NCBI GenBank assembly: GCA_020848615.1
Contig: JADLHW010000001.1
Location: 1 to 44,114 of the forward strand
Origin: Thermoleophilia bacterium
Lineage (GTDB): Bacteria; Actinomycetota; Thermoleophilia; Miltoncostaeales; Miltoncostaeaceae
Direction: 5' to 3'
Length of the DNA: 44,114 nt
Part shown: positions 1-44,114 of the stretch, in pieces
Numbering within the stretch: the first letter of the stretch is position 1
How the letters are laid out: every line of letters begins with the position of its first letter
Notes under the pieces: model-generated
Seen by the model: only the letters and a program-made list of their open reading frames with translations
Databases searched by the model: none
What the model was told of the DNA's origin: nothing
Program-made: the position numbers and the translations under genes

Positions 1-968
1 CCCATGAGCCGCTCCCGGCGGTCCGCGAGCTCGGCGGGGCCCTCGTCGGCCCGCACCCGCAGGTTCTGGAACAGGTGCTCCACCAGGCTGGCCCACAGGT
101 CGCCGTCCACGTAGTGCCACGCGTTGAACTCCACCTGGGCGACGCGACGGAAGAACGGCAGCTCCCCTGCGGGGCGGTCCGCGGCCGCCGGATGGTTGGT
201 GAGCGCGTCGATGCGCCGCTGCAGCGCCCGCATGAAGAAGCTCTTGCCGGACCCCCAGTCCCCGAACAGCCCCACCGCGAGGGGCGGCTCCAGGTTCACC
301 GACGCGGCGAGGTACGCGAAGGCGTCGACCTGCGGCCCGATGCCCACCAGGTCGTCCGGCACGCGGTCGCCGGGGGCGGGGCGCGACGGGCCGGGGTCGT
401 CGGCCAGGTACTCCGGCAGGCGGACCTCGGGCGGGCCGTCCCACGGCAGCTCGCGCGCCAGGTACTCCGGCAGCGGCGACCGGGACGGCGACGCCAGGTA
501 CGCGCGGTACGCCGCACGGACGCGCTCGGGGTCGGCGCCCTGCTCGCGCAACGCGTCGCCGATGGCGGTGGCCGCGGGTCCCGTCTCGAGCAGCGCGCCG
601 AACAGCGCCCCCAGGTGGACGGTGCCGTCCGCGCCGGAGGCGGCGGCCGCCCGGGCCGCCGACAGCAGCGCCTCGACGTCCCCACCCGTCGCGGGCGGTG
701 CGGTCCGGGCGCGGTCGCGGGCGGCGGACAGGCCGGCCGCGTCGAACGGCGCCGGGTAGTGCCCGGCGAGGACGGCGCCCAGCGGCAACCCGAAGTGGCC
801 GAGGAGCTGGTCGGGCCGGCTGTCGGCCGGGTGGGCGACCGCGACGCCGGCGAGCACGTCCAGGCCATCGACGGTCGCGCCGTGGCCGCGCAGCAGGGCG
901 GACGCGTCGGCCCATTCGAGCGCGGCGCGCGCGGACGGGCTCAGCCCCTCCAGCAGCGGCTCCTGCAT
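1..968 (-). CDS. KAP-family P-loop NTPase with ClpA/B-type N-terminal domain (3' part cut by window edge)
   Basis: Reading leftward from an ATG at 968, an open frame runs off the window edge, so about 322 N-terminal residues are visible. Residues about 8-70 and 95-160 look like the two repeats of a Clp N-terminal domain (for example SARAALEWADASALLRGHG, then a leucine-rich helix). A Walker A motif GLFGDWGSGKS lies at about residue 233-243, followed by FNAWHY and GDLWASLVEHLF, which are hallmarks of KAP NTPases (PF07693). KAP proteins are often membrane-associated, and some belong to phage-defence or conflict systems; membrane segments, if any, would lie in the missing part. No convincing ribosome binding site precedes the ATG, so the start is uncertain. 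Family assignment is strong; the role is unknown. Confidence 0.8.
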   Translation of the reverse strand, partial: MQEPLLEGLSPSARAALEWADASALLRGHGATVDGLDVLAGVAVAHPADSRPDQLLGHFGLPLGAVLAGHYPAPFDAAGLSAARDRARTAPPATGGDVEALLSAARAAAASGADGTVHLGALFGALLETGPAATAIGDALREQGADPERVRAAYRAYLASPSRSPLPEYLARELPWDGPPEVRLPEYLADDPGPSRPAPGDRVPDDLVGIGPQVDAFAYLAASVNLEPPLAVGLFGDWGSGKSFFMRALQRRIDALTNHPAAADRPAGELPFFRRVAQVEFNAWHYVDGDLWASLVEHLFQNLRVRADEGPAELADRRERLM

Positions 969-1003
969 GGGGCGAGCATCCGCCCGGGTTCCCGCGGCGC
1001 GCA

Positions 1004-1021
1004 ACCCCGGGAATCCCGGGT
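1004..1021 (-). terminator. Possible short hairpin after the LysR gene
   Basis: CCCGGG at 1006-1011 and 1015-1020 can form a 6-bp stem with a 3-nt loop. It lies 11 bases past the LysR stop and before the KAP gene. There is no T-run. The repeat is short and GC-rich, so chance is possible. Confidence 0.3.
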
Positions 1022-1031
1022 CTCGGGCGGG

Positions 1032-1946
1032 TCAGGCGGGGGCGGCCGCCCGGCTGGCCAGTTCCTTCATTGCGAACTCGGTGAACGCCCGGGCGGCGCG
1101 GCGGGGGGTGCGCCCCGCGTGGCGCACCATCCAGAACTGGCGGGCCAGGCCGTCGCCCTCCAGCGGCAGCGCCACCAGGCTCCCGTCGGCCACCTCGCGC
1201 TCCACCGCGAGACGTGAGATCACGGTGATCCCGAACCCGTCGAGCACGGCGGCCTTCACGGACTGCTGGAGCCCCAGCTCCATCGCGATGGTGAGGTCCC
1301 GGTCACGGATCCCGGCGTCACGCATGGCCTGCTCCACCACGGCCCGCACCCCGGAGCCCTCCTGCTGCACCAGCAGCGGCTCGGAGACCAGCTCGGCGAT
1401 CGTGAGCCGCTCGCGTCCCGCGAACGGGTGGCCCGGCGGCACGATGGCGACCAGCTCGTCGCGCATGAACGGGTCGAACACCAGCCCGCGCTGCTGGCGG
1501 GCGGCCCCCACGATGCCGAGCTCCAGCTCCTCCTCCAGCACTCGGTCGCACACCGTCTGGGTGTCGAGGACGGCGAGGCGGACCACCACGTCAGGGTGCG
1601 CCGCGGCGAACCGCCCCAGCAGCTGCGGCAGCACCAGCTCCCCCGGGCCGGTGGACGACCCCAGCACGAGGGGACCCGCGATGCGGTCGCCCAGCTCCTG
1701 CAGCTCCCGCTCGAGCTCCAGCTCGAGCCCCATCATCCGCTTGGTGTAGCGGTAGGCGATCTCCCCCGCCTCGGTCAGCGCGACGCGCCGGCCGGAGCGG
1801 TCGAGCAGACGATGGCCCACCGACTCCTCCAGCGCGCGGATCTGGAACGACACGGCCGGCTGAGAGATGTCCAGCTCCTCCGCGGCGCCCGAGAACGACC
1901 CGCGCTCGACGACCATGCGGAAGGTGTGCAGCTGCCGGAGGTCCAT
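1032..1946 (-). CDS. LysR-family transcriptional regulator
   Basis: The protein has 304 residues from the ATG at 1946, the usual LysR length. The N-terminal winged helix-turn-helix is clear at about residues 3-62 (ERGSFSGAAEELDISQPAVS, then RALEESVGHRLLDRSGRRV). The remainder is a LysR substrate-binding domain with PLVLGSSTGPGELVLP, VVEQAMRDAGI and QQSVKAAVLDGFGITVIS. This pattern resembles the CysB/CbbR-like branch, but the effector cannot be told. The frame stays open further upstream, but the family's N-terminus begins at this methionine. It is divergent from the small zinc-ribbon gene at 2052, the likeliest local target. The KAP gene follows in the same orientation about 60 bases further on. 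Confidence 0.93.
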   Translation of the reverse strand: MDLRQLHTFRMVVERGSFSGAAEELDISQPAVSFQIRALEESVGHRLLDRSGRRVALTEAGEIAYRYTKRMMGLELELERELQELGDRIAGPLVLGSSTGPGELVLPQLLGRFAAAHPDVVVRLAVLDTQTVCDRVLEEELELGIVGAARQQRGLVFDPFMRDELVAIVPPGHPFAGRERLTIAELVSEPLLVQQEGSGVRAVVEQAMRDAGIRDRDLTIAMELGLQQSVKAAVLDGFGITVISRLAVEREVADGSLVALPLEGDGLARQFWMVRHAGRTPRRAARAFTEFAMKELASRAAAPA

Positions 1947-2051
1947 GCGTGGGCGATGTTCGCACACCTTCCGCGGGAGGGAGGGGTTGTGCCATCGCCG
2001 GGTCGTGTCGATATCTCCTCTACCCGACTCAAGGACACGAGGTCCGCTGCA

Positions 2052-2312
2052 GTGAACGCCACCACCACGTACTCCGGCGGCGGGATGCGCCGGTACGGCG
2101 ACCCGCCCCGCAAGCCCGGCCGCTGCGAGCTGTGCCGGCACGTCGAGGCCCCCGCGGGGGACCACCTGTGCGTGGCGTGCCGCACGCGGCTCACCGAGGC
2201 GCTGCTCGTCTACCTGCAGATCATCGAGGACCGCCGCGAGGACGTGGTGACCGAGCGCGCGACGGTGCGGCGCAGCTCGCGCCGCGGCGAGCGGATGTAC
2301 AGCCGGGCCTAG
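2052..2312 (+). CDS. Small zinc-ribbon-like protein
   Basis: A GTG start at 2052, with GAGG nine bases upstream, gives 86 residues; an in-frame ATG at 2085 would give 75. Two CxxC knuckles (CELC and CVAC, about 15 residues apart) suggest one bound zinc. The rest is a helix (LTEALLVYLQIIEDRRED) and a basic tail rich in Arg. Third codon positions are almost all G or C, which supports coding. It is divergent from the LysR gene. Its stop overlaps that of the convergent HAD gene in the self-complementary tetramer CTAG at 2309-2312. No function is recognised; nucleic-acid binding is a guess from the basic tail. Confidence 0.65.
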   Translation: MNATTTYSGGGMRRYGDPPRKPGRCELCRHVEAPAGDHLCVACRTRLTEALLVYLQIIEDRREDVVTERATVRRSSRRGERMYSRA

Positions 2313-2956
2313 GCGGCGAGCAGGTCCGGGGTGAGCCCGGCGACGGCGGTCACCACCAGGTGCGCCGCGCCCACCGCGTCCGGGTGCGGCGGGTAATCGG
2401 GGTTCGGGATCACCACGACCCGCATGCCGGCCGCGACCGCGGACCGGATGCCGTTGGTGGAGTCCTCCACCGCCCAGCACCGGTCCGCCGCCACGCCGAG
2501 TCGGGCGGCGGCCTCCAGGTACACGTCCGGGGCCGGCTTGCCGCGCCCCACCTCCTCGGACGACACCACCGCGGCGAAGCAGTCACGGATGCCCGCGAGC
2601 TCCAGGGCGGCGAGGATGACCCGCAGCGGCGAGGAGGACGCCAGGCCGAGGGGCCGGGCTCCCGCCATGCGGCGCACCGCCGCGGCGGCCCCCGGCAGCA
2701 GCGGCAGCGCGTCCCGGTACCGGCGGATGAGCTCGTCGCCGACGGTCTCCAGGATCGCGGGAGGGGTCATGGGCACCTCCAGGCGCTCGGCCATGTACAC
2801 CGGCCACTCCTGGGAGCTCATGCCCATCATGTCCCGCTGCGCCCCGGGGTGCCACGTGCCCCCGCGTTCACGGGTGAGGTCCTCACGCACCTCGTCCCAC
2901 ACGCGCTCGGTGTCGAGGATCACCCCGTCCATGTCGAAGATCACGGCGTCCGTCAT
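2309..2956 (-). CDS. HAD-superfamily phosphatase (beta-phosphoglucomutase-like)
   Basis: The protein has 215 residues from MTDAVIFDMDGV. All four HAD motifs are present: the nucleophile pair in DMDGV (D8, D10), the Ser of motif II in LASSS, the Lys in GRGKPAPD and the acidic motif in AVEDSTNG. A helical cap lies between motifs I and II. The spacing fits subfamily I enzymes such as beta-phosphoglucomutase, phosphoglycolate phosphatase or sugar-phosphate phosphatases; the substrate cannot be told. An alternative ATG at 2971 would add five residues. It is convergent with the zinc-ribbon gene, the stops overlapping by four bases. A large inverted repeat lies about 60 bases upstream of the start. 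Confidence 0.9.
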   Translation of the reverse strand: MTDAVIFDMDGVILDTERVWDEVREDLTRERGGTWHPGAQRDMMGMSSQEWPVYMAERLEVPMTPPAILETVGDELIRRYRDALPLLPGAAAAVRRMAGARPLGLASSSPLRVILAALELAGIRDCFAAVVSSEEVGRGKPAPDVYLEAAARLGVAADRCWAVEDSTNGIRSAVAAGMRVVVIPNPDYPPHPDAVGAAHLVVTAVAGLTPDLLAA

Positions 2957-3014
2957 CCGGCCCGGGAGCATGGCAGCTCCACACGAGACCCGGGCGCCGA
3001 GCCGGGGGCGTCGC

Positions 3015-3070
3015 GAAGAAGATGCAGACCTTTTTCGTCGTCCTCGCCGAGAAAGGTCTGCATCGTCTTC
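3015..3070. repeat. Near-perfect 23-bp inverted repeat with 10-nt loop
   Basis: The left arm 3015-3037 and right arm 3048-3070 are reverse complements at 21 of 23 positions, including an uninterrupted 13-bp core (GATGCAGACCTTT at 3021-3033, its complement at 3052-3064). The loop is 3038-3047. It sits between the divergent HAD gene and the small locus at about 3.1-3.4 kb. It contains the least GC-rich bases nearby, unlike background GC palindromes. It could be a terminator, an mRNA-stabilising hairpin or the relic of a mobile repeat. Confidence 0.85.
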
Positions 3071-3209
3071 CGTGAAGGCGGGAGAACCGGCACGGTCGCT
3101 GACGACCGCGAACCCCTGTGGCGAGGCGACGGATGGGAGCTCGCCGACGCCGACCTGCTCGCGGCGGGCCGCCGCGCCCTCGTCTCCGAGCCCGCCCCAC
3201 TCGACGACC

Positions 3210-3431
3210 GTGCTCCGGGGAGCCTCCACATCCTCCGCGGGCCACGCCAAGTACGTCGACCACGGCCTGGGCCGCGCCGGGGCGACCCTCAGGGCGCAGG
3301 TCGACGCGGGTCTGATCGCGTCGGGGATCCTCGCGACCTGGGGGGTCCTGACGACCGGGGCCGCGAGCAGCGTCTGGGCGATCCCGGCCGGCATCCTGGC
3401 CTGGCTGCTGCCTCCACTCCACGGGCGCTGA
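3210..3431 (+). CDS. Possible small membrane protein, perhaps the 3' end of a frameshifted gene
   Basis: A GTG at 3210 opens 73 residues. The last 60 have a coding-like pattern with nearly every third base G or C: AKYVDHGLGRAGATLRAQVD, then hydrophobic stretches LIASGILATW and VWAIPAGILAWLLPPL, which could be one or two membrane segments. Just upstream, about 3065-3230, another frame also looks coding (DGWELADADLLAAGRRALV) but has no ATG, GTG or TTG start after the inverted repeat. This suggests one gene broken by a frameshift near 3210-3240. A GC hairpin follows the stop. No family is recognised. Confidence 0.35.
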   Translation: MLRGASTSSAGHAKYVDHGLGRAGATLRAQVDAGLIASGILATWGVLTTGAASSVWAIPAGILAWLLPPLHGR

Positions 3432-3497
3432 CGCCGCCGAGCGCGGCCGCCCGCCCCCCCGGCTGCGGATCGGTACCGCCACGACGCCGTGGCGACC

Positions 3498-3518
3498 CGC
3501 CGCCGCCCGACGGCGGCG
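3498..3518 (+). terminator. GC hairpin upstream of the lon promoter
   Basis: CGCCGCCG at 3498-3505 pairs with CGGCGGCG at 3511-3518 around a 5-nt loop. It lies 66 bases after the stop at 3431 and 11 bases before the lon -35. It could insulate lon from upstream transcription. There is no T-run. Confidence 0.35.
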
Positions 3519-3529
3519 ACCGACCGGGT

Positions 3530-3558
3530 TTGACCGCGTTGCTTACCTTCCGTAACGT
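3530..3558 (+). promoter_or_regulatory. Predicted housekeeping-sigma promoter of lon
   Basis: TTGACC (3530-3535), a 17-base spacer and TAACGT (3553-3558) form a good -35/-10 pair. The predicted start near 3565 gives a leader of about 64 bases. A purine-rich site TTGGAG lies about nine bases before the lon ATG. I saw no HAIR-like palindrome here, so direct HspR control of lon is not evident. Confidence 0.55.
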
Positions 3559-3628
3559 GTGGTTCACCGGTTAGCGAATTGGTCGTTCGCGCTTCCCGCC
3601 GGTCACGCCCACGATTGGAGATCCCCAC

Positions 3629-5956
3629 ATGGATCGCGAGCCCATCACCCAGCTGCCCGTCCTGCCCCTCGACGACGCCGTGCTGCTCCCCGGGATGTCC
3701 GTGACGTTCCCCGTGCTGGAGCAGGAGCAGCTCGCCGCCCTCGAGCGGGCCGTGGACGGGCGGGTCGTGGCGGTGCCCCGCATCGACGGCGCGTTCGCCG
3801 CGATCGGGGTCGTCATCGAGATCACCGGTCAGATCACGCTCCCGGACGGCACCCACGGCGTGGCCGTTGAGGCCCTCCACCGCGCGGAGCTCGGCCCCGC
3901 CGTGGTCGGCGACGGCCTGGTCGTGGGCGTGCGGGAGCTGCGCGACCCCGACGAGCTGCCACTGGAGGCGCACGAGCTGGCCCACGAGTACCGGGCGGTC
4001 GTCGAGGAGGTCGCCGGGCTGCGCGGCGACTCCGGCCGCGTCGCGGCGTTCCTGCGCAGCATCACCCACCCCGGACGGCTGGCCGACACCGTCGGCTACG
4101 CGCCGGACCTCGACGCGTCCGTGAAGGCCGAGGTCCTGGCCGCCGTGGACGTGGTGGAGCGGCTGCGCCTCGCCGTCGCGGCCCAGCGCGACCGCCTGGC
4201 GGAGATGGGCCTGCGCAGGAAGATCCGGGAGGACGTCACCGAGGGCCTCGAGCGCGACCAGAAGGAGGCGATCCTGCGTCGCCAGATGGCCGCGATCCGC
4301 CGCGAGCTGGACGAGGACGACGCGGACGACGGCGAGGACTGGCACGCCCGCATCGAGGCCTCCGGCATGCCCGAGCACGCCCGCAAGGAGGCCGAGCGGG
4401 AGCTGTCGCGCCTGGAGCGCCAGGGCGAGGGGCCGGAGGCCGGGATGATCCGCACCTACCTGGAGTGGATGGTCTCCCTGCCGTGGGCCACGCGGTCCGA
4501 CGACCGCCTGGAGCTGGACGACGCCCGCCGCGTCCTCGACGAGGACCACGCCGGCCTGGAGACCGTGAAGGAACGCATCCTCGAGTACCTGGCGGTGCGC
4601 AAGCTCCGCCGGGAGCGTGAGCTGGACGACGCCAGCAGCGGGGTCATCCTCGCGCTGGTGGGCCCGCCGGGCGTCGGCAAGACGTCCCTGGGGGAGTCCG
4701 TCGCCCGCGCCATGGGGCGTGAGTTCGTGCGCATCAGCCTGGGCGGCATCCGCGACGAGGCGGAGATCCGCGGGCACCGGCGCACCTACATCGGCGCCCT
4801 GCCGGGCCGCCTGGTGCGCGCCCTGCGCGACGCCGGCACCCGCAACCCGGTGATCCTGCTGGACGAGGTCGACAAGGTCGGCGCCGACTGGCGCGGCGAC
4901 CCGAGCTCGGCGCTGCTCGAGGTGCTGGACCCCGCCCAGAACCACACGTTCCGGGACCACTACCTGGACGTGGAGCTCGACCTCTCCGAGGTGCTGTTCA
5001 TCGCCACCGCCAACGTGATGGACACCATCCCCGGCCCGCTGCTGGACCGGATGGAGGTCATCACCCTGGACGGCTACACCGAGGAGGAGAAGCTCGCCAT
5101 CGCCCGCGACTACCTGCTGCCCCGGCAGGTGACGCGCAGCGGCCTGCGCGAGGCGGAGGTCACGGTGACCGACGCGGCGCTGCGGCAGGTCATCGCGGAC
5201 TACACCCGCGAGGCCGGCGTGCGGTCGTTGGAGCGGGAGCTCGGCAAGCTCGTCCGCAAGGCCGCGACGCGCGTGGCCGGCGGCGAGGCGGGCCCCGTGG
5301 CCGTCGACGCCGACGACCTGCGCACCGCCCTCGGGCGGCCGCGGTTCCACCACGAGGCGGCCGAGCGCACGGCCGTGCCGGGCGTCGCCACGGGCCTCGC
5401 GGTCACCGGGACCGGCGGCGACGTGCTGTTCGTGGAGGCCACCGCCATGCCGGCGGAGGGCCCCGGCGAGCGGCTGGTGCTCACCGGGCAGCTCGGCGAC
5501 GTGATGCGCGAGTCGGGGCGCCTCGCCCTCTCGTGGCTCCGCGCGAACACCGACGCCCTGGGCCTGCACCCGGCGGATGTCGGTGGGCGGGAGGTGCACC
5601 TGCACGTCCCGGCCGGCGCGATCCCGAAGGACGGGCCCTCGGCGGGCATCACCATGGTCACGGCGCTCGCGTCGCTGTTCAGCGGCCGGGCGGTGAAGCC
5701 CACGGTGGGGATGACCGGCGAGGTGACGCTGCAGGGCCGCGTGCTGCCCATCGGCGGGGTCAAGCAGAAGCTCCTCGCCGCGCACCGGGCGGGCCTCACC
5801 GACGTGATCATCCCGGAGCGGAACCGCGGGGACCTGGACGACGTGCCCGAGGCGGTGCTCGCGGACCTGCGGGTCCACCCGGTGCTCACGGTGGGGGAGG
5901 TCCTCGAGCTGGCGCTCGAGCCGGAGCCCAGTCACCGCGCGGCGGCCGCGGCATGA
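3629..5956 (+). CDS. lon: ATP-dependent protease Lon
   Basis: The protein has 775 residues, a normal bacterial Lon (LonA) length. The substrate-binding domain begins LPVLPLDDAVLLPGM. A coiled region with KIREDVTEGLERDQKEAILR leads to the AAA+ module, with Walker A GPPGVGKTS near residue 345-353 and Walker B VILLDEVDKVG. The sensor/lid part contains GVRSLERELGKLVRKAA. The protease domain holds the catalytic Ser in PKDGPSAGI (about residue 671) and the catalytic Lys in GGVKQKLLAAHRAG (about 713). It degrades misfolded and regulatory proteins in the cytoplasm. It has its own promoter, and an HxlR-family gene follows 12 bases after its stop. All key residues are present. Confidence 0.98.
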   Translation: MDREPITQLPVLPLDDAVLLPGMSVTFPVLEQEQLAALERAVDGRVVAVPRIDGAFAAIGVVIEITGQITLPDGTHGVAVEALHRAELGPAVVGDGLVVGVRELRDPDELPLEAHELAHEYRAVVEEVAGLRGDSGRVAAFLRSITHPGRLADTVGYAPDLDASVKAEVLAAVDVVERLRLAVAAQRDRLAEMGLRRKIREDVTEGLERDQKEAILRRQMAAIRRELDEDDADDGEDWHARIEASGMPEHARKEAERELSRLERQGEGPEAGMIRTYLEWMVSLPWATRSDDRLELDDARRVLDEDHAGLETVKERILEYLAVRKLRRERELDDASSGVILALVGPPGVGKTSLGESVARAMGREFVRISLGGIRDEAEIRGHRRTYIGALPGRLVRALRDAGTRNPVILLDEVDKVGADWRGDPSSALLEVLDPAQNHTFRDHYLDVELDLSEVLFIATANVMDTIPGPLLDRMEVITLDGYTEEEKLAIARDYLLPRQVTRSGLREAEVTVTDAALRQVIADYTREAGVRSLERELGKLVRKAATRVAGGEAGPVAVDADDLRTALGRPRFHHEAAERTAVPGVATGLAVTGTGGDVLFVEATAMPAEGPGERLVLTGQLGDVMRESGRLALSWLRANTDALGLHPADVGGREVHLHVPAGAIPKDGPSAGITMVTALASLFSGRAVKPTVGMTGEVTLQGRVLPIGGVKQKLLAAHRAGLTDVIIPERNRGDLDDVPEAVLADLRVHPVLTVGEVLELALEPEPSHRAAAAA

Positions 5957-5968
5957 GACGCTTGCCCC

Positions 5969-6280
5969 GTGGAGCCGCCGCCTGACATGCACGTCTGCGT
6001 GCGCTACCAGCGCGCGGCCGAGGTCATCGGCCGCCGCTGGAGCGCCGCGGTGATCCGCGTGACCCTGGACGGGCCCGCGCGGTTCACCCACATCCAGGAA
6101 CGGGTTGACGGCCTGTCGGCGCGACTGCTGGCCGAGCGCCTGCGGGAGCTGGAGGGCGCGGGGATCATGGAGCGCGTCCGCCGGCCGGACGGCGCCGCCG
6201 AGTACCGGCTCACCCGGAAGGGCCGGGCGCTCACCCGCGTCGTCGCCGAGATCGAGGCATGGGTCGACGCCTGGGAGTGA
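5969..6280 (+). CDS. HxlR-family winged-helix regulator
   Basis: The protein has 103 residues from a GTG at 5969; the ATG at 5986 would give a slightly shorter form. The HxlR fold is clear: a Cys near the N-terminus (MHVCVRYQRAAEVIGRRWS), a recognition-helix region (FTHIQERVDGLSARLLAERL) and a wing (RPDGAAEYRLTRKGRALT). Such proteins often sense electrophiles or oxidants through the N-terminal Cys. It lies 12 bases after lon, so it may be co-transcribed. It converges on the reductase gene at 6298-6696, a plausible target because HxlR proteins often control neighbouring redox enzymes. That link is inference. Confidence 0.88.
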   Translation: MEPPPDMHVCVRYQRAAEVIGRRWSAAVIRVTLDGPARFTHIQERVDGLSARLLAERLRELEGAGIMERVRRPDGAAEYRLTRKGRALTRVVAEIEAWVDAWE

Positions 6281-6300
6281 CCGCCGGCCGGCGGCGGTCA
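6278..6300. terminator. Bidirectional hairpin terminator built from both stop codons
   Basis: Bases 6278-6286 (TGACCGCCG) and 6292-6300 (CGGCGGTCA) are perfect reverse complements around a 5-nt loop. The left arm begins with the TGA stop of the HxlR gene. The right arm ends with the reverse-strand TGA of the convergent reductase gene. The symmetry suits a shared bidirectional terminator. Confidence 0.6.
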
Positions 6301-6696
6301 GTCGGCGGGCTCGACCCGGAAGGTGGGGTGGTCCGCGGGCTCCGGCAGGCGCCGGAACAGCCCGGCGACCGCCCGTCCCGCGTGCGCCCGGTAGGCGGTG
6401 AGGATCGGTTCCCGCTCCGGGACGGGGATCTCGGTGACCCGCACCGTCCGCTGGTGGCCGTGGCGGCCGAGCCGGGCGGTTCCGCTGGCGCGCACGTTGC
6501 GCACCCAGTCGGTCTCGCCGCGCGGCGAGACCAGGTAGCGGGCGCCGCCGTGCTCCACCGGCAGCACCGGCACCGAGTACGCACGTCCGGTGCGGCGGCC
6601 GACCACGGTGAGCCGCTCCGACCCGGAGATCCCGAGCCTCATGGCGATGGGGTTGAAGACGCGCCGGACGAAAAACGGGGGACGCAGGTGGGCCAT
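6298..6696 (-). CDS. Deazaflavin (F420)-dependent nitroreductase family protein
   Basis: The protein has 132 residues from the ATG at 6696. It matches the small split-barrel family of F420H2-dependent quinone/nitro reductases (Ddn-like, formerly DUF385): a leading helix (RVFNPIAMRLG), then LTVVGRRTGRAYSVPVLPVE, YLVSPRGETDWVRNVRASG and RVTEIPVPEREPILTAY. The GRRTGR...VPV and GETDWVRN segments are typical of the cofactor-binding core. It may reduce quinones or nitro compounds. F420 use is inferred from the family, which is common in Actinomycetota. It shares a hairpin with the convergent HxlR gene. Confidence 0.85.
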   Translation of the reverse strand: MAHLRPPFFVRRVFNPIAMRLGISGSERLTVVGRRTGRAYSVPVLPVEHGGARYLVSPRGETDWVRNVRASGTARLGRHGHQRTVRVTEIPVPEREPILTAYRAHAGRAVAGLFRRLPEPADHPTFRVEPAD

Positions 6697-6720
6697 GGGG
6701 CGACCATCCCACAGACCGGC

Positions 6721-6740
6721 CCGCGGGGCGACCCCCGCGG
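6721..6740 (-). terminator. Hairpin directly after the PAS/GGDEF-like gene
   Basis: CCGCGGGG (6721-6728) pairs with CCCCGCGG (6733-6740) around a 4-nt loop. It directly abuts the stop codon at 6741-6743 of the upstream minus-strand gene. There is no T-run, as is common for hairpins in such GC-rich genomes. Confidence 0.45.
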
Positions 6741-8231
6741 TCAGCCGCCGGCCGCGGAGGTCGCCCCGCGGCGGCTCGGACCGCCCAGGGCCTGCACCAG
6801 CGCGCCGGCGGTCGACAGCGCCCGCGCCGGGGGCGGCGGCGTCCAGCGCCGCAGGATGCCGCCCGGGGGTCCCATCGCCACGATCATGATCCCGGGGATC
6901 GTCTCCGCGAGGTCCTCGATGACGTGGGCGGTCTCGAGCAGGTCGGCGTCGTCGCCCAGCATCAGGGCGACGGCCGCGGCGCCCAGGTCGGACACCGGCC
7001 GGGTCACGTCGGAGGCCGGCGGGACCTCCAGGATCACCGGCGTCCACCCCGCGGTGGCCGCGGCGTCGGCGGCCGCCGGCGTGGTGACGCGGCGCGCGTC
7101 GACGCCCAGGGGCAGCACGGCGAGCACCGCGGAGTCCGGCGGCGCGTAGACGCGCGGCCGGCGCGCCAGGCCCCACTCCAGCAGCGCGATCGCGCGGTGC
7201 TCCTCCGCAGGGCGGGCCGGCTCCGGGCCGCTGGCGCGCGACAGACGCCGCAGGGCGGGCTGGATGACCTCGTCGTAGGCGCCGGCGTGGCCGCGTTCCT
7301 CGAAGCACGTGCGCAGGATGTCGGCGACCGCGCGGGCATCGCCGTCCAGGCCCGCGCGCAGCAGCCGCTCCGCCTCCGCGGCCAGGCCCGACGCCCCCCG
7401 GGCGCCGCGGCGCCCGGGACCCGGGTCGACGATCGTGTCGAGCTCCGCGCGCCGGAGGAGGTCGGTGGCCGAGTCGCCGCGGGTGAGGGCCGCCACGCCC
7501 ACCGCGACGCCCACGCCGCCGGTACCGTCGCCCAGCGCGGCCCGCCGTGCACGCTCTGCGGCGGCCCGGGCGCCCTTGGCGTCCGCCTCGTGCAGGATCC
7601 AGGCGAACGAGTCGTCGCCGCTGCGGCCCAGGGTCTCCTCGGCGCGCACCGCCTCGCGCAGCCGTCGCGCGGCGGAGTGCACCGCCGTCCGCTGGTCGTT
7701 GGCCGGCCGGCCCGACGAACGCAGCCGCACGTTCACCAGGGCGAGGCTGCGGCCGTGCCGGAACGCGCGGCGCACCTCGGCGTCCAGCTCCGCGAGCAGG
7801 GCGGTGCGGTCGGGCAGGCCGTCCAGCGGCGACGGGGCCGACACCGACGGGCGCAGGGCCCGCTCCTCCGGGGAGTCCCGCACGAACGCCAGGACCAGCG
7901 GCACCTCCTCCCGGCGCACCAGATCCAGGCGCACCGGCACGCTCATGCCGCCGGCGGGCTCCCAGCGGGGCCGGGTGGTGAGGCCCATCGACCGGCCGCC
8001 GTGCCGCAGCAGGGCGTCCACGCTGGCGCGCAGCTCCCCGCGCGCCGTGTCGGGGAACAGCCAGTCGAGGGTGTGCCCCTCCGGCGCGGCATCGCCCAGC
8101 AGCTCGTCGGCGGCGGCGTTCACCGCGAGGATCGCCAGGTCCTCCGCGCCGGCGACCACCACGGCCTCACCGGCACCGCCCAGGACCGCGACGGCGGCCT
8201 GGAGGCTCGTCAGGAAATCGGCCGCGGCCAC
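6741..8231 (-). CDS. PAS / degenerate GGDEF / B12-binding-like signalling protein
   Basis: The protein has 496 residues and no membrane segment. About residues 1-115 fit a PAS sensor (VAVLGGAGEAVVVAGAED, AILAVNAAADELLG). About 130-270 resemble a GGDEF domain, with the opening LPDRTALLAELDAEVRRA, but the signature loop reads RSGDDSF instead of GGDEF, so cyclase activity is doubtful. About 290-345 resemble the helical module before B12-binding domains (LDGDARAVADILRTCFEERG, YDEVIQPALRRLS). About 370-470 resemble its Rossmann half (TAGWTPVILEVPP), but the cobalamin-ligating DxHxxG is replaced by VDARRVTTP. I infer a sensor or scaffold with two catalytically silent domains. It ends at a hairpin. 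Confidence 0.7.
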   Translation of the reverse strand: MAAADFLTSLQAAVAVLGGAGEAVVVAGAEDLAILAVNAAADELLGDAAPEGHTLDWLFPDTARGELRASVDALLRHGGRSMGLTTRPRWEPAGGMSVPVRLDLVRREEVPLVLAFVRDSPEERALRPSVSAPSPLDGLPDRTALLAELDAEVRRAFRHGRSLALVNVRLRSSGRPANDQRTAVHSAARRLREAVRAEETLGRSGDDSFAWILHEADAKGARAAAERARRAALGDGTGGVGVAVGVAALTRGDSATDLLRRAELDTIVDPGPGRRGARGASGLAAEAERLLRAGLDGDARAVADILRTCFEERGHAGAYDEVIQPALRRLSRASGPEPARPAEEHRAIALLEWGLARRPRVYAPPDSAVLAVLPLGVDARRVTTPAAADAAATAGWTPVILEVPPASDVTRPVSDLGAAAVALMLGDDADLLETAHVIEDLAETIPGIMIVAMGPPGGILRRWTPPPPARALSTAGALVQALGGPSRRGATSAAGG

Positions 8232-8255
8232 CGGTCCTGCGCAGCCGCCGGGCGG

Positions 8256-8471
8256 TCAGCGCCCGGAGGGCGCGTGCGCGGTGAAGTGGTGGTCCCCCGG
8301 ACGGCAGAAGAAGACCATGTGGCCCTCCGGGGTCGTCGCGACGCACGGACACTCGGGCGCGTGGTGGTCGGGGCACGGCCGGTGCACGCCGGCCAGCAGC
8401 CCGCCCTCCCGGACGGCCCGGGCCCCTCGCGGCATCCCGGCGGTGCGCGGAGCGTCGATCAGCGTGCTCAT
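8256..8471 (-). CDS. Small Cys/His-containing hypothetical protein
   Basis: The protein has 71 residues. Its ATG overlaps the stop of the upstream dehydratase gene in an ATGA, which implies translational coupling and supports a real gene. The second half has a Cys/His cluster (CPDHHAPECPC, then FFCRPGDHHF) that could bind a metal. No family is recognised. As the last gene of the glycan operon it may act with those enzymes or be an unrelated passenger. Confidence 0.55.
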   Translation of the reverse strand: MSTLIDAPRTAGMPRGARAVREGGLLAGVHRPCPDHHAPECPCVATTPEGHMVFFCRPGDHHFTAHAPSGR

Positions 8472-10405
8472 CTGTCCATGTCCCCTTCGGTACCCGGTTG
8501 CCTCAGGTTTCGGCTGTGGCTTTCGTCGTCGACGAGCCCGTCCCTGCCGATCCCGAGCGTCGTGGAGATCGCCGCGCCCAGCCCGTCCTCCCGGCGGGTG
8601 GCGACGCGGCGGCGGAGGTCGTCCAGCCCCCTCCTGAGCGTGTCAGGCGCGAGGGGCGATCTGGTGGCCCGCATGACCTTGCCATAGCGGGTCGAGCGCA
8701 CCTCTTCGTCGACGTTGAAGAGTTCCTCGTGCAGCTTCTCGCCGGGGCGGATCCCGACGACGTCCACCTGGATGTCGCGGCCCGGCTCGTGGCCGCTCAG
8801 CTCGATCATGCGGTGCGCCAGGTCCAGGATCCGGACGGGCTCGCCCATGTCGAGCACGAAGATGTCGCCGCCCTCGGCGATGCCGGTGGCCTCGATCACC
8901 AGCTGCACCGCCTCGGGGATGGTCATGAAGAACCGGGTCATCTCGGCGTGCGTGACGGTCACCGGCCCGCCCGCGGCGATCTGCCGGCGGAAGATCGGGA
9001 GCACGGACCCGGAGCTGCCCAGCACGTTGCCGAACCGCACGGCCGCGAACCGCGTACCGGACGAGGATGCGCGCGCCTCGATGATCCGCTCGCCCAGCGC
9101 CTTGGTGGCGCCCATCACGGTCTTCGGCTCCACCGCCTTGTCGGTGGAGATGAGGCAGAAGCGCTCCACCCCGTGCCGTTCGGCGAGCTCCGCCATGAGC
9201 TCGGTCGCCAGGGCGTTGTTCGCGACGGCCTGCAGCGGGTTGAGCTCCATCATCGGCACGTGCTTGTACGCGGCGGCGTGGAACACGATCTGCGGGCGGT
9301 GCTCGGCGAAGGCGCGGCCCATGGCCGCCTCGTCCTTGCAGTCGGCGATCACGGGCACCAGGCCCGACCAGCCCCGCTCCCGCAGCTCCAGGTCGATCTC
9401 GAACAGGTTGTTCTCGGCGTGGTCGACCATCACCAGCCGCCGGGCGCCGAGCGCCGCGACCTGCCGGCACAGCTCGCTGCCGATGGAACCGCCGGCGCCG
9501 GTGACCATGACGGTGCGGCCGTTCAGGTACCGGGCGACCTTGGCGAGGTCGATCTCGACGGGGGCGCGGCCCAGCACGTCCTCCACGCGCACCTCGCGCA
9601 GGCGCCGCACGGTGACGTCGCCGGTGATGAGCTCCGGGAGGCTGGGGAGCGTCGTGCAGCGCACGCCGGCGCGGCGGCACGCCTCGGCGACGTCCCGGCG
9701 CACCATGCCCGGCGCGGACGGCATCGCGATGATGACCTCGTCGACCTGGTGCTCCCGCAGCAGGCGCGGGAGGTCGGCGCGGGTGCCGCGCGTCTTGACG
9801 CCCATCACGCGCATGCCGCGCTTGCGCGGGTCGTCGTCGATGAGGCCCACCGGGTTGTAGCCCACGGACCGGTTGCGCCGCATCTCGCGGATGAGGATGT
9901 TCCCGGCGTCGCCGGCGCCCACGATGAGGGCCCGCTTGCCGCTCGCCACCAGCGCGTTGCGGCCGGGCCGCTCGATCACGCTGCGCACGATGAACCGCGC
10001 GCCGCCCACCAGCACGATGGTGAGGACCAGGTCGGCGACCAGCACGCCGCGCGGCACGGGCGCCACGTTGTCGGGCCGCCACAGGGTGAGCAGGGTGGTC
10101 ACGGCGAGGCTGCCGAGGGCGCATGCGGTCACGATGGCCTGCAGGTCCCGCAGCGACGTGAACCGCCACCACTTGGTGTAGAAGCGGAAGCCCACGAACA
10201 CCAGCAGCTTGAGGCACACGACCAGCAGGATCGTCCGGTCGAAGACCCGGTCGAACTTGCGCGTCACCTCCCAGTCGAACCGCAGCTGGAACGCGAGCCA
10301 GTAGGCGAGCCCCACCAGGGCGAGGTCGACGGCGGCCTGGCCCAGCCGGTGGGCGAGGGCGCGGGTGGTCCACATCGTCACGACGGCGCGTTCGGACGGG
10401 CTCAT
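8468..10405 (-). CDS. Membrane-bound FlaA1/CapD-type nucleotide-sugar 4,6-dehydratase
   Basis: The protein has 645 residues from MSPSERAV. About the first 130 residues hold four membrane helices (LALVGLAYWLAF, LLVVCLKLLVFVGF, VTACALGSLAVTTLL, LVLTIVLVGG). A CoA-binding-like Rossmann domain follows (ALIVGAGDAGNIL). The catalytic short-chain dehydrogenase-type domain has TGAGGSIGSE near residue 300 and STDKAVEPKTVMGATK near 425-435. The usual Tyr of YxxxK is Met, as in PglF-type long dehydratases, so this is not damage. The likely reaction is UDP-GlcNAc to the 4-keto-6-deoxy sugar at the inner membrane face. The start overlaps the DUF354 gene stop in ATGA. The DegT aminotransferase upstream could act on its product. 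Confidence 0.93.
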   Translation of the reverse strand: MSPSERAVVTMWTTRALAHRLGQAAVDLALVGLAYWLAFQLRFDWEVTRKFDRVFDRTILLVVCLKLLVFVGFRFYTKWWRFTSLRDLQAIVTACALGSLAVTTLLTLWRPDNVAPVPRGVLVADLVLTIVLVGGARFIVRSVIERPGRNALVASGKRALIVGAGDAGNILIREMRRNRSVGYNPVGLIDDDPRKRGMRVMGVKTRGTRADLPRLLREHQVDEVIIAMPSAPGMVRRDVAEACRRAGVRCTTLPSLPELITGDVTVRRLREVRVEDVLGRAPVEIDLAKVARYLNGRTVMVTGAGGSIGSELCRQVAALGARRLVMVDHAENNLFEIDLELRERGWSGLVPVIADCKDEAAMGRAFAEHRPQIVFHAAAYKHVPMMELNPLQAVANNALATELMAELAERHGVERFCLISTDKAVEPKTVMGATKALGERIIEARASSSGTRFAAVRFGNVLGSSGSVLPIFRRQIAAGGPVTVTHAEMTRFFMTIPEAVQLVIEATGIAEGGDIFVLDMGEPVRILDLAHRMIELSGHEPGRDIQVDVVGIRPGEKLHEELFNVDEEVRSTRYGKVMRATRSPLAPDTLRRGLDDLRRRVATRREDGLGAAISTTLGIGRDGLVDDESHSRNLRQPGTEGDMDR

Positions 10406-11472
10406 GCGCGGACCTCGGCGGGCGCCAGGACGAGGTCGAGGAGGGTCTCCGGGTCGCGCAGCGGCGGGCGGGCGTCGCGGGCGCGGCGTTCGAGGACCAG
10501 GTCCTCGGCGCGCTCCAGCCGCCGCAGGCGGCCGTCGGCGATGAGCGACCGGTCGACGGCGCCCATGCGGCCCGCGAAGGGGCTGTAGGCCGGCACGCCG
10601 AGGGCGGCGGCCTCGCGGTTCATGGTGCCCCCGGCGCTCACCACCACGTCGGCCAGGGCGATGAGGCTGGGGCCGTCCACGGGCCGCTCCGGGACGATCG
10701 CGGGCCTGCCCCGCAGCTGCTCCCGCTGCTCGGCGGTGCGCGGCAGCACGACGGTCTGCACGCCGTCCTCGTCCAGCAGGCGGTCGAGCGTCGCGGCGAA
10801 CACATCGCTGGAGAGGCCTCGGTGGTACAGGGTCACCTCGGGCGGCGGGCGGAGCACCGCGGTGATCCTCCCGCGGTCGAGGCCCAGCTCGTCCAGGACG
10901 CCCTCGTCGGTGCGGTGGTCCGCGAGGGAGTACTCCTCCTTGAGCCCCGGGTACCGCACGAGCTTCGGCGAGCGGATGCCGTAGCGCCACAGCGCCTGCT
11001 CGGGGATCGCCGCGGGCACCAGCACCCGGGTCGCCAGGCGCCCGTTCCAGTGGTGCATCGCCGCCGCGTACTCGTAGTCGAACATCGTGACCTGCGGGAT
11101 GCGGGCGGCGCGGGCGGCGAGGGGCTGGTCGGTGCTGCCGTGGGCGACCGCGAGGTCGAAGTCCCCGGACCGGGCGAACCGCACCAGCGCGGCGCTCCGC
11201 GACGCCATCGCCCGGGCCTTGCCGGCGCGGCCGGCGCCGCCGTGGGCGCCGAACACGCGGTGCACGATGCCGTATCGCTCCAGCAGCCCCAGGGTCTGCG
11301 CGAAGTCCCGCGCGGTGACGGTGACCTCGTGGCCACGGGCCCGCAGCCGGGCGATGAGCGGCGCGAAGATCACGACGTGCGGCGAGTTGGTGAGGTCCAC
11401 CCAGATCGACAGCGGCCGGCCCGCGGGTCCCCCCGCGCGCTCGGCGTCGATGCGCATGTGGCTCACGCTCAC
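10402..11472 (-). CDS. DUF354 family protein, probable GT-B-fold glycosyltransferase/epimerase-like
   Basis: The protein has 356 residues from a GTG at 11472 that overlaps the aminotransferase stop (GTGA). The N-terminus IWVDLTNSPHVVIFAPLIA, then GHEVTVTARDFAQTL, is characteristic of DUF354. The C-terminal half has VVSAGGTMNREAAALGVPAY, which looks like the nucleotide-sugar binding part of GT-B enzymes and UDP-GlcNAc 2-epimerases. It lies between a sugar aminotransferase and a sugar dehydratase, with four-base overlaps on both sides. This supports a role in making or transferring an unusual amino sugar. The reaction is not known. Confidence 0.85.
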   Translation of the reverse strand: MSVSHMRIDAERAGGPAGRPLSIWVDLTNSPHVVIFAPLIARLRARGHEVTVTARDFAQTLGLLERYGIVHRVFGAHGGAGRAGKARAMASRSAALVRFARSGDFDLAVAHGSTDQPLAARAARIPQVTMFDYEYAAAMHHWNGRLATRVLVPAAIPEQALWRYGIRSPKLVRYPGLKEEYSLADHRTDEGVLDELGLDRGRITAVLRPPPEVTLYHRGLSSDVFAATLDRLLDEDGVQTVVLPRTAEQREQLRGRPAIVPERPVDGPSLIALADVVVSAGGTMNREAAALGVPAYSPFAGRMGAVDRSLIADGRLRRLERAEDLVLERRARDARPPLRDPETLLDLVLAPAEVRA

Positions 11473-12566
11473 CCGGCGGCCACCCGGTCGGCGCTGCGCA
11501 CCGCGTCCACCACGGATGCGACCTGCTCCCGGGTGAGGTGCGGGTGCATCGGCAGGGCCACCGCCGTGTCGGCGCAGGCCTCGGCGACGGGCATGTCGCC
11601 CGCCCGGTACCCGAGGTGCGCGAAGACCGGCTGCAGGTGCATGGGTATTCCGTAGTACACGGCGGACGCGATCCCGCGCTCCTTCAGCGCCGACATCACC
11701 GATGCCCGGTCGGCGTGGCGCGCCATGTACAGGTGGTGGATGTGGCGCGCCCCGTCGCGCTCGGCCGGCAGGGTCATGACCTCACCGAGCCCGGCGGCCG
11801 CGTACGCGGCGGCGGCGGCGCGGCGGCCGTCGTTCCACCCGTCGACGTGGCGGAGGAAGATCCGGATGACGGCGGCCTGCAGCTCGTCCAGGCGCGAGTT
11901 GTAGCCGACCTCCTCGAACACGACCTTGTCACGGCTCCCATGGAAGCGCAGGCGTCGGACGCGATCGGCCAGCTCCTCGGTGCGGCACACCACCATCCCG
12001 CCGTCGCCGATGCCCGGCAGGTTCTTCGTGGGGAAGAAGCTGAAGGTCGCCAGGTCGCCCAGGGCGCCCACCGGGCGCTCGTCGGCGGTGGCCCCGAACG
12101 CCTGGGCGGAGTCCTCGACCACCGGCAGCCCGTGGGCCTCCGCGACGGCGCGGATGGGCGCCATGTCGGCGGGGTGGCCGAAGATGTGCACGGGCAGGAT
12201 CGCCCTGGTGCGCGGCGTGATGCGCGCGGCGATGAGGTCCGGGTCGATGCACATGTCGTCCTCGCGGATGTCCACGAAGACGGGGGTCGCGCCCAGCCGG
12301 GCGATGGCCTCGGCGGTGGCGAAGAACGTGTAGGGCGTGGTGATGACCTCGTCGCCGGGGCCCACGTCCAGGGCGTTGAGCGCGATGACCAGCGCGTCGG
12401 TGCCGTTGGCGACGCCCACGCTGGGGCGCCCCTCCATGCGGGCCGACACCTCGGCCTCCAGGGCGCTCACCTCGGGCCCGAGGATGAAGCGGCCCGAGTC
12501 GAGCACGCTTGCGATCGCGCGATCGATCTCAGCGCGAAGCGGCCCGTACTGGGCCCCGATGTCCAT
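11469..12566 (-). CDS. DegT/DnrJ/EryC1-family PLP sugar aminotransferase
   Basis: From the ATG at 12566 it has 365 residues. Family features include SGRFILGPEVSALE, VGVANGTDALVIAL, DEVITTPYTFFATAEAI, VVEDSAQAFGA and the PLP lysine in FSFFPTKNLPGIGDGG (about residue 181). Related proteins usually start a few residues earlier (xIPxxDLxAQY). Here the upstream in-frame codons give SVPL, preceded by a CTG at 12581 with GGAG at suitable spacing, whereas nothing suitable precedes the ATG. A CTG start at 12581 is therefore plausible. It likely aminates the 4-keto sugar made by the dehydratase of the same operon, for a surface glycan. It is the first gene of the operon. Confidence 0.93.
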   Translation of the reverse strand: MDIGAQYGPLRAEIDRAIASVLDSGRFILGPEVSALEAEVSARMEGRPSVGVANGTDALVIALNALDVGPGDEVITTPYTFFATAEAIARLGATPVFVDIREDDMCIDPDLIAARITPRTRAILPVHIFGHPADMAPIRAVAEAHGLPVVEDSAQAFGATADERPVGALGDLATFSFFPTKNLPGIGDGGMVVCRTEELADRVRRLRFHGSRDKVVFEEVGYNSRLDELQAAVIRIFLRHVDGWNDGRRAAAAAYAAAGLGEVMTLPAERDGARHIHHLYMARHADRASVMSALKERGIASAVYYGIPMHLQPVFAHLGYRAGDMPVAEACADTAVALPMHPHLTREQVASVVDAVRSADRVAAG

Positions 12567-12644
12567 CAGCGGAACGCTCAGCTGCGATCTCCATGCGTCG
12601 GCGGCGGCGCCCTGGGGACGGGCGGCGGCCGGTGGATGGGGAAT

Positions 12645-12664
12645 CCCGTCGCTCGTGGGACGGG
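12645..12664 (-). terminator. Possible hairpin after the histidine-kinase gene
   Basis: CCCGTC (12645-12650) pairs with GACGGG (12659-12664) around an 8-nt loop, 11 bases past the kinase stop. The stem is short and there is no T-run. Confidence 0.3.
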
Positions 12665-12675
12665 CGGTCGGCAGT

Positions 12676-13887
12676 CTAACCGGTCGGGAGGGCGGCGGGC
12701 GCGGCCCGGGTCCCGTCCACCGGCCCCAGCCCCGGACGGGGCCCCGGGACGACCTGGGCCATGGGGATGGTGACGGTCATCGTGGTGCCGAACCCCTCCC
12801 GTGAGCGCGCCTGCGCGCGGCCCCCGGCGCGCTCGGCGATGTGCTTCACCAGGGACAGCCCCAGGCCCGTGCCGCCCAGGCCCTTGGAGCGGGACGCGTC
12901 GGCCCGGTAGAAGCGCTCGAAGATGTGCGGCAGGTGCCGCTCGGCGATCCCCGCGCCGCGGTCGGCGACGATCAGCACGGCGCTCGCCCCGGACGCGTCG
13001 GGCCGGGCCTCCACCGACACCCGGGCGCCGGGACCGCCGTACTTCACGGCGTTCTCCAGGAGGTTCTGCACGACGGTGCGGGCCATGCGCTCGGTGAGCG
13101 GCACGGGGAGCCGGCCGAGCGCCCGTACCTCCACGGTCGCGCCCTCCGCCTCGGCCAGGGGCCCGAGGGCCTCCGCGGACGCGCGGACGGCCTCGCACAG
13201 GTCGGCGCGCTCCGACGCGTCGCCCGGTGAGGCCTCGAGCTCCGACAGGAACAGGATGTCGGCGATGAGCGCCTCCAGGCGCCCGGTCTCGGCAATCGCG
13301 CGGTTCGTGAAGCGCGCGCGCAGCTCCAGCGGGATCTCCTCGTCGGCGAGGGCCTCCAGCATGCCGCGCAGGCCGGTGAGCGGGGTGCGCAGCTCGTGGG
13401 ACACGTTCGCGACGAACTGGGACCGCAGCTCCTGGTAGGCGATGGCCTCGGTGAGGTCCGTGAGGAACAGCAGGCACTCCCGGCCGCCGCGGCCCGGGAC
13501 GGGCTCCGCGACCACCCGGTAGGTCCGGCGGTCGTCGGTGAACAGCCGCACCTCCCCCTCCACCGCCCGCCCGGTCTCCAGGCAGTGGGCGGCGAGCTCG
13601 GCCAGGCGGTGCTCGCCGAAGCACTCCAGCAGCAGCCGTCCCGGCGCGAGGGACGGGAACTGCGCCCTGGCGCGGGCGTTCGCGGCGATGAGCCGGGTCT
13701 GGGCGTCCGCCCGCAGCGCGGTGAGGGGGAAACGCTCGAACGCCGGGTCCGCGGGCCCTTGGTCCAGGGCCTCCGGCACCGCGGGCGGCGCCGGCGCCGA
13801 CGCGGGCCGGGTGTGCACCAGCGCGACCGCGAGTGCAATCGCCAGGATCGCCGTCGCCGCGAGCAGCAGCAGGAGGAAGCCGACCAT
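12676..13887 (-). CDS. Membrane sensor histidine kinase (PhoR-like), orphan
   Basis: The protein has 403 residues from MVGFLLLLLAATAILAIALA, a single N-terminal membrane helix. A PAS-like region (RLIAANARARAQFPSL, LLFLTDLTEAIAY) leads to the H box VSHELRTPLTGLRG with the phospho-accepting His near residue 164. The ATPase domain has all boxes: N (QNLLENAVKYGG), G1 (DRGAGI), F (IFERFYR) and G2 (GTGLGLSLVKHI). The layout resembles PhoR kinases. No response regulator is adjacent: upstream is the divergent glycosidase, downstream the glycan operon. Its partner must be elsewhere. The tail after the kinase domain is Pro/Gly-rich and probably disordered. Confidence 0.93.
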   Translation of the reverse strand: MVGFLLLLLAATAILAIALAVALVHTRPASAPAPPAVPEALDQGPADPAFERFPLTALRADAQTRLIAANARARAQFPSLAPGRLLLECFGEHRLAELAAHCLETGRAVEGEVRLFTDDRRTYRVVAEPVPGRGGRECLLFLTDLTEAIAYQELRSQFVANVSHELRTPLTGLRGMLEALADEEIPLELRARFTNRAIAETGRLEALIADILFLSELEASPGDASERADLCEAVRASAEALGPLAEAEGATVEVRALGRLPVPLTERMARTVVQNLLENAVKYGGPGARVSVEARPDASGASAVLIVADRGAGIAERHLPHIFERFYRADASRSKGLGGTGLGLSLVKHIAERAGGRAQARSREGFGTTMTVTIPMAQVVPGPRPGLGPVDGTRAAPAALPTG

Positions 13888-13991
13888 GCCCGGAGTATGA
13901 AGCCCGTGACGGCCCCAGGGGCATCCTCACGATGTCCTGACACCTGCTTCACCGGGTGCGTGCGACGCGCCTGCTGATCTTCCCTCCCAGA

Positions 13992-15797
13992 ATGCGCCGA
14001 GCCCACCTCGCCCCCATCGCGGCCGCCGCCCTGGCCGTCCCGGTCCACGCGGTCGCCGCGCCGTCACCGGTGGAGCCCCTGCTGCCGGCGGCCCCGGCGG
14101 TGGAGCAGGTGGCCCCCGGCATCGGGTACCAGCGCATCGTCGACCCGGGCCCCCAGGTCATCCACGTGGTGAAGGCCCAGCCGAGCGGCCTGGTGAGCCT
14201 GTCCCCCATCCTCACCGGCGGCGGCACGGGCCGCCGCGGGAGCCTCTCCGACGCCCTGGCGGCCAGGTCTCCCACCGGCGGCGTGGTGGCGGTGAACGGC
14301 GATTTCTTCAACAACTCGGCCTCCTACCCCAGCGGCATCACCGTGACCGCCGCGGACGGGCTGGCGAGTGAGCCGGAGCCCACCCGGTCGGCGTTGCTGC
14401 TGGGTCCCGACGGGGCCCTGTCGGCGGCGCGGCTCACGCTCACCGGGCGGTGGCAGACCATCGACGCGGCGGGCAACGCGCTGGGCGTGCTGCGGTCCTT
14501 CCCGGGCATCAACCGCCCGGCGGAGCGCGCCAGCGAGACCGTGCTGTTCACGCCCGCCTACGGGTCGGTGACGCCGGCGGGCACGAAGCGCACCGAGGCC
14601 GTGGTCACGCTCGACGGCGGCGCCCAGCTGGTGCCGAACACCTCGGTGGCGGGCACCGTCACCAAGGTGCGCACCTCGGGCGGCACGGCCCTCGCCCGCG
14701 GGACCGTGGTGGTGAGCGGCACCGGCGGCAACGCCGGCGTGGTGGGCAAGGACCTGGTGGCGGGCGCCCGCGTGCGGATCGACCCGGGCATCGCCGGCTT
14801 CCCGGCGTCGGCGCTCGCCCTGGGCGGCGGGCCGCTGCTGGTGGACGCCGGCGCCGCCGTGCCCTCCGCGGGGGAGGGCTTCGCCGGCTCCCAGCTGAAC
14901 CAGCGGACCGCCCGCACCGCGATCGGCCAGACCGCGGACGGCGCGTACCTGCTGGTCGCGGCGGAGGGCCCGCAGCAGGGCAGCCGCGGCATCACCGTCG
15001 CCGAGCAGGCCAAGCTGATGGCCCGTCTGGGCGCCCGCCTGGCGGTCGCCATGGACGCCGGCGGCAGCGCCCAACTGGTGGTGGACGGCGCACCCGCCGT
15101 CCGCTGGTCGTCCCCCCGCAGCCTCACGACCTCGTGGATGATGCGGTACGAGGGCGTGCGGGTCGCCCCGATGCTGGGCCGCATCTCCCCGAACGGCGAC
15201 GGGATCGACGACGCCGGTGCCGCCCGCGTGACCGCCCCCCGTGCGGGCCGCCTGGTGGTGGCCCTGGAGCGACGCGGCGGCGGGAACCGCCGGGAGCTGC
15301 TCTCGCAGGCCGTCGACGCCGGGCCCGTGGTCCTGCCGGTGGACGCCGCCGGGCTGCCGCTCGCCGACGGCCCGTGGGATCTCACCGCCACGCTCACCCC
15401 GGACGGGCTTCCCGCCACGACCGCGACCCGCGGGTTCCTGGTGGACCGCACGCTCGCGGACCTGCGGGTGCGCCCGGTGCGGGAGCGCACGGGCAGGAAG
15501 GTGCGGCCCGCGGTGCGCATCGCGTTCCGGCTGCTGCGCCCCGCGAAGGTCACGGTGCGCGTGCTGGACGCCAACGGCCGGCTGCGGCGCACCCTGCGCG
15601 CCGCCCGGACCTACCGCAAGGGAACCGCCCTGGTGGTGTGGGACCGCCGCGTGTCACGCAAGCTCGCGGTGGGCGAGCACCGCATCGAGGTGGAGGCCCG
15701 CACGACCTTCGGGCGGCCGGGTCTCGCGACGGACGTCACGCTCGCGCCGGTGCGCCCGCCCAAGAAGGCGAAGCGCCCGGGCGCGAGCGGCGGCTGA
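13992..15797 (+). CDS. Secreted phosphodiester glycosidase (NAGPA-like) with C-terminal FlgD-type Ig domain
   Basis: The frame is open from 13956, but the ATG at 13992 gives a clean signal peptide (MRRAHLAPIAAAALAVPVHA, cut near AVAA) and is preferred; this gives 601 residues. The middle resembles the NAGPA-type phosphodiester glycosidase domain (PF09992): GGVVAVNGDFF near residue 95, LALGGGPLLVDAG, RTARTAIGQTADG and a final AVAMDAGGSAQLVVDG. After about residue 400 come SPNGDGIDDAG, a calcium-type loop typical of the start of FlgD-like Ig domains, and a second beta domain (VTVRVLDANGRLRRTLR). It probably acts outside the cell on glycan or teichoic-type phosphodiesters; the substrate is inference. 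It is divergent from the kinase gene. Confidence 0.85.
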   Translation: MRRAHLAPIAAAALAVPVHAVAAPSPVEPLLPAAPAVEQVAPGIGYQRIVDPGPQVIHVVKAQPSGLVSLSPILTGGGTGRRGSLSDALAARSPTGGVVAVNGDFFNNSASYPSGITVTAADGLASEPEPTRSALLLGPDGALSAARLTLTGRWQTIDAAGNALGVLRSFPGINRPAERASETVLFTPAYGSVTPAGTKRTEAVVTLDGGAQLVPNTSVAGTVTKVRTSGGTALARGTVVVSGTGGNAGVVGKDLVAGARVRIDPGIAGFPASALALGGGPLLVDAGAAVPSAGEGFAGSQLNQRTARTAIGQTADGAYLLVAAEGPQQGSRGITVAEQAKLMARLGARLAVAMDAGGSAQLVVDGAPAVRWSSPRSLTTSWMMRYEGVRVAPMLGRISPNGDGIDDAGAARVTAPRAGRLVVALERRGGGNRRELLSQAVDAGPVVLPVDAAGLPLADGPWDLTATLTPDGLPATTATRGFLVDRTLADLRVRPVRERTGRKVRPAVRIAFRLLRPAKVTVRVLDANGRLRRTLRAARTYRKGTALVVWDRRVSRKLAVGEHRIEVEARTTFGRPGLATDVTLAPVRPPKKAKRPGASGG

Positions 15798-15801
15798 GCG
15801 G

Positions 15802-16053
15802 CTACTCCTCGGCCAGGGCCGCGATCTCCGCCTTCACCGCGCGCATCTCCTCGACCAGCCGGTCGACGTCGGACTCCAGGCCGGCCTCCCCCTCACGCTG
15901 GCGGTAGACGGTCTCCCCGAGCTCCTCGGCAAGCCCGGAGAGCTTGCGCTTCAGCTGGAAGGACTGGCCGGCGTCCTTCGCCTCGTCCAAGCCCTTCTGG
16001 GCGGCCTCGGCCGCGGCCTTCGCGGCCTCCCTGGCCTTGTCCATGAGTCCCAT
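15802..16053 (-). CDS. Small helical (coiled-coil) protein
   Basis: The protein has 83 residues from MGLMDKAREAAKAAAEAAQ, with a good AGGGAG site before the ATG. It is almost entirely charged and helical (LDEAKDAGQSFQLKRKLSGL, LESDVDRLVEEMRAVKAEI), with heptad-like Leu spacing in the second half. Similar short proteins are common in Actinobacteria without known function. It converges on the glycosidase gene with a 4-base gap. The membrane-protein gene at 16095-16487 lies 41 bases upstream in the same direction. Confidence 0.75.
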   Translation of the reverse strand: MGLMDKAREAAKAAAEAAQKGLDEAKDAGQSFQLKRKLSGLAEELGETVYRQREGEAGLESDVDRLVEEMRAVKAEIAALAEE

Positions 16054-16094
16054 GGCGCGCTCCCTTCGGCTCGGTTGGGTGAGGCTCCCCGAGC

Positions 16095-16487
16095 CTACGC
16101 CTCCTCGGTCCGCCAGAGCCAGGTGCCGAGGGCGGTCGCCACGAGGCCGAAGATGACGGCCAGGTACAGGCCCCACTTGCGGCCCGATCCGCCGTCCAGC
16201 ATGAGCGCGAGCGTGATGATGAACGGCACCGAGATGCAGTAGGTGCCGAGCGCCAGCGGGTTGAACGGAATGGGGAGCTCGTAGTCGAACGCGGCCGCCG
16301 CGAACGCGGCCACGGCCACCAGCGTGAGGATCAGGAAGATCCACGCCGACGGCAGCAGGTCCATGCCGGTGAACGTGATGGGACCGACGCCCGCCCACGT
16401 GAAGAACAGCATGGCGATGGCGAACAGCACGCTCGCTCCTGCGGCGCCCAGCATCTTCTGCTGCGGCGTGATGCTCGAAAGGTCCAC
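16095..16487 (-). CDS. Small four-helix membrane protein
   Basis: A GTG at 16487 preceded by GGAGAG gives 130 residues (VDLSSITPQQKMLGAAG...); the longer upstream frame lacks a better start. Four hydrophobic segments are visible: ASVLFAIAMLFFTWAGV, AWIFLILTLVAVAAFAAAAF, YCISVPFIITLALML and WGLYLAVIFGLVATALGTWL. Both ends are probably cytoplasmic. No family function is recognised. It is probably co-transcribed with the coiled-coil gene downstream. Confidence 0.8.
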   Translation of the reverse strand: MDLSSITPQQKMLGAAGASVLFAIAMLFFTWAGVGPITFTGMDLLPSAWIFLILTLVAVAAFAAAAFDYELPIPFNPLALGTYCISVPFIITLALMLDGGSGRKWGLYLAVIFGLVATALGTWLWRTEEA

Positions 16488-16598
16488 GGTCGTCTCTCCT
16501 TGGGGGGCTGGACGGGGACGCGCCCACACGCTCATCCGTCACCTATCGGCCGACGGACGGCTCGGATGATTCTTGCAGCGGGCTCGGCGTGCGCTCCC

Positions 16599-16613
16599 GC
16601 CCGGTGCCCGGGC
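16599..16613 (-). terminator. Short hairpin after the 72-residue gene
   Basis: GCCCGG (16599-16604) pairs with CCGGGC (16608-16613) around a 3-nt loop, directly past the stop at 16616. It is short and GC-rich, so it may be chance. Confidence 0.3.
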
Positions 16614-16615
16614 CG

Positions 16616-16834
16616 TCAGTTCCCCCGGGCGGGAGCGCACGCGATGAGGGGGATGCCGAGGTCCCGCAGCCGGGCGAGGAGGCCGTGGAGCTCGGCCTGG
16701 TCGGCGATGGGGCCCACCAGGGTCGATGTCCCGTCGCCGTTGTGGGTGACGACGAGATCGCCCAGCCAGGCGCCCCGGTGGGCGTCGAGGTGCCCCCGCA
16801 CCCGGATCGCGTACACCACGTCCGGGTCGGTCAT
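16616..16834 (-). CDS. Conserved-looking small actinobacterial protein
   Basis: The protein has 72 residues from MTDPDVVYAIRVRGHL. It matches a small protein type I recall beside actinobacterial membrane and LuxR-regulated genes: a basic HLDAHRGAWLGDL segment, a G(D/N)GTSTLVGPIADQ turn, then AELHGLLARLRDLGIPLIA. The role is unknown; it may be a small ligand- or partner-binding domain. It is downstream of the membrane-protein gene at 16908-17585 but separated from it by a strong hairpin, so some transcripts may stop before it. Confidence 0.75.
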   Translation of the reverse strand: MTDPDVVYAIRVRGHLDAHRGAWLGDLVVTHNGDGTSTLVGPIADQAELHGLLARLRDLGIPLIACAPARGN

Positions 16835-16859
16835 CGCCGTGCTCCGGTGTGTCCGGTCG

Positions 16860-16899
16860 ACCCGGTGTGCCCGGCCGGGGACGGCCGGGCACACCGGGT
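16860..16899 (-). terminator. Strong 17-bp perfect stem terminator
   Basis: Bases 16860-16876 and 16883-16899 are perfect reverse complements around the 6-nt loop GGGGAC. The hairpin follows the membrane-protein stop (16908) and precedes the start of the 72-residue gene (16834). It lacks a T-run, but its length makes it the strongest simple hairpin in the window. It may terminate or attenuate read-through into the small gene. Confidence 0.7.
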
Positions 16900-16907
16900 G
16901 CCGATGG

Positions 16908-17585
16908 TCAGCGGGCCAGGGCCGGCTCGGCCGGCGCCGCGGGGACCGCCGCGGCCGGCCGGCGCTGGTCACGCCACAGCGCGACGCCCAGTGCGATGAG
17001 CGCGACGCCCGTGGGGATGGCGAACGGCTGGTTGAACGACTCGGGCAGTGCGGAGAGCGCGAGCACCGAGACGGTGCCGTAGGCGAACAGCGCGGCGGCC
17101 CAGCGGGGGAGCACCCCGGTGCGCGCGAGGGCGATGCCGAACAGCAGGCCGCCCAGGGCGTAGCCGATGCCGGACACCAGCAGGAGCTCGTGCATGTGCC
17201 CGATGTCACCGCTGGGGGTCTCGCCGACGGCGGCGTCGAGCACGTCCTGGACGTAGCGCGGATCGGTGCGGGCGACGGCCGGCAGGACGTATCCGACGAT
17301 GCACTGGACGGCGAACATCGCCAGGTAGCCGACGGACAGGAGCAGGTACCCGGCCAGGCCGAGGATGCCCGCGCGGCGATGCTGCCGCAGGAACATGCCG
17401 GTGATCCCGGCCAGGGCCAGGGCGGCCATCGCACCCTTCGCGGACTCGCGCACGGTCATCTCGGTGGTGACCAGGTGCGCGACGTCGGCCGGGGGATGGC
17501 CGATCTGCACGCCGATGAAGATGGCGCCGGCGGCGGCGGCGCAGAGCCCGGCCGCTGCGAGGAGACGGTTCGCGGTGATGTTCAT
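16908..17585 (-). CDS. Polytopic membrane protein, likely target of the adjacent LAL regulator
   Basis: The protein has 225 residues from MNITANRLLAAAGLCAAAA with AGGAAG before the ATG. About six or seven hydrophobic segments are visible, including AAGAIFIGVQIG, LALAGITGMFL, ILGLAGYLLLSVGYLAMFAV, LLLVSGIGYALGGLLFGIAL, AALFAYGTVSVLALSAL and PTGVALIALGVALW. The long loop VARTDPRYVQDVLDAAVGE carries charges and may face outside. It resembles hypothetical DUF4386-like membrane proteins, but I am not sure of the family. The upstream region carries two palindromic operator candidates, and the LuxR-type activator gene lies just beyond. Confidence 0.82.
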   Translation of the reverse strand: MNITANRLLAAAGLCAAAAGAIFIGVQIGHPPADVAHLVTTEMTVRESAKGAMAALALAGITGMFLRQHRRAGILGLAGYLLLSVGYLAMFAVQCIVGYVLPAVARTDPRYVQDVLDAAVGETPSGDIGHMHELLLVSGIGYALGGLLFGIALARTGVLPRWAAALFAYGTVSVLALSALPESFNQPFAIPTGVALIALGVALWRDQRRPAAAVPAAPAEPALAR

Positions 17586-17651
17586 GTGGGCTTCCTGTCC
17601 GGTGCGGGCGCCCGGGTGGCGTCCGGTCATGTCCAGAACGTAGGTCGCCGG

Positions 17652-17707
17652 GTGGTGAGCTCGCGTCACCACATGATGTGACCCGGGTGGTGATCCGGCG
17701 TCACAGC
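17652..17707. promoter_or_regulatory. Twin palindromic operator candidates between LAL regulator and membrane-protein gene
   Basis: Site 1 (17652-17672) is GTGGTGA-N7-TCACCAC, a perfect palindrome. Site 2 (17687-17707) is GTGGTGA-N7-TCACAGC, with the same left half and four perfect bases on the right. The centres are 35 bases apart, so the sites lie on a similar helical face. A possible -10 (TACGTT, minus strand, 17637-17642) would place the -35 of the membrane-protein gene inside site 1, an activator-like position. Site 2 overlaps the stop codon of the regulator gene. I infer binding by the adjacent LuxR-type protein. Confidence 0.55.
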
Positions 17708-20421
17708 AGGCCGCGCTCCGCCGCCCTGCGCACCGCCGCCCGCCGCGTGTTCACCCCGAGCTTGGCGAAGATGTGCCTGCTGTGGGTGCGCAGCGTGTTC
17801 ACCGACACGTACAGCCGGCCCGCGATCTGCGGCCCGGTGAGGTCCGTGGCGAGGGCGCGCAGCACCTCGAGCTCCCGCTCGCTCAGTCCCTCGCCGGAGG
17901 TGCTGCTGGAGGCGTCGCCCGGCGTCTCCGCCGCGAGGAGCCTCCGCGCGCGGGCCACCGCCGCCTCGTCGTGATGCGCGGACACCAGCCTGCGCAGGAG
18001 CTCCTCCATCGGCGCGCCCTCGTCGAGGAAAAGCCTGCGGTGGCCGGCCGGGACGGCGGCGGTGAGGGCGCCGGCGAGTGTCTCCCGCGCGGCACGGTCG
18101 TCACCGGCGGCGGCCAGCACCAGCGCGCGCAGCAGACGCGCCTCGATGACGCTGCCGGTGCGCCCGGCGGCGCCCGCGGCCGCGGCGATGCCGTCGAGCA
18201 TGTCCGCCACCCCGTTCAGGGCGGAACCGGCGCCGGCGCGATACGCCGCCAGACGCACCCGGGCGAGCGTGAGCTGCGCGAACTCCGCGGGGTGGGCGGG
18301 CGGGTCGGTGACCTCGATGTCCGCGGTGCGCGCCCAGGCCTCGGCGGCCGCCAGGTCGCCCGCGGCGATGCGGAGGCGTGCCCGGACGGCGGGGACCGGC
18401 CTGCGGTCGGGGAAGAACCCCGGCTGGTACGCGGCCTCCGCCCGGTCCACCGCCGCGAGGGCCCCGCCGAGGTCGCCGCGTGCCCTCAGGATGCCGGCGT
18501 CGGCGAGGTGCAGGCGGTGCCGGTTCTCGGGCAGCGACGCCGCGTCGCCCAGGTCGCGCGCGGCGTCCATGTGCGCAACGGCGGCCGTGAGCTCGCCGTG
18601 CTCCCGCAGGACGTCGGCCAGCGCGACGTGGAGGTCGCCGGTGGTCGAGAGCGGCACGGGGTGGCCCTCGGCCTCGTGGAGAGCGCGCTCGAGGATCCGG
18701 CGGGACTCGTCGGGGCGTCCGAGGCCGGACCACATGTCGGCCAGCACGACGGTCGCGCCGAGGGCGTCGGCGATGCCGCCGGCCGCCCGCAGGCTCGCCA
18801 CCGCCTCGCCGAACACGTCCACCGCCGACGGCAGGTCCCCCGAGGCCCACGCCGCCAGGCCCAGGAACCCCGCCGCGGCCCCGCGGGGGAAGTGGTCGTC
18901 CGGCCCGGCCAGCCCGAGGGCGCGCCTCGCGTGGGCGACGGTGCCCGGGACGTCCCCGCGGGCCTGGGCGACGCACGCGCGGTAGACGGCGACCATCGCG
19001 GGCACCTGGCGGATCTCACGGTCACGGGCCGCGCACTCCGCCTCCAGCGGGGTGCGCAGGTCGGCGTCGACGTCCTCGGGGTGCGCCAGCCTCCGCTCGG
19101 TCTCCGCGAGCCACGCCTCCACGCCGTCGAGGTCGCCCTCGGCGAGCCGGGACCACGCCATGAACACCGCCAGGAGGGGTCTCGCCCGCACGAGCTCGTC
19201 CGGGAGGGCCCGCACATGCCGGCGGATGTCGTCGTCACGGCGGTGGGCCCTGAGCCCGGGGAGCGCGAGCTCGACGAGGTCCGCGGTGCGCTCCCCGTCG
19301 CCGGCGGCCGCGCTGTGGGCGATGGCCTCCGGCAGCGCGCCGCGCACGGCGTGCCAGCGGGCGGCCGCACGATGGAGGTCGGCCGTTCCGCCGGGATCCG
19401 CGTCGCGGAGCCGTGACCGGAGCGTGTCCGCGAACAGGTGGTGGTAGCGCCACCACTCGCGCCGGTCGTCGAGCGCCACCACGAAGACGTTGTCCCGTTC
19501 GAGCGCGCGCAGCACCTCCCGCGCGTCGTCCCGGCCGGTCACCGCCTCGCACAGCGACGCGTTCATCGCCCCGAGCACGGAGGTCCGCAGCAGGAACTCC
19601 CGCACGTCCGCGGGCTGACGGTCCAGGACCTCCTCGATGAGGTAGTCCAGGACGAACCGGTGGCTCCCCGCGAACTCGTCGACGAAGCGCCCCACGTCGG
19701 CGCGGCCACGGATGGACAGGGCCGCCAGCTGCAGGCCCGCCGCCCAGCCCTCGGTCCGGCCGCCGAGCGCGTCGACGTGCTCGCGGGACACGCCGAGCCC
19801 CATCACCCCGTTGAGCAGCGACTCGGCCTCGTCGGGGGTGAACCGCAGATCCGCGGCCCGCAGCTCCACCATGGCCCCGGTGCTGCGCATGCGCGCCAGC
19901 GGCAGCGGCGGGTCCGACCGGGTCGTCATGGCGATGCGCATCCGGCCCGGCAGGTGCTCGAGCAGGAACCGGAGGGACTCGTGCACCTCGGGGGCGGTGA
20001 TCTCGTGGTAGTCGTCGAGGACCAGGACGAGCGGGTCGGCCACCGTGTCGAGGTCGTTCACCAGGCTCGTGAGCAGGAACGGGACGGGAGCCGCCCCGCC
20101 GGCCTCCATCGCCGCCCGGGCGTCCCCGCCCACGTCGGCGCCGGTCGTCCGCAGCGCGGCGATGACGTGGGCGAGGAAGCGCCGGACGTCGTTGTCGTCG
20201 CCGTCCACCGACACCCACGCGACGCTGCCGCGCGGTGTCGCGTCGCGCGAGGCGAACCACTGGCTGAGGAGCGTGGTCTTCCCGGATCCGGCGGGCGCGG
20301 ACACCAGGATGAGGCGGGCCGCCTCGACGTCCGGGGCGTCCAGGCGATCCCGGAGCCGGGGCCGCGCCACGAGGCCGGGCCGCGGCTTCGGCACATGGAG
20401 CTTGGTGGCCAGGACCGCCAT
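17701..20421 (-). CDS. Large ATP-binding LuxR-family (LAL/MalT-like) transcriptional activator
   Basis: The protein has 906 residues from MAVLATKLHVPKPRPGLVAR, the usual opening of MalT-like regulators; a GTG or ATG slightly upstream is less typical. Walker A SAPAGSGKTTLLS is at about 41-53 and the Walker B-like LVLVLDDYHEI at about 145. The central 400-800 region is TPR-like helical repeats. The C-terminal LuxR helix-turn-helix is at about 845-906 (LSERELEVLRALATDLTGPQ, SVNTLRTHSRHIFAKLGVN). Such proteins bind ATP and an inducer, oligomerise and activate nearby promoters. The membrane-protein gene immediately downstream, with its twin palindromes, is the obvious candidate target. Confidence 0.95.
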   Translation of the reverse strand: MAVLATKLHVPKPRPGLVARPRLRDRLDAPDVEAARLILVSAPAGSGKTTLLSQWFASRDATPRGSVAWVSVDGDDNDVRRFLAHVIAALRTTGADVGGDARAAMEAGGAAPVPFLLTSLVNDLDTVADPLVLVLDDYHEITAPEVHESLRFLLEHLPGRMRIAMTTRSDPPLPLARMRSTGAMVELRAADLRFTPDEAESLLNGVMGLGVSREHVDALGGRTEGWAAGLQLAALSIRGRADVGRFVDEFAGSHRFVLDYLIEEVLDRQPADVREFLLRTSVLGAMNASLCEAVTGRDDAREVLRALERDNVFVVALDDRREWWRYHHLFADTLRSRLRDADPGGTADLHRAAARWHAVRGALPEAIAHSAAAGDGERTADLVELALPGLRAHRRDDDIRRHVRALPDELVRARPLLAVFMAWSRLAEGDLDGVEAWLAETERRLAHPEDVDADLRTPLEAECAARDREIRQVPAMVAVYRACVAQARGDVPGTVAHARRALGLAGPDDHFPRGAAAGFLGLAAWASGDLPSAVDVFGEAVASLRAAGGIADALGATVVLADMWSGLGRPDESRRILERALHEAEGHPVPLSTTGDLHVALADVLREHGELTAAVAHMDAARDLGDAASLPENRHRLHLADAGILRARGDLGGALAAVDRAEAAYQPGFFPDRRPVPAVRARLRIAAGDLAAAEAWARTADIEVTDPPAHPAEFAQLTLARVRLAAYRAGAGSALNGVADMLDGIAAAAGAAGRTGSVIEARLLRALVLAAAGDDRAARETLAGALTAAVPAGHRRLFLDEGAPMEELLRRLVSAHHDEAAVARARRLLAAETPGDASSSTSGEGLSERELEVLRALATDLTGPQIAGRLYVSVNTLRTHSRHIFAKLGVNTRRAAVRRAAERGLL

Positions 20422-20484
20422 GCGCCGAGCATAGGGTCGCCCCGCCACCGCGGGCGACACCCCGGGCAGGGCGATGGGGCGCCC

Positions 20485-20715
20485 CTACTGGACGGCTTCG
20501 GCGCTGCGGGTGGAGGACGCGCTGCCGTCGGGGTCCCGGTCGTAGCAGGGGGCCTGCCGGAACGGGGTGACGGGGTCGCCGACGTGGGGGACGCGGCCCA
20601 GGCGCGTCGCGGCGACGCGGCGCAGGCGCCCGGCCGCGGGGGACGCGGCCAGCCCGGCGATGCCGCCGACCAGCAGCAGCAGGCCCCGCAGCTGGCGTCC
20701 CGGGCCGGTGGTCAT
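20485..20715 (-). CDS. Small single-helix membrane protein
   Basis: The protein has 76 residues from MTTGPGRQLRG. One hydrophobic stretch (LRGLLLLVGGIAGLAASPAA) is followed by a basic region and a polar C-terminal tail (CYDRDPDGSASSTRSAEAVQ). It starts 4 bases after the GYD-domain gene stop, so the two are probably co-transcribed. The ribosome binding site is weak. No family is recognised, and coding support is moderate. Confidence 0.5.
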   Translation of the reverse strand: MTTGPGRQLRGLLLLVGGIAGLAASPAAGRLRRVAATRLGRVPHVGDPVTPFRQAPCYDRDPDGSASSTRSAEAVQ

Positions 20716-20719
20716 CGGA

Positions 20720-21004
20720 TCACTTGAGGAGCGACAGGAACTCGTCGACCGGGATGGCCGTGAGCGTCTGGAAGTGCGCGGTGCCGCGCGCGGCGAGCTC
20801 CATGGACACGCGGGCGATGACCTTCTCGTCGGGCGCCTCCACGATGTTCACGAAGTCGTACGGGCCGAGGACGGCCCACTGCTCGACGACGCGCGCGCCC
20901 ATCTGCTCGATCTCGTCGTTGACCTCCTTCAGGCGCATGGGGTTCGCCTTCAGCGTCCCGACGCCGTGAGGGCTGAGCGTGCTGAGCAGGATGTAGGTCG
21001 GCAA
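20720..21004 (-). CDS. GYD-domain (ferredoxin-like) protein, TTG start
   Basis: The protein has 94 residues. It begins with TTG at 21004, supported by GAGGAGG at ideal spacing and by the family's usual opening MPTYxxL; no ATG fits. The sequence MPTYILLSTLSPHGVGTLKA, then VVEQWAVLGPYDFVNIVEAP and AHFQTLTAIPVDEF, matches the GYD domain (PF08734), a small alpha-beta barrel half of unknown function that is widespread in bacteria. It heads a two-gene unit with the small membrane protein and is divergent from the gene at 21123. Confidence 0.85.
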   Translation of the reverse strand: MPTYILLSTLSPHGVGTLKANPMRLKEVNDEIEQMGARVVEQWAVLGPYDFVNIVEAPDEKVIARVSMELAARGTAHFQTLTAIPVDEFLSLLK

Positions 21005-21122
21005 CGGGTCCTCCTCATGCGGTGCCGTGCGGTTCGTCCCTCGGACGCCGCGAGCCTACCACCGCGCCGCGCACCGACGGCGGCGGGACGCGCCGCGGCG
21101 AGCCGACTACGATCCGGGGCCG

Positions 21123-21452
21123 ATGAGCACCCTGCCGCCACCGCTGCCGCCGCCCGTCCCCGCCCCGTTCTCCGGCGTCCCGGTGACGGCGCCGCCACCG
21201 GCATCGGGCCGCGCGACGGCGGCGATGGTGCTGGGCATCGTGGGCCTGGCGAGCGGGTTCACCGGCGTCACCCTGCTGTGCGCCGTCGCGGCGAACGTGC
21301 TGGGGTCGCTCGCTCTGCAGGACATCGCCGCATCCGGCGGGCGGCTCGGCGGCCGCGGGAAGGCCGTCGCGGGCATGTGGTGCGCGGTGTCCGCCCTGGT
21401 GGCGTGGATCACGCTGTTCGCGGTGCTCGCCGCGACGGGGGTGATCGAGTGA
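21123..21452 (+). CDS. DUF4190-type small membrane protein with proline-rich N-terminus
   Basis: The protein has 109 residues from MSTLPPPLPPPVPAP. A disordered Pro-rich head of about 28 residues leads to two hydrophobic hairpin segments (AAMVLGIVGLASGFTGVTLL and AVSALVAWITLFAVLAATGV) flanking a Gly-rich loop. This is the DUF4190 pattern. Its stop overlaps the next start as GTGA, so the two membrane genes are translationally coupled. Function is unknown; such proteins often sit near cell-envelope genes. Confidence 0.8.
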   Translation: MSTLPPPLPPPVPAPFSGVPVTAPPPASGRATAAMVLGIVGLASGFTGVTLLCAVAANVLGSLALQDIAASGGRLGGRGKAVAGMWCAVSALVAWITLFAVLAATGVIE

Positions 21453-21946
21453 GCGCCCGGGGGCCGGCACCGGCGGGGCGCCCCTTGATGCCGTCGCTGG
21501 CCGCGCTCGCCGGCGCGGTCGCGGTGTGCGTGACGGTGTTCCTGCCGTGGTACGAGCCGGTGCTCGCCGAACCGCTGTCCCCCGACGCGGTGTCGGGCTG
21601 GGATGCGACCACCGCGGCCCGGATCGCGGTGGCCGGCGCGGTGCTGTGCGCCCTGTGCTCCCTCGCGGTCGCCCTGGACGCCCGGGACCTGCTGGCCCTG
21701 GACGCGGGCGGCATCTCACTGCTGTCCATCGTGTCGGTCGCCGGCGCGGGGGTCGCCGCCGCGGCGATCGGGTTCCGCGCCATCCGGTTGCCGGAGCCGT
21801 CGGCCGTCCTGTCGCGGGAACTCGGGCTGTACCTGGCGCTCCTCGCGGCGATCGGGGCGCTCGCGGCGGGCCTCATCCAGCTCGTCGTGACATCCACGGG
21901 GGCGCCGCGGGTGCCACGCAGGACCGCGCCGCGTCCGCGGAGGTGA
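21449..21946 (+). CDS. Four-helix membrane protein coupled to the DUF4190-like gene
   Basis: A GTG at 21449 overlapping the previous stop gives 165 residues. Four hydrophobic segments are seen: LAALAGAVAVCVTVFLPWY, ARIAVAGAVLCALCSLAVAL, SLLSIVSVAGAGVAAAAIGF and GLYLALLAAIGALAAGLIQL. A loop with WYEPVLAEPLSPDAVSGWD lies after the first and probably faces outside; that FLPWY...SGWD pattern is common in small actinobacterial membrane proteins. The C-terminus is basic. No family function is recognised. Confidence 0.8.
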   Translation: MSARGPAPAGRPLMPSLAALAGAVAVCVTVFLPWYEPVLAEPLSPDAVSGWDATTAARIAVAGAVLCALCSLAVALDARDLLALDAGGISLLSIVSVAGAGVAAAAIGFRAIRLPEPSAVLSRELGLYLALLAAIGALAAGLIQLVVTSTGAPRVPRRTAPRPRR

Positions 21947-21981
21947 TCGCAGGCCCTCCCGGCGCCGATACCGAGGGTGCC

Positions 21982-22443
21982 ATGTCCGACCAGAACCTGC
22001 CGTTCACCCGTTTCCCCACCCGCGAGGGACGCACGCCCGTCCCCCGCGTCGAGCGCGTGCACTGGGACGGCGACCACCACGAGCCGGACCCGCCGCACAC
22101 ACCGGCGGAGGGACGCATCGTCCGCGTCCGCAGCGTGCCGGCCGCCGACGGCGCCACGGAGGCCGCCCGGTGGACGGCGGACGGCGCGCTGCCGTGCGAC
22201 GGCCCGGCGGGATGGACCGTGCTGGAACGCACCCGACGCGACGCCGTGACGGGGCTGCCGCGCCGCCAGCGCCTCGCGGTGGGCCCCGGCGACCCGGCGA
22301 GCGTGCTCAACCTCTCGGTGCTGGAGCCGCCGCACCGCGACGACGACGAGCTGTGGCACCGGACCCTGGAGCGGATGGCCGCCGGACGCCCCGCCCGCGA
22401 GCCGGACCCGCCGGACGGCGACGGCCACGACTGGGCGGCGTGA
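21982..22443 (+). CDS. Hypothetical soluble protein
   Basis: The protein has 153 residues from MSDQNLPFTRFPTREGRTPV. Composition is charged, and Arg, Asp and Pro rich, without membrane segments. Visible elements are RVERVHWDGDHHEPDPPHTP, a central beta-rich part (GWTVLERTRRDAVTGLPRRQ) and an acidic C-terminus (PDGDGHDWAA). Third-position GC is high. It follows the membrane-protein pair by 35 bases in the same direction. I do not recognise a family. Confidence 0.7.
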   Translation: MSDQNLPFTRFPTREGRTPVPRVERVHWDGDHHEPDPPHTPAEGRIVRVRSVPAADGATEAARWTADGALPCDGPAGWTVLERTRRDAVTGLPRRQRLAVGPGDPASVLNLSVLEPPHRDDDELWHRTLERMAAGRPAREPDPPDGDGHDWAA

Positions 22444-22469
22444 GGCCCCGGCACGCTACGGTTCGCGGC

Positions 22470-22745
22470 GTGGACGACGTGACGGATCTGCGGGTGTGGG
22501 CCGCCTCCTCCGGGTGGGACGGGCCGTTCCAGCACGAGGAGGTCATCGTGCTGGCCGAGGACCTGGACGCCGCCCGGCGTGCCGCCGAGGCCGCGTTCGC
22601 CGAGGTGGTGCAGCCGGTGTGCCGCGCGAGGATGCGTATCGCCGACCTGGGCCCGGTGCGCCCGGGCGCCGTCGCCGGGCCCCGCCGCGGCGGCGAGACG
22701 TTCACCGCGGCGGGCGCCGAGGTGGACCTGCGCTGCGGGGAGTGA
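22470..22745 (+). CDS. Small hypothetical protein
   Basis: A GTG at 22470 gives 91 residues; an in-frame GTG at 22479 (TDLRVWAASSGW) is equally possible, and neither has a good ribosome binding site. The visible sequence (VWAASSGWDGPFQHEEVIVL, then AEDLDAARRAAEAAFAEVVQ) suggests a small alpha/beta fold with an amphipathic helix. It lies 26 bases after the previous gene. No family is recognised, but coding composition is good. Confidence 0.6.
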   Translation: MDDVTDLRVWAASSGWDGPFQHEEVIVLAEDLDAARRAAEAAFAEVVQPVCRARMRIADLGPVRPGAVAGPRRGGETFTAAGAEVDLRCGE

Positions 22746-23006
22746 CGCATCGCAGCGTGGTTGGTCCGCGCGGAGTGATGCCGTCGGGTATGTGACGTGG
22801 ACGGGGGACGTCCGGGTGGCGGCCGGGGGCCGGTGGGCGCCGGGAACCCCGGTCATCCCTGCGGCTTCTCAGGGCCGGGACGATCGACGGCGGGACCCTC
22901 CGTCAGCCTTCGCCGACCACGCTGAAACGTGAGGCGCCGGAGAGGATCGCGCAGCGGTGCCGTCCCGCCGGCGGGCGGGACTCAGGAGGGCCCGCCGTGG
23001 CGCGCC
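22746..23006. other. Intergenic stretch containing a possible multi-helix RNA element (22836-22938)
   Basis: No gene is supported here. An outer pair GGCGCC at 22836-22841 and 22933-22938 can enclose three hairpins on the plus strand: 22848-22879 (two 5-bp helices with a 4-nt bulge), 22886-22904 (GACGG/CCGTC) and 22918-22931 (CACG/CGTG, loop CTGAAA). The fold matches no riboswitch class I can name. GC-rich DNA makes chance helices common, so this is tentative. It is a 3' region for the plus-strand gene and lies beyond the clpB terminator on the minus strand. Confidence 0.3.
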
Positions 23007-23039
23007 GCGGGTGCGGGGCCGGTCCGGCCCCGCACCCGC
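23007..23039 (-). terminator. Strong hairpin terminator at the end of the heat-shock operon
   Basis: A 14-bp stem (23007-23020 with 23026-23039, core GGGTGCGGGGCC) encloses the 5-nt loop GGTCC. It begins 5 bases past the clpB stop. There is no T-run. It may also stop plus-strand transcripts arriving from the small genes. Confidence 0.75.
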
Positions 23040-23044
23040 TCAGG

Positions 23045-25636
23045 TCAGGCGGCCGCCGGCGCCAGCACCCGGAACGCGATGGCGTCGCCCTCGAGGTCGG
23101 CCTCCACGTGGTCGCCCTCCCCGAAGGCGCCCTCCAGCAGCCGCAAGGCCAGCGGGTCCTGCACGCGCTTCTGGATGACGCGCTTCAGCGGGCGGGCGCC
23201 GTACGCCGGGTCGTAGCCCTCCTCGGCGAGGCGCTCGCGCGCCGCCGGGGTGAGGGTGAGCGTCACGCCGCGGGCCGCGACCCGGGCCACCACGTCCTCC
23301 AGCTGCAGGTCCACGATGCGGTCCAGCTGCGGCCGGCCGAGGCGCTCGAACACCACGATCTCGTCGATGCGGTTCAGGAACTCCGGGCGGAACGACTCCC
23401 GCAGCGCCCCCAGGACCCGGTCCTTCGCCAGGGACGGGTCGATGCCGTCGGCCAGGAACTGGCTGCCGGTGTTGCTGGTCATGATCACGACGGTGTTCTT
23501 GAAGTCCACCACGCGGCCCTGCCCGTCGGTGAGCCGGCCATCGTCGAGCAGCTGGAGCAGCACGTTGAAGACGTCCGGGTGGGCCTTCTCGATCTCGTCG
23601 AGCAGCAGCACGGCGTACGGACGGCGCCGCACGGCCTCCGTGAGCTGGCCGCCCTCCTCGAACCCGATGTAGCCGGGCGGCGCGCCGATGAGCCGCGACA
23701 CGGCGTGCTTCTCCATGTACTCGGACATGTCGATGCGCACCATGGCCCGCTCGTCGTCGAACATGAACTCCGCCAGGGCCTTCGCGAGCTCGGTCTTCCC
23801 CACGCCCGTGGGGCCCAGGAAGATGAACGAGCCGATGGGCCGGTGCGGGTCCGACAGGCCCGCACGGGCGCGCCGCAGGGCGTTCGCGACGGCCTCCACG
23901 GCCTCGTCCTGGCCGATGACCCGGTCGTGCAGGCGCTCCTCCATGTGGACGAGCTTCTCCACCTCGCCCTCCATGAGCCGGCTCACGGGGACGCCGGTCC
24001 AGGCGGACACCACCTCGGCGACGTCCTCCTCGTCGACCTCCTCCTTCAGCATGCGGCGGCTCTCCTGCTGGCGGATGAGGTCGTCGTTCGCCTGCTCCAG
24101 CGCACGCTCCAGCTCCGGCAGCGTCCCGAACTTCAGGCGCGCGGCGCCCTCCAGGTCGGCGGAGCGCTCGGCCCGCTCCAGCTCCATGCGGGCCTGCTCG
24201 ATCTCCTCCTTCAGATCCCGGATGCGGGTGATGCCGCCCTTCTCCTGCTCCCAGTGGGCGCGCATCGCGTCGGCGTCCTCCCGCAGGTCCGCCAGCTCGG
24301 TGGCGATCGCCTCCCTGCGGGCCGCCGAACCCGGGTCGCTCTCCTTGGCGAGCGCCTGCTCCTCGATCTCCAGCTGGATGATGCGCCGCTGCACGGCGTC
24401 GAGCTCGCTGGGCACCGAGTCGATCTCGATGCGCAGCCGCGACGCGGCCTCGTCCATGAGGTCGATGGCCTTGTCGGGCAGGAACCGGCCGGTGATGTAG
24501 CGGTCCGACAGCCGGGCGGCCGCCACCAGGGCGGCGTCCTGGATGCGCACCCCGTGGTGCACCTCGTACCGCTCCTTCAGGCCGCGCAGGATCCCGATGG
24601 TGGCCTCCACCGACGGCTCGCCCACCAGCACCGGCTGGAACCGGCGCTCCAGGGCGGCGTCCTTCTCGATGTGTTGGCGGTACTCGTCGAGGGTGGTGGC
24701 GCCCACGGCCCGCAGCTCCCCGCGGGCGAGCATGGGCTTGAGCAGGTTCGCGGCGTCCACCGCGCCCTCCGCCGCCCCCGCGCCCACGATGGTGTGCAGC
24801 TCGTCGATGAACAGGATCACGTCGCCCTCGGCCTCGGACACCTCGCCGAGGACGGCCTTCAGGCGGTCCTCGAACTCGCCGCGGTACTTGGCGCCCGCGA
24901 TGAGCGCGCCGATGTCCAGCGCCACCACGCGCTTGTCACGCAGGGACTCCGGGATGTCGCCGGCCACGATGCGCTGGGCCAGGCCCTCCGCGATCGCGGT
25001 CTTGCCGACGCCGGGCTCGCCGATGAGCACCGGGTTGTTCTTCGTGCGGCGCGACAGCACCTGGATGACGCGGCGCACCTCCTCGTCCCGGCCGATCACC
25101 GGGTCGAGCTTCCCGGCGCGCGCGGCGTCGGTGAGGTCCCGGCCGTACTGCTCCAGTGCCTGGTACTTGCCCTCCGGGTTCGGGTCGGTGACCCGCGCGG
25201 AGCCGCGCACCTGCTGCAGGGCGGCGAGCAGCCGCTCCTGGTTCAGGCCGCCCTCGATCATCGCGTCGCGCCCCGGGGACGGCTCGCCCAGCAGGGCGAT
25301 CACCAGGTGCTCGGTGGACAGGAACTCGTCGCCCATGCGCTCGGCCTCGTCGCCGGCGCGGCGCAGCACCCGCCGGAACGCCGGCGACAGCTGCTCGTTG
25401 CCCTCGGCGCCGCGCACCTCGGGGCGCTTGGCGACCTGCCGCTCCGCGGCGGCGCGGATCGCGTCGATGTTCGCCCCGGCCTTCTCGATGAGCGGCTCGA
25501 CGATGCCCTCGCGCTGGGCGAGGAGCGCGAGCAGCAGGTGCTCGGGCTCCACCAGCTGGTGGTTGCGGTCCTGCGCGGCGCGGACGGCCCCCGCCAGGGC
25601 CTCCTGCGCACGCTCGGTCGGCTTGTCGACTGCCAT
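23045..25636 (-). CDS. clpB: Disaggregase ClpB (AAA+ chaperone)
   Basis: The protein has 863 residues from [14 protein letters not shown]; an in-frame GTG at 25648 would add four, but the G-rich site fits the ATG better. The Clp N-domain repeats cover about 1-145. AAA1 has Walker A GEPGVGKT (about 206-213) and [13 protein letters not shown] full-length middle coiled coil ([18 protein letters not shown] ... [19 protein letters not shown]) is present, which distinguishes ClpB from ClpC/ClpA. AAA2 has Walker A GPTGVGKT (about 607-614) and [15 protein letters not shown]. It extracts polypeptides from aggregates and hands them to DnaK/DnaJ/GrpE, which the same operon encodes. It is the last gene of the operon, 12 bases after hspR, and ends at a strong hairpin. 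Confidence 0.98.
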
Positions 25637-25648
25637 GGTGTCCCCCAC

Positions 25649-26059
25649 CTACCTCGTTCTGATGACCGGCCGCACCACCGGCACGAGCGCCGTCCCGGTG
25701 CTCACCACCCGCACGAGCTCCGCCCGGGTGGATCGCCGCATCTCCTGGATCTCGTCCCGGCGCGACTCCCGCTCACGCGCCAGCTCCTGCTGGAGGGCCC
25801 GGGCCCTGCGCTCCGCGCGCTCGCACCGCGCCTCCAGATCGAGCACCCGCTCGATGCCGGCGAGGTTGAGCCCGGCCTCCGACAACTCCTGGATGCGTCG
25901 CAGCAGCGCCACGTCCGCATCGGTGTACCTGCGCGTGCGTCCCGCGGTGCGCACGGGGGTGATGAGCCCGCGGCGCTCGTAGACGCGCAGCGTCTGGGGG
26001 TGCATCCCCGCCAGCTCCGCGGCGATGCCGATGAGGTATGTCCTGGCGGAGGTGGTCAA
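25649..26059 (-). CDS. hspR: Heat-shock repressor HspR (MerR family), TTG start
   Basis: The protein has 136 residues from a TTG at 26059 that overlaps the dnaJ stop as TTGA; no ATG precedes the DNA-binding domain. The MerR-type winged helix is clear ([40 protein letters not shown]) and a coiled-coil helix follows ([20 protein letters not shown]). HspR binds HAIR palindromes with DnaK as co-repressor, so free DnaK shuts off its own operon. A HAIR site lies upstream of dnaK at 30265-30287. The translational coupling to dnaJ keeps repressor and chaperone levels linked. Placement in the operon matches the actinobacterial pattern. Confidence 0.95.
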
Positions 26060-27153
26060 CTGAAGAGCTTCTCCCGCGGGTTGGCGCGGCTGAGCTTCGC
26101 GAACCGCTCCAGGACCTCGCGTTCGGCGTCGGTGAGGCGGTCGGGCACCTGCACCCGGATCTTGGCGATGAGGTCGCCCTTGCCGCCGCCCTTGAGCTTG
26201 GGGGCGCCCTGACCGGGCACCCGCAGGGTGCGGCCGTCCTGCGACCCGGCGGGGACGGTGATCTTCACCCGTCCCTCCACCGTCGGGATCTCCACCTGGG
26301 CGCCCAGGGCCGCCTCGGCGAACGTGACGGGCACCTCCACGACCAGGTCGTCGTTCTGCCGCGCGAACACGCGGCTCGCGGCGACGCGCGTGACCACGAA
26401 CAGGTCGCCCGGCTTGGCGCCGCGCACCCCGGCCTGGCCCTTGCCGGCCATGCGGATCTTCGTGCCGTCCTTCACGCCGGCCGGGATCTTCACCGTGTAC
26501 TTCCGGCGGGCCGCGATGCTCCCCGCGCCCTTGCACGTGGGGCACGGGTCGTCGATGACGGTGCCGTTGCCCTGGCACCGCGGGCAGGGCTGACCCAGCG
26601 AGAACCCGCCGAGGTCCTTCCCCACCACGCCGCGGCCGCGGCACTCCGGGCACAGCCGCGGACTGCTGCCCGCCTTCGCCCCGGTGCCGCCGCAGGTGGC
26701 GCACGTGTCGCGCGTGTCCACCGTCACGGGGACCTGCGCACCGCGCATCGCCTGCTCGAAGCTCAGGGTGACCTCGACCTCCAGGTCGCCGCCGCGGCGG
26801 GCCTGGGAGCGGGGGTCGCCCGCGCCACGGCCCCCGCCGCCGCCACGCTGGAAGATCGAGCTGAAGATGTCCGCGAAGTCCCCGAACCCGCCGCCGGACC
26901 CCGAGCCGCCGCCATTGCCGCCGAACCCGCCGCCGGCCCCGCCGAAACGGCGCTGGGCGTCGTACTGGCGGCGCTTGCCGTCGTCGGACAGCACGTCGTA
27001 GGCGTGGGAGATCTCCTTGAAGCGCTCCTCCGCCTTGGCGTCACCCGGGTTGGTGTCCGGGTGGTACTGCCGGGCGAGCTTCCGGTAGGCCTTCTTGATG
27101 TCGTCGGCGCCGGCGTCCTCGCGGACCCCGAGCGCGGCGTACAGGTCGGTCAA
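26056..27153 (-). CDS. dnaJ: Co-chaperone DnaJ (full-length, zinc-binding), TTG start
   Basis: The protein has 365 residues. The start is TTG at 27153 (TTG ACC GAC CTG), with CGAGG about five bases upstream. The J domain (about 1-70) has the HPD motif at about 31-33. A Gly/Phe-rich linker ([14 protein letters not shown]) follows. Four zinc-binding repeats lie at about 149-210: [24 protein letters not shown] and CPTCKGAG. The C-terminal substrate domains end in LFS. It stimulates DnaK ATPase and delivers substrates. The low-efficiency start codon, shared with hspR, may set its level relative to DnaK. All key residues are present. Confidence 0.98.
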
Positions 27154-27177
27154 TTGAACCTCGTGAGAGTGCCGGCG

Positions 27178-27783
27178 CTAGCCGGCCCGCTGATCCACCG
27201 GGGGCGCCGCGGCCACGACGACCTTCGCCGCCCTGACCAGGTCGTCACCGGCCCGGTAGCCCTTCTGCACCACCTCGATGACCGTGCCCTCGGGGCGGTC
27301 CGACGGCACGGCGGCGATCGCCTCGTGCACCGCCGGGTCGAACGGGGCGCCCATGGACTCGATCTCCGCGAGCCCGTGCCCGCCGAGGACCGCGGCCAGC
27401 TGGCCGCGGACCATCTCGACCCCCTCCGACAGCGCCGCGTCCTCCTGGGAGATCGCCCCCACCGCCCGCTCGAGGTTGTCGAGCACCGGCAGGACCGTGA
27501 CCACCACCTCGCGGGCGGCGGACGCGCGCTGGTGCACGCGCTCCCGTTCCATGCGCTTCCGGAAGTTGTCGAAGTCGGCCTTCATCCGCTGCAGGGCGTC
27601 GAGGTACCCGTCCCGCTCGCGCAGCACCTGGAGGTGCTCCTCGTGCGAGGGCAGCGGCTCGGCGGCGACCTCCACGTCACCGCCGTTCGCCTGTGCGGCG
27701 TCCGTCCCGGGCTCGGGGGCGGGCTGGGTGCCCGCCCCGTCCACCGAGGGGCCCGCCGACCGATGGGTGTCGTCCGCGGCCAC
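27178..27783 (-). CDS. grpE: Nucleotide-exchange factor GrpE
   Basis: The protein has 201 residues from a GTG at 27783, three bases after the hsp20 stop. A disordered acidic N-terminus of about 45 residues precedes the long dimerising helix (LQRMKADFDNFRKRMERERV). The C-terminal beta domain contains PFDPAVHEAIAAVPSD and IEVVQKGYRAGDDLVRAAKV, which match the GrpE signature. It releases ADP from DnaK. It is encoded between hsp20 and dnaJ. Confidence 0.97.
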   Translation of the reverse strand: MAADDTHRSAGPSVDGAGTQPAPEPGTDAAQANGGDVEVAAEPLPSHEEHLQVLRERDGYLDALQRMKADFDNFRKRMERERVHQRASAAREVVVTVLPVLDNLERAVGAISQEDAALSEGVEMVRGQLAAVLGGHGLAEIESMGAPFDPAVHEAIAAVPSDRPEGTVIEVVQKGYRAGDDLVRAAKVVVAAAPPVDQRAG

Positions 27784-27786
27784 CGG

Positions 27787-28242
27787 TCAGGCCGTCGCAG
27801 CCGAGACGGCGATCCTGCGCGGCTTGACCTCGTCGGCCTTCGGCACGCGCACCTCCAGCACGCCGTCCGTGAACGTCGCGGAGATGTCCTCGGCCTTCAC
27901 GCCATGCGGGAGGGTCATGGTGCGGGAGAACGCGCCGTACGCGCGCTCCAGCCGGTGGGCCCTGCCGTTCTCCACCTTCTCCTCGAACCGGCGCTCCCCG
28001 CTGATGGTGAGCACGTTGTCGTCGAGCTCGACGACGACGTCCTCCACCGTCAGCCCCGGCAGCTCGGCCTTCAGCACGATGGCCTCGGGCGTGTCGAACA
28101 CGTCCACAGGCGGCGACCACGTCGCGTTGCCGGCGGCCTTCGCGACCGGCTGATCGCCGATCGTCCGGGTGAACAGGCGGTTCATCTCGTCACGGAGCGT
28201 GGTCATCTCGCGGAAGGGGTCCCAGCGCATCAGGGTGCTCAT
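27787..28242 (-). CDS. Small heat-shock protein (Hsp20/alpha-crystallin family)
   Basis: The protein has 151 residues from MSTLMRWDPFREMTTLRDEM, the usual N-terminal arm of class A Hsp20 proteins. The alpha-crystallin domain spans about 40-135 (VDVFDTPEAIVLKAELPGL, VVVELDDNVLTISGERRFEE, AFSRTMTLPHGV, and ATFTDGVLEVRVPK with the GVLxVxxPK signature). It holds unfolding proteins for refolding by DnaK and ClpB. Its position between dnaK and grpE is unusual: 15 bases after dnaK and 3 bases before grpE. It is therefore expected to be under the same HspR control. Confidence 0.97.
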   Translation of the reverse strand: MSTLMRWDPFREMTTLRDEMNRLFTRTIGDQPVAKAAGNATWSPPVDVFDTPEAIVLKAELPGLTVEDVVVELDDNVLTISGERRFEEKVENGRAHRLERAYGAFSRTMTLPHGVKAEDISATFTDGVLEVRVPKADEVKPRRIAVSAATA

Positions 28243-28257
28243 CGTCCGTTTGCCTCC

Positions 28258-30153
<1,896 letters not shown>

Positions 30154-30221
30154 GCGTTCTTCCGCCTCCTGGTCCGTCCGCGGGATGCGACTGGTGGACC
30201 GATGTTGACTGCGACGCGTCC

Positions 30222-30249
30222 ATCGTAGATCTGCGTCGCCTCATGTCAA
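30222..30249 (-). promoter_or_regulatory. Predicted promoter of the dnaK operon
   Basis: On the minus strand TTGACA (30249-30244) and TACGAT (30227-30222) are separated by 16 bases, close to the housekeeping-sigma consensus. The start would be near 30214, giving a leader of about 60 bases before dnaK. The HAIR operator lies just upstream of the -35. Confidence 0.7.
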
Positions 30250-30264
30250 GTTATCGAGCGGCCA

Positions 30265-30287
30265 AATTGAGTGTTGCCGACTCAATT
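30265..30287. promoter_or_regulatory. HAIR operator for HspR
   Basis: AATTGAGT-N7-ACTCAATT is a perfect 8-bp palindrome with the 7-base spacer of the HspR site (consensus CTTGAGT-N7-ACTCAAG); only the outer C/G pair differs. The centre lies about 60 bases upstream of the predicted dnaK transcription start. I found only one clear copy; other actinobacterial dnaK promoters may carry several. Confidence 0.85.
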
Positions 30288-30350
30288 CTCGACATGGTCG
30301 CGGACGTTCTTGAGCGCCCGTGAGGAGGACGGTCCGACCGAACGCGCGGG

Positions 30351-30680
30351 TCAGGAGCGGTCGGGTGCCTCCGGGCCGTCGGCGACGCCTGCCACGTCGA
30401 GGATCTCGATGGTGGCCGGAGCACCGAAGCGTCCCGTGGTCGTGAAGCGGCCGGGGTCCGCGAGGAGCGGCTCGGCGTAGGCGCGAAAGGCCGCGTCGTC
30501 GCTGAACAGGTAGACCGCAACGGCCCGCGGCGGCTCGTCGCCCCAGAGGAACAACTTGTGGCGGAGGCCGGCCATCGCCTCGAACCGCGGGACGGACTCC
30601 TCGGTCACGTACCGACGCCACTCCGCCATGTCCCCGGCGCCGTCGGCACCGAAGTCGAATCGCACGATCATCGCCCGCAT
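30351..30680 (-). CDS. Small dimeric-barrel (ABM/YdhR-like) protein
   Basis: The ATG at 30680 preceded by GGAGG gives 109 residues; longer upstream frames lack a site this good. The sequence (MRAMIVRFDFGADGAGDMAE, then VPRFEAMAGLRHKLFLWGDE and AVAVYLFSDDAAFRAYAEPL) fits the ferredoxin-like barrel of YdhR and antibiotic-biosynthesis monooxygenase-type proteins. These include cofactor-free monooxygenases and many proteins without known activity. It is the last gene of the catabolic series, 16 bases after the second DUF1989 gene. Confidence 0.75.
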   Translation of the reverse strand: MRAMIVRFDFGADGAGDMAEWRRYVTEESVPRFEAMAGLRHKLFLWGDEPPRAVAVYLFSDDAAFRAYAEPLLADPGRFTTTGRFGAPATIEILDVAGVADGPEAPDRS

Positions 30681-30696
30681 CTCATGTCCTCCGTGG

Positions 30697-31254
30697 TCAC
30701 CCGAGCGCGACGGAGACGGCGCCGGGGACGGCACCGGGGATGCCGTCGTCCGGACAGGCCGACACCGCCACCCTGCACCGACGCCGCGCCGTGAGCACCA
30801 CCCTCGTGCCCGGCGCGGCCGCGACGCCCTCCCAGCCGTGAACTCCACCGTCCGCGAGGCGCGGCGCCGCGCCGAACGCCGAAAGGACCCCCGGAAGGGC
30901 TGCTCGCGGCACGCCGAGGGCCTCCGCGAGGAGATCCCGGCAGCCGTCCCGGCCGTCCGGGTAGATCTCGCGCCAGCAGCCGGGGTACGCGGCGTCGAGG
31001 CTCCCGACGGGTGCCTCGGCGACCTCCATCAGGGCCCGACCGTCGCCGTCGAGCAACCGGTCGCCGTGCACGAGCCACAGGGCGAGCGACGGCCTCCCGA
31101 ACCGGCGCCAACCGGCGGCGTTCCGGGTGAGTCCCTGGTGCAGCCCGGTGACCGCGATGTCCGCGACCTGCCGGCCGCGCGCGACCGTCACCGCCAGCGA
31201 CGCCCCGGCCGGCACTTCGACGGCGACGGCGCTCCCGAATGCGACCTCGGTCAC
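30697..31254 (-). CDS. Diverged DUF1989 (urea carboxylase-associated type) protein
   Basis: The protein has 185 residues from a GTG overlapping the methyltransferase stop (GTGA). Family traits are GASLAVTVARGRQVADIAVT at the start, CWREIYPDGRDGCRDLLAEA in the middle and RVVLTARRRCRVAVSACPDD near the end. It is shorter and more diverged than the DUF1989 copy at 38599-39222: the HDHPSC and WNVFMN segments of that copy are replaced here by DGRDGC and LSAFGA. DUF1989 proteins include the CgdA/CgdB subunits of carboxyguanidine deiminase, which work as an unlike pair. Two unlike copies in one operon fit that theme, but the substrate need not be guanidine-related. Confidence 0.7.
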   Translation of the reverse strand: MTEVAFGSAVAVEVPAGASLAVTVARGRQVADIAVTGLHQGLTRNAAGWRRFGRPSLALWLVHGDRLLDGDGRALMEVAEAPVGSLDAAYPGCWREIYPDGRDGCRDLLAEALGVPRAALPGVLSAFGAAPRLADGGVHGWEGVAAAPGTRVVLTARRRCRVAVSACPDDGIPGAVPGAVSVALG

Positions 31255-32225
31255 GGCGCGGGGAGCACGCCGCGGACGACGCCGATGGGACCGCCGGGGC
31301 GCACCGTCGTGACCTCGACCAGACCGCTGCCGGCCAGCCAGCCCTCGATGCGCGAGGCGGTCCAGGCGGCCCCACCCTCGTTCTCGACCATCATCATCAG
31401 CGCGAACATCGCGACATCCGGGGGGCCGTCGCCGTCCTCGTCCAACAGCCACTCGTAGACGACCATCGTGCCGCCCGGCACGAGCAGGGCGGCGGCCTCC
31501 GCCACCATCGCGGCGGCGGCGTCGGCGGGGTGGTCGTGGAGGATGTTGGCGAGGAGCACCGCATCCCAGGACTCCCCCTCCGGACGCCCGAACCGCGGCG
31601 CGGACAGGTCGCCCGCCACGAAGCCGACCTCGGGGTGCATCTCGGCGGCGAGCGGCCCGACGGCGGCCAGGTCGAGCACCGTGGCCTCCAGGCCCGGGAC
31701 GGCCCGCTGCAGGGCCGCGCCATGGACGCCGGTGCCGCCGCCGACGTCCAGCAGCCGGCCGGGGCCCACGCGCGCCGCGGCGGGCAGGCCGCCGCCGAAC
31801 ATGGCGCCCAGGTCGTCGAGCGCGGCCAGGAACCGCAGCGACGCCGCGGGCTCGGCCGCCAGCCGATCCGGCCACGGCGCGATGCGGGCGTGACCATCGC
31901 GCACGGCCTGGGGCAACCCCGCCCAAGCGCCGTAGAAGAACCATTCCTTGGCGACCACCCGGGCCAGGGAGGCGGGGTGGTCGGCGGCCATCGGCGCGCC
32001 GTCCTCGGTGAGGACGTAGCCGTCACCCTCCCGACGAACCAGTCCGGCGCCGACGAGCGCACCCAGCAGCGCCCGTACCCCGGCGACGTTGGCGCCGGTG
32101 GCGGCGGCCACGGCGTCCGGGGTCGCGGGGGCGGCGGCGATGGCGTCCGCCACGCCGGTCCCGCACGCCGCGGCGACGATCGCCGTGCGCTGGTAGGCGG
32201 TGATCATCTCCATGAGGTCGCTCAC
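31251..32225 (-). CDS. SAM-dependent O-methyltransferase-like protein (COMT/acetylserotonin type)
   Basis: A GTG at 32225 overlapping the FAD-enzyme stop gives 324 residues. The N-terminal winged-helix dimerisation domain spans about 1-100 (ITAYQRTAIVAAACGTGVAD, LLGALVGAGLVRREGDGYVL). The SAM-binding domain has motif I LLDVGGGTGVHG near 175, an acidic segment ATVLDLAAV, and WDAVLLANILHDHPADAA carrying the His-Asp pair where COMT-type enzymes have their base. It lies directly downstream of the FAD oxidoreductase. Such pairs are more usual in secondary metabolism than in degradation; here it may modify an intermediate. Confidence 0.85.
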   Translation of the reverse strand: MSDLMEMITAYQRTAIVAAACGTGVADAIAAAPATPDAVAAATGANVAGVRALLGALVGAGLVRREGDGYVLTEDGAPMAADHPASLARVVAKEWFFYGAWAGLPQAVRDGHARIAPWPDRLAAEPAASLRFLAALDDLGAMFGGGLPAAARVGPGRLLDVGGGTGVHGAALQRAVPGLEATVLDLAAVGPLAAEMHPEVGFVAGDLSAPRFGRPEGESWDAVLLANILHDHPADAAAAMVAEAAALLVPGGTMVVYEWLLDEDGDGPPDVAMFALMMMVENEGGAAWTASRIEGWLAGSGLVEVTTVRPGGPIGVVRGVLPAP

Positions 32226-33850
32226 GCCGCCCTCCGCAGCGCCCAGGCCGCCCGGGCGGCGTCGCGCATCAGGGCCGCACGCGCGCGCAGCGCGGCGGCG
32301 CGGGGACGGCGCGTCACGCCGGCGTCCTGCAGGACGACACGCGCGGCGTTCCGGCCCGGCATGCCGGTGACCCCGCCGCCCGGGTGCGTGCCCGCGCCGG
32401 ACAGGTAGAGGCCGGGCACCGGCGTCCGGTAGCCCGAGAGACCCGGGCTGGGTCGGTTCCCCAGGAGCTGGTCCAGGCTCATCTCCACGTGGTTGGGGTT
32501 GGCGTTGGCGTTGCCGGTCATGCCCACCCAGTCGTCGGGCCCGGTGAGCCGCCGGGTCGTGGCCGTCAGCGTGGTGCCGAGGGCGCGCTCCACCACCGCC
32601 CACGTGTGGTCGGCGGCCGCCTCCAGGGTGGCGGGGGTCCAGGCACCGTCGGCGGGGCGCCATGGCACGAACGTCGAGATCCACACGGCGGTTCCGCCCG
32701 GCGGGGCCCAGCCCGGCTCCAGCCGCGATGGCATCGCGATCATCACCGTCGGGCGGTCGGGCAGCCGACCGAGCCGGATCGAGGCGAATCCGCGCTCGAT
32801 GTCGCCGAGTGTGTTCGGGGAGAGCATGAAGGCACGCTCGAAGCCAGGCGGGCCGGGGACCGCCGGCTCGCCCTCCAGGATCGCGTCGACCTTCAGCTCC
32901 GACACGTTCCGGGTGCCGGAGTGGATGCGTCCGACCTGGTCCAGCAGGGTCCGCGGGACGTCGGCGGGGTCCATCATCCCCAGGAACACGCGTCGCGCGT
33001 CGATCGCCGAGACCACCGTGTCCGCCCGATACCGGACCCCGCCCGCGTGCACGGCGGCCACGCGGCCGGCGGCAGTCTCGATGCGCTCCACGGGGGACCC
33101 GGTGACCAGCTCGCCGCCGTGGTGGCGGAGGGCACGGACGAGGGCGTCGACCGTCGACCGGGAGCCGCCCACCGGGCGCGCGGCCGGGGAGCCGTGACCG
33201 CCGGTCATGGCGAGGGCCCCGACGCTGGTCCCCGGGTCGGACGGCGGCTGCTGGGAGTGCGCGGCCCAGTGCGCGATCGCGCCGCGCAGGCGGTCGTCCT
33301 CCAGGCTGCCGCGCAGGAGGGCGGATGCGGACTGCAGCAGGACCTGCACCAGCCGCGCGCCCTCCCGGGCGCCCAGCGACGACTCGGCCAGGGCGGCGAG
33401 CTCGCGGAGCGTCGGCGGCGGCCCGGCCTCGGTGATCGACACCAGGCCCATCGCGGCGGATGCCCAGCCGGCCAACCGGCGGTACCGCTGCGCCTCGTCC
33501 GCCCCGAGTGCCGCCGCGAGGCCCTCGGCGGTCGCGTCCAGGGAATTGTGGAACGCGATCGCCGTGCCGTCGTCGCACGGGCTCAGGGTGACCTCGTCGC
33601 GCAGGTGGAAGGCCAGTCCGTGGCGGGTCTCGAGCTCGAGGTCGGCACTGACGCCGCTGGCGCGGATACCCCCGTGTTCGTATGCCCCGAGCTCGAAGCG
33701 GCCCATGCCGTCCGGCGCCTCGGCGGTGCGGATGCAGCCGCCCGGCTCGGGCTGAGACTCGAGGACGGTCACCCGCATCCCTGCGCGGGCCAGGTAGCAC
33801 CCGCAGGTCAGGCCGTTGTGGCCGGCCCCGATGACGACGACGTCAGGCAC
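32222..33850 (-). CDS. FAD-dependent oxidoreductase of the phytoene-desaturase/PYROXD2-like family
   Basis: The protein has 542 residues from a GTG at 33850, overlapping the previous gene by 8 bases. The N-terminal dinucleotide motif VVVIGAGHNGLTCGCYLARA and ESQPEPGGCIRTAE bind FAD. The C-terminal closing motif LYLSGAGTHPGGGVTGMPG, then GRNAARVVL, is typical of carotenoid desaturase-like and PYROXD2-like enzymes. No carotenoid gene is nearby, so a role in oxidising a pathway intermediate is more likely than pigment synthesis. It is coupled to the methyltransferase by GTGA. Confidence 0.85.
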   Translation of the reverse strand: MPDVVVIGAGHNGLTCGCYLARAGMRVTVLESQPEPGGCIRTAEAPDGMGRFELGAYEHGGIRASGVSADLELETRHGLAFHLRDEVTLSPCDDGTAIAFHNSLDATAEGLAAALGADEAQRYRRLAGWASAAMGLVSITEAGPPPTLRELAALAESSLGAREGARLVQVLLQSASALLRGSLEDDRLRGAIAHWAAHSQQPPSDPGTSVGALAMTGGHGSPAARPVGGSRSTVDALVRALRHHGGELVTGSPVERIETAAGRVAAVHAGGVRYRADTVVSAIDARRVFLGMMDPADVPRTLLDQVGRIHSGTRNVSELKVDAILEGEPAVPGPPGFERAFMLSPNTLGDIERGFASIRLGRLPDRPTVMIAMPSRLEPGWAPPGGTAVWISTFVPWRPADGAWTPATLEAAADHTWAVVERALGTTLTATTRRLTGPDDWVGMTGNANANPNHVEMSLDQLLGNRPSPGLSGYRTPVPGLYLSGAGTHPGGGVTGMPGRNAARVVLQDAGVTRRPRAAALRARAALMRDAARAAWALRRAA

Positions 33851-35216
33851 CCGCGACCCCCTTGACGAGCATTGACTCCCCGGTCAGCGCCGCCCGTGTC
33901 ACCAGGTCGGCGCCGAGCTCGCGCGCCGAGGCGGCCAGGGACCGGATGTCGGCGTCCACCACGACGCCCCCGGAGACACGGCGGACGCCGTCCACCCACA
34001 CGTCCGAGACGCAGCGGGCCGTGGCGCAGTACACGACCTGCTGGAAGGGGTCGTGGATGGTGGCGAGCTCGGGTGTGTCGCCGTCCAGCAGCACCAGATC
34101 GGCGCGCTTGCCCGGCTCCAGCGAACCGGTCTCCCGCTCCAGCCCCAGAGCCCGCGCGCCCTCGATGGTCGCCATCCGCAACACGTCCCGGGCCGTGATG
34201 GCGTGGGCATCGAGCGCGGCCACCTTGTGCAGCAACGCCGCCGTCTTCAGAACGCCGAACATGTCCTGGTTGTCGTTGCTCGCCGCGCCGTCGGTACCGA
34301 GGGCCACCGGGATGCCCTCGTGGCGCAGCGTGTCGACCGGGCAGATCCCCGACGCGAGGATCATGTTCGCCACCGGGTTGTGGCACACCGCGACATGCTT
34401 GCTGGCCAGCATCCCGATGTCCGCCCGGTCGCACCAGATGCAGTGGCCGGCGATGACCCCGTGGTCCAGGAGGCCCTGGCGGCCCGAGTGCTGGATGGTG
34501 CTCTCCCCCCAGCGGATGCGGGACTCGGTGACCTCCTCGCGGACCTCCGCCAGGTGCGTGTGGACCGCCCACCCGTGCTCGCGACAGGCGTGGATGGTCC
34601 GGGCGAACAGGTCATCGGTGACCCCGAGCACCGTCCCCACCCCGCAGCGGAAGCCGATGAGCGACTCGGACGCGCAGCGGTCGGCCAGAGCCTCGTGCTC
34701 GGCCATGAACATCGGCGGCGGCGGCGCCCCGGGGTACACGTCCTCCGCACCGAAGCTCACCACACCGCGCAAGCCCATCTGCGCCAGGCCGTCCACGGCG
34801 CCCAGCGACGCGAGCGCCCCCATGTTCCGGTGGCAACTCATGTCGTTCACCGTGGTGATGCCCGACTGGAGCATCTCCGCACCCTTGAGCAGGGTGCCGA
34901 CGCGCACGTCCTCGCGGGTCGTCACCCGGGCGCAGGGCCCCACCACCTTCTCGAACCACTCCCACAGCACATACCGTTCGCCCATCCCGGGGATCAGGCA
35001 TTCGGTGAGGTGCGTGTGCGCGTTCACGAGCCCCGGCATCACGACACCGTTGCCGTCGCCCACGACCGTTGCGTGCGGGTGCAGGGCCATGAGCTCGACG
35101 GAATCGCCGACGGCGGCGATCGCCCCGTCGCCGTCGATGAGGACGGCGGCGTCGCGCAGCGCCTCCGCGCCGGGGGCGAACGCCAGAACCCACGCCCCGC
35201 GGACCAGGGTGCTCAT
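33843..35216 (-). CDS. TRZ/ATZ-family amidohydrolase (aromatic/heterocycle deaminase)
   Basis: The protein has 457 residues from MSTLVRGAWVLAFAPG; its ATG overlaps the permease stop. The metal-dependent hydrolase fold is complete: PGLVNAHTHLTE (HxH), AVHTHLAEVREEV (His and Glu), IAGHCIW (His) and ALGTDGAASNDN (catalytic Asp). TATIEGARALGLE-type and GKRADLVLLDGD segments close the barrel. Relatives deaminate or dehalogenate rings, including S-adenosylhomocysteine, 8-oxoguanine, cytosine-like and s-triazine substrates. It directly follows the ABC importer, so it may act early on the imported compound. The substrate is unknown. Confidence 0.92.
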   Translation of the reverse strand: MSTLVRGAWVLAFAPGAEALRDAAVLIDGDGAIAAVGDSVELMALHPHATVVGDGNGVVMPGLVNAHTHLTECLIPGMGERYVLWEWFEKVVGPCARVTTREDVRVGTLLKGAEMLQSGITTVNDMSCHRNMGALASLGAVDGLAQMGLRGVVSFGAEDVYPGAPPPPMFMAEHEALADRCASESLIGFRCGVGTVLGVTDDLFARTIHACREHGWAVHTHLAEVREEVTESRIRWGESTIQHSGRQGLLDHGVIAGHCIWCDRADIGMLASKHVAVCHNPVANMILASGICPVDTLRHEGIPVALGTDGAASNDNQDMFGVLKTAALLHKVAALDAHAITARDVLRMATIEGARALGLERETGSLEPGKRADLVLLDGDTPELATIHDPFQQVVYCATARCVSDVWVDGVRRVSGGVVVDADIRSLAASARELGADLVTRAALTGESMLVKGVAGA

Positions 35217-36064
35217 GCGCCACCCTCCCGCCGGGGCGCGTGGTACCAGGGCAGCAGGAGCCGCTCGGCGAGCGAAACGAGGGCGAACATGCCGATGCCG
35301 ATCACCGCGAGCAGGGTGACCACGGCGAAGACGCCCGCCGTGTCGGTCTGGTTGTTGAGGATGAGGACCAGGTAGCCCAGTCCCTCCGACGCTCCCACCC
35401 ACTCCCCGAACACGGCACCGATGACGCTGAACGCCGTGGCGACCTTGAGGCCGCTGAAGACGAACGGCAACGCGGCGGGCAGCCGGGCGACGCGGAAGAT
35501 CCGGCGGCGTGTGGCGCCGAGGGTGCGCAACAGGTCGATGAGCTCCGGGTCCGCAGCGCGCAGCCCGTCCACCGTGTTCACCACAATCGGGAAGAAGCTC
35601 ACCAGGGCCACGACCAGCACCTTGGGGCGCATGTCGAAGCCGAACCAGATGACGAACACCGGGGCGATGGCCGGGATCGGTACCAACTGGGAGACCACCA
35701 GCCACGGGTAGAGGGCCCGCTCGACCACCGCCGATGAGCGGATGAGCGCGCCGAGCCCCACGCCGACGACCACCGCCAGGGCGAGCCCCAGCAGGATCTC
35801 CTGCACGGTCACCCAGGCGTTGTCGGCGAGCAAGGAGCGGTTGTCGGCGAGGGCTCGCGCCACCGAGGACGGCGGCGGGAGCGCGGACTCCGACACGTCC
35901 CTCCACCGGCAATACAGCTCCCAGGCCGTGAGGAACAGCACCGAGAACACCACTGGCGGGAGGGTCGCCCGCACGATCCGCCGGAGGCGGGCGCCGCCCC
36001 CCGCGGCCCCCGGGGTCGCCGGGTCGACGGGCGAGGAGGCGGCCACCGCGATCTCCCCGCTCAC
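35213..36064 (-). CDS. ABC transporter permease (SsuC/TauC/ThiX type)
   Basis: The protein has 283 residues from a GTG overlapping the ATPase stop (GTGA). Six membrane segments are visible, such as PPVVFSVLFLTAWELY, ILLGLALAVVVGVGLGALI, PWLVVSQLVPIPAIAPVFVI and FAVVTLLAVIGIGMFALVSL. The cytoplasmic coupling loop LLRTLGATRRRIFRVARLPA matches the EAA motif that contacts the ATPase. It forms the membrane channel of the importer with the ATPase and lipoprotein genes. Its stop overlaps the start of the TRZ/ATZ-type deaminase gene. Confidence 0.95.
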   Translation of the reverse strand: MSGEIAVAASSPVDPATPGAAGGGARLRRIVRATLPPVVFSVLFLTAWELYCRWRDVSESALPPPSSVARALADNRSLLADNAWVTVQEILLGLALAVVVGVGLGALIRSSAVVERALYPWLVVSQLVPIPAIAPVFVIWFGFDMRPKVLVVALVSFFPIVVNTVDGLRAADPELIDLLRTLGATRRRIFRVARLPAALPFVFSGLKVATAFSVIGAVFGEWVGASEGLGYLVLILNNQTDTAGVFAVVTLLAVIGIGMFALVSLAERLLLPWYHAPRREGGA

Positions 36065-36855
36065 GACAGCCCCGCCTGCGCCATGGCCTCGTCGCGCAGC
36101 GGTGCCAGGATCCGGTCGCGCAGGTCCCGGAACCGCCCGGACGCCGCGACCTCCAGCGTGCGCGGCCTCGGCAGGTCGACGTCGAGGCTCATCCGGATGG
36201 TCCCGGGGCGACCCGACATGACATGGACGGTGTCCGACAGCAGGACCGCCTCGTCCACGTCGTGCGTCACGAACACGATGGTCTTCCGGTCCGACTCCCA
36301 CACCTCGAGCAGCCAGGCCTGCATCACCTGACGGGTGAGCGCGTCCAGCGCCCCGAACGGCTCGTCCAGCAGCATCACATCCCTCCCGGCGAGGAAGGTC
36401 CGCAGCAGCGCGGCCCGCTGGCGCATGCCTCCGGACAGGCTGCGCGGCCACCGGTCCTCGAAGCCGGCCAGCCCGAACCGGGCGAAGGCGTCGCGGGCCC
36501 GGGCTCTGGCGTCGCGCCGGGACATCCCGGCGGTCTCCAGCCCGAGGGTCGTGTTGTCCAGCACGGTCCGCCAGGGCATCAGCAGGTCCCGCTGCGGCAT
36601 GTAGCCGATGCGTCCCAGCATGCTGGCCGGTGCGGTGCCGTCGAGCAGGACGCGGCCGCGCGACGGCCGGACCAGGCCGGCCAGCATCCCGAACAGCGTC
36701 GACTTGCCGCACCCCGAGGGGCCGACGAGCGAGACGAACTCCCCGGCCCCGACCCGCAGATCGACGCCCTGGACCGCGGTCACCTCTTCCTGCCCGCCGC
36801 CTGCCGGGTAGGTCTTGCAGAGGCCCTCCGTGGCGAGTTTCGGGGAGTCCGTCAC
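36061..36855 (-). CDS. ABC transporter ATP-binding protein (SsuB/TauB/ThiZ type)
   Basis: The protein has 264 residues from a GTG at 36855. Walker A GPSGCGKST, Q-loop MPQRDLLMPW, signature LSGGMRQRAALLRTFLAG, Walker B VMLLDEPFGALD and the switch FVTHDVDEAVLLSD are all intact. The family powers uptake of small organic nitrogen or sulfur compounds (sulfonates, taurine, nitrate, thiamine pyrimidine). It lies 15 bases after the binding-protein gene and overlaps the permease gene. Confidence 0.96.
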   Translation of the reverse strand: MTDSPKLATEGLCKTYPAGGGQEEVTAVQGVDLRVGAGEFVSLVGPSGCGKSTLFGMLAGLVRPSRGRVLLDGTAPASMLGRIGYMPQRDLLMPWRTVLDNTTLGLETAGMSRRDARARARDAFARFGLAGFEDRWPRSLSGGMRQRAALLRTFLAGRDVMLLDEPFGALDALTRQVMQAWLLEVWESDRKTIVFVTHDVDEAVLLSDTVHVMSGRPGTIRMSLDVDLPRPRTLEVAASGRFRDLRDRILAPLRDEAMAQAGLS

Positions 36856-36870
36856 GGCGTCACCCTCCGG

Positions 36871-37926
36871 TCAGCCCTTGGGGAGGAACGCCGACGTCGC
36901 GAACCGGTCCGGTGCGATCGCCTCCTTGATCAGCCCGTTCTCCATCAGGAAGTCCGACAGCGACTGCAGGATCGCCGGGTCCATCGTCCCGTAGTCCACG
37001 CCGCCGGCGGCGAACAGCGGCCCGTAGGCGTCCAGCTGGGCCTCGGTGACGGCGCGGTCCAGTGCCGGCACCCGGCTCATCAGCGCCTCCAGCCCGACCG
37101 CCGGATCCGTGATCGCGTCCTGGTAGCCGCGCACGGTGGCGTCCATGAACGCCGCCATCCTCGGCCCGTCCGCGGCGATGCGCTTCTGGGTCGAGAAGAA
37201 CATGAGGCCCGGGTAGGCGGGGCCGCCGTGCTCGTCCAGCTTGAAGGTCGTGACCGGCTTGCCATCCACCTCGACCTGCACGCCGTCCGCCGGCCAGAAT
37301 CCGGTGAAGGCGTCCACCTTGCCGCTCTCGAGGTTCTGGACGCCGTTGAACCCGATGGTCACGACCTTGACCTTGGCCGGATCACCGCCCGCGTCGGTCA
37401 CCACGGTCTTCAGGATCGCGTCGTCGGAGGGCACGCCGGTGACCCCGACGGTCTTGCCCTCCAGCTGCTTGGGATCGGTGATCCCGGCGGACGTGAGGGT
37501 GATGAGCCCTCCCAGCGGCCGCTGCACGACGGCGCCGATGGCCTGCGCGTCCCTCCCGTCGGAGATCTGGGTGGCGACATCGATCCCGTCCGCGATCCCG
37601 ACGTCGGCCTTGCCGGCATCGATGAGCTTGAGCGTGTCCGCCGTGGAGGTCGGCTGGATGATCTTCAGGTCGATGTTGTTCTGCTCGTAGTAGCCCTTCT
37701 CGAGGGCCGCGTAGATGCCGGCGTGCACCCCGCCGGGCAGGAAGTCCAGGACGAGCGTGACGTCGGTCATCGCGGGCAGCGCGACGCCGCCCGACGCGGC
37801 GGTCCCGGTCGCCGGCGTCGATGTCGCCGCCTCGTCGTCCCCGCAGCCTGCGACGGCGACGAGCGCCGCGGACGCCAGGAGCGCCGCGAGCGCACGGCGG
37901 AATGCGGACACCGTACGAGTGCGCAC
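36871..37926 (-). CDS. ABC substrate-binding lipoprotein, NMT1/THI5-like
   Basis: The protein has 351 residues from a GTG preceded by GAGGAGG. A lipoprotein signal peptide ends in LVAVAGCGDD, with lipid attachment at Cys28, followed by a Ser/Thr/Ala-rich tether. The binding domain has VTLVLDFLPGGVHAGIYAAL, KGYYEQNNIDLKIIQP and ADVGIADGIDVATQISD, the pattern of NMT1/THI5-like proteins that bind pyrimidine-type thiamine precursors, riboflavin and related heterocycles. This is the best clue that the pathway's substrate is a small heterocycle. It is anchored outside the membrane and delivers to the adjacent permease and ATPase. Confidence 0.95.
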   Translation of the reverse strand: MRTRTVSAFRRALAALLASAALVAVAGCGDDEAATSTPATGTAASGGVALPAMTDVTLVLDFLPGGVHAGIYAALEKGYYEQNNIDLKIIQPTSTADTLKLIDAGKADVGIADGIDVATQISDGRDAQAIGAVVQRPLGGLITLTSAGITDPKQLEGKTVGVTGVPSDDAILKTVVTDAGGDPAKVKVVTIGFNGVQNLESGKVDAFTGFWPADGVQVEVDGKPVTTFKLDEHGGPAYPGLMFFSTQKRIAADGPRMAAFMDATVRGYQDAITDPAVGLEALMSRVPALDRAVTEAQLDAYGPLFAAGGVDYGTMDPAILQSLSDFLMENGLIKEAIAPDRFATSAFLPKG

Positions 37927-37937
37927 GTGCTACCTCC

Positions 37938-38630
37938 TCAGCCGAATGGTCGTTCCGTCCCATCTCCGAAGCGGTGCGCGAGCCACTGCCGCGCGCGAGG
38001 GAGCTCGGCGGCCACGTGCCGCCCGCGTCGCTCCCGCTCCGGTCCTGCAAGCGGCGGGGCACCGGGCCCCGCCTGGAGCGCGACCCTCGCGCGCTCCTCC
38101 GCGAACCACGCCCGGACCGCCGCCGTCCCGAGGTCCGGGCCGCAGCACACGAGCCCGTTGCCGCGAGGCAGGAGGCAGTCCGCCGCCCCGAGGGAGGCGG
38201 CGGCGGCCGTTGCCGCCGCCGCATCGACCACGAGATCGGTCCCGTCCCAGGATGCGATCTCCCCAGCGAGCAGCCCCAGGCCGTGGACGAGGGGCGGCAC
38301 CTCGCCGCGCGCACCCCAGCTCACGGCGTACGGCGAGTGCGTGCGGCAGACCGCCCCCACGTCGGGTCGCACCGCGTAGATCGCGGCGTGGAGCGGCACC
38401 TCCAGAGGGGTCTCCCCAGCGCCCGGTACGGCGACGCTCTCCGCGGTCTGCAACGCGAGCGGTCCGGTGGACGTGATCACGAACCCGCCGTCGGGAAGAC
38501 GCGCCGACACGTGCCCGAATCCCTCCACCAGACCGGCATTGACCAGCAGCCGGGCGGTGGCGGCAACGGCCTCGCGTACACCGGCGGACACGGTGTCGTC
38601 ACCGGTCCCACACGCGGAGGGCCATGTCAC
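37938..38630 (-). CDS. Class II aldolase/adducin-family protein with altered metal site
   Basis: A GTG at 38630 gives 230 residues and overlaps the DUF1989 gene by 32 bases; a GTG at 38591 (VSAGVREAV) avoids the overlap and fits family N-termini, so the true start may be there. The fold is recognisable: ARLLVNAGLVEGFGHVSARL, FVITSTGPLAL, EVPLHAAIYAVRPDVGAVCR and LLAGEIASWDG. The zinc-site His pair (normally HxH) reads CRTHSPYA, with Arg replacing the first His. The later His of the usual HG segment is Asn in GNGLVCCG. The Glu in EVPLH is kept. It may be metal-free or use another metal. It precedes the importer genes by 11 bases. Confidence 0.82.
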   Translation of the reverse strand: MTWPSACGTGDDTVSAGVREAVAATARLLVNAGLVEGFGHVSARLPDGGFVITSTGPLALQTAESVAVPGAGETPLEVPLHAAIYAVRPDVGAVCRTHSPYAVSWGARGEVPPLVHGLGLLAGEIASWDGTDLVVDAAAATAAAASLGAADCLLPRGNGLVCCGPDLGTAAVRAWFAEERARVALQAGPGAPPLAGPERERRGRHVAAELPRARQWLAHRFGDGTERPFG

Positions 38631-39222
38631 TCGGCGCGAAGTTGTTGCAGGGCGAGAGGTCCTGAGGACAGGCCACCAGGCACACCACGAGGTCCGTCAG
38701 CGCCAAGAGGTCGATCGACGATCCAGCGCCGTGGGGCGGCGCATACGTGACGATGCGGCCGTCCTCGAGGTGGTTGTTCATGAAGACGTTCCAGGCGAGC
38801 TCGCCGTGCAGCGGCCAGTCCGAGCCGAACGCGTCGAGCGCGGCCTGGAGGCCCGCCAGGCACGACGGGTGGTCGTGGAGGTCGTAGTCCCTGGAGTACC
38901 GTTCCGGGTCGCAGCACGGCACCACCAGGTCGTGCGACCCCACGTCGTCGCGCAGGATCCGCATGAGCGGGGTGCGGTGATTGCTGAACAGCTCGTCGCC
39001 GACCGCCGGGACGAGCTTCACCAGGCATGAGCACGTGTGCGCCGGCGACAGGTACTCGCCGGGAGCGTCCGCGCGGTACGCGATGAAGTCGCCCACCTGC
39101 TGTCCCTCCAGGTCCACGATCTGGACCACGTGTCCCGCGGCCACGCGCAGGGCCTTCGCGGTACCCGGGGTGAGCCGGTGGTCCTCGACCAGCGTCCCGG
39201 TGTCCTCGATGCGCTCGCTCAT
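38599..39222 (-). CDS. DUF1989 (urea carboxylase-associated family) protein
   Basis: The protein has 207 residues from MSERIEDTGTLVEDH; its ATG overlaps the enamidase-like gene stop (ATGA). Family features are complete: GHVVQIVDLEGQQVGDFIAY, LSPAHTCSCL, PLMRILRDDVGSHDLVVPCC, RDYDLHDHPSCLAGL, AWNVFMNNHLEDGR and VVCLVACPQDLSPCNN. Known relatives CgdA and CgdB form carboxyguanidine deiminase beside guanidine carboxylase; no carboxylase is present here. It may deiminate or otherwise hydrolyse a pathway intermediate. A diverged second copy lies at 30697-31254. Confidence 0.93.
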   Translation of the reverse strand: MSERIEDTGTLVEDHRLTPGTAKALRVAAGHVVQIVDLEGQQVGDFIAYRADAPGEYLSPAHTCSCLVKLVPAVGDELFSNHRTPLMRILRDDVGSHDLVVPCCDPERYSRDYDLHDHPSCLAGLQAALDAFGSDWPLHGELAWNVFMNNHLEDGRIVTYAPPHGAGSSIDLLALTDLVVCLVACPQDLSPCNNFAPSDMALRVWDR

Positions 39223-40382
39223 TCCGTCCTCCCGCTTTGGAGCACCCGGACCTCGCCGTCGGGTGCGGGGGTGTTCCGCGACCGCAGCGCCCGGAGCTCC
39301 CCGTCGATGACCACCGCCCCGATCCCGGGGATGTCGCCCAGCTCGATCGCCTCGAGCGCTGTCGTTCCCACGCCTCCCAGCGGGGGGAACGCCAGGAACA
39401 GGTCCGCGGGCCGCCCGGGCTCCAGAACGCCCTCCTCCCGGCGCAGCACGCGGCCGTTGTTGCCGGTGGCGAGCGCCACCGCGTCGGCCGCGGACAACCC
39501 GGCGAGGGAGCTCACCTCCACGACCGTCTTGATCATCCCGAGCGGCATCACGCCGGTCCCGGTGGGGGTGTCGGTCGCGAGCACGACCCTGCCGAGCGCG
39601 TCGCGTTCCCGGGCCAGCTCGAGGATCCGCAGCGACGAGCGCAGGTTTCCGGCCTGCACCAGCTGGATCGCACCCGGAGCGTCGAGCAGGCGCGGCAGGT
39701 CGCCGTCGGGCAGCGCCGTGGTGCCGCCGTTCGCGTGCCCGATGATGTCGCAGCCCAACGCCAGGACGTCGTCGATCGTGACCGGCGAGCTGCCCGGGAT
39801 CGAGGCCCCGCCGGTGTGGTTCATCACCACCATGCCCGCCGCCTGCGCGGCGCGCACCAGCGGGGCGGCCAGCGACTGCGGACGAAAGGCCCCGAACCCG
39901 ACCTTCGCCAGCCCGACGCCCTCCGCCGCCAGCTCGTCGAAGTCCTCCGGGGTGAGCCCGGGCTCGCAGATCACGCTGCCGGCCAGGACCTTCACTCCGC
40001 CCGGACGGAACGACGCGTACGCGCGCTGCGCGGTGAGTGCCAGGGCCTTGACCCCCGCGGGGTCGGTGGGACGCCCCGGCAGATGCACCTCGCTCGCGGA
40101 CATCATCATGGTGACGCCTCCGTGCATTGAGCTCTCGATCCACCCGAGGGCCCCCTGTCGCGGCGTCCAGTCCCCGAACACCACGTGCGCGTGGCTGTCG
40201 ATGAGCCCCGGAAGGGCGACGGCGCCGCCGGCGTCGACCACGGTGCCGTCGGCGTCGCCGGGGTCCGGGCCGATGGAGACGACGCGCCCGCGGCGGATGG
40301 CCATGGCGCACGGCCCCAGGGGCACATCCCCGAGCCGGCCGGTCACCACACCGCCGAGGTTGCGGATGAGCATGTCGCTCAC
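39219..40382 (-). CDS. Enamidase-like metal-dependent amidohydrolase
   Basis: A GTG at 40382 overlapping the AA_synth gene stop gives 387 residues; an ATG at 40373 is an alternative. It resembles, from memory, the enamidase of nicotinate fermentation along its length: LPGLIDSHAHVVFGDWTPRQ, MHGGVTMMMSASEVHLPGRP, RPGGVKVLAGSVICEPGLTP, NHTGGASIPGSSPVTIDDV, IGHANGGTTALP and a final SRNTPAPDG. The HxH, His and Asp ligands are present; at the bridging position, where I recall Glu in enamidase, this protein seems to have Lys (GLAKVGFG). Enamidase opens a cyclic enamide ring, so a similar ring-opening is likely here. The true substrate is unknown. Confidence 0.88.
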   Translation of the reverse strand: MSDMLIRNLGGVVTGRLGDVPLGPCAMAIRRGRVVSIGPDPGDADGTVVDAGGAVALPGLIDSHAHVVFGDWTPRQGALGWIESSMHGGVTMMMSASEVHLPGRPTDPAGVKALALTAQRAYASFRPGGVKVLAGSVICEPGLTPEDFDELAAEGVGLAKVGFGAFRPQSLAAPLVRAAQAAGMVVMNHTGGASIPGSSPVTIDDVLALGCDIIGHANGGTTALPDGDLPRLLDAPGAIQLVQAGNLRSSLRILELARERDALGRVVLATDTPTGTGVMPLGMIKTVVEVSSLAGLSAADAVALATGNNGRVLRREEGVLEPGRPADLFLAFPPLGGVGTTALEAIELGDIPGIGAVVIDGELRALRSRNTPAPDGEVRVLQSGRTE

Positions 40383-40951
40383 CGCGCCGCCTCCCGCGCC
40401 TCGGCGACGGTCATGCCGCCCAGCCGCTCGTGCATCCTGCCGCGCGTCGTGCCGGCGGCGATCACCACGATCTCCCCCGACAGGGGAGCGTCGGGCACGC
40501 GGACGGTGATCCCGTCGTAGTGGGATCGCACCCAGATCTCGTCGCGGTAGGCAAGCGGGATGTCCACCGGCTCGCCGGGGGCGGCGCGCTTGGTGAAGGA
40601 GGACAGCCAGGCCGTGCCACCGCCCACCGCGGCCCGCAGGGCGTTGCCGAACGGCGTGGTGATGCACGCCACCGCGTGCTCCTGCTCGCCGTCGGTGCCC
40701 ACCAGCGCACCCTTGCCGTAGCCCTCCAGCGGGGCGCCGAGGGCCTCGGCGAGCCGCGCGCCGAGCAGCGTGCCCAGCTCCGGGCTGGGCCCCACGAGCT
40801 CTGACAGGTCCTCGGAGAAGGGGAGGCCCGCGTACGGGTTGGGGATCACCGCCATGGCGGCGGCCTTCCGCAGGGGCGCGCCGTCGGGCGCCCCGCCCTC
40901 CAGCCGGATCTCCTCGACGACCACCACGACCTTGCGGATGCGCTCGATCAC
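40379..40951 (-). CDS. AA_synth (amino acid synthesis, PF06684) family protein
   Basis: The protein has 190 residues from a GTG overlapping the amidase stop (GTGA). The family pattern is clear: IRKVVVVVEEIRLEGGAP, RKAAAMAVIPNPYAGLP, then LGALVGTDGEQEHAVACI-like GKGALVGTDGEQEHAVACIT, GGGTAWLSSFTKRAAPGEPV and IVVIAAGTTRGRMHERLGG. The family has been linked only loosely to amino-acid metabolism, and its activity is not established as far as I know. Here it lies between two amide-hydrolysing enzymes and couples to both by four-base overlaps, so a role in the same degradation path is likely. Confidence 0.85.
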   Translation of the reverse strand: MIERIRKVVVVVEEIRLEGGAPDGAPLRKAAAMAVIPNPYAGLPFSEDLSELVGPSPELGTLLGARLAEALGAPLEGYGKGALVGTDGEQEHAVACITTPFGNALRAAVGGGTAWLSSFTKRAAPGEPVDIPLAYRDEIWVRSHYDGITVRVPDAPLSGEIVVIAAGTTRGRMHERLGGMTVAEAREAAR

Positions 40952-41697
40952 GACCCCTGCCCCCAGTTCGGGCGCCCGGTGGGCGTCGCCGCGCCGCAAG
41001 GCCGCTGCGGCAGGCCGCCGATGTACTCGATGACCTGGTCCGTGGTGCGGACGTCTCCGTACTTCATCTGGATGTCGAAGAGGTTGACCTTGTGGGTCAG
41101 CTCCCCGCGGTCCCAGGTGCACTCCTCCGGCACCACCGTGTGGAAGTTGTACTGCGCGGCGTCCACCGCGGTCGCCCGCACGCAGCCCGAGGTCGTGGTG
41201 CCCGTGACGATCACCGTGTCCGCGCCGAGGTACACCAGGTGCCCGAGCAGCGGGGTGCCGAGAAACGCGCTGGGCTTGCGCTTCACGAAGACCACGTCCT
41301 GGGGCTGCGGCGCGATCTCCTCCACGTAGTCGTTGCCCTTGTGGCCGACGACGTCGATGGGTTCCGCGGACCGGCTGGACTTCCAGTTCCAGGACCCCTG
41401 GTCGAAGCCGTCGGGTCGCCGGTCCATGCCCGTGTAGAAGATCGGCACCTCGCGCTCGTGGCACGCCGCGATGAGGCGCTGCAGGGCGGCGATGCCCTCC
41501 CAGCTGCGCTCCCCGCACGAGTACCGCCAACGTTTGATGGAGTCGAGGATTGGCTCCGGGTGGTCGCCGCAGAAGTTGTAGATCACGTCGACGACCAGGA
41601 GCACCGGGCGCTGTCCGTATCCCGCGTCGGCGCCCCAGCCGGCCGCCTCGTAGACGAGGCGGTCGCGCTCGGGCAGGACGTCGTCCCACACCGCCAT
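40948..41697 (-). CDS. Isochorismatase-fold amidase, N-carbamoylsarcosine amidohydrolase-like
   Basis: The protein has 249 residues from MAVWDDVLPERDRLVYEAAG, one base after the hydantoinase-like gene. The catalytic triad of the family is present: Asp in VLLVVDVIYNFCGD, Lys in VFVKRKPSAFLGTPL and the nucleophile Cys in VTGTTTSGCVRATAVDA. The end (KVNLFDIQMKYGDVRTTDQV, then IEYIGGLPQ) closely resembles N-carbamoylsarcosine amidase as I recall it; maleamate amidases share the fold. Next to a hydantoinase-like enzyme, it would logically remove the carbamoyl group from a ring-opened ureide, releasing ammonia and carbon dioxide. That step order is inference. Confidence 0.9.
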   Translation of the reverse strand: MAVWDDVLPERDRLVYEAAGWGADAGYGQRPVLLVVDVIYNFCGDHPEPILDSIKRWRYSCGERSWEGIAALQRLIAACHEREVPIFYTGMDRRPDGFDQGSWNWKSSRSAEPIDVVGHKGNDYVEEIAPQPQDVVFVKRKPSAFLGTPLLGHLVYLGADTVIVTGTTTSGCVRATAVDAAQYNFHTVVPEECTWDRGELTHKVNLFDIQMKYGDVRTTDQVIEYIGGLPQRPCGAATPTGRPNWGQGS

Positions 41698-41698
41698 G

Positions 41699-43207
41699 TC
41701 AGCCCACTCTCGCCGGCGCGGCGAGGTCCACCAGGGCGGAGCCCACCTCGCGGCGCAGGTACCGGCCATCGGAGTCGCCGATGTACTCGGGCCCCGGTGC
41801 GCCGTCCTCCCACCGTGCGACCTGCCGGCCGCGCAGGAAGGTCGCGACCGGCCATCCGTGGATGGTGTGGCCGTCGAGGACGGTCCAGCCGGAGCGGGTG
41901 AGCACCTGCGAGTTGCTGACCGTGACGACGCGCTCGGGGTCGACGAGCACGATGTCGGCGTCAGAGCCCACCTCCAGCGCGCCCTTCCGGGGGTACAGGC
42001 CGAAGATGCGCGCCGGGTTCGCGCACGCCACCTCGACCAGTCGCTCGAGGCTGATGTCCCCGCGGTGGACCCCCTCGAGGAGTACCGGGAGGTGCATCTC
42101 GACACGCGACGTGAACCCGGTCTTCAGGCTCCAGATGTCGGGGCTGAAGGACGTCTCGTAGTCGCTCGGGACCCACGAGACCACATGGTCGGACCCGACG
42201 GAGTTGATGGTGTCCTCGCGGAGCGCCGACCAGATGTTGGGGTTGTTCTCCCTGGAGCGGAGCGGGACGTTGATGCGCCACGCATTGCGCTCCCCCTTGC
42301 CGAAGTGGAGCCAGTGGGGCCCGGTCTGCGCCCAGCAGGTCACCCCCCTGGCGCGGAGCTCGGCGATCTCGCGATAGGTCTCGGGCGTGGTCGCGTGCTG
42401 GATGTAGATCGGGCATCCCGTGACCTCGGCGATGTAGCCGTAGCCCCGGACATGGTGGGCCTCGAGGAAGTGCGGCGACCTGTCGGACCACGCCGCCCAG
42501 TCGGTGCGCCCCTCCGCGCGCAGGCGGCCGTCGAATATGCGGGCGATCTCCCAGTTCTCGCAGTGCATGCACACCACACCGGGTGGGCCGAGCGCCGCCA
42601 CGTTCTCCATCGTCACGTAGACGACGCCGTCGTCGAACCCGTGGCCCAGGCCGGCCCTCCGGCCGGGCCAATGGGGCTCCGCCTCCGGGCTCATGGACTG
42701 CAGGTAGAGCTTGTAGCTCGTGACCCCGTGGTCCCGGGCGTACTCGGGGATCTCCTGGGCCTGCCGGTCGGTCTCCAGCATGTAGGTCAGGAAGACGTCG
42801 ATCGCCGAGTCGGCCTCGACGGCCTCGACGAAATGCCCGAACACCTCGTGGAACGAGACCACGTCGTCCGGCTGCACGAAGTCCACGAAGTTCGGGTGCC
42901 CCATCCGCGTCGACGGCGCGTGGACGCCCCACGTCGTGACGCCGGCGGCGGCGGCGGCACGGCTCTCGGTGCCGAGGTCGTCCCGAAGCGGGGAGTAGCA
43001 CCCCGGGTGAGCCTCGGAGTCCACCAGGCCGGGCAACAGCAGCATCCCCGCCGCGTCGACGGTGCGCCGGGCGGGAGGGAGCAACTCGTCCGCGGCGATG
43101 GCCACGATCCTGCCGCCGTCCACGGCGATGCCCGCCCGTCGGGCCCCGCTCGGGCTCACCACCGTCCCACCAATGATGGCGAGGTCAACTTCTCGAGGGT
43201 TGCTCAC
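41699..43207 (-). CDS. Dihydropyrimidinase/hydantoinase-family amidohydrolase with altered HxH motif
   Basis: The protein has 502 residues from a GTG overlapping the iclR stop (GTGA). It aligns with D-hydantoinases and dihydroorotase-like enzymes: VDLAIIGGTVVSPSGARRAG at the start, a Lys in GVTSYKLYLQSM that would be carboxylated, VCMHCENWEIA (His), CPIYIQHATTPETYREIAEL (His) and NSVGSDHVVSW (Asp). The first metal motif, normally DxHxH, reads DSEAHPG, with Glu at the first His position. It may keep a binuclear site with a carboxylate ligand or a single metal. It is the first enzyme gene after the regulator and probably opens a cyclic imide or ureide ring. Confidence 0.92.
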   Translation of the reverse strand: MSNPREVDLAIIGGTVVSPSGARRAGIAVDGGRIVAIAADELLPPARRTVDAAGMLLLPGLVDSEAHPGCYSPLRDDLGTESRAAAAAGVTTWGVHAPSTRMGHPNFVDFVQPDDVVSFHEVFGHFVEAVEADSAIDVFLTYMLETDRQAQEIPEYARDHGVTSYKLYLQSMSPEAEPHWPGRRAGLGHGFDDGVVYVTMENVAALGPPGVVCMHCENWEIARIFDGRLRAEGRTDWAAWSDRSPHFLEAHHVRGYGYIAEVTGCPIYIQHATTPETYREIAELRARGVTCWAQTGPHWLHFGKGERNAWRINVPLRSRENNPNIWSALREDTINSVGSDHVVSWVPSDYETSFSPDIWSLKTGFTSRVEMHLPVLLEGVHRGDISLERLVEVACANPARIFGLYPRKGALEVGSDADIVLVDPERVVTVSNSQVLTRSGWTVLDGHTIHGWPVATFLRGRQVARWEDGAPGPEYIGDSDGRYLRREVGSALVDLAAPARVG

Positions 43208-43995
43208 GCGGCCTCCTCATCCGGCAGCCTGCCGCCGGTCTCGATGGACACTCCGTCGGCGAGGGCACGCAGCTGCTCGCCGACGTCTGCGATTCGGTCC
43301 TCGCCCAGCTGTCCCGCGAACCCAAGGGCGGCAAGGATCAGGACCTGCTCGCCCGACGGCCCGTGAACCGCGACCGCCACGGCGTTGTTCTCGTTCAGCT
43401 CTCCAAGGCTCGTCGCCCACCCCCGCCGCCGAACGTCGCCGACATCGGCGAGGAGGGCCGGCCCGCCACTGATGGTCCGGGGGGTATGCGCGGGCAGCAC
43501 GCCGGCCGCGACGATCTCCGCCGCCCGTTCGGCTCCCTGGCCGGCCAGCAGCACCTTCCCGATCGCCCCGTCGAACCACCCGAAGCGATCCCCAATGGTG
43601 ATCGCCACGTGCAATCCGCTCGGTGGCGTCGCCTGCTCGACGACCTGGGCCAAACGGCCGTTGACCACCTGCGCGATGGTCACCGACAGCCCCGTTCGTG
43701 ACGCGAGCTCGCGTGCGCGGTCGAGCGCGAGCCGCAGCGGACGGACCTCGCGCGCGGCCGCCGCGCCCAACGGGATGAGTCGGGGACCCAGGTGATATCT
43801 CCGGCTGTCGGGCTCGCTCACCACCAGCCCCTCCGCCTGGAGGGTGGAGAGCAGGTTGAAGACGCTGCTCTTCGGCCGGCCGATGCTCCGGGAGATCTCC
43901 GAGAGCGTGGCTCCGCCGCCGTCGAGCTCGGCCAGCACGGTGAAGATGCGCGAGGTCGCGACGACCGCGGGCACCCGGTAGCCGTCCTCGCTCAT
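43204..43995 (-). CDS. IclR-family transcriptional regulator of the catabolic series
   Basis: The protein has 263 residues from MSEDGYRVPAVVATSRIFTV. The N-terminal winged helix-turn-helix (SEISRSIGRPKSSVFNLLST, LQAEGLVVSEPDSRRYHLGP) and C-terminal effector domain (TGLSVTIAQVVNGRLAQVVE, HVAITIGDRFGWFDGAIGKV, RRGWATSLGELNENNAVAVA) are typical. IclR proteins control degradation genes and bind a pathway compound. The stop overlaps the first enzyme gene, so the regulator is translated with its likely targets. GAGG lies 7 bases before the ATG. Repeats of GGACAACC-type around the start are candidate autoregulatory sites. Confidence 0.94.
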   Translation of the reverse strand: MSEDGYRVPAVVATSRIFTVLAELDGGGATLSEISRSIGRPKSSVFNLLSTLQAEGLVVSEPDSRRYHLGPRLIPLGAAAAREVRPLRLALDRARELASRTGLSVTIAQVVNGRLAQVVEQATPPSGLHVAITIGDRFGWFDGAIGKVLLAGQGAERAAEIVAAGVLPAHTPRTISGGPALLADVGDVRRRGWATSLGELNENNAVAVAVHGPSGEQVLILAALGFAGQLGEDRIADVGEQLRALADGVSIETGGRLPDEEAA

Positions 43996-43997
43996 AG

Positions 43998-44064
43998 GAC
44001 AACCTCGATCTCAATGAGTCGCTCGTCGAGCCTGTGGGAAGGTGGGCAACCTGGAGGGTTGTCC
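43998..44064 (-). promoter_or_regulatory. Candidate IclR binding sites upstream of iclR
   Basis: GGACAACC occurs at 43998-44005, GGGCAACC at 44044-44051 and GGTTGTCC (the reverse complement) at 44057-44064. The last two form an inverted pair with a 5-base centre. The first overlaps the iclR ribosome binding site. The arrangement suits autoregulation, but no good -35/-10 pair is evident. Confidence 0.4.
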
Positions 44065-44095
44065 AAGCGCGCGGAGCGCGCGTCTTTTCCACAGG
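44031..44095 (+). other. Three-way-junction-like nested inverted repeats at the window end
   Basis: On the plus strand a 12-bp outer stem (44031-44042 with 44084-44095, two G-U pairs) encloses two hairpins. One is 44044-44064 (8 bp, one G-U, loop TGGAG). The other is 44067-44081 (GCGCGC/GCGCGC, loop GGA). The wobble pairs favour a plus-strand RNA. There is no plus-strand gene nearby inside the window. It could be a small RNA, a leader of a gene beyond the edge, or overlapping operator palindromes. Confidence 0.45.
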
Positions 44096-44114
44096 CCGCC
44101 GCTGGCTCAGCGCA

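Follow-up and report, generated by a model that had tools for sequence, protein, structure and literature searches.

Cobalamin-binding domains (CBDs) that respond to light share a four-part signature of GxxW, EH, GxxH and GxxxP (SignatureFinder, PMC11796333), and fusions of photocobilins with diguanylate cyclases (DGCs) have been described (PMC10979010). AbDPcob, a DGC-CBD fusion reported to be a photocobilin diguanylate cyclase, carries its cyclase domain ahead of a CarH-type CBD, possesses the light signature, binds AdoCbl and bears an extra biliverdin-binding domain (PMC11796333, PMC10979010). HaAI-2E (WP_052573826) joins CBD and DGC domains to an AI-2E exporter domain and carries Arg where H177 would stand; a CBD-DGC protein of this kind is not predicted to be a photoreceptor (PMC11796333). 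CarA of Myxococcus xanthus is described as working independently of B12; its CBD scaffold keeps the EH pair and the lower-axial B12 motif, is without the Trp, and has a MerR-type DNA-binding partner (PMC9304148). PelD and BcsE, finally, contain degenerate GGDEF domains tied to polysaccharide production, in which the c-di-GMP I-site is kept (as RxxD in PelD); the descriptions drawn on here mention no CBD in either protein (PMC7112168, PMC8461298).

The locus considered here lies in a window of 44,114 nucleotides of a Thermoleophilia genome and encodes a 496-residue protein (hereafter the 496-aa protein) whose parts and neighbours are given in Table 1. The protein has the domain order of AbDPcob, a cyclase-type domain followed by a module related to CarH-type CBDs, but differs from it in the broken light signature and in the missing biliverdin-binding domain. 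Compared by description and not by sequence, HaAI-2E shares the domain pair and the Arg substitution and differs in its exporter domain. The EH pair without the Trp is as in CarA, from which the 496-aa protein departs in its partner domain and in the loss of the lower-axial motif, and the degenerate GGDEF domain is as in PelD and BcsE, from which it departs at the I-site. The open reading frame is a genuine gene: long plus-strand frames overlap it too, but the Pfam matches and the evolutionary constraint sit in the minus-strand frame, and an antisense artefact was rejected on these grounds.

Table 1. Features of the 496-aa protein gene and of the genes upstream of it, in window coordinates.
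Feature	Coordinates	Strand	Remarks
496-aa protein gene	6741..8231	minus	GTG start; stop included in span
Rossmann-type B12-binding-like part, residues 361-484	6780..7151	minus	joint profile; pairwise match to L098; R380
B12-binding_2-like helical cap, residues 283-360	7152..7385	minus	PF02607 below cut-off; cap profile; E344-H345 kept, Trp lost
Degenerate GGDEF domain, residues 130-265	7437..7844	minus	PF00990; paralogue alignment
PAS-like N-terminal region (probable), residues 1-120	7872..8231	minus	PAS_4 sub-threshold; own PAS profile
71-aa Cys/His-rich ORF, upstream	8256..8471	minus	ATG overlaps stop of CapD-like gene
Polysacc_synt_2 (CapD-like) gene	8468..10405	minus	
DUF354 gene	10402..11472	minus	4-base overlaps on both sides
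DegT/DnrJ/EryC1 aminotransferase gene	11469..12566	minus	

The original prediction gave a PAS domain and, after it, a GGDEF-like domain with the signature RSGDDSF. The first of these stands as probable: PAS_4 scores 15.8 bits on the protein and 18.8 on its orthologue, below the curated Pfam cut-off of 23.1, and our own PAS profile gives 11.3 and 14.6 bits, respectively, with three of 5000 shuffled N-termini reaching 11.3. The second was borne out by a PF00990 match above threshold (E 5.2e-8; 33.3 bits against a Pfam cut-off of 23.8) and by the motif R203-S-G205-DDSF, while the NCBIfam model TIGR00254 reached 30.2 bits, under its cut-off of 37.4. Alignment with seven paralogues from the same genome (seven of its eight other matches) shows that an Asp retained by all seven is R169 here, that a nucleotide loop present in all seven is shortened by five residues, that the GGEEF signature, kept by the paralogues, has become GDDSF at residues 205-209 (GPDSF in the orthologue), and that the C-terminal lysine of the domain is also gone. 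We take the R169 column to be that of the metal-site Asp, and the deleted segment to be the nucleotide loop, as in GGDEF enzymes.

Because the catalytic elements are missing from both orthologues, synthesis of c-di-GMP by the 496-aa protein is not expected, and nor, judging from the residues present, is any cyclase catalysis by its GGDEF domain. The earlier suggestion that the protein could bind c-di-GMP without making it is weakened and not supported by the I-site, whose RxxD reads RxxE (R196-A-E-E199). This change is conservative and recurs at the I-site of five of the seven aligned paralogues, which makes it weak evidence either way on c-di-GMP binding.

Assignment of the C-terminal half depends on the profile used. 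PF02607 scores 17.4 bits on the whole protein and 19.3 bits (E 0.0013) on the C-terminal part, where the better E of the two orthologues is 0.00035, all under the Pfam cut-off of 23; PF02310 finds no match in the protein, and a genome search with PF02310 does not list the locus. A 27-row CBD profile, from which we left out L060 (matched by the 496-aa protein's own profile), L098 and the mis-framed L073, L076, L086, L088 and L096, gives 30.8 bits for the protein and 32.8 for the orthologue, against 10.6 for the best of 5000 shuffles. Since searches with L060 had supplied 26 of those 27 rows, this profile is one step removed from the 496-aa protein and not independent of it. Divided by subdomain, the cap-only profile still yields 26.8 bits (best shuffle 10.2), and the Rossmann-only profile is not significant at 3.6 bits (best shuffle 15.1). 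Significance is reached only with this more varied set: a 30-row MerR-CBD profile fails, at 3.0 bits for the protein and 7.1 for the orthologue (best of 2000 shuffles of the protein's own C-terminus, 10.9 and 8.3), and hhalign against the MerR-CBD set returns a probability of 1.4%.

Searches begun from the C-terminal pair itself were less informative. A PDB profile search gave unrelated proteins, with a best E of 0.22. Across 399 genomes, a two-row C-terminal profile matched 11 at E <= 0.01, nine of them outside the genus; the best of the nine was a binding-protein-like ORF (6.2e-5), followed by a CBD protein (8.7e-5), and those of the remainder that were read show no CBD, so that this search alone is no proof of CBD homology. 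AlphaFold2 models built from two-row alignments (mean pLDDT 38.9 for the whole protein and 41.5 for the C-terminal half) are too poor to judge the fold; Foldseek returned no match to the C-terminal-half model at E <= 0.001, and CarH CBD chains recur among its insignificant rows, at E 0.95 and above. By a profile score significant on its own, the cap is homologous to that of CBDs; the Rossmann half may be related to the CBD, with support that is only joint or pairwise.

Comparison with CBD columns shows that, of the light signature, EH alone is intact. The upper Glu-His pair of the cap is kept as E344-H345; GxxW is absent (S331..S334, with Ser at the conserved Trp), GxxH is replaced by V-D-A-R380, which puts Arg at the cobalt-ligating (lower-axial) His in both orthologues, and GxxxP has Glu at its Gly column and retains the Pro. 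Among 59 compared CBD rows, which include duplicate genes (L036 = L087) and the deliberately added L103, the Trp is present in 55, the cap Glu in 58, the cap His in 58 and the cobalt-ligating His in 58. The cap and joint profile scores, together with Arg380 in both copies, agree with the initial reading of this half as a two-part B12-binding-like module without the cobalamin His. Judged by these residues, the B12-type part should not be capable of binding cobalamin via the usual His, and with both that ligand and the cyclase elements lost, light sensing of the CarH type is not expected of the 496-aa protein.

Two other CBDs depart from the pattern. L103 (G055:C1:1960900-1965500), a CBD-like protein of the same class in which no GGDEF was seen, has lost the Trp, both residues of the EH pair and the lower His; loss of all four key residues is therefore not unique in the class. 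L102 (G159:C35), read as an HD-GYP type protein, has a C-terminal CBD without the Trp in which EH and the lower His are kept, as described for CarA.

The nearest intact counterpart comes from a genome of the same family, where L098 (G013:C141; L132 in the GGDEF tree) reads as a GAF-GGDEF-CBD protein. Its GGDEF domain, cap and Rossmann start are collinear with those of the 496-aa protein; unlike the latter, it has intact GGEEF, Wx9EH and GNAH motifs and no PAS-like N-terminus. Two-sequence BLASTP aligns the two at E 1e-8 (33% over 303 columns, residues 136-401), and a pairwise comparison of the cap together with the Rossmann start reaches 45.4 bits, against 30.8 for the best of 2000 shuffles. 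The CBD of L098 continues in another frame near the protein end, and its pieces were therefore compared separately; on their own, the Rossmann pieces give borderline scores (29.3 bits against 27.3 for the best shuffle, and 30.4, equal to the best shuffle). In a reverse search of 42 genomes, the L098 CBD piece found the orthologue of the 496-aa protein at E 1.2e-5, and the 496-aa protein itself was not listed at E <= 1e-4. As judged from motifs, further proteins of the class join a CBD to GGDEF, EAL or HD-GYP type domains; the domain names given to L077, L082, L095, L098 and L102 are likewise motif readings. The domain order and double loss had been put forward as unusual: both losses are real and common to the two orthologues, but the order is not unusual, given this same-family protein and the published fusions.

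A GGDEF tree of 37 rows, which leaves out five ORFs without a signature by pattern search, places the 496-aa protein pair weakly beside another GGDEF domain (support 85/80) rather than L132; the stem leading to the pair is 2.21 changes per column long. An AU test does not reject a clade of the pair with L132 (p-AU 0.398), a result that does not show such a clade. The shared architecture makes it plausible that the 496-aa protein descends from a protein of the GGDEF-CBD kind.

Full-length relatives are present in two of 42 family genomes, the source genome included, and the C-terminal half in two of 249 class genomes at E <= 1e-4; the one orthologue found, 86% identical, comes from the genus's other genome. 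A scan of named genomes gave one locus, LNFL01000182.1 (Actinobacteria bacterium Ga0077560), and a viral scan no relative. With two sequences found, constraint is measured on a single pair, whose dN/dS of 0.146 marks purifying selection; neighbouring genes in the same genome pair give 0.167 (Lon), 0.143 (CapD-like) and 0.326 (HxlR). By domain, the ratio is 0.070 for the cap, 0.095 for the Rossmann part, 0.183 for GGDEF and 0.192 for PAS, so that in this pair constraint is strongest on the former cobalamin module. In 30-residue windows, 451-480 is identical in both copies, and two windows that lie outside the B12 half, 1-30 and 241-270, are equally conserved.

The DegT, DUF354 and CapD-like genes and the 71-aa ORF lie on the same strand upstream of the 496-aa protein gene and are linked by 4-base overlaps; the 496-aa protein gene begins 24 bases past the last of them. 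A Pfam scan of the 71-aa ORF (8256-8468) gave no match. Of 249 class genomes, 35 have a homologue of the ORF, and every one of these belongs to the 42-genome family; its two copies differ by 21 synonymous and 11 non-synonymous codons in 66. The CapD-like gene adjoins it in all eight loci examined (from eight of the 35 genomes), and the 496-aa protein gene stands beside this pair in two of the eight, both of its own genus, a difference indicating a genus-specific addition to a conserved pair. A role for the 496-aa protein in polysaccharide control is a possibility, although the operon link, as read from gene order, is weak.

We consider it somewhat more probable than otherwise that the 496-aa protein, as a relative of the GGDEF-CBD (cobalamin-linked diguanylate cyclase) proteins, is a soluble, non-catalytic, cobalamin-independent adaptor in signalling, and it probably works through protein contacts or another ligand. 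Selection would then maintain the scaffold and not catalysis or the cofactor: the PAS-like part may take up a cue or dimerise, the pseudo-GGDEF domain may transmit or dock, and the cap and Rossmann module may be the chief surface for protein contacts or for dimerisation without a ligand, comparable to the CarA scaffold, with the adjacent polysaccharide operon as a potential target. More tentative, at less than even odds, is the idea that a B12-photoreceptor-type domain and a dead cyclase were exapted into a cobalamin-free sensor or switch with a new or purely structural input.

Haem is held by a B12-type domain in SCHIC, and the module here could likewise be a sensor of some other small molecule, such as a nucleotide, haem or a corrinoid bound without a His ligand, with E344-H345 and R380 in the pocket. 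The retained EH pair and the strong constraint on cap and Rossmann part, including the identical stretch 451-480, are consistent with such a sensor, but the Gly of GxxxP is Glu, and we think it unlikely. Somewhat more doubtful, from sequence and gene order, is a degenerate GGDEF domain that acts as a c-di-GMP receptor in the manner of PelD and BcsE (PMC7112168, PMC8461298) and controls the polysaccharide genes, as its position downstream of the overlapping DegT-DUF354-CapD-like set might suggest; against this, the I-site reads RxxE, in Bacillus cereus PelD an Ala substitution of either the Arg or the Asp in RxxD is reported to abolish detectable binding (PMC7112168), and the upstream gene pair is kept in relatives without the 496-aa protein.

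The remaining alternatives bear on the C-terminal half and on the gene as a whole. That this half is an unrelated helical plus alpha/beta module would accord with the missing PF02310 match, the failure of the MerR-CBD profile and hhalign, a Rossmann-only score not above shuffles and the poor model without a significant Foldseek match; the cap, significant alone, the collinear alignment with the GGDEF-CBD protein L098 and the CarH chains among the insignificant Foldseek rows argue otherwise and make it very unlikely. Loss of catalytic and most cofactor residues and a very long branch could mark a B12-linked diguanylate cyclase gene in decay to a pseudogene, but the reading frame is intact in both genomes, and the gene-wide ratio of 0.146, lowest in the silent B12 half, argues against decay; we rejected this explanation on dN/dS and regard it as the most improbable of all.

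A narrow literature search on GGDEF and cobalamin-binding proteins turned up no report of both domains degenerate. The domain order, a CBD with Arg for His and the Trp-less CarA are already in the publications drawn on here; what the 496-aa protein adds is a case of the GGDEF-CBD type whose two domains both look silent yet are under selection. It suggests that catalysis and cofactor binding can both disappear from GGDEF-CBD proteins with strong constraint remaining on the CBD scaffold. Annotation of such genes as cyclases or light sensors therefore calls for caution, and losses of this kind may be a route by which the CBD fold acquires new ligands.
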